A stretch of DNA of 56,353 nucleotides from Melioribacteraceae bacterium (GTDB taxonomy: Bacteria; Bacteroidota; Ignavibacteria; Ignavibacteriales; Melioribacteraceae). The DNA lies in NCBI GenBank assembly GCA_022181065.1, contig BQMY01000095.1:1-56353 (forward strand), in the 5' to 3' direction. Every line of letters begins with the position of its first letter. The stretch's first letter is position 1. Of the stretch, positions 1 to 56,353 are shown in pieces. A program made the translations under genes and the position numbers. The notes under the pieces were generated by a model. It was not told the origin of the DNA and searched no databases. It worked only from the letters and a program-made list of their open reading frames with translations.

Positions 1-367
1 CCTGGATTCCGCCCGATTTTATCCAGAATCATGACGATGTAATTTTTAACTCCCCGTCTCCTAGTGTCAGGAGCCTGTGTGAAGGGTGCGACAAAAATTA
101 GGTTCCTGAGTTCATCGAAGGATCGGGCAAAGTTGGAAAGCAACAAAGTAAATCAACACTTCTATTTTCAATTAACCCACGGTTTTAACCGTGCGGTTCT
201 CGGGGAAAAATGTGAGAGTAGAACGGTTTCAACCGTTTTCACCATCGTTAAAGTAAGAGGGGGAGGATGATTTCAGGTCTTTACTTAAAAATAGAAGTCA
301 TCCCCAATCAAATCATAAAATTCGCCAAATACGAAATGATCTCAACTCGTTAATTAATTACGATCAA
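1..367. other. Intergenic region with palindromic repeats, no gene seen
   Basis: I see no convincing coding region here. The only open frame of any length, on the plus strand, has no ribosome binding site and low-complexity content. The first 40 bases resemble a degenerate copy of the GGATTCC...GGAATGACA palindromic repeat seen elsewhere in the window. The centre holds a copy of the ACGGTTTTAACCGT repeat, which is listed separately. Confidence 0.6.
176..240. repeat. Interspersed palindromic repeat with two ACGGTT..AACCGT arms, copy 1
   Basis: Two short palindromes (ACGGTTTTAACCGT and ACGGTTTCAACCGT) are separated by about 30 bases containing GCGGTTC and TGTGAGAG. The same arrangement returns at 37713-37777. 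The function is unknown. Confidence 0.7.
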
Positions 368-1405
368 CTAAAAAAACATCTTGGCTACTTTTAATATTCC
401 CTGTTTCCACGGTACACGATGTGAAATTCCGGAAGTGTTTTCAAACTGCTCCAGATTATCGAGATACCATTTGAAATTCCTTACTAACGCATCCTGATTA
501 CTGAATTTTGGTTTGTAGCCTAAAATCTTCTCAGCCTTTTCAATCGAAACGAAAGAATCTTTGGAAGCGGTTTCATAGACCCATTTATATAGTGGGGAAA
601 GTTTTAGTGCCTCAAGAAAACGCAAAGTCCAGATGATCGGCATTTCAGGTAATCCGACAATCTTTTTACCAAAACCGGCAAAATCGAGAACTGCCTGATA
701 ATCTTCACGCATAGTTTTGAAATCCTTGGCGCCGATATTGAATGTATCGTTTACTATTTTTTCATCGAGTTCAACACACGCGTATGTAGCGTCGCATAAA
801 TCCTCAACATCAAGGAGCTGATAACGGTTTTTCCCGTTACCGATCATTGGGAAACCTTTTCCATCTTTCGCCCAGTCGTATAGTAGCGCGAAGACTCCAA
901 GTCTTTCCGGACCAATGAATGATTTGGGGCGGATAATAGGAACACACATACCTTTCTTGCGATATTCGAGGCAGACTTCCTCAGCTTTTATTTTTGCTTC
1001 TCCGTAAGGACCAACACCATCAAGTTTGTCGGTTTCATAAATTGGATGGTGATCAGGAATACCGTAAACAGCAGTAGAAGAAGTATGGATAAACCGTTTC
1101 ACACCATTTCGGTAAGCCGCGTCGATCACGATACGGGTGCCTTCAATATCGGTGGAATAAATCTCTTCCGGAGTATAAAGCGGGAGCGCTGCCGCAGTAT
1201 GAATTACAATATCCACCCCTTTCATACTCTTTTCAACGAGCGCTTTATCCCTTATATCGCCCGTTACAATTTCAATTTTGTCTTTACAATCAGCGTAATC
1301 AAATTCAACCAAATCAAGTGAAAGAACGTCATGTCCCTTATCAAGTAAATATCTGACCAGGTTTATACCTAAAAATCCGGCACCGCCCGTTACAAGAAAT
1401 TTCAT
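368..1405 (-). CDS. NAD-dependent epimerase/dehydratase (extended SDR family)
   Basis: This is a 345-residue extended short-chain dehydrogenase/reductase of the type that modifies nucleotide sugars. The Rossmann glycine motif GGAGFLG lies at residues 7-13 and the catalytic YxxxK (YGEAK) at about 134-138. A Ser/Thr-rich stretch (HTSSTAVYG) before it supplies the catalytic Ser/Thr. Length is normal for the family. I start at the ATG at 1405: a GGAG box lies 8 bases upstream, whereas the open frame formally extends to a TTG at 1411. It is unlinked to the main glycan island, with a secreted protein gene and an IS element between them, but it could supply that island with a sugar. The substrate cannot be told from sequence. 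Confidence 0.88.
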   Translation of the reverse strand: MKFLVTGGAGFLGINLVRYLLDKGHDVLSLDLVEFDYADCKDKIEIVTGDIRDKALVEKSMKGVDIVIHTAAALPLYTPEEIYSTDIEGTRIVIDAAYRNGVKRFIHTSSTAVYGIPDHHPIYETDKLDGVGPYGEAKIKAEEVCLEYRKKGMCVPIIRPKSFIGPERLGVFALLYDWAKDGKGFPMIGNGKNRYQLLDVEDLCDATYACVELDEKIVNDTFNIGAKDFKTMREDYQAVLDFAGFGKKIVGLPEMPIIWTLRFLEALKLSPLYKWVYETASKDSFVSIEKAEKILGYKPKFSNQDALVRNFKWYLDNLEQFENTSGISHRVPWKQGILKVAKMFF

Positions 1406-1611
1406 TTTCAACTCCGGTAATAAAAAATCACAAACTTAAATTTACGAAATAGAACAATTTTATTAAATTGAATTTTAATTCTGATTTTTAACATCAGTTG
1501 TTATTTCCTGATAAATGGAAGTATCGAGTTGTTATGATACACTTTTCTGCCTTGTTTAAGAACTGGAGCCGTTTTAATTTAATCTCAAAATTTTATAATC
1601 GGGGATCATTA

Positions 1612-4203
1612 ATGAAAAAATATCTATTCTATTTTCTCTCGCTATCATTTGTTGTACTTGGTTTAGTTTTTGTTTTTACTTCCGGAGAAGTACAAAAACC
1701 GACCGGCGATGGACCAGATATGCGTCCGGCCGAGTGGGCATACAACCAACGAACATTTCCGCATAACACTGCCGCGCCTTTAGCCCATTACGAAGCTGCA
1801 AAACAGGCAATACAGATGCGTAAGGATAAAGCCGCTCGCATCGGCAAAAAATATAATAACCCCGAATGGGAATTCGCCGGTCCGGTAAATATAGGCGGAC
1901 GTGTGGTAGATATTGAATATAATATCCTCGACCCAAACACGGTTTACGCTTCCGCGGCAGTTGGCGGTGTATTCAAATCATATGATGGCGGTGATACATG
2001 GTTCCCGATTTTTGATGATCAACCGATAATGCCGATGGGTGATCTGGCGATAAATCCGGTCGATACAAATATTGTCTATGCCGGATCGGGTGAGCCGAAT
2101 GGTTCACATAATAATTTCCCGGGAGCTGGCGTATTTAAATCAACTGATGCAGGACAAACCTGGACAAACATTGGGCTTGAGCTAACAGCGCATACCGGAA
2201 GAATTGTGATTGACCCAACAAATCCTGACAGAGTTTTCGTAGCCGCCGTTGGTTCCAATTTTGGCACCGGACCCAACAGAGGTGTTTACGCAACAACCAA
2301 TGCGGGTGATACATGGGAGCAGGTTTTATTTGTAAGTGATTCTACCGGAGCAGTTGATTTGATATTGGATCCCACCGACCCTGATTTTATCATGGCTACT
2401 ATGTGGGAACGTGTAAGAAGACCCGGATTTGGTCAGAGTGTATCAAGTAGAGGTCCAACTAGCGGAATTTATAAATCAACAGATGGCGGTGATACATGGG
2501 ATAAACTCGGTCCTTCAAATGGTCTTCCCGGTGAAACTGAGAATGTCGGGCGTATCGGCCTGGCGATAGATGTTAATCACCCTGATACTGTTGTTGCGGT
2601 TTATACCGATGGTGGAACTTACTCCGGACTTTACAAATCTACAGACCGTGGTGAAAACTGGAGCAGCATCGATCCATCTTTTCAGATTTCCGGCGGGGTC
2701 AGTTCATTCAGCTGGTATTTCGGACAGGTAAGAATAAATCCGCACGACCCTGATTTCATCTATGTGCTTGATGTTTACTTCAATTATACTCAAAACGGTG
2801 GCACATCATGGAGTAACATCTATTATGATAATCTGCACGTTGATCACCACGCGCTTGCGTTCCATCCAACTGACTCAAATGTAATTCTTGTTGGAAACGA
2901 TGGCGGTATAAATAAATCCACCAACAAAGGCGCTTCCTGGGGACAGCACGTTAATCTCCCTGTGACACAATTTTATGAAATTAACATCGACTACAACAAT
3001 CCTGATGCTCTTTATGGCGGCACGCAGGATAACAATACAATCCGCACCACAGATGGTGGGCTGGATAATTGGGAACGACTGCTCGGCGGCGACGGATTTT
3101 ATGTGAACGTTGACTACAATGACAACAATTACGTTTATGCAGAATACCAGTACGGGAATTTATTCCGGTCAACTTCCGGCGGATACAACATGGATCGTAT
3201 AATGAATGGCATCTCCGAATCAGAGCCCAAAAACTGGTCAACTCCTGTTGTGATGGATCCATTCGATAGTAAAGTGCTTTATTATGGCACCAATAAACTA
3301 TATAAAACTACAAACAGAGGCTCAAACTGGTTTACCATCAGCGATAACCTTACGCTTTCCGATCCTGCTTATCCTAATTTGGGTACGCTTACAACTATTG
3401 GTGTTTCGCCGCTGGATAACAATATTATCTATACCGGCAGCGATGACGGACAGGTACACGTTTCCACTGATGGAGGCTCAAACTGGTCTAACATCACCGA
3501 GGGGTTACCCTTCAGATGGATTACCAGAGTTGTACCTGATAATTTCGATGCCAATACGGTTTATGTTACACTTTCCGGACTTAAATGGAGAGACCCGGTA
3601 TCTCATGTATTTGTAAGTTATAATCAGGGGGCAGACTGGACTGACATCAGCAATAATCTGCCCGATTCACCTGTTAACGCCTTTGTGCAGGATTTCAATT
3701 GGGGCGCTCATTTGTTTGTCGGAAATGATGTTGGTGTTTTTTATTCGCTCGATTTCGGTGCCACCTGGGAACCGTTGGGACAGAATTTACCCGTTGTTCC
3801 CGTATATGATTTAAAAATACATCCTACCGAAAATTTCCTTGTTGCGGGTACACATGGACGTTCCATGTACACACTCGATCTGAATCAAATTGTAAGTGTT
3901 AAAGATCAAAATGAGCTGATAGCTGACAAATATAAATTGAGTCAGAATTACCCGAATCCTTTCAACCCGACTACGAGTATTACATATTATCTGCCGGAAG
4001 CATCAAATGTTAATATCTCGGTCTATAATATGAATGGTGAACTTGTCAGTGAGTTGGTCAACAGTTCAAAACCCGAAGGGTATCATGATATTTCATGGGA
4101 CGCAACTAATAGTTCGGGATTGAAAGTTGCCTCGGGAGCATACATATATAAACTGCGTGCGGGCAACGTACTCAAAACCCGCAAAATGATGTTTCTGAAA
4201 TAA
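1612..4203 (+). CDS. Secreted BNR/sortilin-like beta-propeller protein with type IX sorting domain
   Basis: This is an exported protein of 863 residues. An N-terminal hydrophobic signal segment starts MKKYLFYF. A long series of BNR/Asp-box-like repeats follows (GGVFKSYDGGDTW, GVFKSTDAGQTW, GIYKSTDGGDTW), as in VPS10/sortilin-type propellers. The last 85 residues form a type IX secretion C-terminal domain, with NYPNPFNPTTSI and a basic end (TRKMMFLK). The frame extends upstream to a TTG at 1498, but I chose the ATG at 1612 because GGGGA lies just before it and a signal peptide begins there. It is probably displayed on or released from the cell surface. No catalytic residues of a sialidase are evident, so binding or scaffolding is as likely as enzyme activity. 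Confidence 0.88.
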   Translation: MKKYLFYFLSLSFVVLGLVFVFTSGEVQKPTGDGPDMRPAEWAYNQRTFPHNTAAPLAHYEAAKQAIQMRKDKAARIGKKYNNPEWEFAGPVNIGGRVVDIEYNILDPNTVYASAAVGGVFKSYDGGDTWFPIFDDQPIMPMGDLAINPVDTNIVYAGSGEPNGSHNNFPGAGVFKSTDAGQTWTNIGLELTAHTGRIVIDPTNPDRVFVAAVGSNFGTGPNRGVYATTNAGDTWEQVLFVSDSTGAVDLILDPTDPDFIMATMWERVRRPGFGQSVSSRGPTSGIYKSTDGGDTWDKLGPSNGLPGETENVGRIGLAIDVNHPDTVVAVYTDGGTYSGLYKSTDRGENWSSIDPSFQISGGVSSFSWYFGQVRINPHDPDFIYVLDVYFNYTQNGGTSWSNIYYDNLHVDHHALAFHPTDSNVILVGNDGGINKSTNKGASWGQHVNLPVTQFYEINIDYNNPDALYGGTQDNNTIRTTDGGLDNWERLLGGDGFYVNVDYNDNNYVYAEYQYGNLFRSTSGGYNMDRIMNGISESEPKNWSTPVVMDPFDSKVLYYGTNKLYKTTNRGSNWFTISDNLTLSDPAYPNLGTLTTIGVSPLDNNIIYTGSDDGQVHVSTDGGSNWSNITEGLPFRWITRVVPDNFDANTVYVTLSGLKWRDPVSHVFVSYNQGADWTDISNNLPDSPVNAFVQDFNWGAHLFVGNDVGVFYSLDFGATWEPLGQNLPVVPVYDLKIHPTENFLVAGTHGRSMYTLDLNQIVSVKDQNELIADKYKLSQNYPNPFNPTTSITYYLPEASNVNISVYNMNGELVSELVNSSKPEGYHDISWDATNSSGLKVASGAYIYKLRAGNVLKTRKMMFLK

Positions 4204-4232
4204 AATATTACTGAGTGGTTAGTACAAAGTGC

Positions 4233-4249
4233 AGGGGCTGACTAAAAAG
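4233..4249 (+). repeat. Left terminal inverted repeat of the IS1182-family element
   Basis: AGGGGCTGACTAAAAAG is the exact reverse complement of 5763-5779. It nests in a hairpin with CAGCCCC at 4255-4261, which may also act as a weak transcription stop behind the propeller gene that ends at 4203. Confidence 0.8.
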
Positions 4250-4360
4250 GAGAGCAGCCCCTTGATAAAAATACCGGATTGAGTTTCAGCCCGTTTTGGC
4301 CAAATAATCTTATTTTTGTGCCTTCAGGGTAAAATATGGGGTTTTTATGGCAACTTTCTC

Positions 4361-5708
4361 TCAGATTGTTGCAAAACAGGGGGTTAAAGTAAGCATTTTA
4401 GCCATTTTCTTCAGATTATGGGCTATAGCTACCAGAGCGAACTCTACTTTTACTTTGTCTAATCCACGCAGGTTAAATCGCCTGAAGTTCCTGTTCCACT
4501 TTATATGACCAAACACTGACTCTACATCTACAGGTCTTTGTTTTATCAGCTTTTTCCCTTCGGCAGAGTCCAGGTTTTTCTTTACCTCTTTCCTGTATTT
4601 TATCACCTCGGGCGTTACACTGATTACTCTGTTATACCTCGACTTGTGACATTCTGAACGTAAAGTACATCCCCTGCACCCTTTTGCCTTATATTTCTTT
4701 ATTGCTGTTTTATATCCATTTACCGTTGTTTTTCTCTCTGTTCCAACATACTTCATCGGATTTCCGGCAGGACAGAAGTATATATCCTTCTGTGCGTCAT
4801 ATCGAAGGTTTTCTACTCTGAAGATATTTTCTATGTATTTCCTTTTCTTTTCCCTGTCATACATATTGTACTTCACATAAATACCCCTGTACTTTTCTCT
4901 CAGGTATTCATAGTTTTCCTGTGAGCCATATCCGGCATCTGCTATTATATTCTTTGGTCTTATTCCATAGAGCCTTTCCTGTTGCTCCAGATGCGCTATC
5001 AACAGATTTGTATCCCCCGCGCTTTGATGTATGCTATAGCCTGTTATAAACTGATTTTCTGTGCCCATCTGTACATTATAGGCTGCCTTCGGATTACTGT
5101 TCGGGTGTGAGTCTTCTTTCATTCGCATAAATGTCGCGTCAGGGTCTGTTTTAGAACAACTGTTTCGTCCCTGTAGTTGTTCTTCCTGTTTTTTGTACTT
5201 CTCATATTTTGGCAGATATTCTTCACGTAGTTTTTTATCTGCCTTTTTCAACTTTTTGTCTTCAGGATTTTCCTTTAACTTTTCACCCAACTCCTTCGTA
5301 AATTCTTCCAGCTTTTCGTCGTCCAGACTTACTTCTTCTCCCATTTCCTCAAGGTCTCTATCTCCATATTCCCTGTTTTCATCTTCGTTTGTCTTTTCTA
5401 TTTCCCCGATCAATATCGCTATCTTTTTCTTTATTCCACTTAAGTACTTCTGATTCGACTTTTTCCATATATAACTGTACTTGTTGGCATTTGCCTCTAT
5501 CTTTGTTCCGTCAAGAAAGTAATTTTCATATTTTACATAACCCTCCTTTTTTATATGCCGATTCTATCGAACTTATATCAAGGCGCTCAATTACATTATT
5601 GACCAGTCGTACTATGTGGTCTTCGGGTATCATATCTTCGAGATTGGCTGGGATTAAGTTGAGTTGGTTCTGGTCGTACCGCTTGTAGATTACTTTGTTA
5701 TGTGACAT
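4361..5708 (-). pseudogene. IS1182-family transposase, inactivated by an internal deletion and frameshift
   Basis: The N-terminal piece starts at the ATG at 5708 (MSHNKVIYKRYDQNQ...) and carries the DUF772-type start of the family up to AYKKGG. It then runs into a stop. The C-terminal piece resumes in another frame with EGYVKYENYF and DGTKIEANAN. It keeps the DDE-type residues: Asp in DGTKIEANAN, Asp in IIADAGYGSQENY, and Glu in DVESVFGHIK. Roughly 80-100 residues that normally join the two parts are missing, an estimate from memory of the family. The join sits at about 5541-5552, in an AAAAAAGGAGGG run that fits both flanking readings. This suggests deletion between short direct repeats. It is confidently non-functional. 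Confidence 0.88.
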
Positions 5709-5762
5709 CGTTTTTGATGTCAATTTATTAATTATTCCGCTCTTTAACAAGAAGGCTGATTA

Positions 5763-5779
5763 CTTTTTAGTCAGCCCCT
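5763..5779 (-). repeat. Right terminal inverted repeat of the IS1182-family element
   Basis: This matches 4233-4249 in inverted orientation over 17 bases. It lies 55 bases upstream of the transposase start. Confidence 0.8.
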
Positions 5780-5932
5780 TAATGTGACGAATGTACATAA
5801 ATTTTCTTATATCACTTCCCTCCCATTTCCCGCATTGTGGAACCGACGAAAACTCAGTGATTTATGATAAGAGGTGTCTGAGCTTGTCGAAGACCCGTCA
5901 GTGTGCAAGATTCTTCAATTGTCCGACCCTTT

Positions 5933-5953
5933 CCCGCGTTGCGGGACAGGCGA
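5933..5953 (+). repeat. CCCG-N-CGGG-ACAGGCGA hairpin repeat
   Basis: The hairpin CCCGC-GTT-GCGGG is followed directly by ACAGGCGA. Sister copies lie at 11828-11847, 37427-37448 and 44197-44218, with a diverged one at 55958-55979. Confidence 0.7.
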
Positions 5954-6009
5954 ACCTCGGGAGCCTTGTAATTTGTTTTGCCCGTCTTCGACATGAATCC
6001 AGTTTTTAG

Positions 6010-6140
6010 ATTAGATTTCCGCGTCCACGGAAATGACAATGTTTTGCCCTGTCATGCCCTTGAAAAAAGGGTATCTCGCTTTAAGGATAGATTTCCGGTC
6101 AAGCCCACCCAAGGCGGGTAAACGCGGAAATGACAAAATG
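6010..6140. repeat. Two GATTTCC...GGAAATGACA palindromic repeats
   Basis: Two hairpin units share the outer arms GATTTCCG and CGGAAATGACA but have different centres. The same unit forms half of the composite repeats at 23651-23794 and 56164-56273. Confidence 0.65.
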
Positions 6141-6183
6141 TTATTATCTCAGGATGAGGCAGAGTTTGTAGAAGATTCTCTTT

Positions 6184-6214
6184 AAACAAAAAAGGGATGG
6201 TCGGTGACCATCCC
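6184..6214 (-). terminator. Rho-independent terminator of the glycan island
   Basis: On the minus strand a perfect 9-bp stem (GGGATGGTC/GACCATCCC, 3-base loop) is followed by a T-rich tract (complement of 6184-6193). It sits about 70 bases past the stop of the last island gene. The same stem sequence is reused at 30301-30321 and 37503-37523. Confidence 0.88.
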
Positions 6215-6282
6215 CCACGAAATACTTTTGTATCTTTATATTTTTGACTTTCGACTAAAGACTTACGACTTTGGACTAATTC

Positions 6283-9036
6283 TTACTTCCACGCTTCAAT
6301 GTATAGCGAATCAGGTTTTTTCTCAACACCATGCTGGTCAACATCAAACTTGTACTCTTTCCAGTTCGGGATACCTGAATGCGCCGCGTCGGTCAGGTAT
6401 ATATTTTCAAAACCCGCAGTCTTCAGCAATTCGGTGAGAGAATGCCGGTCGTACATCCAGTAGTGTACTTCACCCGACAACCTGAATTCACCAATCTCTT
6501 TCGGGTCAGAAACATCCTTGTTTACATTTTTCGCGATTTGCGGATTTTGTTTGATCATATTAAGGAACGGCTCAACTTCGCTACCAATACGTTCAATGAT
6601 ATAATCACGTGCCGGGATTGGATCCTGCGCCCAGAATTGCAGCATTTCACCACCACCGAAATTACGCACCGTCTGGTCAAACATCTCAAGCATAATCCAG
6701 TCGTATCGCTCTTTTGCAATCGGGTCACCCTCAGCGGCAAGTCGTAAATTTTTCAAATACTCTTCGGCGATTCGCTCAAGATCAGGTACAACAAGACGCA
6801 ACACTCCGCCCGGTCTTAATATTCTGTGGCATTCATCGAGGAAAAAACCGACATTATGCCGCGGGAAATGCTCAATAAGATGTGATTGATATATTACGTT
6901 AAAACTGTCATCTTCTGTGGGGATACCCCTGTTGATCACTTCAAGGAAACGTGGTTTCCCACCGGCGAGGATATCAAAAACCTTCCAGTCCTGATTCTGA
7001 GGTTTATTGTAACCAAGGTTTAGCATCCTTAATTCAGAAATATGTTTAAGATTTTCCGGAAATCCCGTTTGTTTAATATCTTTTTTCACCTCAACAATCG
7101 ATTCTTTTTTCTCAATTGGCTTAAAGTCAGGATTTTTCCATGCGTAGATTGTAATAATAAACTTGTCTGTATTCACCGAAGTAAAAGGCGATTTCTGCTC
7201 ACTTCCAAGCCATTCCGCAGGGTGGAAATCGCCGAGCGTGTAGAAAAAACCTTCTTCCTCAAATAATGAAAGGAGTTCGCCAAACTTGCCGTCTGCTGCC
7301 CTGAAACGATGTATTTCCGCTACAATACGATTTACGTTTCTGAGAACTCCACGGCAATCTTTTAATACCTCGTATTCAGCGCCTTCGATATCGATTTTAA
7401 GAAGTTCAACTTTTTCTTGCTCGAGATAATCACGCAATCTAACCGAGGGGACTTTATTCGCCGAAATATTATTCACATCCACAAAGCCCGAATCATCATT
7501 CGAAGCCTCAAAACTAACACCTTTATTATCTTTCCATACAGCTTTGGGGATTACCTCATAATCGGGAATGTTGAAGGAATTCAAATTATTCGCCGCCATA
7601 TTCGCTATTTCGGGATCAGCCTCAAACGCGGTAATTTTCGCGTTCGGGTATTTTGTTCCGAAGAAAAGGGAAGCTATCCCTATATGCGCGCCGCAATCGA
7701 GAATGCGCGGATTTTGTGTTGTAGATTCAAATGTGTAGAGGTTTTGTCCGAATATCTGCACAATCTGATGATAAAAACTGTGAAGATCGGCGTAATGGAT
7801 TTTCTTTCCGTCAATGAGCAATTTCCCGGCTTCCCGACGTGGATACTTCTGCAAATCTGTGGAAAGTTTATTGATAATTTCTTGTAGCGTACCTTTTAGC
7901 GTGAACTCTTCATTTGTCGGTTTTGGAGAGGCAAAAACTTCACTTTTGGCAGGTTTATTCAGATATTTTCTTATTATTGCTTCATAAATACTGATGCGAT
8001 TAACCATTGAGTGATCACGCATGCAACGTTTTTGTCCGTTTTCAGCGATGGTCTGTAATATCTCCTGATTCTCAAGATAATACGCAATTTTTTCAATCAT
8101 CTCTTTTTCATCACCGTAAACACCAATTTCCTTATCCGGCTCAAAAAAGGTGTTGATGTTGTCATAACGTTCGGTGAGCAGCAATGACCCGACAGCCGTG
8201 GTTTCGAACATTCGCATGTTTGCGGCTTCGTTGCTTACCAGATCAATATGCGCGTTAAAAACTATTTTGCCGGATGCCAGCGCCTTGTACATATCCATAC
8301 CCCAGCGCGCGCCAAAATTGTATTTGCGCAACGATTCAGGAATTGGTCCATGCATTTCCGGTATAAAAAGACCAAGCTTAATTTGCGGATTTATTTCACA
8401 TAATTTTACAATAGTTTCGAGCAGAGCGCGTCGTTTTTTATGCTCTTCGCTTACCTGTCCACTAAAAACTATATCAAAATTTTTAGGCGTAGCTTTTGTG
8501 GTTTCCATAATAAAGGAGGGCATACCGGGTGAAAATCTTTCCGTTGCCTTCACACCACGTTTAACAGCTTCTTCAATAGATTCGCGATGATTTGAAAGCA
8601 TCAAGTCAAATTCAGTGAAATCGCTCTGAGGCGGAATTGAAGCAGCGCGCCATCCCAATACAAGTTTTGGTTTGTATGGTAAAATTTTAACAAATCTGCT
8701 GTCGAATGTGATAGGATCACTAAGGTATAAAACATCAGGTTTGAATTTCTCAATCTGCCGAAATACTATCTCGTAAACTGCGTTATCTTTATTCTGGAGT
8801 GGTATTCCATTCTCTTTCATCCAACGCATTTGTGCCGGAAGAGCGTTGGCGATCACGAGCCACGCGTCATACCCGATACTCTTGAGGTGCGGGGCAATCA
8901 TGTGGCTACCGGAGAATCCGTCATAAATTAATTTTTCGTTTTGCTCTTCGTAGCTTTGTTCGGATAATCCGGAATTCGATTCATATAAAAAGTTCAGGTA
9001 CGGATGATAGAAAGTGTGGACCTGAAGTAGTTTCAT
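6283..9036 (-). CDS. Glycosyltransferase - FkbM methyltransferase - class I methyltransferase fusion
   Basis: This 917-residue protein has three parts. Residues 1 to about 390 form a CgeB-like GT-B glycosyltransferase, with FDIVFSGQVSEEHKKRR and the donor-side MRMFETTAVGSLLLTE. Residues from about 440 to 630 form an FkbM-type SAM methyltransferase (ILDCGAHIGIASLFFG, KIDIEGAEYEVLKD). From about 690 to the end lies a second class I methyltransferase (VIYQSHLIEHFPRH, HRILRPGGVLRLVVPDLER). FkbM domains usually O-methylate sugars or polyketides. Here they probably decorate a glycan that the same polypeptide extends. It is the last gene of the island, and its ATG is one base past the stop of the aminotransferase gene, so translation is probably coupled. 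Confidence 0.85.
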   Translation of the reverse strand: MKLLQVHTFYHPYLNFLYESNSGLSEQSYEEQNEKLIYDGFSGSHMIAPHLKSIGYDAWLVIANALPAQMRWMKENGIPLQNKDNAVYEIVFRQIEKFKPDVLYLSDPITFDSRFVKILPYKPKLVLGWRAASIPPQSDFTEFDLMLSNHRESIEEAVKRGVKATERFSPGMPSFIMETTKATPKNFDIVFSGQVSEEHKKRRALLETIVKLCEINPQIKLGLFIPEMHGPIPESLRKYNFGARWGMDMYKALASGKIVFNAHIDLVSNEAANMRMFETTAVGSLLLTERYDNINTFFEPDKEIGVYGDEKEMIEKIAYYLENQEILQTIAENGQKRCMRDHSMVNRISIYEAIIRKYLNKPAKSEVFASPKPTNEEFTLKGTLQEIINKLSTDLQKYPRREAGKLLIDGKKIHYADLHSFYHQIVQIFGQNLYTFESTTQNPRILDCGAHIGIASLFFGTKYPNAKITAFEADPEIANMAANNLNSFNIPDYEVIPKAVWKDNKGVSFEASNDDSGFVDVNNISANKVPSVRLRDYLEQEKVELLKIDIEGAEYEVLKDCRGVLRNVNRIVAEIHRFRAADGKFGELLSLFEEEGFFYTLGDFHPAEWLGSEQKSPFTSVNTDKFIITIYAWKNPDFKPIEKKESIVEVKKDIKQTGFPENLKHISELRMLNLGYNKPQNQDWKVFDILAGGKPRFLEVINRGIPTEDDSFNVIYQSHLIEHFPRHNVGFFLDECHRILRPGGVLRLVVPDLERIAEEYLKNLRLAAEGDPIAKERYDWIMLEMFDQTVRNFGGGEMLQFWAQDPIPARDYIIERIGSEVEPFLNMIKQNPQIAKNVNKDVSDPKEIGEFRLSGEVHYWMYDRHSLTELLKTAGFENIYLTDAAHSGIPNWKEYKFDVDQHGVEKKPDSLYIEAWK

Positions 9037-9037
9037 G

Positions 9038-10153
9038 TCAGAGCCTCAAGGTTAGGTAGTAGTTTTTAATTTCTTCTGCAACGGTACGAATTTCTTCTTC
9101 GGTTAATTCGGGATACATGGGAAGAGACAGGATTCTGTCCTTGTAATAATTAGCCACAGGAAAATCGTTCGCTTTGTAGCGCATGTGTTTATATGCCTGC
9201 AGCATCGGGAGGGGATTCGGGTAATGAATCGCGGTTTCAACTCCCTTCATATCGAGGAACGCTTTTAATCCATCACGACTATCGGCACGGATTACATACA
9301 AGTGGAATGTATGGAAAGTGTTATCTCTCAGTTCAGGTGTTTGAACTTCTTCCACATCGGCGAGAAGCTCGTTGTAGAGCCGGCCGTGCTCATTACGTTT
9401 TTTATTCCACTCATCAATGTATTTAAGCTTGACAGAGAGGATAGCTGCCTGGATTCCATCGAGTCGGCTGTTAATTCCTTCCATCCAGTGGTCATGCTTT
9501 TTGAGCTGCCCATGGTTGGCAAACATACGTACATTTTTTGCAAGTCTGTCATCATTTGTAACTACTGCTCCCGCGTCACCGTAAGCACCCAGATTTTTGC
9601 CGGGATAAAAACTGAAAGTTCCCGCATCCCCGAAAGTGCCAACGTTTCTGCCTTTACTGGTTGTAAAATGAGCCTGAGCGCAATCTTCGATCAGGAATAA
9701 ATCGTATTTGTCGCAGATTGCCTTGATCTCTTCAATTTTTGCCGGCTGACCGTAAAGGTGTACCGGAAGAACCGCTTTTGTGTATTTGGTAATTTTGTCT
9801 TCGATTTTCGAAACATCAATGTTGAAGTAGTCCTCATCAATATCAATAAATACGGGATTCGCGCCTGTCAGTGATATTGATTCGGAAGTGGAAATCCACG
9901 AGTTCGCGACTGTGATTACATCGTCACCGCGTCCAATTCCCACAGAGTCGAGCGCGACAAACAAAGCGTCTGTGCCATTCGCAACACCTATACAATGTTT
10001 GACTCCGATTTTTTCGGCAAAGGCTTCTTCAAACTCTTCTACGTATTTACCTTTGATAAAGGCTGTTTCGCGAACAACTTTCGCGATCGCTTCGTCAATT
10101 TCTTCTTTTATTGAAGCGTACTGTTTCTGCAAATCGACAAACTTGATGCTCAT
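9038..10153 (-). CDS. DegT/DnrJ/EryC1/StrS sugar aminotransferase (WbpE-like)
   Basis: This is a PLP-dependent nucleotide-sugar aminotransferase of 371 residues, the usual size. The PLP-binding Asp lies in IEDCAQAH (D157) and the Schiff-base Lys in YPGKNLGAYGDAG (K186). The N-terminal MSIKFVDLQKQY is typical of the family. It follows the acetyltransferase gene by 3 bases. With the Gfo/Idh-type dehydrogenase and hexapeptide acetyltransferase upstream, it makes the set that in Pseudomonas (WbpB, WbpE, WbpD) oxidises, transaminates and N-acetylates C3 of a UDP-GlcNAc-derived uronic acid. The assignment to that particular pathway is inferred from context and general resemblance. Other 3-amino sugars are possible. 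Confidence 0.85.
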   Translation of the reverse strand: MSIKFVDLQKQYASIKEEIDEAIAKVVRETAFIKGKYVEEFEEAFAEKIGVKHCIGVANGTDALFVALDSVGIGRGDDVITVANSWISTSESISLTGANPVFIDIDEDYFNIDVSKIEDKITKYTKAVLPVHLYGQPAKIEEIKAICDKYDLFLIEDCAQAHFTTSKGRNVGTFGDAGTFSFYPGKNLGAYGDAGAVVTNDDRLAKNVRMFANHGQLKKHDHWMEGINSRLDGIQAAILSVKLKYIDEWNKKRNEHGRLYNELLADVEEVQTPELRDNTFHTFHLYVIRADSRDGLKAFLDMKGVETAIHYPNPLPMLQAYKHMRYKANDFPVANYYKDRILSLPMYPELTEEEIRTVAEEIKNYYLTLRL

Positions 10154-10156
10154 ATT

Positions 10157-10624
10157 CTAACCCAGTGATCTTATTTTTCTGGCAGGATTGCCGGCGTAAA
10201 TACCGGGCTCGGTAATGTCTTTAGTGACAACTGCTCCCGCGCCAATTACGGTATTATCGCAAATAGTTACAGGTAGAATTGTAGCGTTGGTTCCGACAGA
10301 TACATGGTTGCCAATACGGGTAGTTTTCCATTTGGAAGAATCTCCTCCTGCCGGTCCCCCGGTATGGAAAAGATCATTAATGAATTTAGCCCCGTGTGAA
10401 ATAAAAGAGTCATCACCAATCGTTACAAGCTCGCATATAAAAGCGTGCGATTGAATCCTGCAATTATTTCCAATTATAACATTTTTTTGGATTTCTACAA
10501 AGGGTCCTATGAAACAATCGTCGCCAACTTTACACTCGTAAAGATTTACCGGCTCCACTACCTTCACATTTGCTCCGAAATCCACATCCCGAATGCCCGA
10601 TTTATATATCGTTGGGTTAGTCAT
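10157..10624 (-). CDS. Left-handed beta-helix N-acetyltransferase (WbpD-like)
   Basis: This is a 155-residue hexapeptide-repeat acyltransferase. The imperfect repeats run from VGDDCFIGPFVEI through VIIGNNCRI and TIGDDSFI to TICDNTVIGAGAVVTKDI, and end in the common GNPARKI motif. It probably acetylates the amino group installed by the downstream aminotransferase. I start at the ATG at 10624, which overlaps the stop of the dehydrogenase gene (ATGACTAA). A GTG two codons earlier is also in frame. Size and context resemble WbpD/WlbB, while QdtC/FdtC-type enzymes are the main alternative. Confidence 0.82.
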   Translation of the reverse strand: MTNPTIYKSGIRDVDFGANVKVVEPVNLYECKVGDDCFIGPFVEIQKNVIIGNNCRIQSHAFICELVTIGDDSFISHGAKFINDLFHTGGPAGGDSSKWKTTRIGNHVSVGTNATILPVTICDNTVIGAGAVVTKDITEPGIYAGNPARKIRSLG

Positions 10625-11654
10625 AATCACGACCGTTGCGTTTAGCCGAGTTATAAATTTTTTCTATTATTTGAACTACTTTCATTCCTTCGATACCGTT
10701 GGTCGCGATAACCTCGTTGTTATCGAGTGTGTTTATGAGGTTTTCATAAACTTTGTCGTGGTTCGACATTGAGCCCTGGTAAAAACCGTAATCGTTTGCT
10801 TTTTTACCTTCTTCAATGCCTTCAATTTTGTAGCCGTCAATGGACTGATAATCGAATACGTTGAGGTACTGGCCGCCGACTTTCACAGTTCCTTTTTCGC
10901 CAAATATCGTGATGGAGCCTTCCATATTCGAGCCCCAACTGTTAATTGTGAAGTTGATAGATCCAATTGCGCCGTTGTAAAACTCGAATATCGCCGCGCC
11001 GGAATCCTCAAACTCAACAACATTCTGGTGGATGAAGTTGTTTTTGAGTCCGTAAGCTTTTTTCACATCACCAATAAGCCAGTACATGATGTCAATAAAA
11101 TGACTGAACTGTGTGAAAAGGATACCGCCATCAAGGTCTTTTTTACCTTTCCAGTCGGATTTATTGTAATAGTTTTCATTACGGTTCCAGAAGCAGTTAA
11201 GCTGTACATTCAGGATTTTGCCAAGAACGCCGTCGTTGATAATTTCTTTCATCCTAACAATAGGTGGGTTGTACCTGTTCTGCTTGACGATAAAAAGTCT
11301 GCGGTTTGTTTTTTCCGATTCGTAGATCATGTTTTCAGCGTCAATGACGGAAATTGCCATTGGTTTTTCGCAGAGTACATGTTTACCGGCGCGCATAGCT
11401 TTTATGCTGTGTTCGGCGTGCAGACCATTCGGGGTACAGACCGCTATAATCTCAATATCTTTCTCTTCGTTGAGCATTTGGTCATAATTGGTATAATACT
11501 TAATACCATATTTCTCACCGAGTGCTTTTGCGCGTTCGTAGTTGATGTCGCATACAGCCTGCAACTGACCGTTATTCCGGATATGCTCCGCGTGGCGTTG
11601 CGCGATGTGTCCGCAACCAATTATACCAAATTTGTGTAATTTTTTGTTTTCCAT
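10617..11654 (-). CDS. Gfo/Idh/MocA-family dehydrogenase (WbpB-like)
   Basis: This is an NAD(P)-dependent oxidoreductase of 345 residues. An N-terminal Rossmann fold (KFGIIGCGHIAQRHAEHI) is followed by the family EKP motif (HVLCEKPMAIS) and a C-terminal substrate domain. It probably oxidises C3 of a nucleotide-linked uronic acid as the step before transamination. I prefer the ATG at 11654 to the one at 11663, because the AGGATGG box overlaps the earlier codon and spaces correctly to the later one. It is the first gene after the repeat-filled gap, so it could be the start of a separate transcript (dehydrogenase, acetyltransferase, aminotransferase, fusion). Confidence 0.84.
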   Translation of the reverse strand: MENKKLHKFGIIGCGHIAQRHAEHIRNNGQLQAVCDINYERAKALGEKYGIKYYTNYDQMLNEEKDIEIIAVCTPNGLHAEHSIKAMRAGKHVLCEKPMAISVIDAENMIYESEKTNRRLFIVKQNRYNPPIVRMKEIINDGVLGKILNVQLNCFWNRNENYYNKSDWKGKKDLDGGILFTQFSHFIDIMYWLIGDVKKAYGLKNNFIHQNVVEFEDSGAAIFEFYNGAIGSINFTINSWGSNMEGSITIFGEKGTVKVGGQYLNVFDYQSIDGYKIEGIEEGKKANDYGFYQGSMSNHDKVYENLINTLDNNEVIATNGIEGMKVVQIIEKIYNSAKRNGRDYD

Positions 11655-11686
11655 TTTTACCATCCTGGCTAATTGCCGGAACTTTT

Positions 11687-11741
11687 AACCCCTCCTTTAC
11701 TTCCTCCCCTTTATTAAAGGGGAGGACCGAGGTGGGGTTTC
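11687..11741. repeat. CCTCCCCTTT..AAAGGGGAGG palindromic repeat, copy 1
   Basis: A 10-bp-stem palindrome is followed by GAGGTGGGGT. A second copy lies at 12051-12088, and relatives occur near 23570 and 56087. Confidence 0.65.
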
Positions 11742-11766
11742 AATTTTTCATTAGTAAATATTCTTT

Positions 11767-11918
11767 GTAGAGACGGGATATATCCCGTCTTTACAATTTT
11801 TGAGATTGTAGTGACGCCATATAGTTTCCCGATTACGGGACAGGCGAGAGCCTCACCAACCTAATCCCGTCTTTACAATTTCCAGGGATTGTAGAGACGC
11901 CATATATGGCGTCTTTAC
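11767..11918. repeat. Cluster of GTAGAGACG...CGTCTTTAC palindromes, one with a nested unit
   Basis: There are three units in a row. At 11767-11796 GACGGGATATATCCCGTC is intact, and at 11891-11918 GACGCCATATATGGCGTC is intact. Between them, at about 11808-11878, a unit is split at its centre by CCCGATTACGGGACAGGCGA plus AGCCTCACCAACCTAAT. Its left arm (GACGCC) and right arm (CCCGTC) no longer match each other. The same nesting recurs at 37407-37478. Confidence 0.75.
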
Positions 11919-11938
11919 GTTTACAATAATTTTAAGAA

Positions 11939-11967
11939 CTGGATTCCTGCCTTCGCAGGAATGACAA
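11939..11967. repeat. GGATTCCTGC..GCAGGAATGACA palindromic repeat
   Basis: This is an 8-10 bp stem with arms GGATTCCTGC and GCAGGAATGACA. Other copies are at 23668-23694 and, inverted, at 56231-56255. Confidence 0.7.
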
Positions 11968-12050
11968 CCACAATCTATTACCCTCTCTTAAAAGGACTTA
12001 GCTCCGGTTGGTGAGTCTATCGAACCACGGAGCGTAAATAACAAATCCTT

Positions 12051-12088
12051 TTTCCTCCCCTTTATCAAAGGGGAGGTTTGGAGGGGTT
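12051..12088 (-). repeat. CCTCCCCTTT..AAAGGGGAGG palindrome abutting a stop codon
   Basis: On the minus strand the palindrome begins a few bases after the stop of the 1259-residue protein gene. It lacks a T tract, so I do not call it a terminator. It could stabilise the 3' end of the message. Confidence 0.6.
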
Positions 12089-15000
12089 CTAAACCTTCCT
12101 TGCTAAAATAATCGTGTGCGAAATTGATTTATCGCCGCCATTATTTTCCGAAATCTCATTCACCTCGTCAATGAACTCATTGCTCCCTAATAACTCAAAC
12201 GCGGATTGTAAAAAATTCTCGAGCTGCTGTGCTGCGCGCCAGTCGCGTATGCTTGACAATCCATATATACTGTTCATAACATCACGTAAAGGCTGTTCGA
12301 TTGTATAATAATCAAGATGATGACGTAATACAATATTGACAATATCAAACTTCTGCGATACAAACTGCTCAAATTTATCCGGGGTGAAAAACGGCGCTTT
12401 GTTCATATATGATGAAATTAGCAAATAGCCACCGGAATTGAGCTTGTTGTATATTGTATCAAGCGCTTCGTTAAGTCTGTTATGATCAACGTAGTAGATC
12501 ACCTCAAGCGCTGAAACAAAATCATATTTTTCATTACCAAGCTCTTTCAACTCCGGTAACGCTGAGTTTACAAATTTTGCGTCGGGATATCTCGAACTGC
12601 ATTTTTTAACAGCTTCTGATGATATATCAACACCGGTGACAGATGCATGGTTGAGGTGATTAGCGAGCATCATGGTAAAGTCACCAAGACAACAGCCTAT
12701 ATCGAGCATTGATTTTACATCAGCCGCTTTAACATAACGGGAGACAAGCTCAAACGCTTTTATATAACGTATCTGTTGTGAAGCACGCCAGTCCTGACCC
12801 CACGGATCGGTTTCCGCCTGGCGGAAGAGGTTTTCAGTCCACTCTTTTGAGCCGTACTGCAAACCACCCTGATCAGGCATCACAATCTGATAATTCTTAT
12901 AGCTTTTATTTTGGGAATGTTCTAACTCTTTAAGAGTATTTACCCATTTTTCGCCATTTTTCGCCACGCTGCTTTCTTTAAGTGTCGCGTTAACTTTTGT
13001 GTCTTCTTTATCAACCTCAAGAAGTTTGGCGGTATCGTTTATTACGAACTGTGGTACTTCGCCATTATTTATTTCCGCGTATTTTTTCGACATATAGCGA
13101 AGTTCGTTCAATTTCACTTCGTAGTCACGCTGTTCGGGATCAGCTTTTACACCTGGTGTATCGTTATATTTTCTGTAATAACCCCACTCGCCGCTTTTGA
13201 TCTTCAACAATTTGAAATACTCGGCGAATGCCCTGAACATCCACGCCTGACCCCATCTAAGGTATGGAGCGAAAACTTTTTTATCCTCATTCCATGAGTA
13301 CCCGAACCATCCTTCCGGTGTCTGCATGTGTGTAATTATCCACTCGAAGTTTTTACGTATCTGCGGGAATAACTCCTCATACTCCGGGGATAAAGTTGAC
13401 ATCAGCAATATCGACTCTGCTGCGCCATGTATGTTTACATTCGGGTTATTATATGCAATCGGGAAGTGAGCAGGACGACCATCTTCCTGGATAAAACTGC
13501 GTTTGTAAAATTCGAGATACTTTTCATAAGCCTGTTTAATTGCACTATGTCCAAGCTGATGATACGCGTTATACAAACATCTTATCTCAAATCCGGTGTG
13601 GTAATGATCGTTGTACAATCCCCATTCCTGCTGGACTTTACCCCAGTAGAAAATATTTCCTTCCGGGTTTTGCTCGGATATAGCATACTCAATGGCGCGT
13701 TCAGCGAAGCGGATATACTCCTTGTTCTCTATTTCTGTACCGATTCGCGAGAGGAATTCAGCAGCGAAAAGGTTAGCATTGTGTACGTGGAAATTATCAA
13801 GAGGCGTATATGAGAAGCATATCCCGTCGGAGCCCATATCGTCGCGGTTCAAATCGTTCAGTATGAACTCGCAAATGGATATACACGCTTCAATATATTT
13901 CGGTTCTTTTGTTATCGCGAAGAGCTCCCATAAACCATCACCAACCGCAGTTGTCGCGATCACAGAAGGTGTTCCTTTGGGAATAAATACCTTGCTCTGC
14001 CAGTCAAAAGGATACCCCCAGCATAGGTTTTCGTAACCTTCTGCGGGATTACGGAGTAGCCAGTCGGCTATTTCTTCGGCTTCGTAGAGGTAATCTTCAT
14101 TATTGGTAACTTTGAACAATGTTGCTTTCGATGAAATCAGCAAACCAAGTGCTTTGGGATTCCTTCGTTTCGGGATGCCCAATTCTTCCCTCAAACGCAT
14201 CGGTTCGGTTTCGTTGCGTTGCATAAAAATCTGTTTGTCCTGCTCGCTCAGCGGATTGCCGGCTTTTTCCATCTGTATAAAATAATCCTGTATATCATAC
14301 GGATCGTAGCCGTCCCAGCCGTTAAGTTCTATCCATCCTTCGAGAGCTTCGAAACTTTTCTCGATTGAAAAAGGCTCTTTCGGCATCTCATTCATGTTGT
14401 CATTCGAAACGTGGAAATTCTTTTTTTCACCGGATTTATGTTTTTCTATCAGCATTTTGTAAAAATCAACTACCTTGTCAATCTCTCGCTCGTATGTGTA
14501 TATCTCTTTTGAAAAATCAACACTTCGTTTGATCTCCTGAAGTTTCGGGAGTTTGCTCACCAAATCATCTATCGATTCAAATGTTACACCCGTCGGGTTT
14601 TCCCTGAAGTAGTTGATGTAGGATGTGATATGCGCTGTAGCTACCGGCAGTCCCGCAGCCATATATTCAAACAGTTTGTTGGCGATTGTGGATGACAAAA
14701 ACCGAACGTTTCCTTTCTGCAAGTTCCAGGGGATAATACCAAAATCAAATTGAGTCATCGTTTCGATCAACTCGTGCGGCGGTATCGGGTGATTGTAGTA
14801 AACATTGTCATAAGGGGCGAAATATTCGGCTACATCCGGGAAGAAATTGTCGGGATAGATATGCACACAAATTCCCCGTTTGGCGAGTTCAACAAACTGA
14901 TCGCCAAAATCGCGGTGCCTGCCGTTGGTTACATAAATTCCGCCTTCGTAAACAAAATGAATTTTACCATCCTGTTCTGATAATTTGGGAAGGAATTTTT

Positions 15001-15868
15001 TCGGAAGATGCTCTTCGCTCGCGTAATTGTAAAATACAAGTGAATCACCCTTTACATTATATAGCGATTTCGCTTCATCACGCTGGTAAGGAGTTGAATA
15101 AACCCGACCATGAGCCGCGCGGTTTGCCAAACCTTCAAAATATTTAAGATTTGGATCTGTGTCGCGCAGGGAAATAAGATCGTGTGTATCATGCACAACC
15201 GGCACATCACCGCCAAGTGCGGCAACTGTATATAAATCCGGCTCGTTGTGACTATGAATTATATCGTAATTTTTTGATATGTCCCAAAGTTTGGGATAGT
15301 TATCTATTTTTATGTTTTCGTTGTAAGTGTCGTCATCAAGATTTTTATAACGCTGACTTAACATAATATCGGTATATGCAAGGGAAACGTTGTGCCCCTT
15401 TTTACGCAGGGCTGTGGCGTATTTATAATTTCTTATACATGGCGAATTTTGAAGAAAAAGGATATTCAATCCGTCGGGATTTTTCTCTTTGGGGAACGAT
15501 ACCTTGTTGATACCTTTTTTCCGCAACTCTTCGTAAATCTGAGCCATCTCTCTGTCAGCCGGATTTTTACGCGAGAATTGTTCCGCTATCATCAGAGCTT
15601 TGTCGTTCATTTCAAGTTTGATTAGTACGTTCAACAGATTTGTAACAAGATCGCGATTATCCTGATCGGCTTTATATGCCTCAATGAAGTTTGCAGCCGA
15701 TTTATTCAGGTCATCCTGTTTGTAGTAGAGGATTCCGAGGAAATTGTGCACATCGAAATTACCCGGCTGAGTGGCTAAAGCCTGTTCGAAAATATTTATC
15801 GCGTCTTCGTTTCTTCCCTCAGAAACAAGGGAAAGTCCCAACTCTTTCAGTTCTTCAAAATTATTCAT
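12089..15868 (-). CDS. TPR - glycosyltransferase - alpha/alpha toroid - methyltransferase multidomain protein
   Basis: This 1259-residue protein has four parts. Residues 1-120 carry TPR-like repeats (GRNEDAINIFEQALATQPG). From about 130 to 470 lies a GT-B glycosyltransferase resembling family 4, with DIIHSHNEPDLY, PVVHDTHDLIS and NKLFEYMAAGLPVATA. Residues from about 510 to 890 are helical and rich in W, G and Y, resembling an (alpha/alpha)6 toroid of glycoside hydrolases, lyases or glucuronyl epimerases. Around 1070-1190 is a class I SAM methyltransferase (MLDIGCCLGDFTMMLA, FVSALEVIYYVDH). The start follows the gmhA stop by 7 bases, without a clear ribosome binding site, which suggests coupling. 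The toroid call is the least certain. Its catalytic residues cannot be assigned from sequence alone. Confidence 0.82.
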   Translation of the reverse strand: MNNFEELKELGLSLVSEGRNEDAINIFEQALATQPGNFDVHNFLGILYYKQDDLNKSAANFIEAYKADQDNRDLVTNLLNVLIKLEMNDKALMIAEQFSRKNPADREMAQIYEELRKKGINKVSFPKEKNPDGLNILFLQNSPCIRNYKYATALRKKGHNVSLAYTDIMLSQRYKNLDDDTYNENIKIDNYPKLWDISKNYDIIHSHNEPDLYTVAALGGDVPVVHDTHDLISLRDTDPNLKYFEGLANRAAHGRVYSTPYQRDEAKSLYNVKGDSLVFYNYASEEHLPKKFLPKLSEQDGKIHFVYEGGIYVTNGRHRDFGDQFVELAKRGICVHIYPDNFFPDVAEYFAPYDNVYYNHPIPPHELIETMTQFDFGIIPWNLQKGNVRFLSSTIANKLFEYMAAGLPVATAHITSYINYFRENPTGVTFESIDDLVSKLPKLQEIKRSVDFSKEIYTYEREIDKVVDFYKMLIEKHKSGEKKNFHVSNDNMNEMPKEPFSIEKSFEALEGWIELNGWDGYDPYDIQDYFIQMEKAGNPLSEQDKQIFMQRNETEPMRLREELGIPKRRNPKALGLLISSKATLFKVTNNEDYLYEAEEIADWLLRNPAEGYENLCWGYPFDWQSKVFIPKGTPSVIATTAVGDGLWELFAITKEPKYIEACISICEFILNDLNRDDMGSDGICFSYTPLDNFHVHNANLFAAEFLSRIGTEIENKEYIRFAERAIEYAISEQNPEGNIFYWGKVQQEWGLYNDHYHTGFEIRCLYNAYHQLGHSAIKQAYEKYLEFYKRSFIQEDGRPAHFPIAYNNPNVNIHGAAESILLMSTLSPEYEELFPQIRKNFEWIITHMQTPEGWFGYSWNEDKKVFAPYLRWGQAWMFRAFAEYFKLLKIKSGEWGYYRKYNDTPGVKADPEQRDYEVKLNELRYMSKKYAEINNGEVPQFVINDTAKLLEVDKEDTKVNATLKESSVAKNGEKWVNTLKELEHSQNKSYKNYQIVMPDQGGLQYGSKEWTENLFRQAETDPWGQDWRASQQIRYIKAFELVSRYVKAADVKSMLDIGCCLGDFTMMLANHLNHASVTGVDISSEAVKKCSSRYPDAKFVNSALPELKELGNEKYDFVSALEVIYYVDHNRLNEALDTIYNKLNSGGYLLISSYMNKAPFFTPDKFEQFVSQKFDIVNIVLRHHLDYYTIEQPLRDVMNSIYGLSSIRDWRAAQQLENFLQSAFELLGSNEFIDEVNEISENNGGDKSISHTIILARKV

Positions 15869-15875
15869 GACAATC

Positions 15876-16430
15876 TTATGCTGTTTTTAATTTTGCCTGT
15901 TGTGCCATTGCTTCAAGGCGGTCAACAATATAGTGTAATGCAACGTTGTGCGAAATTTCAACTTCGCCGTATGTGTAAGCTTCAAGATATACCGAAATAT
16001 CACTCATCTGTTTCAGGCGGTTATTTCGTGTGAATCCCGAAAAGCCAATAACTTTCATTCCTTTATGTTTTGCCACTTCAACGGCGTTGATAATATTTTC
16101 TGAATTCCCGGAACTGCTGATCGCAAGGAGAATATCATTTTTTGTCGCGATATCTTCCAACGCCCGGGAGAAAACATTTTCATACCCGAAATCATTACTG
16201 TAGCAGGTAAGAAACGCCGGATCGTGAAAACAAGCCGTTTTTACTCGTCCGTTTTTCATCATATCCGCTGAAAAGTGACTCGCCATTGACGCGCTCGCGC
16301 CGTTGCCAATGAAATATATCGTACCCTTGCAATGAACAAGAGTATCAACAATTTCTTCAATTGTTTTCTGGTCAACAGACAAAAGGTAGTTGTGAACCGA
16401 CTGGGAATATTCGTTAAGTGAACCTAACAT
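15876..16430 (-). CDS. gmhA: SIS-domain sedoheptulose-7-phosphate isomerase
   Basis: This 184-residue single SIS-domain protein is the size of GmhA. It shows FIGNGASASMASHFSADMMKNGR, the phosphate-binding AISSSGNSENI, and HNVALHYIVDRLE at the end. GmhA converts sedoheptulose 7-phosphate to D-glycero-D-manno-heptose 7-phosphate, the entry to heptose synthesis. It lies 9 bases after the nucleotidyltransferase-kinase gene that would use its product. A good AGAGGAT box precedes the ATG. A different phosphosugar isomerase specificity is possible. Confidence 0.82.
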   Translation of the reverse strand: MLGSLNEYSQSVHNYLLSVDQKTIEEIVDTLVHCKGTIYFIGNGASASMASHFSADMMKNGRVKTACFHDPAFLTCYSNDFGYENVFSRALEDIATKNDILLAISSSGNSENIINAVEVAKHKGMKVIGFSGFTRNNRLKQMSDISVYLEAYTYGEVEISHNVALHYIVDRLEAMAQQAKLKTA

Positions 16431-16439
16431 TTTATCCTC

Positions 16440-17978
16440 TTAGATAACTATTTTACAAACTGTCTGGAATTCATTTCTTGTTACGGGCGTTTCATTGCAA
16501 ATTTTTTGCGACATGATCGCCGAACCTACATTACCGAATAACACCGCGTGACGTGCATCGAAGCCGAGTTTGATGGCGAGAGAGGAATATGTGAAAAAGG
16601 CGTCGCCACACCCGATTGTATCAACTATAGTCTGACTCAATGCCGGAAGCTGTGCTTCGGTATCGAAATTTTTAATCACCGCGCCGTTTTGCGAAAGTGT
16701 AAGCGCAAACTGTTTGGAACGGAGTACTTCGGAAAGATTATTTACAATTTCCTTGTAATCGCTGTAACGTTTGTGGAGCAGAAGTTCAGCTTCAAGTTTG
16801 TTGAGACTGTAATAATCAGCGAACGGATATTTGCTAACCAGATTAAACCCGAAGTTGCTGGAGTTTGACTGTACCTGTACCGCAAAAAACCGACTGTTGG
16901 TTTTCGCAAGACGTTGAGCCTGAACCGCGTCGAGCAATCCATGCCCGAAATCGCTGACCATAACAAGATCATACTCTTCGAGGTTTGGCAGAATTGATAA
17001 GTCGCTTTCAAGCGGATCAATTATTTTATTCTCGTAAACTATGTTGTTACGTTCGTTATCCACAAATCGGGTTTTTGAAATATTTCCCTTTGCTATCGGG
17101 ATGATATTGAGGTTTTCATGCGAATATTTATCATCAATTTCGTTTGTATAATAATCAACCTGACCGACAAAATTAGCAAGATGGAGCGCGATAATTCCGG
17201 TGCCACCTATCTGGCGAACGCTGTTTTGCTCTTCACCGCTGATACATTTCGATTTTTGCGACACACTTCGCAGCTCGATATATTTCCACTCGTCAACAAT
17301 AGTTTCGCCGATAAGAGCTACTTTAAGTTTGCTCGCTTTTGTGATAAAATTGTTGATATCCACTATGTTGAAATTTTCGTCCGATATATCCCGGAATTTT
17401 GGATAAAGACTTTTACCATACGGCTCTTTATTCTCTCTCGCCTCGGACATCACTCCCAGAAAATGCCCGATTTTTGTAGATGAGAATGTTTGTCCATTGG
17501 TAAAAAATATCTCGCCGCCATGCTTTTCAACAAGGTCTTTTTCGCGAATGATATTACTTGTTGGATCAGATACGAGGTCTTTGTACTCGCCCCCCTTGAT
17601 GTAAAAATCGGGTTTGAGATTTTCAATAGATGTAAGTGCGGTCGGCTCGTGAATGATAGATACATAATCCACGATTTCTACTGAAGCTACCTGCTTTGCT
17701 CGTAATTCCTCATTGAAAAATGTTTTTTTCTTTTTCAGAATGTGTTTGTCACCGGTTATTGTTACAACCAGTATATCACCTTGTTTTTTTGCGTCTTCAA
17801 GGTGAAGGAGGTGGCCGGGGTGAAGTATATCGTATGTACCGTGACATAATACTATTTTTTTGTCGCGGTACTTCTCCCTTATTATACCAAGCTCGTTGCT
17901 TAGTACAACTTTTTTATCAATATCGCCCGGAGTTAAAAACCCCGCGTCGCGTACTTTTAGTTCTGCGGTTTCCATCAT
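16440..17978 (-). CDS. Bifunctional heptose-phosphate nucleotidyltransferase/PfkB kinase, reversed HldE order
   Basis: This is a 512-residue two-domain enzyme. An N-terminal cytidylyltransferase-fold domain (residues 40-170) carries HGTYDILHPGHLLHL with the HxGH signature at 53-56 and PDFYIKGGEY, as in the adenylyltransferase half of HldE. A C-terminal PfkB sugar kinase domain (about 215-512) carries the catalytic TIGCGDAFF. E. coli HldE has the kinase first. Here the order is reversed. The first PfkB signature reads GGTGIIALHLANF, lacking the usual Asn of GGxxNxA, so substrate binding may differ. The likely role is to phosphorylate and activate a heptose 7-phosphate from GmhA. Two adjacent ATG codons start the gene, and no strong ribosome binding site is seen. 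Confidence 0.83.
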   Translation of the reverse strand: MMETAELKVRDAGFLTPGDIDKKVVLSNELGIIREKYRDKKIVLCHGTYDILHPGHLLHLEDAKKQGDILVVTITGDKHILKKKKTFFNEELRAKQVASVEIVDYVSIIHEPTALTSIENLKPDFYIKGGEYKDLVSDPTSNIIREKDLVEKHGGEIFFTNGQTFSSTKIGHFLGVMSEARENKEPYGKSLYPKFRDISDENFNIVDINNFITKASKLKVALIGETIVDEWKYIELRSVSQKSKCISGEEQNSVRQIGGTGIIALHLANFVGQVDYYTNEIDDKYSHENLNIIPIAKGNISKTRFVDNERNNIVYENKIIDPLESDLSILPNLEEYDLVMVSDFGHGLLDAVQAQRLAKTNSRFFAVQVQSNSSNFGFNLVSKYPFADYYSLNKLEAELLLHKRYSDYKEIVNNLSEVLRSKQFALTLSQNGAVIKNFDTEAQLPALSQTIVDTIGCGDAFFTYSSLAIKLGFDARHAVLFGNVGSAIMSQKICNETPVTRNEFQTVCKIVI

Positions 17979-17988
17979 TGTTCAATTT

Positions 17989-18975
17989 TTATTTGAAATC
18001 TTCCAGTTTCATTTTTTTGATGTTCGAATATTTGTCGGCGTCCGGATCTGGATATTTACCGGCATCAAACGCGTTTTCGAGCTGCTCGATCATGTCAACA
18101 ATTGTATATTGTGGACGAATACCAAGTTTGTCGATAATTTTCTGAGAAGAGATGTGATAGTTCCTCTGGTCAACAACCGGCTCAATGACAATTTCAACAT
18201 CCTTTGTAACGGTTTCTTTCACCATCTCGGCTATCTCAATCACTTTAAGATTTTCGAATCCGTAGTTGAAAGTGTCGCCATTGATTTTTTCGCCATCTAT
18301 TTCAATCATTTGAATGTAGAGGTCAGTAATATCTTCCATTGTTACATTCGGACGCATTTGCTCACCACCGTGAATTGTAATTACACCTTTTGTTAGCGCT
18401 GATTTAGTGAGTACATTTACGGTCAAATCAAAACGCTGACGGGGTGAATATCCGCAAATTGTCGCGGGACGAATATTTACTGTTACAAAATCGGGTGTGG
18501 CTATTTCTCTTACGAGCACTTCCGATAATGCCTTGTATTTACTGTAGGTGGTAAGTGGTTCCGGTTCAAGGTCTTCGGTTACGTTCTCTTCGTGTTTGAT
18601 ACCGAACACCGAGGAAGAAGAAGCGTTGATAAATCTCTGCACTCCTGCTTCTTTCGCCGAGTCTAACAGCAAAGGATAACAATCGTAATTGACCGATTTT
18701 GTGATGCTTTCATCAAGTTCCGCGGTAGGATCGTTTGAAATAGACGCCAGATGAATTACAACATCAACATCTTTCATCACTTCTTTTACTCTCTGTTCAT
18801 CACGGATATCCCCATTGATTACTTCGAGGTTTGGCTCATCATTGTAGCCGTCAAGACTGTTTGGGTCATACAAAAACAAATCAATTACCCTTACCTTGTA
18901 ATCGTTCGCGAGTAGTTTGCCGGTAAGCACACTTCCTACATATCCGGCACCGCCTGTTACCAATACTCTTTTCAC
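17989..18975 (-). CDS. NAD-dependent nucleotide-sugar epimerase/dehydratase (extended SDR)
   Basis: This is a 328-residue extended SDR enzyme. It has GGAGYVG at residues 8-14, a serine-rich NASSSSVFG stretch and YSKYK as the catalytic YxxxK (Y144, K148). The start codon is GTG, sharing its first G with the TAG stop of the isomerase gene, and GGAGAG lies just before. It sits 10 bases upstream of the nucleotidyltransferase-kinase gene, so it may act on the same activated sugar, perhaps like HldD. That substrate is an inference from position. Confidence 0.86.
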   Translation of the reverse strand: MKRVLVTGGAGYVGSVLTGKLLANDYKVRVIDLFLYDPNSLDGYNDEPNLEVINGDIRDEQRVKEVMKDVDVVIHLASISNDPTAELDESITKSVNYDCYPLLLDSAKEAGVQRFINASSSSVFGIKHEENVTEDLEPEPLTTYSKYKALSEVLVREIATPDFVTVNIRPATICGYSPRQRFDLTVNVLTKSALTKGVITIHGGEQMRPNVTMEDITDLYIQMIEIDGEKINGDTFNYGFENLKVIEIAEMVKETVTKDVEIVIEPVVDQRNYHISSQKIIDKLGIRPQYTIVDMIEQLENAFDAGKYPDPDADKYSNIKKMKLEDFK

Positions 18976-19745
18976 TATCTCTCCGAATTTATTTTTCTTT
19001 TCAAATACATGTAATCTCTATAAATATTGGATATTATATCGCCACCCGCTTCATACTCCAGACTTACATATCCATCATAATTATGCTCGCGCAAATATTT
19101 AAAGATATCCCTGAACTTGAATTCGCTATCAACAAGTGAGCTGATATTATTCCCTGTTTTACCTTTTACGTGAGTATGTTTTACCCACTGATACAATCTT
19201 TTCAGGGCTTCCATTGAGTCTGTGCCACCACGTTCAAAGTTAACCGCATCGTAATTTAGCCATACGTTGGGCGCTTCAACACTCCTGAAAAATCCTTCGA
19301 GGAAATTTATATCCAGACTGAAATGATCATGATTTTCAAACAGGAAAGTGAACTCGGGATTTTGCTCCGCGAGATTTCTTACATTGCTAACTACGTTGTC
19401 GCGAATGTAACGTGAATCATATTTTTTATCGAGCATACCCCAGAAGAGGCGGATTGAATGATTTCCAAAATAGTCGGCAAGCTCAAGCTGGCGCTGAACA
19501 GATTCAACATTTTTAGCCTGTTCATCACCCGATGTATAAAAATCACACCAGCCACCGGCAATTGATACAATATTAAATCCGAAATCCGTCAGTACAGATT
19601 TTAACTCGCGCTTGTCGTACCCTTCTGCCATAACGGGACGAATATTAAATTCAATGTCACGAAAGCCCATTTTGCCGAGGATTTCAAAACAGGTAATTAC
19701 TTCAACATCGCGGAAACTTCCTGTATTTACGCATGGTTTCATCAT
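18975..19745 (-). CDS. TIM-barrel sugar phosphate isomerase/epimerase
   Basis: This 256-residue protein is of the xylose isomerase-like (AP endonuclease 2 fold) family. Expected metal-site acidic and His residues occur in FLFENHDHFS, NYDAVNFERGG, KHTHVKGK and YVSLEYEAGGD. Family members isomerise or epimerise free or phosphorylated sugars. Here it probably modifies a precursor for the island. Its ATG directly follows the TAA of the flavoprotein gene, and its stop overlaps the next gene by one base, so the genes are tightly coupled. Confidence 0.83.
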   Translation of the reverse strand: MMKPCVNTGSFRDVEVITCFEILGKMGFRDIEFNIRPVMAEGYDKRELKSVLTDFGFNIVSIAGGWCDFYTSGDEQAKNVESVQRQLELADYFGNHSIRLFWGMLDKKYDSRYIRDNVVSNVRNLAEQNPEFTFLFENHDHFSLDINFLEGFFRSVEAPNVWLNYDAVNFERGGTDSMEALKRLYQWVKHTHVKGKTGNNISSLVDSEFKFRDIFKYLREHNYDGYVSLEYEAGGDIISNIYRDYMYLKRKINSER

Positions 19746-21023
19746 TTACTCCAAACTCAATCCCAAATTATAAGCCGAGTTAACCGTCTCGGGCATTCCC
19801 CAGTATCTGAATTCTGCGTGTCTTCCGGTGTGGTGCAGATTAGGAATTTTTTTCGATCTGTCCATATACGCACGGTGCATCGACATCGCTTCTTTCGACT
19901 GTTGCGGATATGCTTTTTCGGCGAACAAATTATTTTCCTTTGCGAATCCAACGGTGTTTTTCGGGAAGACATTCGCGGCACCCGGCAGAATTGGTACTTC
20001 GATCAGAATTAGCGAATCGGGGCTATCGTGTTGTGTGATAACTTTCATCTCTGTAACGCGTGTCTGGAACTCTGCGCCGGAATAATGGAGCGATTCTGCT
20101 CCCTGAGGGAAAGCTGTTCCAAGATCCGGAAGTAGCAGCGGAATCATCATCCTGCCGGTATAATTAAGTTTATTTTCGCCGTAAAGGTCATCAAGATCAA
20201 TCGTGTTAATCACATATTTGTAATCGCCGAAATAATATTTTTCACCTGATTTGGTGAGAAGGTAAGGTTGTTTATCCTCATCCCTGATTGAAACTACACC
20301 GTCGCGAACCCAGTTACATCCCTCTGCCATAGTTCCCCATACATCATTCCATCCTTTTTTGGGGTAAATCTGAAAGCGGATTCCCTTACCGAGTGTATGG
20401 TCTTCAAACTTGAGCGGGTCGTAACCTTCGAGTCCCGTTTTACCCTCTTTATCTTTTGAATAAGCATGATTGAAGCGGTCAGCCCAAACCATTGAGGTCT
20501 GGAGTGTATGTCCGGGGATATTCCACATTTTATGGGTATAGTTTTCCATAAATTTGCCGTAAAGTGTTTTACCGATTGCGGTTGCGAAATATTCCTCGAA
20601 CGTACACTGTCCGATAGTCGGAAGTTTTTCCTCCTTTAACTTCCAGTTATCGTCGCGAACTGCTTTTAGTTCGTCATAAATTTTATCCTTTTCGGGCATA
20701 TCAGGTATTTCGTTAAAATGCACCGGATAGCGGTATTTTTTCTTGTCCTGATGGATATATGAAAAAAGTTTGCGATCAATATAAAATAATTCACCATCAG
20801 TGAGGTCAACAATCAGTTTGTTTATCGGATTTTCAACACCACCGGGCCAGAACCAGATATGCGGCCCGAATTCATACGGATGCCCCGCGTAATAGCAAGT
20901 TCTTGCCAACCCACCTGGAATGCTGTTCTCATCAAGGATGGTAACATCGTAGTTTTTGTTTTTGAGCATATAAGCGGCGGTACTGCCAGCAACCCCACCA
21001 CCGATTATCAAAACTTTTTTCAT
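19746..21023 (-). CDS. FAD-dependent oxidoreductase resembling UDP-galactopyranose mutase
   Basis: This is a 425-residue flavoprotein. The dinucleotide-binding start VLIIGGGVAGSTAAYML is followed by DENSIPGGLART and EFGPHIW, which recalls the GPHIFHT motif of UDP-galactopyranose mutases. The middle also fits that family (FMENYTHKMWN, IYPKKGWNDVWG). Such enzymes rearrange or oxidise nucleotide sugars with reduced FAD. True ring contraction to a furanose would need the family's active-site Arg residues, which I cannot align by eye. An amine or protoporphyrinogen oxidase-like activity is the alternative. An AAGGGAT box lies ahead of the ATG, in the 17-base gap after the deacetylase gene. Confidence 0.78.
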   Translation of the reverse strand: MKKVLIIGGGVAGSTAAYMLKNKNYDVTILDENSIPGGLARTCYYAGHPYEFGPHIWFWPGGVENPINKLIVDLTDGELFYIDRKLFSYIHQDKKKYRYPVHFNEIPDMPEKDKIYDELKAVRDDNWKLKEEKLPTIGQCTFEEYFATAIGKTLYGKFMENYTHKMWNIPGHTLQTSMVWADRFNHAYSKDKEGKTGLEGYDPLKFEDHTLGKGIRFQIYPKKGWNDVWGTMAEGCNWVRDGVVSIRDEDKQPYLLTKSGEKYYFGDYKYVINTIDLDDLYGENKLNYTGRMMIPLLLPDLGTAFPQGAESLHYSGAEFQTRVTEMKVITQHDSPDSLILIEVPILPGAANVFPKNTVGFAKENNLFAEKAYPQQSKEAMSMHRAYMDRSKKIPNLHHTGRHAEFRYWGMPETVNSAYNLGLSLE

Positions 21024-21040
21024 TTTTATCCCTTCAGCTA

Positions 21041-23113
21041 TTAACTGTTAATTTCCTTGTAAAAATCTATGAGTCGGGGTACGTTCGCCAGTGCCGACAT
21101 TTCCCCTTCGCGTATATTCAACACGTTTTGTTTAAGTTTTCTGTAGTCGTAACTCTCTATCATTTCTCTCAGGTTGCCCATATTGTCGAGCGGGATACCA
21201 AAACCTACGCCCATATCTTCAACTACTTTGGTATTTAGTTTGAGGTTATCCGAAACTATAACCGGCAGCCCAGCTTCGAGATACGTGGAAAGTTTGTTAC
21301 CGATTGAGGTTTCACCAAACAGTGGATTATGGTTTGTCACATAAAAATTGTGGAATGACACACCAAAACTTTTGTCTTTAATTTCATTCTGAAGTACTGA
21401 TTGCGGACGTGAAAAATTGAATTTGAGGTATTCGTTTTTCTTCATCAAATCGAGGTAATCGCGGTATTCGTTTTCGCTTTCTACCTGCCATTTGTTTATA
21501 TAAATATTGTAGTAAATCTGCTGGCGAACAACCTGCTCAACTATATCGTAATACTGGTTGTTGCCATATTTTTCGCGAGGCCAGTGGGTTGGATTTAACA
21601 CTCCGGCATACACCAGACTTAATACGTTCTCTTCCGGCATTCCGGTTGAGAAATAATCATCAACGCAATAATCCATGTAGGTCATTACAGGAACGTCAAT
21701 CTTGTAGCCATGTTCGCGGTAGTAATCGAGTATAGATTCTGGGAATTTGAATACTATCGCAGAACTGTTTTCGAGAGCGAACTTCTCGTATTTTCGCTCT
21801 TCTATCGGTAGATTTTCAAGTCCGTAGCGAACACCGCTAAAATCATAAACATCATACACAACGGGAACATTACTGTGTTCGGCAACGATTGCGGGTTCGA
21901 TGTTTGGTTCTGCATGTACATGATAGACGAGTGGTTCGTTTGATGTTATATACTGGATTAGTTCCTGCAAACTGTTGTAGTAGAGGATTTCATCGAACAC
22001 TTCGTTAAAAAATGCTTCATCTACTTTATTTCCAATCAGGATTAGTTTGTAATCGGGGAAACGTTTTTTTATCGCCCAGGCTTCCTTGTAGATACGAACC
22101 TGCGGGTTACGTTTGACGAAAATTATCTCCTTCTTCTCTTCGATAAAAGTTGCGGATGGAGATTCCGTTACCTGCGGCTTCTCCCCAATTGAAGCCGCGA
22201 GGTCTTTAATCTCGGCGCGTAGCGATTCGAGACTGCTCAATTTTTCCCGGTCAGGTAAGGGTGCGGTAACCCGACCGGGGTTTTCCGGAATATCAAACTT
22301 GCCGGTAATTTGTGACAAGGGCAAAATTTCAAAGCCGTCAATTTTTTTAACGGCATCTATAATTCTGCGCAGTTTTTCAACTTTTTGTGTTGAGCGGGTG
22401 TAAGTGCTGTAATCCTCGCTGTTGTCGCAAAGTGAATAACTGTGCATAAATATGTTCACAAAGTTGAGGCTATCATCGGCAAGAACATGTTTGCAGAAAG
22501 CCACGATAGTTTTTTCATCAAGCCAGTCAATATCGGTTTTGAGGTATCTTCCGGCGTGTTCGATGTATGTTACAGGTGCTTCAAGTATTCCGTTTACTTT
22601 TACAATTTCATTTTTGGTAACTACTTCCTTGCAGAACGGATGCCCGAAAAAGTTAGAACTATCGCATAACAAACCAGCGTCTTCAACTGCTTTGAGTGTG
22701 TCGGCGTTAAAACCGTAAGCACCGGCTCTGTGGGCTGTTGGATATTTTCCCGTAACGGAGGCAATAAACTCCGCGCCCGATTTGATGATTCCCAACTGTT
22801 CACGGTAGGAGAGTTCATACATATTTTCGCGGCGTTTTTCATCAACCCACATCGGGTGAGTGTGGAGTTCAACTTCCTGTCCGCCTTCATGGATACAGCG
22901 AACAACCTTACGCGCTTCTTCAAGTCCCCACACCGGGTATTCATAAACATTGGTAAAAAAGGAGGCTACAATTCCGGCTTCGTTAAATACTTCAATCAGC
23001 TTTTCAATTCCCCATCCTTCGCTCCAGACGCGGTTATCGGTGAATCTCTTTTGATAAAGAGGGGTTTGCGGATTTTCAACATCAATTGTAAATGAGATAT
23101 ACTTTTTCGTCAT
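21041..23113 (-). CDS. Polysaccharide deacetylase - glycosyltransferase fusion protein
   Basis: This 690-residue protein is the first gene of the island. Residues 1-280 form a NodB-type carbohydrate esterase 4 domain. The catalytic Asp/metal Asp region is FTIDVENP (D11, with E13 where a second Asp often occurs). The metal His residues lie in ELHTHPMW (H84, H86) and the substrate loop in AHRAGAYGF. After a linker at about 290-340, a GT-B-like domain runs to the end, with VYHVHAEPNIEPAIVAEHS, VVYDVYDFSG and GNKLSTYLEAGLPVIVSD. The enzyme may N-deacetylate and extend the same glycan. There is no signal peptide, so it should act in the cytoplasm, unlike most CE4 enzymes. Confidence 0.82.
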   Translation of the reverse strand: MTKKYISFTIDVENPQTPLYQKRFTDNRVWSEGWGIEKLIEVFNEAGIVASFFTNVYEYPVWGLEEARKVVRCIHEGGQEVELHTHPMWVDEKRRENMYELSYREQLGIIKSGAEFIASVTGKYPTAHRAGAYGFNADTLKAVEDAGLLCDSSNFFGHPFCKEVVTKNEIVKVNGILEAPVTYIEHAGRYLKTDIDWLDEKTIVAFCKHVLADDSLNFVNIFMHSYSLCDNSEDYSTYTRSTQKVEKLRRIIDAVKKIDGFEILPLSQITGKFDIPENPGRVTAPLPDREKLSSLESLRAEIKDLAASIGEKPQVTESPSATFIEEKKEIIFVKRNPQVRIYKEAWAIKKRFPDYKLILIGNKVDEAFFNEVFDEILYYNSLQELIQYITSNEPLVYHVHAEPNIEPAIVAEHSNVPVVYDVYDFSGVRYGLENLPIEERKYEKFALENSSAIVFKFPESILDYYREHGYKIDVPVMTYMDYCVDDYFSTGMPEENVLSLVYAGVLNPTHWPREKYGNNQYYDIVEQVVRQQIYYNIYINKWQVESENEYRDYLDLMKKNEYLKFNFSRPQSVLQNEIKDKSFGVSFHNFYVTNHNPLFGETSIGNKLSTYLEAGLPVIVSDNLKLNTKVVEDMGVGFGIPLDNMGNLREMIESYDYRKLKQNVLNIREGEMSALANVPRLIDFYKEINS

Positions 23114-23190
23114 TATTCCACTTTCGGACGATGTACCAAACTGACAATTAGTTCAAACTTTAACGCATAATTCGTACCAATTTCAGAAGG

Positions 23191-23348
23191 TTATATAAAA
23201 CAACAGGTTACGGTAACCGGCGGTTTGTAGATGGCGAATATTGGCAGGTTAATCTACTCAATGTTGAACATTTGGCGAATATTAGCCAATATAAAAATTG
23301 TTAAGTTATTATAAAACAATAAGTTAAATATTGATCCGTTTTATATAA
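23191..23348 (-). promoter_or_regulatory. Palindrome-rich region upstream of the glycan island
   Basis: The region lies directly before the first island gene. It holds TTGGCGAATATTAGCCAA, an 18-bp palindrome with one mismatched pair, at 23272-23289. A partial copy, TGGCGAATATTGGCA, is at 23232-23246, and GGTTAC-G-GTAACC is at 23206-23218. The outer edges are an 11-bp inverted pair, TTATATAAAAC (23191-23201) and GTTTTATATAA (23338-23348). These look like operator sites, but no regulator is identified. Confidence 0.45.
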
Positions 23349-23935
23349 CGATAAGATGAATTATCGTATAATAAGGGAGGTTGTACTCTATTAAATGAGG
23401 GAATAATTGTTTCGTCATGCCCTTGAAAAAGGGTATCTTGTTTTGAGCACCACACAATAGGAACCCATCCTAAACCTGTGCGCCTCAGGAGCGTCCATCC
23501 TCCCGCCTTACGGGATAAACTTTAGTAAAGGGAAGGACCTTTGACTGTTGAAAAATTTACAGTTTTTAAAAGTCCTCCTTTTGAAGGAGGTGGATTTCGA
23601 CGATAGTCGAAAGACGGAGGATGATTTGAAGGGTATGATTGATTTATAACGACAATACTGCATCTCTGGATTCCCTCCTGCGAGGGAATGACAATTGGCG
23701 GCCAAACAGGAATGACAAGGTGTTATTCCTCTTATTAACGAATAGATTTCCTCCGCCATTGGCGGATTCACGGAAATGACACTTCATCAAGTTTGTCTCG
23801 CCCTTCGCCCAAGTGAATTGATTGGTTATCCAGTTTTTGTTTTTTAGTTTTGACTTTAGACTGGCGACTTGAAACTGATGACTATCCATGGGAGTGGGTT
23901 CGGATTGTCCTATCAAGGCAAACCTTACAAACCGG
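23349..23935. other. Intergenic repeat region
   Basis: No supportable gene is present. It holds a CCTCC..GGAGG-type repeat around 23570-23620 and the composite two-hairpin repeat at 23651-23794. Open frames on the minus strand here are made of repeat sequence. Confidence 0.65.
23651..23794 (+). repeat. Composite two-hairpin interspersed repeat, copy 1
   Basis: The order is GACAATAC..CATCTCTGGATTCC, a hairpin, GGAATGACAA, GTGTTAT, AACGAATAGATTTCC, a second hairpin, GGAAATGACACTTC and CAAGTTT. The same order, including the unpaired linkers, is found inverted at 56164-56273. This copy carries about 35 extra bases. Confidence 0.75.
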
Positions 23936-23966
23936 ATAAAAAAAGCCGTGGACAATGCCACGGCTT
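23936..23966 (-). terminator. Rho-independent terminator of the aminotransferase gene
   Basis: On the minus strand there is a perfect 9-bp stem (AAGCCGTGG/CCACGGCTT, 6-base loop), followed by seven T. It lies about 30 bases after the stop at 23995. Confidence 0.9.
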
Positions 23967-23994
23967 GATAAATAATTCTTAAAGTGCTTAAAAA

Positions 23995-25197
23995 TTATTT
24001 GAAAATCATTTTCATTCTTTCAACACCTTCGTTGATCTGGTCGATGGTTACACCAGAGAAAGAGAACCTGACGTTATCAACAAAATGACCGCCAAAACAT
24101 GAACCGTAAACAGCGGCTACACCTTCATCGAGCAATTTTTTATAGATGTAGGTGTTTCTTTCTTCACCCTTTAGTGCCGCGGGAATATGTTCTGTGAAAT
24201 TCGGGAATAGATAAAAAGCTCCGTCAGGCTTGTCGAAGTTAATACCCGGAATTTGCTTGAATCCTTCGTATAATGCATTTCTTCTTTTATCGAATTCAGC
24301 GACCATACCACCTACAGCTTTTGCATCTTCTTCAATATTATCAACAGCCTCTGCTGCCGCATACTGAAGAAATGTAGCTACACCCGCCGTCTGGGTATAG
24401 TTGCCGAGACGAATAAGTTTTGTTATCTCCTTGTTACGGGTAGCGAGGTATCCCACACGCCATCCGGTCATGGAATAAGTTTTGGAGAGTGTAAACGCGC
24501 TAATGATATTATCATATTCCAGAGATAACGGACTAAAATGCTCTTTTCCGTCAAATACGATTCTTTCATAAGCTTCATCAGAAAGGAGATACACATTGTT
24601 CTCACGACACATTTCCGCGATTTTGCTTACTTCTTCTCTTGTGAATAGTTTTCCCGTCGGGTTTTGTGGTGTGTTGAGATAAAAGAGGGAAACTTCTTTC
24701 AAAACTTCTGCGAGTCGGTCATAATCTACTGAAAAATCGCCTTCGAGTGGTACTTCGATGAATTCTACATCGGCATACGGCACAAAGTTTTCAAGCACAC
24801 AACTCCATGTGGGTGCAAAGCCGCCTACTTTTTTACCGTGGAATAACTGGAAAGTAAGTTCAAGTGCTTCCTGCCCGCCGTAGGTAGCGATGATGTTATC
24901 CTCATCAAGTCCGGTTACCTTGTTGTAACGTTCAAGCTTGTTAAGAACCGCCTCTTTGAAACGTTTCTCCCCACCCGATTTGGGGTATTTGGTTTTCCCG
25001 CCATCCATAGCTTCCTGCGCTGCTCTACGGATATATTCGGGTGTTGCGAAATCAATTTCGCCACGCTGAAAAGGGATGATATCCTTGCCGGTCTGAGCTT
25101 TAAATTCAACTCCCTTTTTACGTACTTCTTCGCTGATCATTACGATAGGGGACATCCTGATATCCCTTATGCAATGAAAAAATTCTTGCTCCGCCAT
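23995..25197 (-). CDS. PLP-dependent aminotransferase, class I/II
   Basis: This is a 400-residue fold-type I aminotransferase of the aspartate/alanine type. It shows the cofactor Asn region YLNTPQNPTGKLF, the Asp/Tyr SDEAYERIVFDG, the Schiff-base Lys in TLSKTYSMTGWRVGY, and a C-terminal Arg in NVRFSFSG. I start at the ATG at 25197: GAGAGGAG sits immediately upstream. The longer frame to 25233 would add 12 residues that do not resemble the family. It is monocistronic, ending in its own terminator. Substrate is not assignable; aspartate, alanine or aromatic amino acids are all plausible. Confidence 0.88.
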   Translation of the reverse strand: MAEQEFFHCIRDIRMSPIVMISEEVRKKGVEFKAQTGKDIIPFQRGEIDFATPEYIRRAAQEAMDGGKTKYPKSGGEKRFKEAVLNKLERYNKVTGLDEDNIIATYGGQEALELTFQLFHGKKVGGFAPTWSCVLENFVPYADVEFIEVPLEGDFSVDYDRLAEVLKEVSLFYLNTPQNPTGKLFTREEVSKIAEMCRENNVYLLSDEAYERIVFDGKEHFSPLSLEYDNIISAFTLSKTYSMTGWRVGYLATRNKEITKLIRLGNYTQTAGVATFLQYAAAEAVDNIEEDAKAVGGMVAEFDKRRNALYEGFKQIPGINFDKPDGAFYLFPNFTEHIPAALKGEERNTYIYKKLLDEGVAAVYGSCFGGHFVDNVRFSFSGVTIDQINEGVERMKMIFK

Positions 25198-25348
25198 TAC
25201 TCCTCTCGTTTTTATTGCATAAAATTTCGGCAAATATTGCGAAATAATTAAACATAAACAAGAGAATATTTTATCTTATTTAGGGAATTGTGCTAATTTT
25301 TTTTAGTAATTAAGTTATGCTAAATAATTATGCATAAATATACATTTT

Positions 25349-25906
25349 CTAAATTCGGCGCCAGAGTATCTTGTCACCTTCTCTAATATTATATTTATCG
25401 GTGTAGCCTCCAACTACTTCAACAACATAAATTGCGGGTTTAGTGGAGCGGTATGACTGGTCGGAAAGTATCTCGGTATTTTTGTGGATGGTCACTATTT
25501 CATTATTGCTGTTCACAAAAATCATATCCAGCGGCACAAAGGTATTGCGCATCCAGAAAGACTGAATTTGTTCCTGTTCAAAAATAAAGAGCATACCTTG
25601 TTTTTCCTGCAAAGTAAAACGCATCATCAAACCGTCGGCGCGTTCATGATCATCTTCGGCAATTTCTATATCAATAATACTCACAAACTCATCAGAGGCT
25701 TTCCTGAATGTGAGTTCACCTTCCTTGTTAAATTTTATCATCTCTTTTCCGGTGATAAATTTGTCTTTATCCTGTTTCGGGATGTAAGTCGGCTGCATAT
25801 TTGTATAAACCAGATAAGCCGCAACAATTATTACTATAACTACAACTCCGCCAAGGATAAGTTTGTTATTTCCGGTTTCCTGTTTTGCTCTTCTTTTTTG
25901 TGCCAT
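25349..25906 (-). CDS. Membrane-anchored DUF192 protein
   Basis: This is a 185-residue protein with a lysine/arginine-rich start, one transmembrane segment at about 17-37 (LILGGVVVIVIIVAAYLVY), and a C-terminal DUF192 domain. The domain is recognised by RADGLMMR, GMLFIFEQ, FWMRNTFVPLDMIFV and AIYVVEVVGG. The function of DUF192 is unknown. It is widespread in bacteria and archaea and often secreted or membrane-anchored. The domain should face the periplasm. It is divergent from the hydrolase gene that follows on the plus strand. Confidence 0.87.
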   Translation of the reverse strand: MAQKRRAKQETGNNKLILGGVVVIVIIVAAYLVYTNMQPTYIPKQDKDKFITGKEMIKFNKEGELTFRKASDEFVSIIDIEIAEDDHERADGLMMRFTLQEKQGMLFIFEQEQIQSFWMRNTFVPLDMIFVNSNNEIVTIHKNTEILSDQSYRSTKPAIYVVEVVGGYTDKYNIREGDKILWRRI

Positions 25907-26013
25907 TATAATCAGTTTTTTTGATGGAAGATTAAAATTAACAATTTTGGTTCTAAATATTCAATTTAATATTTTGCTAATAAATTTTACAATTAAACTT
26001 GCCGGAATGTTGC

Positions 26014-26862
26014 ATGTCAGTAATTTTTGAGCGAAATGAAGTTGTTTTAACCGAATCCCAGACCAAAATGGTACGAAGCGGATGGGGCGCTTCCACAATC
26101 GATGATACAATCGTTGAAAAAATCACGTATGATTCAGATGGACTTAAAGTAAAAGGCTACATCGCATACCCGAAAAATATATCAGAGAAACTTCCGGTAA
26201 TTTATTGGTGTCGGGGTGGGATAGGTGATGCCGGCGCGATTGACGCTTTTAACGCCAGAGGAATTTTCGGCAACCTCGCAAGCTGGGGTTATGTTGTTCT
26301 TTCTACCCAGTATCGGGGGAATGATGGAGGCGATGGGAAAGATGAATTTGGCGGAGACGACCTGAATGATATCCTTAATCTTAATTATGTGGCTGAGGAA
26401 TTGGAGTTTGCTGATCTTTCACGGCGAGCAATTGAAGGCTGGAGCCGTGGCGGAATGATGACGTACCTCGCGCTTACAAAAGATCATGGTTTTAAATGCG
26501 CGGTAGTTACAGGAGGAATCGCGAATCTTCGCTGTAACGCGGATGAATCACGTTTTATGAAGAAGCTCTACGAAGTGACCATGGGAGATTATAACTCGGA
26601 AGGATTTAATGAAAAATGTAAATCGCGTTCTATTGTAAACTTCGCGGAAAAACTTCCCAAAGAAACACCGATGCTCATAATGCATGGCAACGCCGACAAC
26701 AGGGTGCTTCCGCATGATTCGCTTGATTTATCGTATAAACTACTCGATTTGGGAATTCCCTACCGACTTATAATGTTGGAAAACGGGGATCATTTCCTGA
26801 AGAAACACAGAAAAATTGTTGATGACAACAGAAAATTCTGGTACGAAAAATATTTGAAATAG
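26014..26862 (+). CDS. Alpha/beta hydrolase of the prolyl oligopeptidase (S9-like) type
   Basis: This 282-residue hydrolase has the oxyanion strand LPVIYWCRGGIG, the nucleophile elbow GWSRGGM (S144), the Asp in MHGNADNRVLPHDS and the His in ENGDHFLKKH. It lacks the propeller domain of full prolyl oligopeptidases, so it is more like a free dipeptidase/esterase catalytic domain. The open frame reaches back to a TTG at 25999, and I chose the ATG at 26014. It has no signal peptide. The EVE-domain gene follows 11 bases later, and the two are probably co-transcribed with the photolyases. Confidence 0.85.
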   Translation: MSVIFERNEVVLTESQTKMVRSGWGASTIDDTIVEKITYDSDGLKVKGYIAYPKNISEKLPVIYWCRGGIGDAGAIDAFNARGIFGNLASWGYVVLSTQYRGNDGGDGKDEFGGDDLNDILNLNYVAEELEFADLSRRAIEGWSRGGMMTYLALTKDHGFKCAVVTGGIANLRCNADESRFMKKLYEVTMGDYNSEGFNEKCKSRSIVNFAEKLPKETPMLIMHGNADNRVLPHDSLDLSYKLLDLGIPYRLIMLENGDHFLKKHRKIVDDNRKFWYEKYLK

Positions 26863-26873
26863 CTGGAGGAAAA

Positions 26874-27335
26874 ATGCCGAAATACTGGATGGTAAAATCG
26901 GAACCGGACGTTTACTCAATCGATGATCTTAAAAAAGAAAAAACTACACACTGGGATGGAGTAAGAAATTATCAGGCTCGTAACTTTATGCGTGATGAAA
27001 TGAAGGTCGGCGACAAGGTGCTTTATTATCACAGTAATACGGATCCCGTGGGGGTAGTGGGCGTTTGCGAGGTATGCAAAGAAGGTTACCCCGATTTTAC
27101 CGCGTTTGACCCTGACGATAAACATTACGATCCCAGGAGCAAAGAGGATAAACCAACATGGATAATGGTGGATGTTAAGTTTGTTGAGAAATTTAAACGT
27201 ACCGTTTCACTCGCCGAAATCAAGGAAAATGATAATCTGCAAAATATGAAGCTCGTGCAGAGAGGGAACCGACTATCTGTCATGCCTGTTACGGAAGAGG
27301 AATATAAAGAAATTTTAAAATTGAGTAAAAAGTAG
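26874..27335 (+). CDS. EVE domain-containing protein
   Basis: This 153-residue protein is a single EVE domain, relatives of which include thymocyte nuclear protein 1. The start KYWMVKSEPDVYSIDDL and the core THWDGVRNYQARNFMRDEMKVGDKVLYYHS are diagnostic. EVE domains resemble PUA and YTH folds and bind modified nucleotides in DNA or RNA. GGAGG lies 6 bases before the ATG. It directly precedes two photolyase genes, which suggests a link to DNA damage or base modification. That link is inference. Confidence 0.9.
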   Translation: MPKYWMVKSEPDVYSIDDLKKEKTTHWDGVRNYQARNFMRDEMKVGDKVLYYHSNTDPVGVVGVCEVCKEGYPDFTAFDPDDKHYDPRSKEDKPTWIMVDVKFVEKFKRTVSLAEIKENDNLQNMKLVQRGNRLSVMPVTEEEYKEILKLSKK

Positions 27336-27337
27336 AT

Positions 27338-28825
27338 TTGAATAAGCTACAGGTAGTATTTCCGCACCAATTATTTTATGAAAAGAGCGGATTTTCGAAG
27401 GAGTACCCGATTCTTCTTTGTGAAGATCCGCTTTTTTATTTCGACAGACACTCTCCTGCCCGCTTTCACAAACAGAAACTCGTTTATCAGCGTGCGGCAA
27501 TGAAAAAATATGCCGATTATCTTGCGAATCAAGGCTACAATACTACCTGCCTGGATTATAAGTCAATTCAACATCACACCGAATACATTTTTCAGTATGC
27601 TAAAAAACAGAATATTGAAGTGATTGAATATCACGATACAGTCGATTTTCTGCTGGAAAAACGATTGAAACGGGGTGCCGGAAAGTACAATATAAAAATC
27701 ATTAAACTCCGCACTCCCAACTTTATAAACAGCTATGATGAAATAGAATCTTTTTTCAAAAACAAAAAGAAGTTCTTTCTAACAAAGTTCTACATAGAGC
27801 AGCGAAAACGTTATAACATCCTGCTCGATAAGTTTGAGCCTGTCGGTGGCAAATGGAGTTTTGATCCGGAAAACAGAAAGAAACTTCCCAAAAATATTGA
27901 AGTGCCGGATGTTTCCTTTGGAGTAAAAGATAAATACTACAAAGAAGCTGAAGAATATGTAAATCTAAACTTTCCCGATAATCCGGGTGAAATTGGTAAT
28001 GTTTATTATCCCATTGATAGAAAATCCGCACTCGAACACCTTGAAATTTTCTTCGGGCAAAGATTTAAACTCTACGGCGAATATCAGGATGCAATCGCGT
28101 CGCAATACAATTGGCTTTTTCATTCCGTTATCTCACCAATGTTGAATATAGGAATTCTAACACCTGATGAAGTTATTGCCAAAGCGGAGGAATACTACAG
28201 AAACAATCAGGATATCCCCATCAACTCTGAGGAGGGATTTATTCGTCAGATTCTAGGATGGCGAGAATTTATAAGAGGGATATACATTTCATCCGGTGTA
28301 AAGATGCGTAACAATAATTACTTTGAGCATACAAACCCGATCCGGGAATCATTTTATTCCGCAACCACGGGAATACCTCCTGTGGACGATGCGATCACGA
28401 AAGTATTGCAAACATCGTATAATCATCACATAGAAAGATTAATGATACTTGGCAATTTTATGATGTTATGCGAAATAAATCCAAATGATATTTACAAATG
28501 GTTTATGGAAATGTATATTGATTCCTACGACTGGGTGATGGTACCGAATGTATATGGTATGAGTCAGTTTACATCGGGTGGGGTAATGAGTACAAAACCA
28601 TATATCAGTTCATCCAATTACATTATTAAAATGAGCGACTATAAAAAGGGTGAATGGAGCGAGATTTGGGACGCACTCTACTGGCGCTTTATAGATAAAA
28701 ACCGGGGGAAACTTTCATCAAATCCCCGCATGAAATTTATTTTGGCTCAACACTCAAAAATGGGTGATAAATTGATAAAACACCTTGAAAAAGCGGAGAA
28801 GTTTCTAACAAACTTTACAATATAA
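27338..28825 (+). CDS. Photolyase-related protein of the FeS-BCP/CryB clade lacking the cluster cysteines
   Basis: This 495-residue protein is of the deoxyribodipyrimidine photolyase-related family, whose members such as Agrobacterium PhrB repair (6-4) photoproducts. The N-terminal antenna half begins LQVVFPHQLF. The FAD half contains QILGWREFIRGIY, NHHIERLMILGNFMML, DWVMVPNVYGMSQF and KPYISSSNYI. The family normally has CxxC plus another Cys around the MSDY...LYW segment for a [4Fe-4S] cluster. Here that segment reads MSDYKKGEWSEIWDALYW, shortened and with no Cys. The whole protein has only three Cys. The start is a TTG two bases after the EVE stop. It may be a cluster-free (6-4) photolyase or a sensor. 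Confidence 0.85.
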   Translation: MNKLQVVFPHQLFYEKSGFSKEYPILLCEDPLFYFDRHSPARFHKQKLVYQRAAMKKYADYLANQGYNTTCLDYKSIQHHTEYIFQYAKKQNIEVIEYHDTVDFLLEKRLKRGAGKYNIKIIKLRTPNFINSYDEIESFFKNKKKFFLTKFYIEQRKRYNILLDKFEPVGGKWSFDPENRKKLPKNIEVPDVSFGVKDKYYKEAEEYVNLNFPDNPGEIGNVYYPIDRKSALEHLEIFFGQRFKLYGEYQDAIASQYNWLFHSVISPMLNIGILTPDEVIAKAEEYYRNNQDIPINSEEGFIRQILGWREFIRGIYISSGVKMRNNNYFEHTNPIRESFYSATTGIPPVDDAITKVLQTSYNHHIERLMILGNFMMLCEINPNDIYKWFMEMYIDSYDWVMVPNVYGMSQFTSGGVMSTKPYISSSNYIIKMSDYKKGEWSEIWDALYWRFIDKNRGKLSSNPRMKFILAQHSKMGDKLIKHLEKAEKFLTNFTI

Positions 28826-30171
28826 TGATAAACGAAAAAAGAATTCTAAAACAGAACAAATACGAATATAAATCGGGTGCGGTGGTTTACTGGATGCAGC
28901 GTGATCAGCGAGCATTCGATAACTGGGCTTTGATATTCGCGCGTCAGCTCGCGCTTGAAAATGATGTACCGCTTTTTGTGGTATTTAATCTAGTACCCGA
29001 TTTTCTTGAAGCAACGATTCGTCAATATGGATTTATGCTCAGAGGACTGAAAGAAACAGAAGCAATACTGGCGGAGAACAATATTCCTTTTCATTTGGTA
29101 GAAGGTGATCCGACCGAAAACATACCGAATTTTGTAAATGAAATAAACGCGGGAGTGTTAGTATCCGATTTTAATCCCTTGAAAATAGTGCGAATCTGGA
29201 AAAAAGATGTGCTTGAAAAAATCTCGATTCCATACTACACTGTGGATGCCCATAACGTGGTTCCAGCCTGGGTTGTTTCTCAGAAAACAGAATTCGCGGC
29301 ATATACTATTCGCCCGAAAATCAACAAACTTCTTCCGGAATTTCTGGATGATTTTCCTGAAGATATTAGCGTACCAAAACACAACCTCGATTTCCCGGAA
29401 TTTGATCTTGATGATGTTAAATCCCGCCTTAAAATTAACTTTGAGGTTACAGAATCCGACTTTTTCAAACCCGGTACGAAAGCCGGAGCGATAACTCTGA
29501 AAAATTTTATCCGTACCAAACTGAACGATTATAATGAAAAGCGGAACGACCCGAATGAAACAGCTATCTCCGGTTTATCACCTTATTATCATTTTGGTCA
29601 GATAGCACCTCAACGCGCAGCGCTGGAAGTCAAAAATTCCGGGAAAGATGATAAATCTGTTGATGCATATCTGGAAGAATTGATAGTACGCAGGGAGCTT
29701 TCTGATAATTTTTGCCTCTACAATAAAAATTACGACTCCTTTGAAGGATTTCATGACTGGGCGCGTGCCACCTTGAATGAGCACCGTGAAGATAAGCGTG
29801 AATATATTTATACCCTCGAAGAATTTGAAAAATCAAATACTCACGATCCTCTCTGGAATGCGGCTCAATCTGAAGTAGTTAAAACCGGCAAGATGCATGG
29901 CTACATGAGGATGTACTGGGCAAAAAAAATTCTGGAATGGACTCCCTCCCCGGAAGATGCTCTTAAAATTGGAATTTACCTCAATGATAAATATCAACTC
30001 GACGGGCGTGACCCAAACGGATATGTGGGTGTTGCATGGTCAATCGGTGGAGTTCACGACCGCGCCTGGACTGAGCGTCCGGTATATGGCAAAATCCGCT
30101 ACATGAACTACAACGGTGCCAAACGCAAGTTTGATGTTCAAGGCTATATAGACAAAATTGATAGATTGTAA
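28825..30171 (+). CDS. Class II CPD deoxyribodipyrimidine photolyase
   Basis: This 448-residue protein is of the class II photolyase family, which uses blue light and FAD to split cyclobutane pyrimidine dimers. Recognisable class II blocks are VVYWMQRDQRAFDNWAL, SGLSPYYHFGQIAPQRAA, LEELIVRRELSDNF, and the C-terminal LDGRDPNGYVGVAWSIGG with KIRYMNYNGAKRKFDV. The length is typical. Its ATG shares a base with the stop of the previous photolyase gene (TAATG), so the two are translationally coupled. Together they may cover both major UV lesions. Confidence 0.92.
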   Translation: MINEKRILKQNKYEYKSGAVVYWMQRDQRAFDNWALIFARQLALENDVPLFVVFNLVPDFLEATIRQYGFMLRGLKETEAILAENNIPFHLVEGDPTENIPNFVNEINAGVLVSDFNPLKIVRIWKKDVLEKISIPYYTVDAHNVVPAWVVSQKTEFAAYTIRPKINKLLPEFLDDFPEDISVPKHNLDFPEFDLDDVKSRLKINFEVTESDFFKPGTKAGAITLKNFIRTKLNDYNEKRNDPNETAISGLSPYYHFGQIAPQRAALEVKNSGKDDKSVDAYLEELIVRRELSDNFCLYNKNYDSFEGFHDWARATLNEHREDKREYIYTLEEFEKSNTHDPLWNAAQSEVVKTGKMHGYMRMYWAKKILEWTPSPEDALKIGIYLNDKYQLDGRDPNGYVGVAWSIGGVHDRAWTERPVYGKIRYMNYNGAKRKFDVQGYIDKIDRL

Positions 30172-30290
30172 TTTTTTGCATTCCCTGCTTACAACTCCTT
30201 CTTACGAAGACGCCTTTTCCCGCTTCAATTTTTTTTACATTCGGCTTGCGACTTCAGCAGGGTGAGGTAAAGCTTATTACCAACCTCTTT

Positions 30291-30321
30291 AAAATAAAAA
30301 GGGATGGTTAATGACCATCCC
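30291..30321 (-). terminator. Rho-independent terminator of the thioester adhesin gene
   Basis: On the minus strand there is an 8-bp stem (GGGATGGT/ACCATCCC, 5-base loop), followed by a T-rich tract (complement of 30291-30300). It is placed after the stop at 30397. The stem is nearly the same as at 6194-6214 and 37503-37523. Confidence 0.82.
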
Positions 30322-30347
30322 TTTCGTGAAAATTTATAGTAGAGTAA

Positions 30348-30375
30348 GTAGAGACGGGATATATCCCGTCTTTAC
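30348..30375. repeat. GTAGAGACGGGATATATCCC palindrome
   Basis: An intact GTAGAGACGGG..CCCGTCTTTAC unit, matching the one at 11767-11796 base for base over about 27 positions. Confidence 0.75.
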
Positions 30376-30396
30376 ATGTATGAATCAAATATTATC

Positions 30397-33300
30397 TTAT
30401 TTCAACAACATCATTTTGCGAGTCATTTTAACGTTGTTACCTTCAAGCTGATAGATATAAATACCTGATGTTAATTTTTCAGCCTGGAAGCTAATTTCGT
30501 AATTACCCGCAGCAAGTTCACCATTATGAAGTTCCTGAACCATTTCACCAAGAATGTTATATACTCTCAGTACATAAGTTCCTGCTTCCTGAACACTGAA
30601 CTTAATCTTTGTGCTAGGATTGAATGGGTTAGGATAGTTCTGCTGCAACTGGTAGCTAAGGTCACCTGTAATTTCATCTTCTTTTACAGAAGTTACAAGA
30701 TCACCCACGAATACCTGACCATCACTTGTTGTAGCAATTAGCTGCTGAGTTTCCTCGTTTACATAAATACTGCTAACTTCAAATCCGTTAAGACCAATGT
30801 TGTACCACGCCATAGGATTGTTTGCTACAGGGTTTGAGGTGAATTTATAAACACCGCTTGCCCATGTGCTGACGTAGATATCATCATTTCCGTCAACGCG
30901 AACTGAATAGATGTACAATCCGCCAAGACCTGAATTTACTGAGTACCAGTTTACGTCATCATCAGAGTAGTAAACACCGCCGCCATAAGTTCCGGCGTAA
31001 ACATCATCATTACTGTTAATAGTAAGTGACCAGATGTAACGGTAACCTATACCAAGGTCAGCCCATTCTGAAGTATTAGCGTCATATTTGTAGATACCAT
31101 TATCAAAAGTACCGCAATAAACTTCGCCGGTTGAATTCATCGCAAGAGCGTGAACCGCAACAGAACCAAGCATATCATTCATTTCAGCCCAGTTTGCGCC
31201 ACCGTCGACAGATTTATAGACACCAAATCCCCAGGTACCAGCGTACATTACATCTTCATCATTAGGATCGATTAGGAATGCTCTTACATCTTTTCCGTCA
31301 AGTGCAACTTTAGTCCAGTTACCATTGTAGTCGTCAAGCATCCAGACACCATTTTCTGTACCGATGTAAAGATCACCATTCGATTTAACAACCATTGACC
31401 AGATGTAGGCGGCTGAAAGGTTATTACCAATTTCAGTCCATGTTGCGCCGTTATCCTGTGATAGTAAAGTTTTACCACCCCATGTACCAGCAACAAGGTC
31501 ATTATTTACATCTTCTGCCATAGTCCAGATGATCTGATCAACCTGAACCGCGCCAATCTGTGTCCAGTTAACATTAAGACCGCCGCCGTTTCCGCCGCCG
31601 CCATTCGGGTTAGGAATAACCTGAATCTGAACAACAATCTGACTTGCGTCGTTATTAACATTATTATCAATCTGATCCAAAGCTATAATTTCAGCAGTAT
31701 TTGGAAGATATGGATCAATTGGTACGTTACCAATAAATGGTGCGAGGTTAAACTGACCCTGACCTGTAACAGATTTCGCCATCATCTGACCATTTTGTAC
31801 ACCACTTGTAAAGTCAACAGTAGCTTTCGGCGCAAGAACAGAACCGGTTACGTCAATATTTCTGATAGTTATATTTCTTGCTCTGTAAAAGTTAAAAAGC
31901 ACATTTTCTTTAGTAGTACCGTAAACGTGAAGACCACCTTTCCACTCAATGTTGTTACCATTGATATTAACAAGAACAACTGAACCGTTTGGCGCGTTGA
32001 TTGTCAAACTCTGCTGTGCGTTGATCTGCGCGGCAGTAACATAAAATGTGTTAAGGAAAGGATCGGTACCGGTAAGAGTAAGATTAACTCCGTTAAGTTC
32101 GGTAGTACCGTTTACATTGTAAGCAGAAAGAGTCATAGACAAATTCTGCAGATAATTTTTCGCTGCGGTAAAATCAATTACTGTATCTTTTCTGATAGTA
32201 CCGTTGTTGATACTAACCTGATCACCCCAGTCTTTGAATCTTCCGTAAACAACGTTACCTGCATAAACAGCGCCGCTTCCCCAGGTCACTTTACGACCAA
32301 CGACAAATACATCTTCAGTACCGTTTGAATTAGGAAGAACCGCTCCGATAGAATAATTATCAAGAACCGCGTTACGACCAACAGCAACTTTACCTTCTGT
32401 ATCGGATGAAGGCTGAGTTAAATCTCTCCATACAAAGAGGTTATAATCACCTGCCACACCAAGTGTATAGGGAGCAGCGTTTAGTGTTGCGTAATCAACA
32501 GTTACGGTAATTTCCAAAGTTTTTGAACTGCCCGCGGCAATACTTCCAACTGTCCAAAGACCTGTGTTTTCATCATAATCATTTGCAGGATTTGAAGAAA
32601 CAAACACATATCCGTCAGGAAGAAGATCAAGAACTTCTACACCGGTTGCTTCAAAAGCACTTGGGTTTGTTACTGTAATTGTAAAAGTTATGTTGTCGCC
32701 ATCATCAGGATTAGGATCGTCAACTGATTTAGCGATTTCAAGATCAATTTCAGGAACCCACATAAATTCAACATCAACTTCTTTAGTGTCGAATTCAGGA
32801 GTTGCGAGAACAAGCTGCTGATATAGATGAGCGTTTCCATTTGTTCTTACAAAACGTGTTCCCTGAGGAATAACAACATCCGCAGAAGCGGTAATTGTTG
32901 CGTTATCATCAACATTGTGTGATAGAGTGATAACAGGTGTCTGACCATTAACATCAGTATAAACTGTTGTTGAACTTAGAACACCATCTGAAGAAGTTAC
33001 TATGGTTACCTCCGCGTTTTCAACAGGATTGTTATCATTATCATACGCTTCAACTCTGAATTCAGCGTCTGTTCCGTATGGAAGAGATTGATCAGAAACA
33101 GGAACTATATCAAGAGTATTTACCGGAGTGGTAGTACCGGCATTAGCATATGCGGCGTTCATAATATCAATCGCTCTCTGTTTAACAGTATTGTTATTAG
33201 AGATAGAGTTAATATTTAGAGAATCGCTGAAATGCCAGATCGCGCACTGTACCGCGGCTGCTTCATCCCTGTCATCCGCGAGAGCGTTGGGATTGTTTGT

Positions 33301-33648
33301 GATATGAGGAAAATGATTGTTCAAAATCCATGTAATTTGTGAGCCCGTAAAACCATCATCTTCATACTGTGTATTCCATTGAAGGTTATGACCAAGGTCA
33401 ATACAGAAGAAGTTTGCAGGGTCACCGTTAATTGTACCTGAAAAAGAACCAACATTGTAAGTTCCATTCTGCTGTAATACAGGATTAAATAATGAAATTG
33501 TTCTTGTTTTGTGCGGACCAGTTACAGTCGCAAGACTATTTGTCTTTTCATATTCTTTCTCTCCCCCGTTCGCGCCATATATAAAGGAAAATCCAAGAAG
33601 TATAAAAAGCAAAAGCGAGTAAAAATTTGTAAATCTGTTTTTTGCCAT
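30397..33648 (-). CDS. Thioester-domain, choice-of-anchor-A secreted adhesin with propeller repeats and type IX sorting domain
   Basis: This is a 1083-residue secreted protein. After a signal peptide (about 1-25), residues 60-165 resemble a thioester adhesin domain: FFCIDL supplies the Cys (C82) and VQCAIWHF the Gln (Q134). Next come an invasin-like Ig domain (about 175-275) and a DUF11-type domain (about 300-385: LEIAKSVDDPNPDDGD). A choice-of-anchor-A domain follows (about 395-640: DYNLFVWRDL, VAVGRNAVLDNYSIG, VTGSVLAPKATVDF). After it come five to six propeller-like repeats (about 690-985) and a type IX sorting domain (NYPNPFNPSTKI). The ATG follows GGAGAGAC. The thioester could form a covalent bond to a host or matrix amine. 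That is family knowledge, not shown here. Confidence 0.85.
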   Translation of the reverse strand: MAKNRFTNFYSLLLFILLGFSFIYGANGGEKEYEKTNSLATVTGPHKTRTISLFNPVLQQNGTYNVGSFSGTINGDPANFFCIDLGHNLQWNTQYEDDGFTGSQITWILNNHFPHITNNPNALADDRDEAAAVQCAIWHFSDSLNINSISNNNTVKQRAIDIMNAAYANAGTTTPVNTLDIVPVSDQSLPYGTDAEFRVEAYDNDNNPVENAEVTIVTSSDGVLSSTTVYTDVNGQTPVITLSHNVDDNATITASADVVIPQGTRFVRTNGNAHLYQQLVLATPEFDTKEVDVEFMWVPEIDLEIAKSVDDPNPDDGDNITFTITVTNPSAFEATGVEVLDLLPDGYVFVSSNPANDYDENTGLWTVGSIAAGSSKTLEITVTVDYATLNAAPYTLGVAGDYNLFVWRDLTQPSSDTEGKVAVGRNAVLDNYSIGAVLPNSNGTEDVFVVGRKVTWGSGAVYAGNVVYGRFKDWGDQVSINNGTIRKDTVIDFTAAKNYLQNLSMTLSAYNVNGTTELNGVNLTLTGTDPFLNTFYVTAAQINAQQSLTINAPNGSVVLVNINGNNIEWKGGLHVYGTTKENVLFNFYRARNITIRNIDVTGSVLAPKATVDFTSGVQNGQMMAKSVTGQGQFNLAPFIGNVPIDPYLPNTAEIIALDQIDNNVNNDASQIVVQIQVIPNPNGGGGNGGGLNVNWTQIGAVQVDQIIWTMAEDVNNDLVAGTWGGKTLLSQDNGATWTEIGNNLSAAYIWSMVVKSNGDLYIGTENGVWMLDDYNGNWTKVALDGKDVRAFLIDPNDEDVMYAGTWGFGVYKSVDGGANWAEMNDMLGSVAVHALAMNSTGEVYCGTFDNGIYKYDANTSEWADLGIGYRYIWSLTINSNDDVYAGTYGGGVYYSDDDVNWYSVNSGLGGLYIYSVRVDGNDDIYVSTWASGVYKFTSNPVANNPMAWYNIGLNGFEVSSIYVNEETQQLIATTSDGQVFVGDLVTSVKEDEITGDLSYQLQQNYPNPFNPSTKIKFSVQEAGTYVLRVYNILGEMVQELHNGELAAGNYEISFQAEKLTSGIYIYQLEGNNVKMTRKMMLLK

Positions 33649-33965
33649 TGTCTCTCCAGTTAAATTAGTAATCCTAAGTTAAATTAATAACCTTTAAAGT
33701 CTTGTAAAAATTAGAACAATAATTTTGTCACAGATTATGTTACAAAACACCTATTGTCTTTAGACTATTTTTCTTGATACAAAGGTAATCATATAGTAGT
33801 CAATAAAGTGTGACATAATCGACAAAACCCGTGTTTTACTCGACAAAGTCTCATTAATTTGTGATAGAAGACAAAATGTATCTTAAATACACACTACAGC
33901 ATACTCTTATATTATCGATTTAATTTTATATATCTTTAGTCTTCAATCTTGGAAATCTTAAATTT
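33649..33965 (-). promoter_or_regulatory. Promoter region of the thioester adhesin gene
   Basis: There is no gene in these 317 bases. An inverted pair, ATTATGTTAC (33734-33743) and GTGACATAAT (33810-33819), and two TCGACAAA sites lie upstream of the adhesin ATG. They may be regulator sites. No sigma motif is clear enough to place. Confidence 0.35.
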
Positions 33966-35027
33966 TTACTTTTTCTTTTTTGTCAATTCGCCAAAATTGA
34001 ATTTCTTCTGCCTTGCTTTCCACTTTTCTCTTGCTAACTGCTGCATATTTGCAACTGTATCCTTTTCATCAACTATTTCAAGACCAAGCATTGTTTCAAT
34101 TACATCTTCCATAGTAACAATACCGTCAAAACCTCCATGCTCATCAATAATCAAAGCTATGTGTTCCTTATGTTCCAACAGTTTTTCCCAAAGAGTAAAT
34201 AATTCAACGGTATTGGGTAGTGTGAGAATATCCCGCCTGAATAAATCAAGAGTCATTGTGTGATTATCCTCTGCAAGTTTTTCCATAACGGTTCTTCTCA
34301 AAACGTATCCGGTAATATTTTCTTCGTTATTATTATAAACAGGAATTCTCGAAAAGTTCAGATACTTCTTTGCATCCAGAAACTCATCGAGCTTCATCGA
34401 CTGATCAGCAACCGCTACAACTACGCGAGGCGTCATTATATCAGAAACTTTCACATTCTTGAGCTGGAGGATATTATTAATTACTTTGAATTCGTTTTCG
34501 GAAAAAACTCCTTCTTCAGCGCCAATTGTTGCCAGAGCCGCGATTTCATCTCTGTTAGTAGTTTTTTCATTTGATGATTTTGAGATCAGTTTTGTTATTC
34601 GGGAAGAAAGTATTACAAGCGGATAAGTGGAATATATCGTAAACTTGATTAGTGCAGAGGTAATAAAAGTTAAATTCCTCCAATACCTTGCCCCAATAGT
34701 TTTGGGTATTATTTCAGTAAAAACCAGTATCAACAGAGTTAAAACAGCCGATACTAATCCGAAATAAACTTCCCCGAATATTTTCACAGCCTCTGCACCA
34801 ACCCCCGCCGCACCAATTGTGTGCGCTACTGTATTGAGGGTTAGTATTGCGGAAAGTGATTTGTCAATATCAGTTTTCAGATCTATAAAGGAGTCTGCCC
34901 ATTTATATCCCTTTTCCTTTTTTACCATCAAAAAAGATTTCGGAGTTGAGAGCAAAACCGACTCCATTATTGAGCAAGCAAAAGAGACAACGAGCGCTAA
35001 AAACAAGTATAATAAAAGTAATATCAT
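33966..35027 (-). CDS. CNNM (DUF21) transmembrane and CBS-pair protein
   Basis: This 353-residue membrane protein has a CNNM/DUF21 domain with three to four hydrophobic segments in residues 1-160 (SIMESVLLSTPKSF, LVFTEIIPKTIGARY). A CBS pair follows at about 195-330 (VSDIMTPRVVVAVAD, HIALIIDEHGGFDGIVTMEDVIETMLGLEI). Relatives include CorC/HlyC and CNNM proteins, linked to magnesium or cobalt transport. The usual C-terminal CorC_HlyC domain is missing. Instead there is a short basic tail, so this is a shortened form. It is convergent with no neighbour and is separated by 217 bases from the choice-of-anchor-I gene, which is transcribed the other way. Confidence 0.88.
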   Translation of the reverse strand: MILLLLYLFLALVVSFACSIMESVLLSTPKSFLMVKKEKGYKWADSFIDLKTDIDKSLSAILTLNTVAHTIGAAGVGAEAVKIFGEVYFGLVSAVLTLLILVFTEIIPKTIGARYWRNLTFITSALIKFTIYSTYPLVILSSRITKLISKSSNEKTTNRDEIAALATIGAEEGVFSENEFKVINNILQLKNVKVSDIMTPRVVVAVADQSMKLDEFLDAKKYLNFSRIPVYNNNEENITGYVLRRTVMEKLAEDNHTMTLDLFRRDILTLPNTVELFTLWEKLLEHKEHIALIIDEHGGFDGIVTMEDVIETMLGLEIVDEKDTVANMQQLAREKWKARQKKFNFGELTKKKK

Positions 35028-35244
35028 TCCGGTGTTCGTTTATTTATGTACGGACAATATAATCTGTAAACCGATAAATCCCTATGCAAGTTTATTAAAT
35101 CAATAAAATTTTACTGTTATATACATTTTTATCAAATTTTTATAAACCATACCAACCTTAACACTCTCTTAATAACAGGTTAACATATCCTTAATAATTG
35201 ATTTTTATTTTGCGTTGAAAACCATAAACCATAAGGAGTTTTAA

Positions 35245-37365
35245 ATGCAAAAAAACGTAACGTTTTTTCTAATCTTGCTTTTAGCAATATCCACTGTGAT
35301 TTTATCACAGAACTCAATTCACTTAAGTCCGCTAGGTTCATATCAAACAGGAATTTTTGACGATGGCGGTACTGAAATTTCCGCTTTTGATCCGGTTTCT
35401 AAAAAATTATTTATTACAAACGCATCAAATAATACAATTACCGTTCTGGATATGACAAACCCTTCTAGTCCTGTATTTTTGGAGGCATTGGATATGTCAT
35501 CATATGGCGCGGGCGCGAATAGTGTTGCATTCCAGGATGGATATCTTGCAGTGGCAATGGAAGCTGAAGTTAAACAGGACTCGGGTAAAGTTGTGTTTTT
35601 TGATGCCGATGGTAATCATGTAAGTGATGTTACAGCAGGTCCGCTTCCTGATATGGTTGCTTTTTCACCTGACGGAAATTATGTGCTTAGTGCGAATGAA
35701 GGCGAACCCAACGATGATTATACAGTTGATCCTGAAGGTTCAGTCTCGATCATCGATATAAGCGGTGGTGTACCTGACGTTACTCAGAATGATGTTACAA
35801 ACGCCGGTTTTACCGCCTTTAATAATGATTACACCGCTGGTGTGAGGGTATTTGGTCCCGGAGCTACACTCGCCCAGGATATGGAACCGGAATATATAGG
35901 CTTTACAAGCGATGGTAATTATGCGGTTGTGATGTGCCAGGAAAATAATGCCTTTGCTGCCGTGGACCTTAACACCAAATCAATTATTGTTATAGCTCCA
36001 CTTGGATACAAAGACCACTCTCTCACCGAAAACGCGCTCGACGCCAGTAACGATGATGGCGCAATCAATATCACTACATGGCCCGTATCAGGTCTTTATC
36101 TGCCTGACGCAATCGATATGTATAATGTTGGTGGAATTGACTATATAGTTACCGCCAACGAAGGTGATTCCAGAGATTATGACGGATTCAGCGAAGAGGC
36201 AAGAGTAAAGGATGTTACGCTTGACCCTGCAATGTTCCCTGATGCGGCTACACTTCAGGAGAACGAAAACCTTGGAAGATTAAAAATAACTACAACCATG
36301 GGTAATTTTGATGGAGATGCTGATTACGATACTCTTTTCAGCTATGGCGCACGTTCTTTCTCAATTTGGAATTACACTTCCGGACAATTAGTATTTGATA
36401 GTGGTGATGATTTTGAACAGATCACAGCCGCTGCCTATCCTGATGATTTCAACTCAACAAATGATGAAAATGATTCTTTCGATAACAGGAGTGACGATAA
36501 AGGTCCGGAACCCGAAGGTATCGCCGTTGGAGAAATAGATGGTGAATATTACGCTTTCATTGGGTTCGAAAGAATGGGTGGAATTGCGGTATATAATATT
36601 ACTGATCCTGCGGCACCTGAATTTGTACAGTATATAACTACACGCGATTTTAGCGGTGACGCGGCTGCCGGTACAGCAGGTAATCTTGCTCCTGAAGGAC
36701 TTATATTTATTCCGGCTAGCGAGAGTCCATCAAGTAAAAACTTGCTTGTAGTTACTTATGAAGTTTCCGGATCATTACAAATATTTGAAATTAATGTGGG
36801 AGTCATCCCGGCGGAACTTTCGTCATTCACCACATCAATAACTGAAAATGGTGTTCTTCTAAAATGGAGTACCGCTTCCGAAAACAATAACAGAGGTTTT
36901 GAGATTGAACGCTCTGTTGATGGTAAGAATTTCGCTAAAATTGCTTTTGTAGCGGGTAACGGTACAACAAATGAGAGAAACAACTACTCTTATAGCGACA
37001 AAGTTAATTCACAGGGTTCTTTTTATTACAGATTGAAACAAATCGATTTGAATGGTCAGTTTGAATATTCTAATATAGTCGAAGTTAATGTAGGAGCGCC
37101 AAACGAATTTACACTTGCTCAGAACTATCCGAATCCATTTAATCCGACTACAAAAATCGCTTTCAGTATTTCGCACGAAGGTCCAGTTTCCTTGAAAGTT
37201 TACAATGTACTTGGTAAAGAAGTCGCGACTTTGGTCAATGAAAACATGGTTCCGGGTTACTACCGTGTTGATTTCAGCGGCGCTAATCTTTCAAGCGGTG
37301 TTTATCTATACAGACTTGAATCAGCAGGACTTATAAGTGTTAGAAAAATGAATTTGGTTAAATAA
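35245..37365 (+). CDS. Choice-of-anchor-I secreted protein with type IX sorting domain
   Basis: This 706-residue exported protein has a signal peptide at about 1-21, ending before QNSIHLSPLG. A long YVTN/WD40-like propeller of the choice-of-anchor-I family spans about 30-515 (MVAFSPDGNYVLSANEGEPND, PDAIDMYNVGGIDYIVTANEGDSRDYDGF, PEGIAVGEIDGEYYAFIGFERMGG). After a linker with a fibronectin-like ENNNRGFEIERSVDG segment, residues 620-706 form the type IX sorting domain (NYPNPFNPTTKI). A strong AAGGAG box lies 7 bases before the ATG. Some relatives are annotated as alkaline phosphatases, but no phosphatase active site is visible here. It is probably a surface or released protein. Confidence 0.88.
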   Translation: MQKNVTFFLILLLAISTVILSQNSIHLSPLGSYQTGIFDDGGTEISAFDPVSKKLFITNASNNTITVLDMTNPSSPVFLEALDMSSYGAGANSVAFQDGYLAVAMEAEVKQDSGKVVFFDADGNHVSDVTAGPLPDMVAFSPDGNYVLSANEGEPNDDYTVDPEGSVSIIDISGGVPDVTQNDVTNAGFTAFNNDYTAGVRVFGPGATLAQDMEPEYIGFTSDGNYAVVMCQENNAFAAVDLNTKSIIVIAPLGYKDHSLTENALDASNDDGAINITTWPVSGLYLPDAIDMYNVGGIDYIVTANEGDSRDYDGFSEEARVKDVTLDPAMFPDAATLQENENLGRLKITTTMGNFDGDADYDTLFSYGARSFSIWNYTSGQLVFDSGDDFEQITAAAYPDDFNSTNDENDSFDNRSDDKGPEPEGIAVGEIDGEYYAFIGFERMGGIAVYNITDPAAPEFVQYITTRDFSGDAAAGTAGNLAPEGLIFIPASESPSSKNLLVVTYEVSGSLQIFEINVGVIPAELSSFTTSITENGVLLKWSTASENNNRGFEIERSVDGKNFAKIAFVAGNGTTNERNNYSYSDKVNSQGSFYYRLKQIDLNGQFEYSNIVEVNVGAPNEFTLAQNYPNPFNPTTKIAFSISHEGPVSLKVYNVLGKEVATLVNENMVPGYYRVDFSGANLSSGVYLYRLESAGLISVRKMNLVK

Positions 37366-37406
37366 AATAGTGCTGTGTACTGAGTACTGAGTACTGAGTG
37401 CATAGT

Positions 37407-37478
37407 AGTAAAGACGGCATATGGTTCCCCGCGAGCGGGGCAGGCAGACAGGCTCACCAACCTAATGCCGTGTTTACA
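37407..37478. repeat. GTAAAGACGGC palindrome with nested CCCCG..CGGGGCAGGC unit
   Basis: The arms GACGGCATAT and ATGCCGTG are separated by a CCCCGCGAGCGGGGCAGGC hairpin unit and GGCTCACCAACCTAAT. This is the same nested architecture as at 11808-11878, but here the outer arms still match. Confidence 0.75.
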
Positions 37479-37502
37479 GAAAAAACATAAATATTTTCGC
37501 AG

Positions 37503-37531
37503 GGGATGGTCACCGACCATCCCTTTTTTTT
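37503..37531 (+). terminator. Rho-independent terminator after the choice-of-anchor-I gene
   Basis: A 9-bp perfect stem (GGGATGGTC/GACCATCCC, loop ACC) is followed by eight T. It lies 140 bases after the stop at 37365, beyond the nested repeat. Confidence 0.88.
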
Positions 37532-37712
37532 AAAGAACTGTATGCCCGATCGAGCCGGGCATGACATATGCCTGGTTCCTGAGGCAAGTCGAAGAGCCGG
37601 GCAGTGGGGAAATGTATGCTATCACTTGTGGTTCGATGCAACTTACCAACTTTATAACTTTTATGGCAAAATGGGAAAAACCCTAGTAGTTTAGAACTTC
37701 TTTCAGTATTAT

Positions 37713-37777
37713 CCCACGGTTTTAACCGTGCGGTTCAGGCGAGTGGATGTGAGAGCCTAACGGTTTTAACCGTTTTC
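37713..37777. repeat. Interspersed palindromic repeat with two ACGGTTTTAACCGT arms, copy 2
   Basis: This matches 176-240 in arrangement: CCCACGGTTTTAACCGTGCG at the left, TGTGAGAG in the middle, and a second ACGGTTTTAACCGTTTTC at the right. Between them lies AGGCGAG, reminiscent of the ACAGGCGA repeats. Confidence 0.7.
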
Positions 37778-37922
37778 ATTCTGCCAACAAGAAAACAGGT
37801 CATACCCGCGAAGTTTACTCTTTGCTCGGGACAAGCGAGCGAAATTGCCCTGAGCCACTCGAAAGGCCCACCAACCACTCTTTTTAATTTTTTGTCAACT
37901 TTCTTTCAGGACGAGACAATAC

Positions 37923-37950
37923 AAAAAAAGCCCCCGAAATCGGGGGCTTT
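37923..37950 (-). terminator. Rho-independent terminator of the DUF5686 gene
   Basis: AAAGCCCCCG/CGGGGGCTTT makes a 10-bp stem with a 4-base loop, followed by seven T on the minus strand. It lies about 180 bases after the stop at 38127. The plus strand also reads CTTT after the stem, giving weak bidirectional potential. Confidence 0.88.
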
Positions 37951-38126
37951 ATCACACATTGCAATCATAATACATTGGAAACTCATTACCTGACACTTCC
38001 AAACCATCAAACATAATTTTAATCTCAATACTAATATAAAGTACCTGTATCAAGTAAAATGTAACTGATAGTTTGAAAGATTTGTAACAGAGAATACTAC
38101 AATTTGAGCAGAATGGCAGTAATTCT

Positions 38127-40535
38127 CTAGTTTGTTGCAGTGGAAAGTGTAAGTCGGAATTGAGGAGAATCTACCTGCGACAATCGGGCTGAGAGATCAA
38201 ACCTGAAAAAAAGTAATAATCTGTTCAGTCCTAATCCAGCTTCGTAATAATATTTATCTATTGTTTCTGTTGTGCCGATAAATTGCGGATTTTTTGATTT
38301 TACGCGTTCCGGATTACTGATCTTTGACCATCCGAAACCGCCATGTAAAATGAATTCGAGTCCGAAAGAAGTAATATTCGGGATTCTGAAAAGTCCCGGG
38401 ATCAGCTCACCAAAATTATGTTCAACTTTAACCTCGGCGTATCGATCACCGTAAAATTCTTTTATTTCCACACTTCTCAGAGCACCCGACGATGAAAATC
38501 CCGAAACGGAAGTTTCAAAACTGTGAAGCTTTTGGGCGGGTAATTCTCCCCAGGCGTAGCCGGCGTTTATAATTACATCCATTTTCCATATTGGTAATGT
38601 GGGAATCCTGAAATATGTTACCCCTGTCAGATTGCGGTATTTGTAATCGGAACTGATAAATGATGGTTCGGAGACCTCTAAATTCAGTGAAAATCCGAAA
38701 TTGGCAATTCTTTTCAGATTGGAATAATTCCAACTAAAAGTTGAATAGAAAGATCTTAGACGTCCTTCATCAGCAAGAGGATTATCTCTCAATTCTACAA
38801 GAGCGAAAACCTTTATTCTGTTATTGATGTAAGCACTTGATACAGTTTCATCCGTAAAACCCAGAGTAAATCTTAGTGGGCGTTCAAAGATATCCTTTTT
38901 TATATAATAATATTGCCCGGAAGTAAAATTGAATGAAATATCGTATCCATCGCTATAGTGGTAATCGGCGTAATGTCTGCCCAAAAACAAAGAGACCAGA
39001 GAAATTGAACGGGCGGTGTAAGGAGAATTCTCATTCCGTCTGCTTATTTTACTGTATAACGACCCGGAGAATAAATATTTCTGCTGCTCATCAAAATAAT
39101 AATCCAAATTAAGTATGGCATTGAGCCTGTTATTTGAGGTTCCGTAACCAAGTTTTGTGACGGTTTTTACATTATGTACCGGCTTGTATTCATACCCGCC
39201 TCCAAGATAAAAACCTTCAACACGGTTATAGCGTAGAAAATCATCAAAACCTGTAAATGGTTTCCTCTCAAGTTTGGCAATATTACGCGTTACAGGGGCA
39301 AAATATCGCTGAAATATGTTAGTCGTTTCAATTGAATCGGGATTCTCGCGCAAAGTTCTAATCTCATCATAAGCCCTCGATTCTTCCTGTCTCAACGGAA
39401 GAACGTTATTCTCCAGCCAAAACTGTTTATCGAAAGTATCCGCGTTGGAAGCTAATTCAACTTCACGATTATCAAAAATTCTATCGCTGAGGCTGGGATT
39501 AACCTCATAGTCATAGGATACATTATATATCTTTATATCAACACGGGCATCATATAGCCAGAATACCTCGACCGGAACGTTTGCTGAAATTTTCAAGCCG
39601 GCAGGAACGACAAACCCATCCTGTTCTTTAAATGACTGGGTATAACTCAAAATGGCGTCAAAAGGAAGTTTTACTGCCTCATTCGGGATAACTTCAATAT
39701 TCTCGGGTACCAGAGAGGCACCATCTATCTCCACTATTCCCGAAAAAAGTTTTCTTATACCCGTATCAGGTGTGATTTTTATCCTGGCTGTTTTATTTCC
39801 GTCGGCGTTTTCACTCCAGCCTAAAAGCTCAAAATCGTAAAAATCGACTGCGTCCGGATGAAAAGGGGTAGCCACTTTTTCACCAACCAGACTCACATAA
39901 TCATCGTATATATTTATGTTATTACCGAACGCTACATAATTAGCCTGTGGAGGTACATTAACACTTTGCCGTCTCTGGATAATCTCATTAAAATAGTAGT
40001 CAGGCTTTTTGAAGTATCCTTTTGAGTAAGTTTCAAAGATTGAAAAGATTGTAGTATCGGCATTGCCCGAACTTCGTCCTGCAGTAGTGGTATCTGTTGA
40101 GACAACAAATTTTGTGTATAGTTTATAAGTGTAGGAATTGAGTTTTTTACGTTGTTCTATCTTTTTCTCGATAGCGCTCCTCATGATCAGTTCACCCGGG
40201 TCTTCTCCTGTAACGAGTACTTCCGAAATTTTATAATCCCGTTTGGCAAGTTTTATATGAAGTGTGTCATCGTTTGTTGCAACAGTTTTTAGTTCAACAT
40301 TACTATATCCAATCATCGAAAAAACGATTGTATGCTCACCCACGGGCAGATTTAGCCGAAATTCCCCCTCATCGTTAGAAGCAGTTCCAATGGAAGTACC
40401 GTCAACGTATATATTTACAAAGGGGAGAGGTTCTCCGGTTTCAGTATCTGCAACCGAACCGATAATGGTGGCTGAAGTCTGTGCTGCAACAGGGTAAGCA
40501 AATACTATGATATAGAATAAAATTAAGGTTTTCAT
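38127..40535 (-). CDS. DUF5686/carboxypeptidase-regulatory-like outer membrane protein
   Basis: This 802-residue protein has a signal peptide (about 1-18, ending VAAQ). A CarboxypepD-regulatory-like beta-sandwich lies at about 22-105 (TIIGSVADTETGEPLPFVNIYVDGT). The rest fits the DUF5686 family of Bacteroidota outer-membrane proteins, with many aromatic amphipathic strands typical of a beta-barrel (GYDISFNFTSGQYYYIKK, RFTLGFTDETVSSAYI) and an end rich in alternating residues (LFFRFDLSARLSQ). It is TonB-receptor-like at its N terminus but no plug domain is evident. Its transport or assembly role is unknown. A structured repeat with its own terminator lies about 100 bases upstream. Confidence 0.86.
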   Translation of the reverse strand: MKTLILFYIIVFAYPVAAQTSATIIGSVADTETGEPLPFVNIYVDGTSIGTASNDEGEFRLNLPVGEHTIVFSMIGYSNVELKTVATNDDTLHIKLAKRDYKISEVLVTGEDPGELIMRSAIEKKIEQRKKLNSYTYKLYTKFVVSTDTTTAGRSSGNADTTIFSIFETYSKGYFKKPDYYFNEIIQRRQSVNVPPQANYVAFGNNINIYDDYVSLVGEKVATPFHPDAVDFYDFELLGWSENADGNKTARIKITPDTGIRKLFSGIVEIDGASLVPENIEVIPNEAVKLPFDAILSYTQSFKEQDGFVVPAGLKISANVPVEVFWLYDARVDIKIYNVSYDYEVNPSLSDRIFDNREVELASNADTFDKQFWLENNVLPLRQEESRAYDEIRTLRENPDSIETTNIFQRYFAPVTRNIAKLERKPFTGFDDFLRYNRVEGFYLGGGYEYKPVHNVKTVTKLGYGTSNNRLNAILNLDYYFDEQQKYLFSGSLYSKISRRNENSPYTARSISLVSLFLGRHYADYHYSDGYDISFNFTSGQYYYIKKDIFERPLRFTLGFTDETVSSAYINNRIKVFALVELRDNPLADEGRLRSFYSTFSWNYSNLKRIANFGFSLNLEVSEPSFISSDYKYRNLTGVTYFRIPTLPIWKMDVIINAGYAWGELPAQKLHSFETSVSGFSSSGALRSVEIKEFYGDRYAEVKVEHNFGELIPGLFRIPNITSFGLEFILHGGFGWSKISNPERVKSKNPQFIGTTETIDKYYYEAGLGLNRLLLFFRFDLSARLSQVDSPQFRLTLSTATN

Positions 40536-40636
40536 CTTTATACGATTTTAATACCGTAACAGATGATTGCTCTTTTTGGTTCTGTAACAGAAAATATAAA
40601 ATGATAGTGAATACGTACAAGTGTGAAGTCAATAAT

Positions 40637-40665
40637 AAAAAAACCCTCCCGGAATTCGAGAGGGT
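40637..40665 (-). terminator. Rho-independent terminator in repeat copy 1
   Basis: A 9-bp stem (ACCCTCTCG/CGGGAGGGT, one G-T pair, 5-base loop) is followed by seven T on the minus strand. Confidence 0.9.
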
Positions 40666-40771
40666 CAACCTATGCACCAACATAAAATGAACTTTCGAGC
40701 CGTTTAAACGACTATTTGGAGGCGGGACAGAAAAGACATGTGTTTTCTCCCCTAAAAAAAACACAGCTCCC
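40637..40771 (-). ncRNA. Duplicated structured element with terminator (candidate small RNA), copy 1
   Basis: This 135-bp segment differs from 43394-43528 at only two bases. On the minus strand it reads GTGTTTT...AAAACAC, then AGTCGT-TTAA-ACGGCT, then a terminator (ACCCTCTCG/CGGGAGGGT with seven T). The two differing bases fall in the loop of the middle hairpin. AGAAAA...TTTTCT can pair as an alternative to the first hairpin. It begins 53 bases past the stop of the propeller gene. Candidates are a small RNA, a conserved 3' UTR, or a recombination-linked repeat. Known RNA families were not recognised. Confidence 0.5.
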
Positions 40772-40823
40772 TCAAGTTATTTTTCACTAACATAGAAAAA
40801 ATCATCCACCTTCATATTTTAAA

Positions 40824-42701
40824 TTATATTCCACTATTTATCTGCACCAATTTATCTGCTGACGCTTCGATTCCTTTTCGAAGATTTACAAAATCTTCAC
40901 CAGTCTTTTTTATTGTTTCTAACTCTTTTTTTACACTGTCAATACCTGGCACAGAGGGTAAATTAAATTTTAGTTTTTTAACCAATGGCTTCATTAGCTT
41001 TTTTGCCCACTTGTTGGCTACTTTTTGAATTGCCTTGCCAACTTTTCCACCAGTTAATATTTTACGAGCGCTGACTTTAAATGTTTTGCCCAAAACCTTT
41101 TTCTTAAAACTCTTGTTTAATGCTTTATTAACTCCATTCACTACTTTGTCTACATTTTTAAGCTTACTGACTAATTTATCAATAGACTTGTTATAAGTAT
41201 CTATCGGTTTTTTTACTTTTGAAATGGTAGAATTTATTTGTGTTACCTTATTTGATTCACTTGATATTTTATTTAGCGCTTCATTAATCTGAGAATCGAA
41301 TCTTTTGATTTTTGCGGTTTTCCCTCCGCTGTTTGACGCGGTTCCATTATCGATTGATATCAATTTTGATAATATTGCAAGTACATTTGTTTCCGCCTTA
41401 TTTATCGCGCCAAGCGTTTTGTTAGCGTTCCCAAGCGTCGGCTTTACCGCTACCTTATTAATATTCTCAGATTTGCCTTTAACTTTATTAACCTGGTCAG
41501 CCGATGTATTTATCGTTACGCGGGCAGCGACAGCGGCACTTCCAATAATTGGTACCTTACCAAATCCTTCCAGGGCGCTGCTGTAATCTTCAAGACGGCG
41601 GCTGATTCTCTCTATTTGGTAATCAATCTTATCGGCTGATTTAAGTGTTGCAACACTGCCCCATTGCAAATCATCGGCAATTTTAGAGATTTTCTTTTGT
41701 CCATTAATCAAATCGGTATATGTTTTTTTTAGGCTGCCATCGGATATGCTATTTGGAATATATCCAACATTAACAAATGTCCATGCGTGTCCGTTACGGG
41801 GATTTGTGGCCATAACTCTCGGGATGCCATTTTTTGTATAACTTGTTAATCCCTGAATTCCTTTCTCCCATGAAGATGTTTTCCATCGAATAGTTCCCAT
41901 CTGGGCGTTTTTAGTTATATCAAATATATGCGCTTCACCTGTTTCTCCTTTTACCAGCATGAGATGATTTGTTCCGCCATAGTTAAAAACGGTAGAAGCA
42001 TTTGTATTTTTGCCCCATCCTCTTGAGCCCCAGGTCCTTTTACCTATTTTACCAGAGGAGGTAATTTCATTAATCTGTACTTCACCTTTTGTAGAATGTG
42101 TAAATAAATATGTTTTACCATTCTGATTAAAAGTAGACATATTCCTGATATAGGAACGTTTTTGTTTATCGCTAAATTTACCAAGCTTGCCATCTGATGA
42201 AATCGGGGCTACCCAGATATGACCTTTTTTATCATTTTGGGAGAAAATTGCGAAATCCTTATTTCCTACTTTTGCTACAACTGCCTCATCTAAATTTTTT
42301 ACCCAGCCTTTTTTCTTTCTGTCCCACGTAAATTTCCCTACTTTTCCATTTGCATTTAATTGAAGCAGCCATGCATGCCCGTTTCTTCCATTTAAAAGAA
42401 ATACATAATTCTGACTGCCAATCTTAAATGTTGAAGCGCACTCAATACCCTTTTCCCAGTTTGTCGTTTTCCAGGTCTGATCACCTATTTCCCCGTTCTC
42501 ATTTAATTCATATATCCAAGCTGTGCCTTTTGTGCTTATCATTAATACAAAGTTTTTACCATCAGCCTCGTATGAAGCAATTTCTTTGATGTTTTTTTGC
42601 CAATCTGTGGTTTTCCAGGTTATTCGGGGATTTTGTGCATGAATTGATAAAGTCATAAAAAGAACTAAAGATGCTAGTATCCCTCTTAATGTGAAAATCA
42701 T
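40824..42701 (-). CDS. Secreted six-repeat propeller with long helical C-terminal domain, family not recognised
   Basis: This 625-residue protein has a signal peptide (about 1-22, ending IHAQ). Six repeats of about 46-48 residues follow at 28-310, each with a TW(K/D)xxxW-K motif at the start and GHAW..L..NGKIG at the end (for example TTNWEKGIECA, GRNGHAWLLQLNANGKVGK). This suggests a six-bladed propeller. Residues from about 320 to 625 are helical, lysine-rich and partly coiled-coil, with no cysteine (KPIDTYNKSIDKLVSKLKN, KKLMKPLVKKLKFNLPSVPG). There is no type IX sorting domain. GGAGAA precedes the ATG. I do not recognise the family. A surface-active, pore-forming or carrier function is conceivable but unsupported. 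It lies between two copies of a 135-bp repeat. Confidence 0.78.
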   Translation of the reverse strand: MIFTLRGILASLVLFMTLSIHAQNPRITWKTTDWQKNIKEIASYEADGKNFVLMISTKGTAWIYELNENGEIGDQTWKTTNWEKGIECASTFKIGSQNYVFLLNGRNGHAWLLQLNANGKVGKFTWDRKKKGWVKNLDEAVVAKVGNKDFAIFSQNDKKGHIWVAPISSDGKLGKFSDKQKRSYIRNMSTFNQNGKTYLFTHSTKGEVQINEITSSGKIGKRTWGSRGWGKNTNASTVFNYGGTNHLMLVKGETGEAHIFDITKNAQMGTIRWKTSSWEKGIQGLTSYTKNGIPRVMATNPRNGHAWTFVNVGYIPNSISDGSLKKTYTDLINGQKKISKIADDLQWGSVATLKSADKIDYQIERISRRLEDYSSALEGFGKVPIIGSAAVAARVTINTSADQVNKVKGKSENINKVAVKPTLGNANKTLGAINKAETNVLAILSKLISIDNGTASNSGGKTAKIKRFDSQINEALNKISSESNKVTQINSTISKVKKPIDTYNKSIDKLVSKLKNVDKVVNGVNKALNKSFKKKVLGKTFKVSARKILTGGKVGKAIQKVANKWAKKLMKPLVKKLKFNLPSVPGIDSVKKELETIKKTGEDFVNLRKGIEASADKLVQINSGI

Positions 42702-42993
42702 TTTTTCTCCATAATTTTGTTAAAGTTTGCGGGTGAATGGAAAAGGCTGTCAGTGGTTACAAATTAGCCAAATTATATCATGAGAAAAGCATCCTAATAA
42801 CCTTCATTGGGGAAAACAGCCGTATTTCCATATAACATAATTAATGAAAATAGTGAATAATTATTTTTATTAAAAAAACAAAGTAAGAAAAAGACAAAAA
42901 AGTATGAGACTGAAAATAGTCTTTACATCGAAACAGATAACACCCTGAGGTGGCACAACGTTGATGTATCAAATTTAGAACAAGTTGAAAGTA
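42702..42993. other. AT-rich spacer upstream of the propeller gene
   Basis: I see no gene in this stretch. It should contain the promoter of the propeller gene on the minus strand and perhaps the eroded middle of the transposase that follows on the plus strand. Confidence 0.5.
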
Positions 42994-43347
42994 ACCAGTT
43001 TACTGGAAAACAAGCATGCTTTCTTTGCAGAAAACTTTAATGTTAATAAATTCCGTGCTACAGGATCAGCTATTAACATTATAATGATAGCCTGTAATAA
43101 ATTAAGTTTATTTAGACAGGTGGTCTTGAATGAAAGGTGACAGCCGTTTTTGAAAACAGTAAGATATACTACTTTTGCTATGATAGCTTTCATGGTAAAA
43201 AAAGGAAATTCGATGGTTCTTAAACTGAATTTAGATATAAGAAGAAAACAATGGTTAAAAACTTTATGGGCAAACTCTGATAGTTGTTTATTGCCTTTTA
43301 AACCCGATAGAAGTTTCTTATCACAAATCCGGGAAATTTTAATTTGA
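42994..43347 (+). pseudogene. C-terminal remnant of an IS1380-family transposase
   Basis: Reading from 42994 gives about 117 codons with the C-terminal pattern of IS1380 DDE transposases: FRATGSAINIIMIACNKLSLFRQVVL, then PFLKTVRYTTFAMIAFMVKKG, then KLNLDIRRKQWLKTLWANSD. An in-frame TGA at 43138 interrupts it, right after LNER. No start, no upstream catalytic region and no inverted repeats are left. It is a dead fragment. Confidence 0.82.
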
Positions 43348-43393
43348 CCGTAGGTGTTTCGCTTACACCCCCGGAGTTTTTATATATGGATGA

Positions 43394-43422
43394 AAAAAAA
43401 CCCTCCCGGAATTCGAGAGGGT
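43394..43422 (-). terminator. Rho-independent terminator in repeat copy 2
   Basis: The same 9-bp stem, 5-base loop and T tract as in copy 1. Confidence 0.9.
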
Positions 43423-43528
43423 CAACCTATGCACCAACATAAAATGAACTTTCGAGCCGTAAAAACGACTATTTGGAGGCGGGACAGAAAAGACATGTGT
43501 TTTCTCCCCTAAAAAAAACACAGCTCCC
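43394..43528 (-). ncRNA. Duplicated structured element with terminator (candidate small RNA), copy 2
   Basis: This is the second copy of the 135-bp element at 40637-40771. The middle hairpin loop is TTTT here and TTAA there. It starts 3 bases after the stop of the 85-residue protein gene, so here it also serves as that gene's 3' end. The terminator is at 43394-43422. Confidence 0.5.
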
Positions 43529-43531
43529 CTG

Positions 43532-43789
43532 TTACTTGTATTTGGGTTGATATACTATCTTTCTGATAGTATCGAACTGAAGATAAGGATACTCTTCACG
43601 AAGAAGATCTATAGCTTCACCTGCGCTTACTTTCTCCTGTCGAAGCGCACGAAATTTTGTTCTGATTTTGTAGTCGCGTACCGACTTTTCATTTATCAAT
43701 CCCCTGCTGCTGAGCGATTCATAGATGTCGTCCGGTATCAATTCCGCTAAAGGATTTTCTATTTGATCCTTCAATTCAAGGTCTTTCAT
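43532..43789 (-). CDS. Small protein of unknown function, HTH-like
   Basis: This 85-residue acidic-then-basic protein has a good GGGGAG box before its ATG. It is predicted to be mostly helical. The second half (RTKFRALRQEKVSAGEAIDLL, then YLQFDTIRKIVYQPKYK) could be a helix-turn-helix that binds DNA, but I do not recognise the family. It has no signal peptide or membrane segment. It ends 3 bases before copy 2 of the structured repeat. Confidence 0.7.
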   Translation of the reverse strand: MKDLELKDQIENPLAELIPDDIYESLSSRGLINEKSVRDYKIRTKFRALRQEKVSAGEAIDLLREEYPYLQFDTIRKIVYQPKYK

Positions 43790-44281
43790 AACTCCCCCGA
43801 ATTATTCTCTGATTAATGAATGTTCAACTTCTGAGTACAATATTGCATTTCAAAATCAGTATAACAACAGCATATGTGTGTGGTTTTAAAGGGAGATTTT
43901 CATAAACCCCGCATAAATATGTAGTTTAAACTTTAACCGGAATAAAAATTCAATTGAATCCGAACCGATTTTTACCTTCGACTAAAGACCAACGACTGAC
44001 GACTTTCGACTATTATAGGCGGGTGAGCCCTTCGGCGAGCTCAGGAACCTTATTCCAGGGTTGCTGAGGCCCTCGAAGCACCCGTAGCCCCCGTGAATTG
44101 CACGTGCATCCAGTTTTTCTCTTTCAGTTTTGACTATAAAAAGTGTCTGAGCTCGTCGAAGACCCGTCACTTTATTCTGCACAATGCCAGGCCCTTCCCC
44201 GCACACGGGGCAGGCGAAACACCTCAGGAACCTTATTTCAGGGTGGGTGAGGTCACTCGAACAACCGATGCGCCGATGTGA
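43790..44281. other. Intergenic repeat region
   Basis: No gene can be supported. The right half is repeat-derived: a GTCTGAGCTCGTCGAAGACCC segment like that at 5875, a CCCCG..CGGGGCAGGCGAA unit, and two CAGGAACCTTATT(C/T)CAGGGT segments. Confidence 0.6.
44197..44218 (+). repeat. CCCCG-N-CGGGG-CAGGCGAA hairpin repeat
   Basis: The hairpin CCCCG-CACA-CGGGG is followed by CAGGCGAA and ACCTC. It belongs to the same family as 5933-5953. Confidence 0.7.
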
Positions 44282-45085
44282 TTAACTCAATTTCTGTTCC
44301 AGTCGATTGATCTGTTCCTTGAGCTTTCGAAGGTCTAGCAGAACATCATCTCTTTCTGAATTTACTATTTGTTCTATTTTCTCAAGACCCAATTCCGCTT
44401 CCTTTTGCTGGATTTCGCTCATGGTGTTCACAACAATCGCGATAAATATATTAAGTGTTGTATATGTCGCGATAAGTATAAATGGAATAAAATACAAAAA
44501 CGCATATGGGAAAACTTCCATAACAGGACGTGAGATACCCATTGACCAGCTTTCGAGTGTCATCACCTGAAATAGTGAGTACATCGATTTTCCGAGTGAA
44601 CCGAAAAAGTGGGGGAATTCCGCGCCGAACAGGAAAGTGCCAATTACCGCGAATACGTAAAATATTATTAGAAGCAGAACGAATATCCACATTATGGACG
44701 GAATGGAATGGAGCAAAGCCTCAACGATAAAGCGAAGTTTGGGAACCGCTTTTAATAAACGGAATGAACGGAATATTCTTAGCGTTCTAAGTACCGATAG
44801 TCCGCTGCCACTTGGAAAAAGCGCAATACTCACAATTATAAAATCGAATATATTCCAGCCGTTTTTGAAGAACTTCAAGTCGAATGCATAAACTTTCAAC
44901 ATAATTTCAACAACAAAAACACCTAAAATGATTTTATCGAGCATCATTAGCAAGCTGCCATACCGTTTCATGATGTCGGGAGAAGTCTCCAAACCGATGG
45001 TAACAGAGTTAACCAATATCAACGCTACAATAAAATTCTGGACAGAGGGGCTTTCTATCCATTGACCTATTATTTTTCTTTTCAT
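44282..45085 (-). CDS. NaChBac-type voltage-gated sodium channel
   Basis: This 267-residue protein is a one-domain six-transmembrane channel. S4 carries four regularly spaced arginines (R100, R103, R106, R109 in LRTLRIFRSFRLLK). The pore selectivity filter reads TLESWS at 176-181, the signature of sodium-selective bacterial Nav channels. S6 (TLNIFIAIVVNTM) is followed by a C-terminal coiled coil (LDLRKLKEQINRLEQKL) that typically holds the tetramer together. The length matches NaChBac. It is divergently placed from the Mrp antiporter operon, so regulation could be shared. Gating of this particular channel cannot be inferred. Confidence 0.93.
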   Translation of the reverse strand: MKRKIIGQWIESPSVQNFIVALILVNSVTIGLETSPDIMKRYGSLLMMLDKIILGVFVVEIMLKVYAFDLKFFKNGWNIFDFIIVSIALFPSGSGLSVLRTLRIFRSFRLLKAVPKLRFIVEALLHSIPSIMWIFVLLLIIFYVFAVIGTFLFGAEFPHFFGSLGKSMYSLFQVMTLESWSMGISRPVMEVFPYAFLYFIPFILIATYTTLNIFIAIVVNTMSEIQQKEAELGLEKIEQIVNSERDDVLLDLRKLKEQINRLEQKLS

Positions 45086-45253
45086 CTTTTTTCTGCCGAT
45101 AATGCCTAAAGCAAATAAAAGGTTCCCAAAGCGATGTTTTATTAATAAAAGAATTAATCGATACGATTTTCTCGATATTTGGGAATTTCAGAAGCTCTGT
45201 TTTCGTTACTATTTTTCAAAACAATCCAATTTTTATTCACTAATTATTTAAAT
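45086..45253. promoter_or_regulatory. Divergent promoter region between the Nav channel and mrp genes
   Basis: 168 bases separate the two divergent start codons. No clear operator or sigma motif is visible, but both promoters must lie here if neither gene is read through from elsewhere. Confidence 0.5.
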
Positions 45254-47548
45254 ATGCTAATAGCGGTATTGTCTGGAATTATAATAGCAGCATTGACCCC
45301 ACTGATATTCAGGGTAATGAAAGAGAAAGCCTCCTTACTCCTTTCTCTGGTTCCCGTTTTCTTGTTTGCGTGGTATTTGTCATATTATAATCGTGTTGCA
45401 AATGGCGAAATCATAAAGGAAGTTTCCGAATGGATTCCGGCTATGGGTATCAACCTTACTTTCAGCATGGACGGGTTGTCACTCTTGTTCGCCCTTATCA
45501 TAACAGGTATTGGGAGTGTTGTTTTTTTCTATGCGGCAGCGTACCTGAAACATGATAAATATATCACCCGGTTTTACGTTTATATATTATTCTTTATGGC
45601 ATCAATGCTGGGTGTGGTGACATCCGACAATATTTTCGGGTTGTTTGTTTTCTGGGAGCTTACAAGTTTGAGTTCCTATTTGCTGATTGGATATTATTTC
45701 GATAAAGAGAGCAGCAGAAAATCGGCATTGCAGGCTTTGCTTGTTACCGGGACGGGGGGACTTGCGCTTCTTGCAGGACTAATACTGCTTTATATTATCA
45801 CAGGTACTACAGAAATATCAGAAATGCTTGCCGTTACAGGCATATCTTCGCATGAACTATATACAGGCGCGGTTATACTTGTATTGATTGGCGCGTTCAC
45901 TAAATCTGCTCAGTTTCCTTTTCATTTCTGGCTACCTAACGCAATGGCGGCACCTTCACCTGTCAGCGCATATCTTCATTCGGCAACTATGGTAAAAGCG
46001 GGAGTTTTCCTCCTGGCTCGCCTTAATCCTGTTCTCGGCGGCACTGAATTTTGGCAGAATACTCTTCTTATATTTGGCGGTACAACAATGGTTATCGCTG
46101 CATTTTTAGCGCTGAAACAGACGGATCTTAAAAAATTACTCGCCTATTCAACTGTAAGTGTATTGGGTACACTCACATTTATGATAGGTCTTGGAACAGA
46201 AACAGCATTAAAGGGAATGGTGATTTACCTTCTGGCACACTCTCTGTTTAAGGCTTCACTTTTCCTTATTGCCGGGAGCATTGACCATGAAACCGGGACC
46301 AGAAATGTTAGTCAGTTAAGCGGACTCAAATCTTTTATGCCCTTTACAGCATTTGTAGCGATATTCGCCGCGCTTTCGAAAATGGGATTTTTTCCATTTT
46401 ACGGGTTTATCGGTAAAGAAACACTTTACGACGCGGTTTTGAAATCGGGCTCAAATGAAATTTTACTTTTCAGCGCGGTATTTATTGGTGGCGCGGTTAG
46501 CGGATTTGTAGCAATTACAGCCGGAATCAAACCCTTTATAGGCAGAACAATTGAAACACCAAAATCACCGCACGAAGCGCCTCTATTAATGTACGCAGGA
46601 CCAATCGTGCTTGCTTCCGCAGGATTTATATTTGGATTGCTTCCGGAAAGCTTCACGGGAAATATTGTTGAAAAAACCGCGTCTGCAATCGCGGGAACAA
46701 ATATAGAATACACAATTAAACTGTGGCACGGATTTAATCTTGTCTTTCTGCTTAGTGTTGTCACGCTTGTTGTCGCATATCTGCTTTACCGTTTCAGAAC
46801 TAAATTCACAAATATTTCTATCGCTTCAGGTGTGGGGGATTTCATTAAACCTTCCATGCTTTATGATAAAAGTTTGAGTATGATGATCTCGCTTGCTCGA
46901 GGTCAGACACGCCTTTTGCAAAATGGTTACATGAGGTATTACATCGTTCTTATTGTATCCACTGCACTGGGGTTAACAGGATATGTTCTATTTACTTCTG
47001 TTGACATGTCTGTAATAGATATAAGTTTTGACATCACTTTTTCAGAAGTGGTTATACTGCTGGTAATGATTGCAGCATCGATCACGGCGATAAAAGCTAA
47101 ACGCCGCTTGAGCGCAATCGCTTCTCTCGGAGTGGTAGGATACGGTGTGGCTATTATATTTATCATGTATGGCGCACCTGATCTGGCTCTTACACAATTT
47201 TCGATTGAAACTCTAACTGTTATCCTGTTTGTACTTGCTATTTATCGTTTGCCGAAATATCTGCCATTTTCTAATACTACACTAAGGTTCCGGGATTTTA
47301 TAATCGCCGCGGCCTCCGGTGTGATGATGACAATGATAGTTTTACTGGTAACTTCGGAAGAAATGGTTTCTCAGTTGAAATCATTTTTTGCCGAAAACAG
47401 TTTACCCCTCGCGAAAGGTAAAAATGTTGTAAATGTAATACTCGTTGATTTTCGCGCGCTCGATACAATGGGTGAAATTACTGTGCTCGCTATTGCCGCG
47501 ATTGGTGTGTATGCCCTTATCAAGTTACGTATGGAGGGTAGAAAATAA
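45254..47548 (+). CDS. mrpA: Mrp Na+/H+ antiporter subunit A
   Basis: This is the large subunit of the multi-subunit Mrp (Mnh/Sha) antiporter, homologous to complex I NuoL. It is 764 residues from the ATG at 45254. The open frame goes back to a TTG at 45179, but family members begin at this MLIAVLSG. The proton-channel core is seen in [36 protein letters not shown] and [13 protein letters not shown]. The C-terminal part carries the MrpB-like segment fused to MrpA ([34 protein letters not shown]). It is the first gene of a seven-gene operon and shares one base with mrpB (TAATG). Confidence 0.94.
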
Positions 47549-47964
47549 TGTATTCGGTAATTCTAAAAACAGCGACAAAATATCTTACTCCACTTATGCT
47601 GCTATTTGCGTTTTTCCTCCTTTTACGTGGTCATAATGAGCCGGGAGGCGGATTTGTGGGCGGACTTGTAGCTGCGGCAGCCTATGCATTAATGGTAATT
47701 TCGTACGGAGTGAAAACCGCCCGGAAAGAATTAAAATACGCTCCGCTATCCTTTATAATATTGGGACTTTCAATTGCTTTAATTAGCGGAATACCGGCTT
47801 TATTAGTCTCTGAAACATATTTTACAGGTCTCTGGACAGAAATGAAGTTCCCCGTTATCGGTAAACTTGGTACCCCCCTGATATTTGATATAGGTGTTTT
47901 CTTTCTCGTGATTGGTATTACTACAAAAATTATATTCACTCTCGCCGAGGAGGATCAGGAATGA
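47548..47964 (+). CDS. mrpB: Mrp antiporter subunit B
   Basis: This 138-residue integral membrane subunit has four hydrophobic segments. [25 protein letters not shown] is the hallmark of the MnhB family, and [15 protein letters not shown] ends it. It is needed for assembly and function of the Mrp complex. It overlaps mrpC by 4 bases (ATGA). Confidence 0.95.
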
Positions 47965-48317
47965 TAATCATGCTGGCTATCCTTGTTGGCGTTTTATACG
48001 CGGCAGGCATATATATGCTATTGCGACGCTCAATCGTAAAGATATTACTCGGATTACTATTTCTGGGTCACGCGGCGAACTTGCTGATTTTCACAGTGGG
48101 TAAACTCACCAAAGGGAAACCCGCGTTTGTGCCTGAAGGTGGTGAACTGGTCGAACCATTTGCCGATCCGCTGCCACAGGCTTTGATACTTACAGCAATC
48201 GTCATTGGATTTGGTGTACAAGCCTTCGCTATTGTATTGTTCAAACGAGCTTACCAGACGGTAAACAGTGATGATATCGATAAACTAAATTCAACAGATT
48301 CACTGGAGAGAGGTTAA
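47961..48317 (+). CDS. mrpC: Mrp antiporter subunit C
   Basis: This 118-residue protein is homologous to complex I NuoK. The three transmembrane helices include [31 protein letters not shown] and [25 protein letters not shown], the latter being the family signature. It follows mrpB with a 4-base overlap. Confidence 0.95.
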
Positions 48318-48319
48318 TT

Positions 48320-49819
48320 ATGGATTTACTGCTATTACTTCCCGTATTACTCCCCTTTGCCGGTGGAATTGTGTTGCTGATTTTGAAAAATCACCAAAAG
48401 TCTCAGCTATACGGTAATGCTGTTGTTTCACTTTTTTCTCTGATAGTAGCGGTGGGATTGTTTTCGGCTATTTATGATAAAGGTATTTATTCTGTTCAGT
48501 TGGGTGGATGGGAAGCGCCATTCGGGATAACTTTCGTTGCTGATCTGCTTGGCTCGGTTATGGTGCTGATCACGGCAATTATCGGTTTTACCACATCAAT
48601 CTACTCACTTGCATCCGTTGACGATGAAAGAGTTAAATACGGGTATTATCCTCTTATTCAATTTTTACTGATGGGGATAAACGGCGCGTTTCTCACCGGC
48701 GATATATTTAATCTTTACGTCTGGTTTGAAGTTATGCTGATATCCTCATTTGTGCTGCTTTCCCTGGGTGGTACACGTGAGCAACTCGAGGGTGCGATTA
48801 AATATGTAACACTTAATTTGCTTTCTTCAGCGTTTTTCCTTGCGGCTATCGGTATAATATACGGTCTTGCGGGAACTCTTAACATGGCTGACCTTGCGGT
48901 TAAATTTTCCGCCATCGAGAATGAAGGTATGGTTACCGTGGTCGCGATGCTCCTTTTTATAGCGTTTGGTATCAAGTCGGCTGTCTTTCCATTGTTCTTC
49001 TGGCTTCCTGCATCGTATCATACACCTCCCGCGGCGGTTTCTGCCATATTTGCCGGATTACTTACGAAGGTGGGTGTTTACGCGCTATTTCGGGTTTTCA
49101 CACTCTTGTTCACGAGCAATACAGAATATACTCACACAATACTCCTCTTTGTTGCTGGATTTACAATGCTTTCCGGTGTGTTGGGCGCAGCGGCTCAAAA
49201 TGATTTCAGAAGGATTTTATCATTCCATATCATTAGTCAGATAGGTTACATGATCATGGGATTGGCGTTATATTCCCCACTTGCTATTGCAGGAGGGATA
49301 TTTTATATAATCCATCATATCATCGTTAAAACCAATCTTTTCTTTATCAGCGGTTACGTAAATAAAATTAAAGGTTCATACGAGTTGAAAAAAGTGGGAG
49401 GATTATACAAGGTCTATCCCTGGTTGGGATTTCTATTCCTCATTCCGGCAATGTCGCTCGCAGGTATTCCACCTCTTTCAGGTTTCTGGGCAAAATTTAC
49501 AGTCGCAAAAGCAGGTCTGGAACTTGAGTCTTTTATGATAGTGGGAGTTTCACTTCTTGTGGGATTACTTACACTTTTTTCCATGACCAAAATATGGAAT
49601 GAAGCATTCTGGACAGATTCCCCGAAAGACGCTCCCGAAGATGTTAAACCGGGAGTATTCACAAAAATATCGATGCTGACCCCGGTTATTATTCTGGTAG
49701 TGATAACTATCACCATTGGCTTATATGCTGAACCGTTTTTCAATTTTTCTGTAAGGGCAGCTGATCAATTATTAAATTCAGGGGAATACATTAACACAGT
49801 ATTGGGAGGAGGATCATGA
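48320..49819 (+). CDS. mrpD: Mrp antiporter subunit D
   Basis: This 499-residue NuoN/NuoM-like channel subunit has about 14 transmembrane segments. Signature stretches are FNLYVWFEVMLISSFVLLSLGG, KSAVFPLFFWLPASYHTPPAAVSAIFAGLLTKVGVYAL and FRRILSFHIISQIGYMIMGLAL. Conserved Lys and Glu residues of the proton path (Glu in WFEVML, Lys in LLTKVG) are present. The gene starts two bases after mrpC and ends overlapping mrpE. Confidence 0.95.
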   Translation: MDLLLLLPVLLPFAGGIVLLILKNHQKSQLYGNAVVSLFSLIVAVGLFSAIYDKGIYSVQLGGWEAPFGITFVADLLGSVMVLITAIIGFTTSIYSLASVDDERVKYGYYPLIQFLLMGINGAFLTGDIFNLYVWFEVMLISSFVLLSLGGTREQLEGAIKYVTLNLLSSAFFLAAIGIIYGLAGTLNMADLAVKFSAIENEGMVTVVAMLLFIAFGIKSAVFPLFFWLPASYHTPPAAVSAIFAGLLTKVGVYALFRVFTLLFTSNTEYTHTILLFVAGFTMLSGVLGAAAQNDFRRILSFHIISQIGYMIMGLALYSPLAIAGGIFYIIHHIIVKTNLFFISGYVNKIKGSYELKKVGGLYKVYPWLGFLFLIPAMSLAGIPPLSGFWAKFTVAKAGLELESFMIVGVSLLVGLLTLFSMTKIWNEAFWTDSPKDAPEDVKPGVFTKISMLTPVIILVVITITIGLYAEPFFNFSVRAADQLLNSGEYINTVLGGGS

Positions 49820-50289
49820 AAACCTTACTCGCGAATATTGTTCTCGGTTTTACATGGATGCTCCTGAACAGCGATTTAAGTTACCAGAATTTCCTCGAAG
49901 GTTTTTTTGTAGGATATCTTATTCTATGGGTTGCCAAAGGTACATTTTCGAGCAACAGATATTTCACCAAAATACCAAAGTTGATTGGGTTTGTTTTTTT
50001 CTTTTTGTATGAGCTGATATTGGCGAACTTCAAGGTGGCTTATGATATAATTACACCAACAAATCTGATGCGTCCCGGTGTTGTAGCTATACCGCTCGAC
50101 GCGAAAACTGATCTTGAAATTACTCTGTTGGCAAACCTTATAACCCTTACCCCCGGTACATTAAGTATGGATGTATCACCTGATAAAAAAGTGATATATG
50201 TGCACTCTATGTATATAGAAAACGTTGAAGAATTCAGGAAAGAAATAAAAACCGGTTTGGAACGTAAACTGCTCGAGGTGATGAGATGA
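49816..50289 (+). CDS. mrpE: Mrp antiporter subunit E
   Basis: This 157-residue MnhE-family protein has hydrophobic N-terminal helices (VLGFTWMLLNSDLSYQNFLEGFFVGYLILW) and the conserved LLANLITLTPGTLSMDVSPDKKVIYVHSM. It overlaps mrpD and mrpF by 4 bases each. Confidence 0.93.
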   Translation: MKTLLANIVLGFTWMLLNSDLSYQNFLEGFFVGYLILWVAKGTFSSNRYFTKIPKLIGFVFFFLYELILANFKVAYDIITPTNLMRPGVVAIPLDAKTDLEITLLANLITLTPGTLSMDVSPDKKVIYVHSMYIENVEEFRKEIKTGLERKLLEVMR

Positions 50290-50555
50290 TCACGGATATG
50301 GTGATAACATATTTTGCAATGCCGGTCCTGGCAATTTCGTTCGCGCTGATATTTATCAGAATCGCGCGCGGACCAGGTCTGGAAGACAGGGTAGTAGGAC
50401 TTGATGTACTTACATCTGTTGGTATAGCGTTTTTTGCCGTTTATTCGGTCTTTACGAAGAATTCAACTTTCCTCGACGTGGGTATTATTCTCGGACTCGT
50501 ATCATTTCTCGGAACGGTTGCTTTTTCCTATTATCTTGAAAGGAGAGGACGATGA
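50286..50555 (+). CDS. mrpF: Mrp antiporter subunit F
   Basis: This 89-residue subunit has three transmembrane helices, with the family motif FIRIARGPGLEDRVVGLDVL after the first. It overlaps mrpE and mrpG by 4 bases. Confidence 0.93.
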   Translation: MITDMVITYFAMPVLAISFALIFIRIARGPGLEDRVVGLDVLTSVGIAFFAVYSVFTKNSTFLDVGIILGLVSFLGTVAFSYYLERRGR

Positions 50556-50902
50556 TTGCGGATATAATCAGTGCAGCACTAATTGCGATTGGAGCAATAC
50601 TTGTTCTCCTTTCGGCAATAGGTTTACTTAAACTGCCCGATATTTACATGCGTATGTCGGCAACAACAAAATCAGCAACGCTGGGGGTTGGCTCTATATT
50701 ACTCGGAACCGCAATAGTCTTTTGGGATATCGGAATTATGAGTCGAGGTTTGATTATTATCTCATTTTTATTCCTGACCGCGCCGGTTGCGGCTCATATG
50801 ATTGGCAGAGCAGCTTATATCAACAAAGTTCCGTTGTGGGAAAATTCAATTGTTGATGAACTTAACAAAAATGTGGAAGATAACGAGCATGTAAAGCAGT
50901 AG
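50552..50902 (+). CDS. mrpG: Mrp antiporter subunit G
   Basis: This 116-residue subunit shows the MnhG pattern: LSAIGLLKLPDIYMRMSATTKSATLGVGSILLG and LFLTAPVAAHMIGRAAY. It is the last gene of the mrp operon and ends 4 bases from the stop of the convergent fic gene, with no obvious terminator between them. Confidence 0.93.
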   Translation: MIADIISAALIAIGAILVLLSAIGLLKLPDIYMRMSATTKSATLGVGSILLGTAIVFWDIGIMSRGLIIISFLFLTAPVAAHMIGRAAYINKVPLWENSIVDELNKNVEDNEHVKQ

Positions 50903-50906
50903 CATT

Positions 50907-51539
50907 TTACTGATTGGAAGGTCTTAGACCGGATATAATTATATCATACATTAGCATCTCATTGCCTGACATACACTCTATTGAAGCAAGAATGAAGTTA
51001 TTCATTCCATTCTTTGTTACAGCAGCATCTGAATAGTCGATATAATCATAACCATTATAAGTAGCAATCATATCGAAGAATAGCCTGATCGTTCTTCCGT
51101 TTAATTCATAAAAAGGATGTAAAGCAGTTAATTCACACAAATAAAAAGTTATCTTCTTTGCAAAATCCTCTTTAGTTTTTTTATAATAATCCTTTAAGTA
51201 ATTATCTCTTTTTAACTCGTTAAATATTCTTTTGGAGGTTTGCTCAAGGTACCGAACCTGACAAAAAACAGAGTAACCTTTTGAAACGTTTACATTCCGA
51301 TACTCACCCGCAAAGTCATACAGTTTAGAAAAAAATTTCTTTTGCAGTAATTTCAGATAATCTTCATCGAATAATGTATCTTCAGAAAGGGAGGAATGAA
51401 AATATTCATAACTCTGGAGTAGTAAATTCTGCTCCTCTTTCTCCAAAGTTGTCCTGGTTTGTATTCCAAGTCTATTTATTGGGATATCTGTTCCGGGATA
51501 ATATATATAGTTTTTGTCTCCCGAATATTTAGACATCAT
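50907..51539 (-). CDS. fic: Fic family protein (AMPylator-type toxin candidate)
   Basis: This 210-residue Fic-domain protein has the family beta-hairpin region FAGEYRNVNVSKG (76-88) and the active-site loop HPFYELNGRTIR at 141-152. Compared with the consensus HPFx(D/E)GNGRxxR it keeps the catalytic His, the acidic residue and NGRxxR. It has Leu in place of the first Gly, which may affect nucleotide binding. Fic enzymes usually transfer AMP from ATP to target proteins such as gyrase. There is no inhibitory helix within the protein itself. The small gene upstream carries one and overlaps this gene's ATGATG start. It is convergent with mrpG. Confidence 0.88.
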   Translation of the reverse strand: MMSKYSGDKNYIYYPGTDIPINRLGIQTRTTLEKEEQNLLLQSYEYFHSSLSEDTLFDEDYLKLLQKKFFSKLYDFAGEYRNVNVSKGYSVFCQVRYLEQTSKRIFNELKRDNYLKDYYKKTKEDFAKKITFYLCELTALHPFYELNGRTIRLFFDMIATYNGYDYIDYSDAAVTKNGMNNFILASIECMSGNEMLMYDIIISGLRPSNQ

Positions 51540-51658
51540 TTATTCCCTGATGATTTAATAATTTTATCTTTATCAGAGGTATCTTTATGACCCTCGATTT
51601 TTGATGAAATGGCTACAGCTTTTTTTGCTTTTAATAGTGAAAATTTTGGTTTTTTCAT
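51536..51658 (-). CDS. 40-residue putative Fic antitoxin with SSKIEG inhibitory motif
   Basis: A small gene encodes a 40-residue, lysine-rich, likely helical protein. Residues 18-23 read SSKIEG, matching the (S/T)xxxE(G/N) motif by which Fic inhibitory helices block ATP binding. AAAGGA lies 6 bases before its ATG. Its TGA stop overlaps the ATGATG start of fic, as expected for a coupled antitoxin-toxin pair. Known class I antitoxins such as VbhA are longer, so this would be a compact one. The call rests on the motif and the position. Confidence 0.75.
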   Translation of the reverse strand: MKKPKFSLLKAKKAVAISSKIEGHKDTSDKDKIIKSSGNK

Positions 51659-51862
51659 TGTAATCCTTTCATATTTGCTTAGGTAAAGTATAAATAATTA
51701 TACATTATTTTTAGAAAAAGTTCAATAACGTAATTAGTCAGCTATTAGCATCTACCTGATTCCCCCAATTTTCGACACATTAAATTCTGCTGTCTGTCAA
51801 CCTGAATTTGCTTTTGGTATCAATAGTTGTAAACTGAGTATATTTTCGATTAATTTGCGTAT

Positions 51863-52927
51863 ATGTTATTAATCGAAAAAATAGGTAAAAACCGGGTCTA
51901 TCTGCATCTGCTCTATTGGGTGGGTACAGTCACATTTTTTGGCGCGTTCTGGGGTACCGATACCGGTGATTTTGTAAAAACCTATTATACCGAAATTATA
52001 ACTCTTGCTCCCAAAATTGCTGTTACTTACTTTGTATTATATTTTTCGATTCCGAGATTTTTATTCCGTAACCAGTATCTGCTATTCGCGCTTTTTATCA
52101 TTTTACCCCTCATAGCCGGAAGTGTGATACTTTTTATCATCAAACTATATCTTGTATTCCCCTTTTATCCTCCCGATACAATTTGGAAATGGGATTTCAA
52201 CCCTTATAACCTGATGCAGGACGCGGTTGATATCAATACATTGATGGTTTTGCCTGTTATGGCGAAAATTTTTAAATATTACTACAAAAACAAACAAGCT
52301 GCAGAAACACTCGCCAAGGAAAAACTTGAAGCAGAACTGAAATTTCTCAAAAGTCAGATTCACCCCCATTTTCTTTTCAACACCTTGAATAGTCTGTACT
52401 CACTAACAATTAAAAAATCGGATACTGCTCCGGAAGTTGTCTTGAAACTTTCCGCTTTGATGCGCTATTTATTGCACGAGACCAATGAAAAGTTTGTGCC
52501 ACTCAAAAAAGAGATTGATTACATCAGAAATTATATCGACCTTGAAAAACTACGTTATCAGAACAGGGTTGAGATAAGTTTTAATGTTTACGGTAATATA
52601 AACGGTTCAATGATTGCCCCGATGCTGATCCTTCCTTTTGTCGAGAATGCGTTCAAACACGCTGTTAACAAGGAGATTGATCAGACGTGGATCACTATTG
52701 AACTAACGATGCTCGAAGATAAGATGACACTTAAAGTTGAAAACAGCCTCCCGGAAGAGGATGAAGATATCACCGAAAATGATATGGCTAAGGGTATCGG
52801 GTTGAGAAACGTTAAACGTCGCCTCGAACTGTTATATCGTGATAAATATGAGTTGAAAATTAGTAAAGATGAATTATCTTATTCAGCACTGTTAAAATTA
52901 AATCTGACTGAAAATGAAAAAAATTAA
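51863..52927 (+). CDS. LytS/YehU-type sensor histidine kinase
   Basis: This 354-residue membrane kinase has four hydrophobic segments in residues 10-140, then a coiled linker and the His_kinase domain. The phosphoacceptor is in HPHFLFNTLNSLY (H169). The ATPase part shows the N box (LILPFVENAFKHAV) and a glycine-rich GIGLRNVKRRLELLY. It has no recognisable periplasmic sensor domain, so the membrane helices may sense directly. Its 3' end overlaps the response regulator gene by 14 bases, so the two should form one system. Confidence 0.92.
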   Translation: MLLIEKIGKNRVYLHLLYWVGTVTFFGAFWGTDTGDFVKTYYTEIITLAPKIAVTYFVLYFSIPRFLFRNQYLLFALFIILPLIAGSVILFIIKLYLVFPFYPPDTIWKWDFNPYNLMQDAVDINTLMVLPVMAKIFKYYYKNKQAAETLAKEKLEAELKFLKSQIHPHFLFNTLNSLYSLTIKKSDTAPEVVLKLSALMRYLLHETNEKFVPLKKEIDYIRNYIDLEKLRYQNRVEISFNVYGNINGSMIAPMLILPFVENAFKHAVNKEIDQTWITIELTMLEDKMTLKVENSLPEEDEDITENDMAKGIGLRNVKRRLELLYRDKYELKISKDELSYSALLKLNLTENEKN

Positions 52928-53633
52928 TTGTCTGATTGTTGACGATGAACCCCTTGCGAGGGATGTACTTAGTGAGTTTGTGTCAAAGATTGAATCACTA
53001 AATCTTGTTTGCTCATGCGGAAACGCGATAGAAGCTTTTAACAAGCTGGAAGAAGGTCACATTGACCTGATATTTCTTGATATCCGTATGCCCAAACTCT
53101 CGGGAATTGATCTTATTAAAAATCTCGCAAATCCACCCGGAGTGATTTTTACAACGGCCTATTCAGATTATGCTCTTGAAGGTTACGAACTCGAGGTAGT
53201 TGATTATCTGCTCAAACCCATTTCATTCGAACGATTTCTCAAGGCAATTCACAGATTTAATAAAATTTCCAACGTTACTGATAACGAACCATCACCCAAT
53301 GATGATCTTTCCGACTATAGTGAAGCATTTGTTTATCTTAAATCTGATAAAAAAATGGTGAAGGTCTTTCTGAAAGATATTATTTACGTTGAGAGCCTCA
53401 GGAATAATTCCAGAATCGTTACTACAATTCGTGAAATAATTTCATCCGCTTCAATCTCGGAACTTGAGGAAAAACTTCCCGCGTTGAAATTCCTCCGTAT
53501 TCACCGCTCGTTTATTGTCGCCCTTGATAAAATCAGCGCCTTCAACGCTTCACACATCGAACTGGGCAAGCACGAACTTCCAATAGGGAGATTGTATAAA
53601 AACGATGTTGCCGACCGACTAATGAAAGAGTAA
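52914..53633 (+). CDS. LytTR-family response regulator
   Basis: This 239-residue regulator has an N-terminal receiver with the acidic pair IVDDEP (D10, D11), phosphoacceptor Asp D56 in FLDIRMPKLSG, and the Lys in YLLKPISF. From about 140 to the end lies a LytTR DNA-binding domain (KKMVKVFLKDIIYVESLRNN, LRIHRSFIVALDKISAF, LPIGRLYK). It is paired with the overlapping LytS-like kinase. Target genes are unknown. The surface and export genes in the window are possible but untested. Confidence 0.93.
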   Translation: MKKINCLIVDDEPLARDVLSEFVSKIESLNLVCSCGNAIEAFNKLEEGHIDLIFLDIRMPKLSGIDLIKNLANPPGVIFTTAYSDYALEGYELEVVDYLLKPISFERFLKAIHRFNKISNVTDNEPSPNDDLSDYSEAFVYLKSDKKMVKVFLKDIIYVESLRNNSRIVTTIREIISSASISELEEKLPALKFLRIHRSFIVALDKISAFNASHIELGKHELPIGRLYKNDVADRLMKE

Positions 53634-53705
53634 CATTTAACCCGCACATTTGCCTGACGCTTTTTATTAACCTATTTTTGTTTATTCAATTATCAGGAGT
53701 TACAA

Positions 53706-54401
53706 GTGATTGTTTTACCGGGAACAGATCAACAATTAACCTTTTTTAAAAAAAATGAAAATCCAGATGGGAAAATTATTCTCATTGTTGGAGCAGGCGC
53801 GGAACAAATCGCGGTTGACCTCTTTGAATCGGGCGCGGATGTTTCAGTAATTGTTGAAGATTACGATTCCCTCATGAACTATCGCCTGCTACTTGGACAA
53901 GAAGAGAGAATTAAAATAAAACTGATGGATTTCACTGTCACTGATTATGATGATAAAACTTTTGATTATGTTTACGCCCAGGCATCTATTTCGGATGAAA
54001 GAAGAAAATTTATTATAAAAGAATTAAAACGAATTCTGAAGGATGATGGCAAGCTCTGTATCGGTGAGATGGCGCTTCTGGAAGAGGAATATCCTGAAGT
54101 GATTGGAGATATAATTGAACGCGCCGGCATTGATCCATTGCTCTCAAAAGATATCATTTCATATTACGAATCCAAAAATCTGCTTATCGAACAAAACAAA
54201 AACGCATCGGATTCGCTCGCGGAGTTTTATAATCTTGCACGACTCAAATTAAACGAATCACTCGGTGATCTTACCGAACAGGAACTTTCATATTATAAAA
54301 AATTGATCAAGATGATTAAACACGAGAGTAATGTATTCCTGAAATATGGTGGGGATAAATATCTTGGTTTTTACTCTTTGATCATGAGGAAAAAGAATTA
54401 G
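53706..54401 (+). CDS. Class I SAM-dependent methyltransferase
   Basis: This 231-residue protein starts at a GTG with AGGAG 7 bases upstream. The SAM-binding core is IILIVGAGAEQIAVDLFESGADVSVIVED, followed by FDYVYAQASI and a post-motif ELKRILKDDGKLCIGEM. The C-terminal part is helical with no recognised substrate domain. Its TAG stop shares a base with the GTG start of rlmD, so the two are coupled. A role in rRNA or metabolite methylation is possible. Confidence 0.82.
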   Translation: MIVLPGTDQQLTFFKKNENPDGKIILIVGAGAEQIAVDLFESGADVSVIVEDYDSLMNYRLLLGQEERIKIKLMDFTVTDYDDKTFDYVYAQASISDERRKFIIKELKRILKDDGKLCIGEMALLEEEYPEVIGDIIERAGIDPLLSKDIISYYESKNLLIEQNKNASDSLAEFYNLARLKLNESLGDLTEQELSYYKKLIKMIKHESNVFLKYGGDKYLGFYSLIMRKKN

Positions 54402-55834
54402 TGAAAAAAGGCGAAGTATTAGAATTAAAGATAGAAGATTACGCGTTTGAAGGGAAGGGCGTTGCTAAAATAGACATTCCTGATGAAAGCGGAAATAAAA
54501 AGTTTGTGGTTTTTGTCAACGGGACCTACCCCGGTGATGTGGTTAAAGCGGAAATACGTAGAAAAAAAAGCAGATACGCCGAAGCTATTGTCAAGGAGTT
54601 TATTAACAAGGCTCCGGAGCGAGTTGAAGCCAAATGTAAATATTTTGGGGTTTGTGGCGGCTGTAAAGCACAGGATCTCGATTATTATAAACAGGTTGAA
54701 TATAAAGCCGCGCAAGTAAAGGATATTTTTGAAAGAATCGGGGGGTTAACTGATTTTGAGATCATCCCTCCGTTAGCTTCCGAAAAGGTCTTTTTCTACC
54801 GTAATAAAATGGAATATTCGTTTGCTGATAAACGCTGGCTTTATCCACATGAAATAAAGAGCGATGAGGAGATTCAAAACCGTAACTTCGCGCTTGGTCT
54901 CCATATACCTCGGATGTTCGACAAGGTTCTGGATATCGATGAATGTTTCCTGCAATCGGAAGAGAGTAACAAAATACTCAATTTCACTCGTGATTTTTTC
55001 AGGGAACGGGGCGCTTCAATATATTCTACAAAAACCCATGAAGGCTACCTTCGCCATCTTGTGATCAAACATTCTCATTTTACAAATGACATTATGGTCA
55101 ATCTGGTAACCTCCGCTGAAAATCCCGAGTGGATGGAAGAATATACTGACGAACTACTGAAAATATTGCCTGAAATAACTACTGTAATCAATAATATTAA
55201 TGAGAAGAAGGCTCAGGTAGCATACGGCGATTACGAAATAATCTATCACGGTGACGGTTATATCTTTGATGAGATTGGTGATTACAAATTCAGGATAAGC
55301 GCAAATTCTTTCTTTCAGACAAATACTATCCAGGCGGCGGAATTATACCGTACCGCACTCGAATTTGCTGATTTGAAGGGAGATGAAGTAGTTTATGACC
55401 TATACTCTGGAGCGGGTACTATTTCTATCTATGTTTCCCGATCCGCAAAAATGGTAATCGGATTTGAAACAGTTCATCCGGCGGTAGAGGATGCGTTTTA
55501 TAACGCGAAATTGAATGAAATAGATAATGTCGATTTTGTTACAGCAAATCTGGATAAATCATTCTTGCGTCATTTGGAAGAAAGGGGATACCCAAATCCG
55601 GATGTGATTATCGCTGATCCGCCACGTGGTGGTATGAACCCTAAAACAGTGAATGATATTCTGAAACTGTTACCGGAAAAGATTGTTTATGTTAGCTGCA
55701 ATCCGTCAACACAGGCACGAGATATTAAATTGCTTGTTGAAGGCGGCTATAAACTGGTTAAATACCAGCCGGTTGATATGTTTCCTCATACTTATCATGT
55801 CGAAAATGTAGCGCTGCTGGTTAGAGAGATGTAA
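54401..55834 (+). CDS. rlmD: 23S rRNA (uracil-C5)-methyltransferase RlmD/RumA
   Basis: This 477-residue RNA methyltransferase has an N-terminal TRAM domain (about 1-65). A [4Fe-4S] Cys set (C79, C85, C88 as CKYFGVCGGC, plus the Cys in DIDECFLQSEE) is followed by a SAM domain (VVYDLYSGAGTISIYVS). The Asp and catalytic Cys lie in DPPRGGMNPKTV and VYVSCNPSTQARD. The cluster and order match RumA, which makes m5U1939 in 23S rRNA. The RlmCD and TrmA-like relatives are alternatives in other phyla. It starts at a GTG overlapping the previous stop. Confidence 0.9.
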   Translation: MKKGEVLELKIEDYAFEGKGVAKIDIPDESGNKKFVVFVNGTYPGDVVKAEIRRKKSRYAEAIVKEFINKAPERVEAKCKYFGVCGGCKAQDLDYYKQVEYKAAQVKDIFERIGGLTDFEIIPPLASEKVFFYRNKMEYSFADKRWLYPHEIKSDEEIQNRNFALGLHIPRMFDKVLDIDECFLQSEESNKILNFTRDFFRERGASIYSTKTHEGYLRHLVIKHSHFTNDIMVNLVTSAENPEWMEEYTDELLKILPEITTVINNINEKKAQVAYGDYEIIYHGDGYIFDEIGDYKFRISANSFFQTNTIQAAELYRTALEFADLKGDEVVYDLYSGAGTISIYVSRSAKMVIGFETVHPAVEDAFYNAKLNEIDNVDFVTANLDKSFLRHLEERGYPNPDVIIADPPRGGMNPKTVNDILKLLPEKIVYVSCNPSTQARDIKLLVEGGYKLVKYQPVDMFPHTYHVENVALLVREM

Positions 55835-55957
55835 CACTGAATCAGCGAGTAACATTTATCGGTAAAAGCATATTAATAATAGCCTCACACAAAATCCGCC
55901 TGAACAACGCCGGTTCAGGTACGGTTTGGGAGTAAATCAAAAACTTTGCGGGCGCTA

Positions 55958-55979
55958 CCCCGTAGAGCGGGACAATCGA
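55958..55979 (+). repeat. Diverged CCCCG-N-CGGGACA repeat
   Basis: CCCCGTAGAGCGGGACAATCGA has the family hairpin and ACA but reads ATCGA instead of GGCGA. It is the weakest member of the set. Confidence 0.5.
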
Positions 55980-56163
55980 TCAGCAACCTATGATGGGTGT
56001 AAGTCGCAATTCTTAAGTCAAAAGATAAAAGCCCGGATACCCAGTCAATTCGCCGGGGCGAAGAGTATGACAATTCTCTCTGTCGCCCCCCTTCTCTTAT
56101 TTGTAGGAGAAGGGGTTGGGGGATGAGGTCAGAGAATTTGGATATCCACACTTACGGGTATGA

Positions 56164-56273
56164 TAAACTTGGGGAAGTGTCATTTCCGGCTTGACCGGAA
56201 ATCTATTCGTTCAAAACTGGATAACACATTGTCATTCCTGCGCAGGCAGGAATCCAGAGATGTTGTATTGTCG
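56164..56273 (-). repeat. Composite two-hairpin interspersed repeat, copy 2
   Basis: Read on the minus strand this follows the order of 23651-23794, including linkers GTGTTAT and GAACGAATAGATTTCC and the flank CATCTCTGGATTCC. The hairpin centres differ between the two copies. Confidence 0.75.
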
Positions 56274-56332
56274 AAAAATAACAAACAGAATGTGAAGTCC
56301 TGAAATAAGTTGCACCATCAAAGGAGTAAATT

Positions 56333-56353
56333 ATGGGACAGCCAGAAAAATAT
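56333..56353 (+). CDS. Start of a gene running off the window
   Basis: An ATG with AAGGAG 7 bases upstream opens a frame (MGQPEKY) that continues past the end of the window. The strong ribosome binding site supports a real start. Seven codons are too few to assign a family. Confidence 0.55.

Follow-up and report, generated by a model that had tools for sequence, protein, structure and literature searches.

Background

Intrinsic (Rho-independent) terminators, integron attC sites and small RNAs of the 6C/B11 type are the described systems closest to the DNA element, and to a separate RNA, analysed in this work. The element shares with intrinsic terminators a G+C-rich stem, a short loop and a T run located after stop codons on the coding strand, and differs from them in carrying about 105 extra upstream bases that are duplicated almost perfectly. 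Integron attC sites are comparable in size at about 135 bp, and the likeness extends to near-identical copies located 3' of genes and to an integrase in the same genome; unlike attC sites, the element lacks a core-site pair and does not match the DNA surrounding that integrase. The separate RNA, with C-rich loops, is comparable in design to the 6C/B11-type sRNAs. It resembles the element in being located after a gene of the same family (encoding an 85-aa protein) and in ending with a terminator hairpin, and within the window its 9-mer TTCTCCCCT is confined to a hairpin on the element's opposite strand.

The window is the entire stretch of DNA that was analysed, i.e., 56,353 nucleotides of contig BQMY01000095.1 (referred to as C95) from a Melioribacteraceae bacterium, whose genome assembly consists of 4,901,315 bases in 164 contigs. 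The initial annotation of this DNA described two almost identical structured elements of 135 bp and offered three explanations for them: a new small RNA family, a conserved 3' UTR, or an attenuator-like switch. We propose that the element is likely a 3'-UTR/terminator module specific to this lineage, whose two copies stem from a recent local duplication around an accessory gene. A second RNA, found after homologues of one of the two neighboring genes, is described separately.

Results

Two copies of the element and their host genes

The two copies, E1 and E2, are located downstream of two genes encoded on the minus strand:

43532-43789, minus strand: 85-aa gene; E1 starts 3 nt past its stop codon
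43394-43528, minus strand: element copy E1, 3' UTR of the 85-aa gene (repeat search, own-genome BLAST, alignment)
40824-42701, minus strand: 625-aa accessory gene; E2 starts 52 nt past its stop codon
40637-40771, minus strand: element copy E2, 3' UTR of the 625-aa gene (repeat search, own-genome BLAST, alignment)

The near-identity first reported for the pair was borne out, with 133 of 135 bases identical between E1 and E2. A repeat search of positions 40000-44300 gave this pair (135 nt, 99% identical, spacing 2757) and no other direct repeat above 30 nt. In BLAST against the own genome, the second copy was matched far above chance (E = 1.2e-62), and no further copy reached E <= 0.001. The copies are in direct orientation and the sequences flanking them are unrelated, which together with the 133/135 identity fits recent copying. 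On the minus strand the difference is UU in E1 (43462-43461) and AA in E2 (40705-40704), i.e., the two changes are adjacent, at positions 70-71 of the 138-nt alignment. The positions of the copies after the two stop codons, with a terminator-like hairpin on the same strand, agree with the 3' UTR part of the earlier description; the word "conserved" does not hold, as detailed below.

The 85-aa protein belongs to a family found in 87 of the 97 genomes searched (own genome included), with up to five matches per genome and three paralogues elsewhere in the own genome, and searches of Pfam and PDB with it returned nothing at E <= 1. Few genomes carry the 625-aa gene (7 of 97 at E <= 1e-8, the own genome again counted). 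Its product has, by eye, a signal-like N terminus and GHAW-type repeats, and its C-terminal part gave coiled-coil matches that were all below threshold. A paralogue with 37% identity is encoded on contig C83. The same contig encodes a 770-aa protein (G000:C83, L039:5233-7545) whose C-terminal part is 24-27% identical to that of the 625-aa protein; the N-terminal parts of the two proteins differ, which suggests that the C-terminal part is a shared module.

Predicted fold and terminator

The following hairpins are predicted in the two copies on the minus strand:

43399-43423, minus strand: E1 terminator-like hairpin, 10-pair stem followed by a T run (pattern scan and pair probabilities)
40642-40666, minus strand: E2 terminator-like hairpin, 10-pair stem followed by a T run (pattern scan and pair probabilities)
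43497-43521, minus strand: predicted 5' hairpin of E1, GUGUUUUUUUUAGGGGAGAAAACAC
40740-40764, minus strand: predicted 5' hairpin of E2, same sequence as in E1
43455-43470, minus strand: predicted E1 hairpin bearing the two-base difference, loop UUUU
40698-40713, minus strand: predicted E2 hairpin bearing the two-base difference, loop UUAA

Both copies thus have the G+C-rich hairpin and T run of an intrinsic terminator on the strand of their genes, and a separate terminator scan found the pattern in E1 and E2 on the minus strand only. Three terminator patterns were detected in the scanned 4 kb (40300-44300) vs 2.7 expected from shuffled sequences, so the terminator count by itself is not significant. 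The terminator stem is predicted with pair probabilities of 0.976-0.996 in both copies, except at the A-U pair that closes it (0.75 and 0.83).

When folded with a few flanking bases, the element scored z = -2.44 and -2.78 in the two copies, with 3 and 1 of 200 shuffles as good. Upon removal of the terminator, the values were -0.69 and -1.40 (equalled or surpassed by 43 and 18 of 200 shuffles), and the middle 51 nt by themselves gave -1.28 and -1.75 (18 and 14 of 200 shuffles). The fold of the whole element therefore beats shuffled sequences mostly because of the terminator, and the remainder is not clearly predicted to fold better than its shuffles.

These figures bear on the possibility that the element encodes a functional sRNA, or an sRNA processed from a 3' UTR, kept in two near-identical copies whose hairpins pair with targets. 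The identity of E1 and E2, the z values of the whole element, the terminator-like hairpin at its end and a minus-strand 5' hairpin that is predicted to be stable and has AGGGGAG in its tip region would all suit such an RNA. The z values of the non-terminator part, close to those of shuffles, argue against it, as does the promoter search, in which a simple consensus applied to 40300-44300 gave no minus-strand promoter-like site inside either copy or within 300 nt upstream. With no homologue and no Rfam match at the gathering threshold either (see below), we consider an sRNA unlikely.

The confinement of both changes to the 4-nt loop of a predicted AGUCGU-NNNN-ACGGCU hairpin was confirmed. The initial annotation had pointed out that a structured RNA predicts such a pattern, while calling two changes a small sample; two adjacent bases amount to about one event. 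In the predicted E2 fold, 12 of 137 dinucleotides (about 9%) fall inside hairpin loops, and in 42 of 137 both bases are unpaired, so the location of the two-base change carries little weight.

The hairpins named in the initial annotation can all be drawn, including AGAAAA..UUUUCU, the alternative pairing that in an attenuator or riboswitch would compete with GUGUUUU..AAAACAC. As isolated hairpins the two differ little in stability (-7.0 and -8.2 kcal/mol), which speaks for a switch. Within the whole element, however, the pair probabilities leave the alternative hairpin with 0.001-0.008, i.e., negligible, while the terminator stem is stable in both copies, so that no alternation of terminator and antiterminator is predicted. 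In addition, the element is located downstream of its genes and not upstream, and no homologue was detected by BLAST or covariance model. An attenuator-like switch is thus disfavored and appears extremely improbable.

Search for homologues of the element

No homologue of the element was found by BLAST in the 96 other genomes (own genome only, 1/97), nor any match in phages or plasmids. A 30-mer of the element had no exact match in the genome contig collection, and a 25-mer had none in the viral contig collection. At E <= 0.01 the covariance model R1 detected the own genome and none of the 163 others of the order; the search of all 164 genomes was run with stricter filters, by which weak matches can be lost. 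At E <= 0.1, R1 matched 4 of 79 genomes of the family, i.e., the own genome and three others with 20.8-22.4 bits (E = 0.0013-0.0033 in a smaller search). These three resemble the element chiefly at the terminator hairpin, with much of the remainder disrupted in the alignments, and are therefore read as similar terminators. R1 also gave no match at E <= 1 in the 10 kb fetched around the C83 paralogue of the 625-aa gene, or in the 4 kb fetched at each of three other loci of the 85-aa family (L036-L039, C83 included).

Comparison of the whole window with Rfam, proposed in the initial annotation, yielded nothing at the gathering threshold. Membership in a conserved structured RNA family, with covarying stems in homologues or an Rfam match, is accordingly not supported, and since no homologue was found, a "new small RNA family" is left without comparative support.

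Surroundings and origin of the second copy

The G+C content is 0.362 in the 625-aa gene and 0.315 in the 692 bp upstream of it, compared to 0.401 in the window. These 692 bp between the copies are single copy in the genome (best other match E = 0.13). No match to the 625-aa, 802-aa or 267-aa proteins was found near 29 loci of 85-aa homologues (mostly 1.5-kb flanks), nor near a further 22 loci (flanks up to 2.5 kb; some contigs shared with the first 29). With no empty site or syntenic relative at these loci, the direction and the mechanism of the duplication are guesses.

Direct repeats that bracket an accessory gene together with 692 bp of AT-rich DNA could be the ends or scars of a mobile unit, i.e., an IS or MITE, an integron cassette or a site-specific integration, that delivered the 625-aa gene. 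An integron integrase is indeed encoded in the genome, on contig C116 (G000:C116:37305-38246; L052, L060), with 431 bits vs a curated cut-off of 265, and attC sites were tested for this reason. No RYYYAAC...GTTRRRY pair 40-160 nt long was present in 40500-43900 (core motifs searched as exact consensus only), and no BLAST match of the element (E <= 1) was found to the 18 kb around the integrase; the attC assignment was rejected on these two results. None of the inverted repeats of at least 14 nt in 40000-44300 pairs two element ends, and there are just two copies in the genome, so that an IS end or MITE, with its terminal inverted repeats and multiple copies, is not supported either. Among six proteins tested there was no transposase or integrase Pfam match. 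Delivery by a mobile unit is, in our estimate, quite unlikely.

Two other repeats were observed in the same genome. Near the C116 integrase, short repeats in direct orientation (36-44 nt, 84-86% alike) may be attC-like sites. The intergenic segment 43990-44281 of the window consists of pieces of a dispersed repeat; parts of the segment have 45 own-genome matches at E <= 0.001 (itself included), with regularly spaced copies on contig C77.

A separate C-rich-loop RNA after 85-aa-family genes

A C-rich-loop RNA follows the 85-aa-family gene at 22 of 29 loci and also on contig C147 of the own genome:

L036:1035-1109 (G000:C147): C-rich-loop RNA of the own genome, match to covariance model R2, ~80 nt

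The usual order is a promoter (TTGACA-TATATT type), a hairpin, a terminator hairpin with a C-rich loop, and a small gene. The loop of the first hairpin is UUCUCCCCUG in many loci. The product of the small gene downstream on C147 gave a sub-threshold match to DUF3098 (21.5 bits vs a cut-off of 25). Model R2 was built from 23 sequences and detected the RNA at 13 of 22 further loci (some contigs shared with the first set). It matched 102 of 146 genomes at E <= 0.01, the own genome included, and its copy number is one in the own genome and reaches eight in a relative; on G131:C357 three copies are located about 160 nt apart.

Base pairs were counted over 55 of the fetched loci, after removal of loci that duplicated a place already included, of one locus whose score equalled that of another, and of loci with no match. 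In the resulting 51 distinct sequences, 96.9% of cells pair and 14 of the 18 pairs show double changes. The covariation score was 0.437, compared to 0.205 for shuffled alignments (0 of 500 reached the observed value) and at most 0.112 for slid controls; the alignment had been fitted to R2, which biases it towards the structure of that model. RNAalifold on a MAFFT alignment (A3) likewise found double changes in 14 of 18 pairs. CCCC is present in the terminator loop of all 51 sequences and CUCCCC in the first loop of 36. A recognisable promoter was found upstream in 45 of the 51, and of the other six, L036 and L105 had the promoter cut by the short stretch tested. In an Rfam search of 14 of these loci only 16S rRNA, at four loci, reached gathering scores, and no paper on Melioribacter and noncoding RNA was found in the part of the literature available to us. 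Within that part of the literature, the C-rich-loop RNA is probably a new sRNA family of Ignavibacteriales.

The element itself is not a member of this family: its best R2 scores were 6.6 and 6.1 bits with filters off (E = 3.7 and 4.9 in 12 kb), which is chance level, and descent of the element from the C-rich RNA was rejected on the same scores. The tip region of the 5' hairpin on the minus strand contains AGGGGAG, exactly complementary to the first-loop motif CUCCCCU of the C-rich RNA, and the duplicated 3' UTRs could in principle have evolved as decoys for that RNA. Against this, the predicted fold leaves only three bases of the AGGGGAG tip unpaired. In addition, the genome has a single R2 match, on C147, which lacks the CUCCCC loop and has CCCCCC in its terminator loop, leaving about four pairs with the element tip. 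A decoy function is very unlikely.

Discussion

We propose that the transcripts of the 85-aa and 625-aa genes would each run into one copy of the element on the minus strand and would presumably end at the CCCUCUCG-AAUUC-CGGGAGGG-U7 hairpin; the hairpins upstream of this terminator may protect the 3' end. With its observed sequence identity, its position and orientation at both genes, its terminator pattern and no homologue elsewhere in the genomes searched, the element is best explained as the lineage-private 3'-UTR/terminator module introduced above. Such a module would have been copied once and recently, either together with the 625-aa gene and the AT-rich 692 bp upstream of it or as a consequence of their arrival. 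The second copy may have arisen by segmental duplication, by gene conversion, or by single-crossover integration of DNA carrying the 625-aa gene and the element; candidate routes in outline are tandem duplication with loss, gene conversion, and single-crossover integration through the element. Against a plain terminator stands the fact that about 30 of the 135 bases would suffice for termination; the near-identity of the remaining 105 bases is put down to recency.

Conclusions

Read as a terminator that was duplicated around an accessory gene, the element is a commonplace product of local rearrangement in the genome. The value of the E1/E2 comparison is mainly negative, in that a near-identical pair with changes in a loop is not evidence for a structured RNA family. 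The strongly covarying C-rich-loop RNA found after genes of the 85-aa family, by comparison, could become a model system for riboregulation through C-rich loops in Ignavibacteriales.
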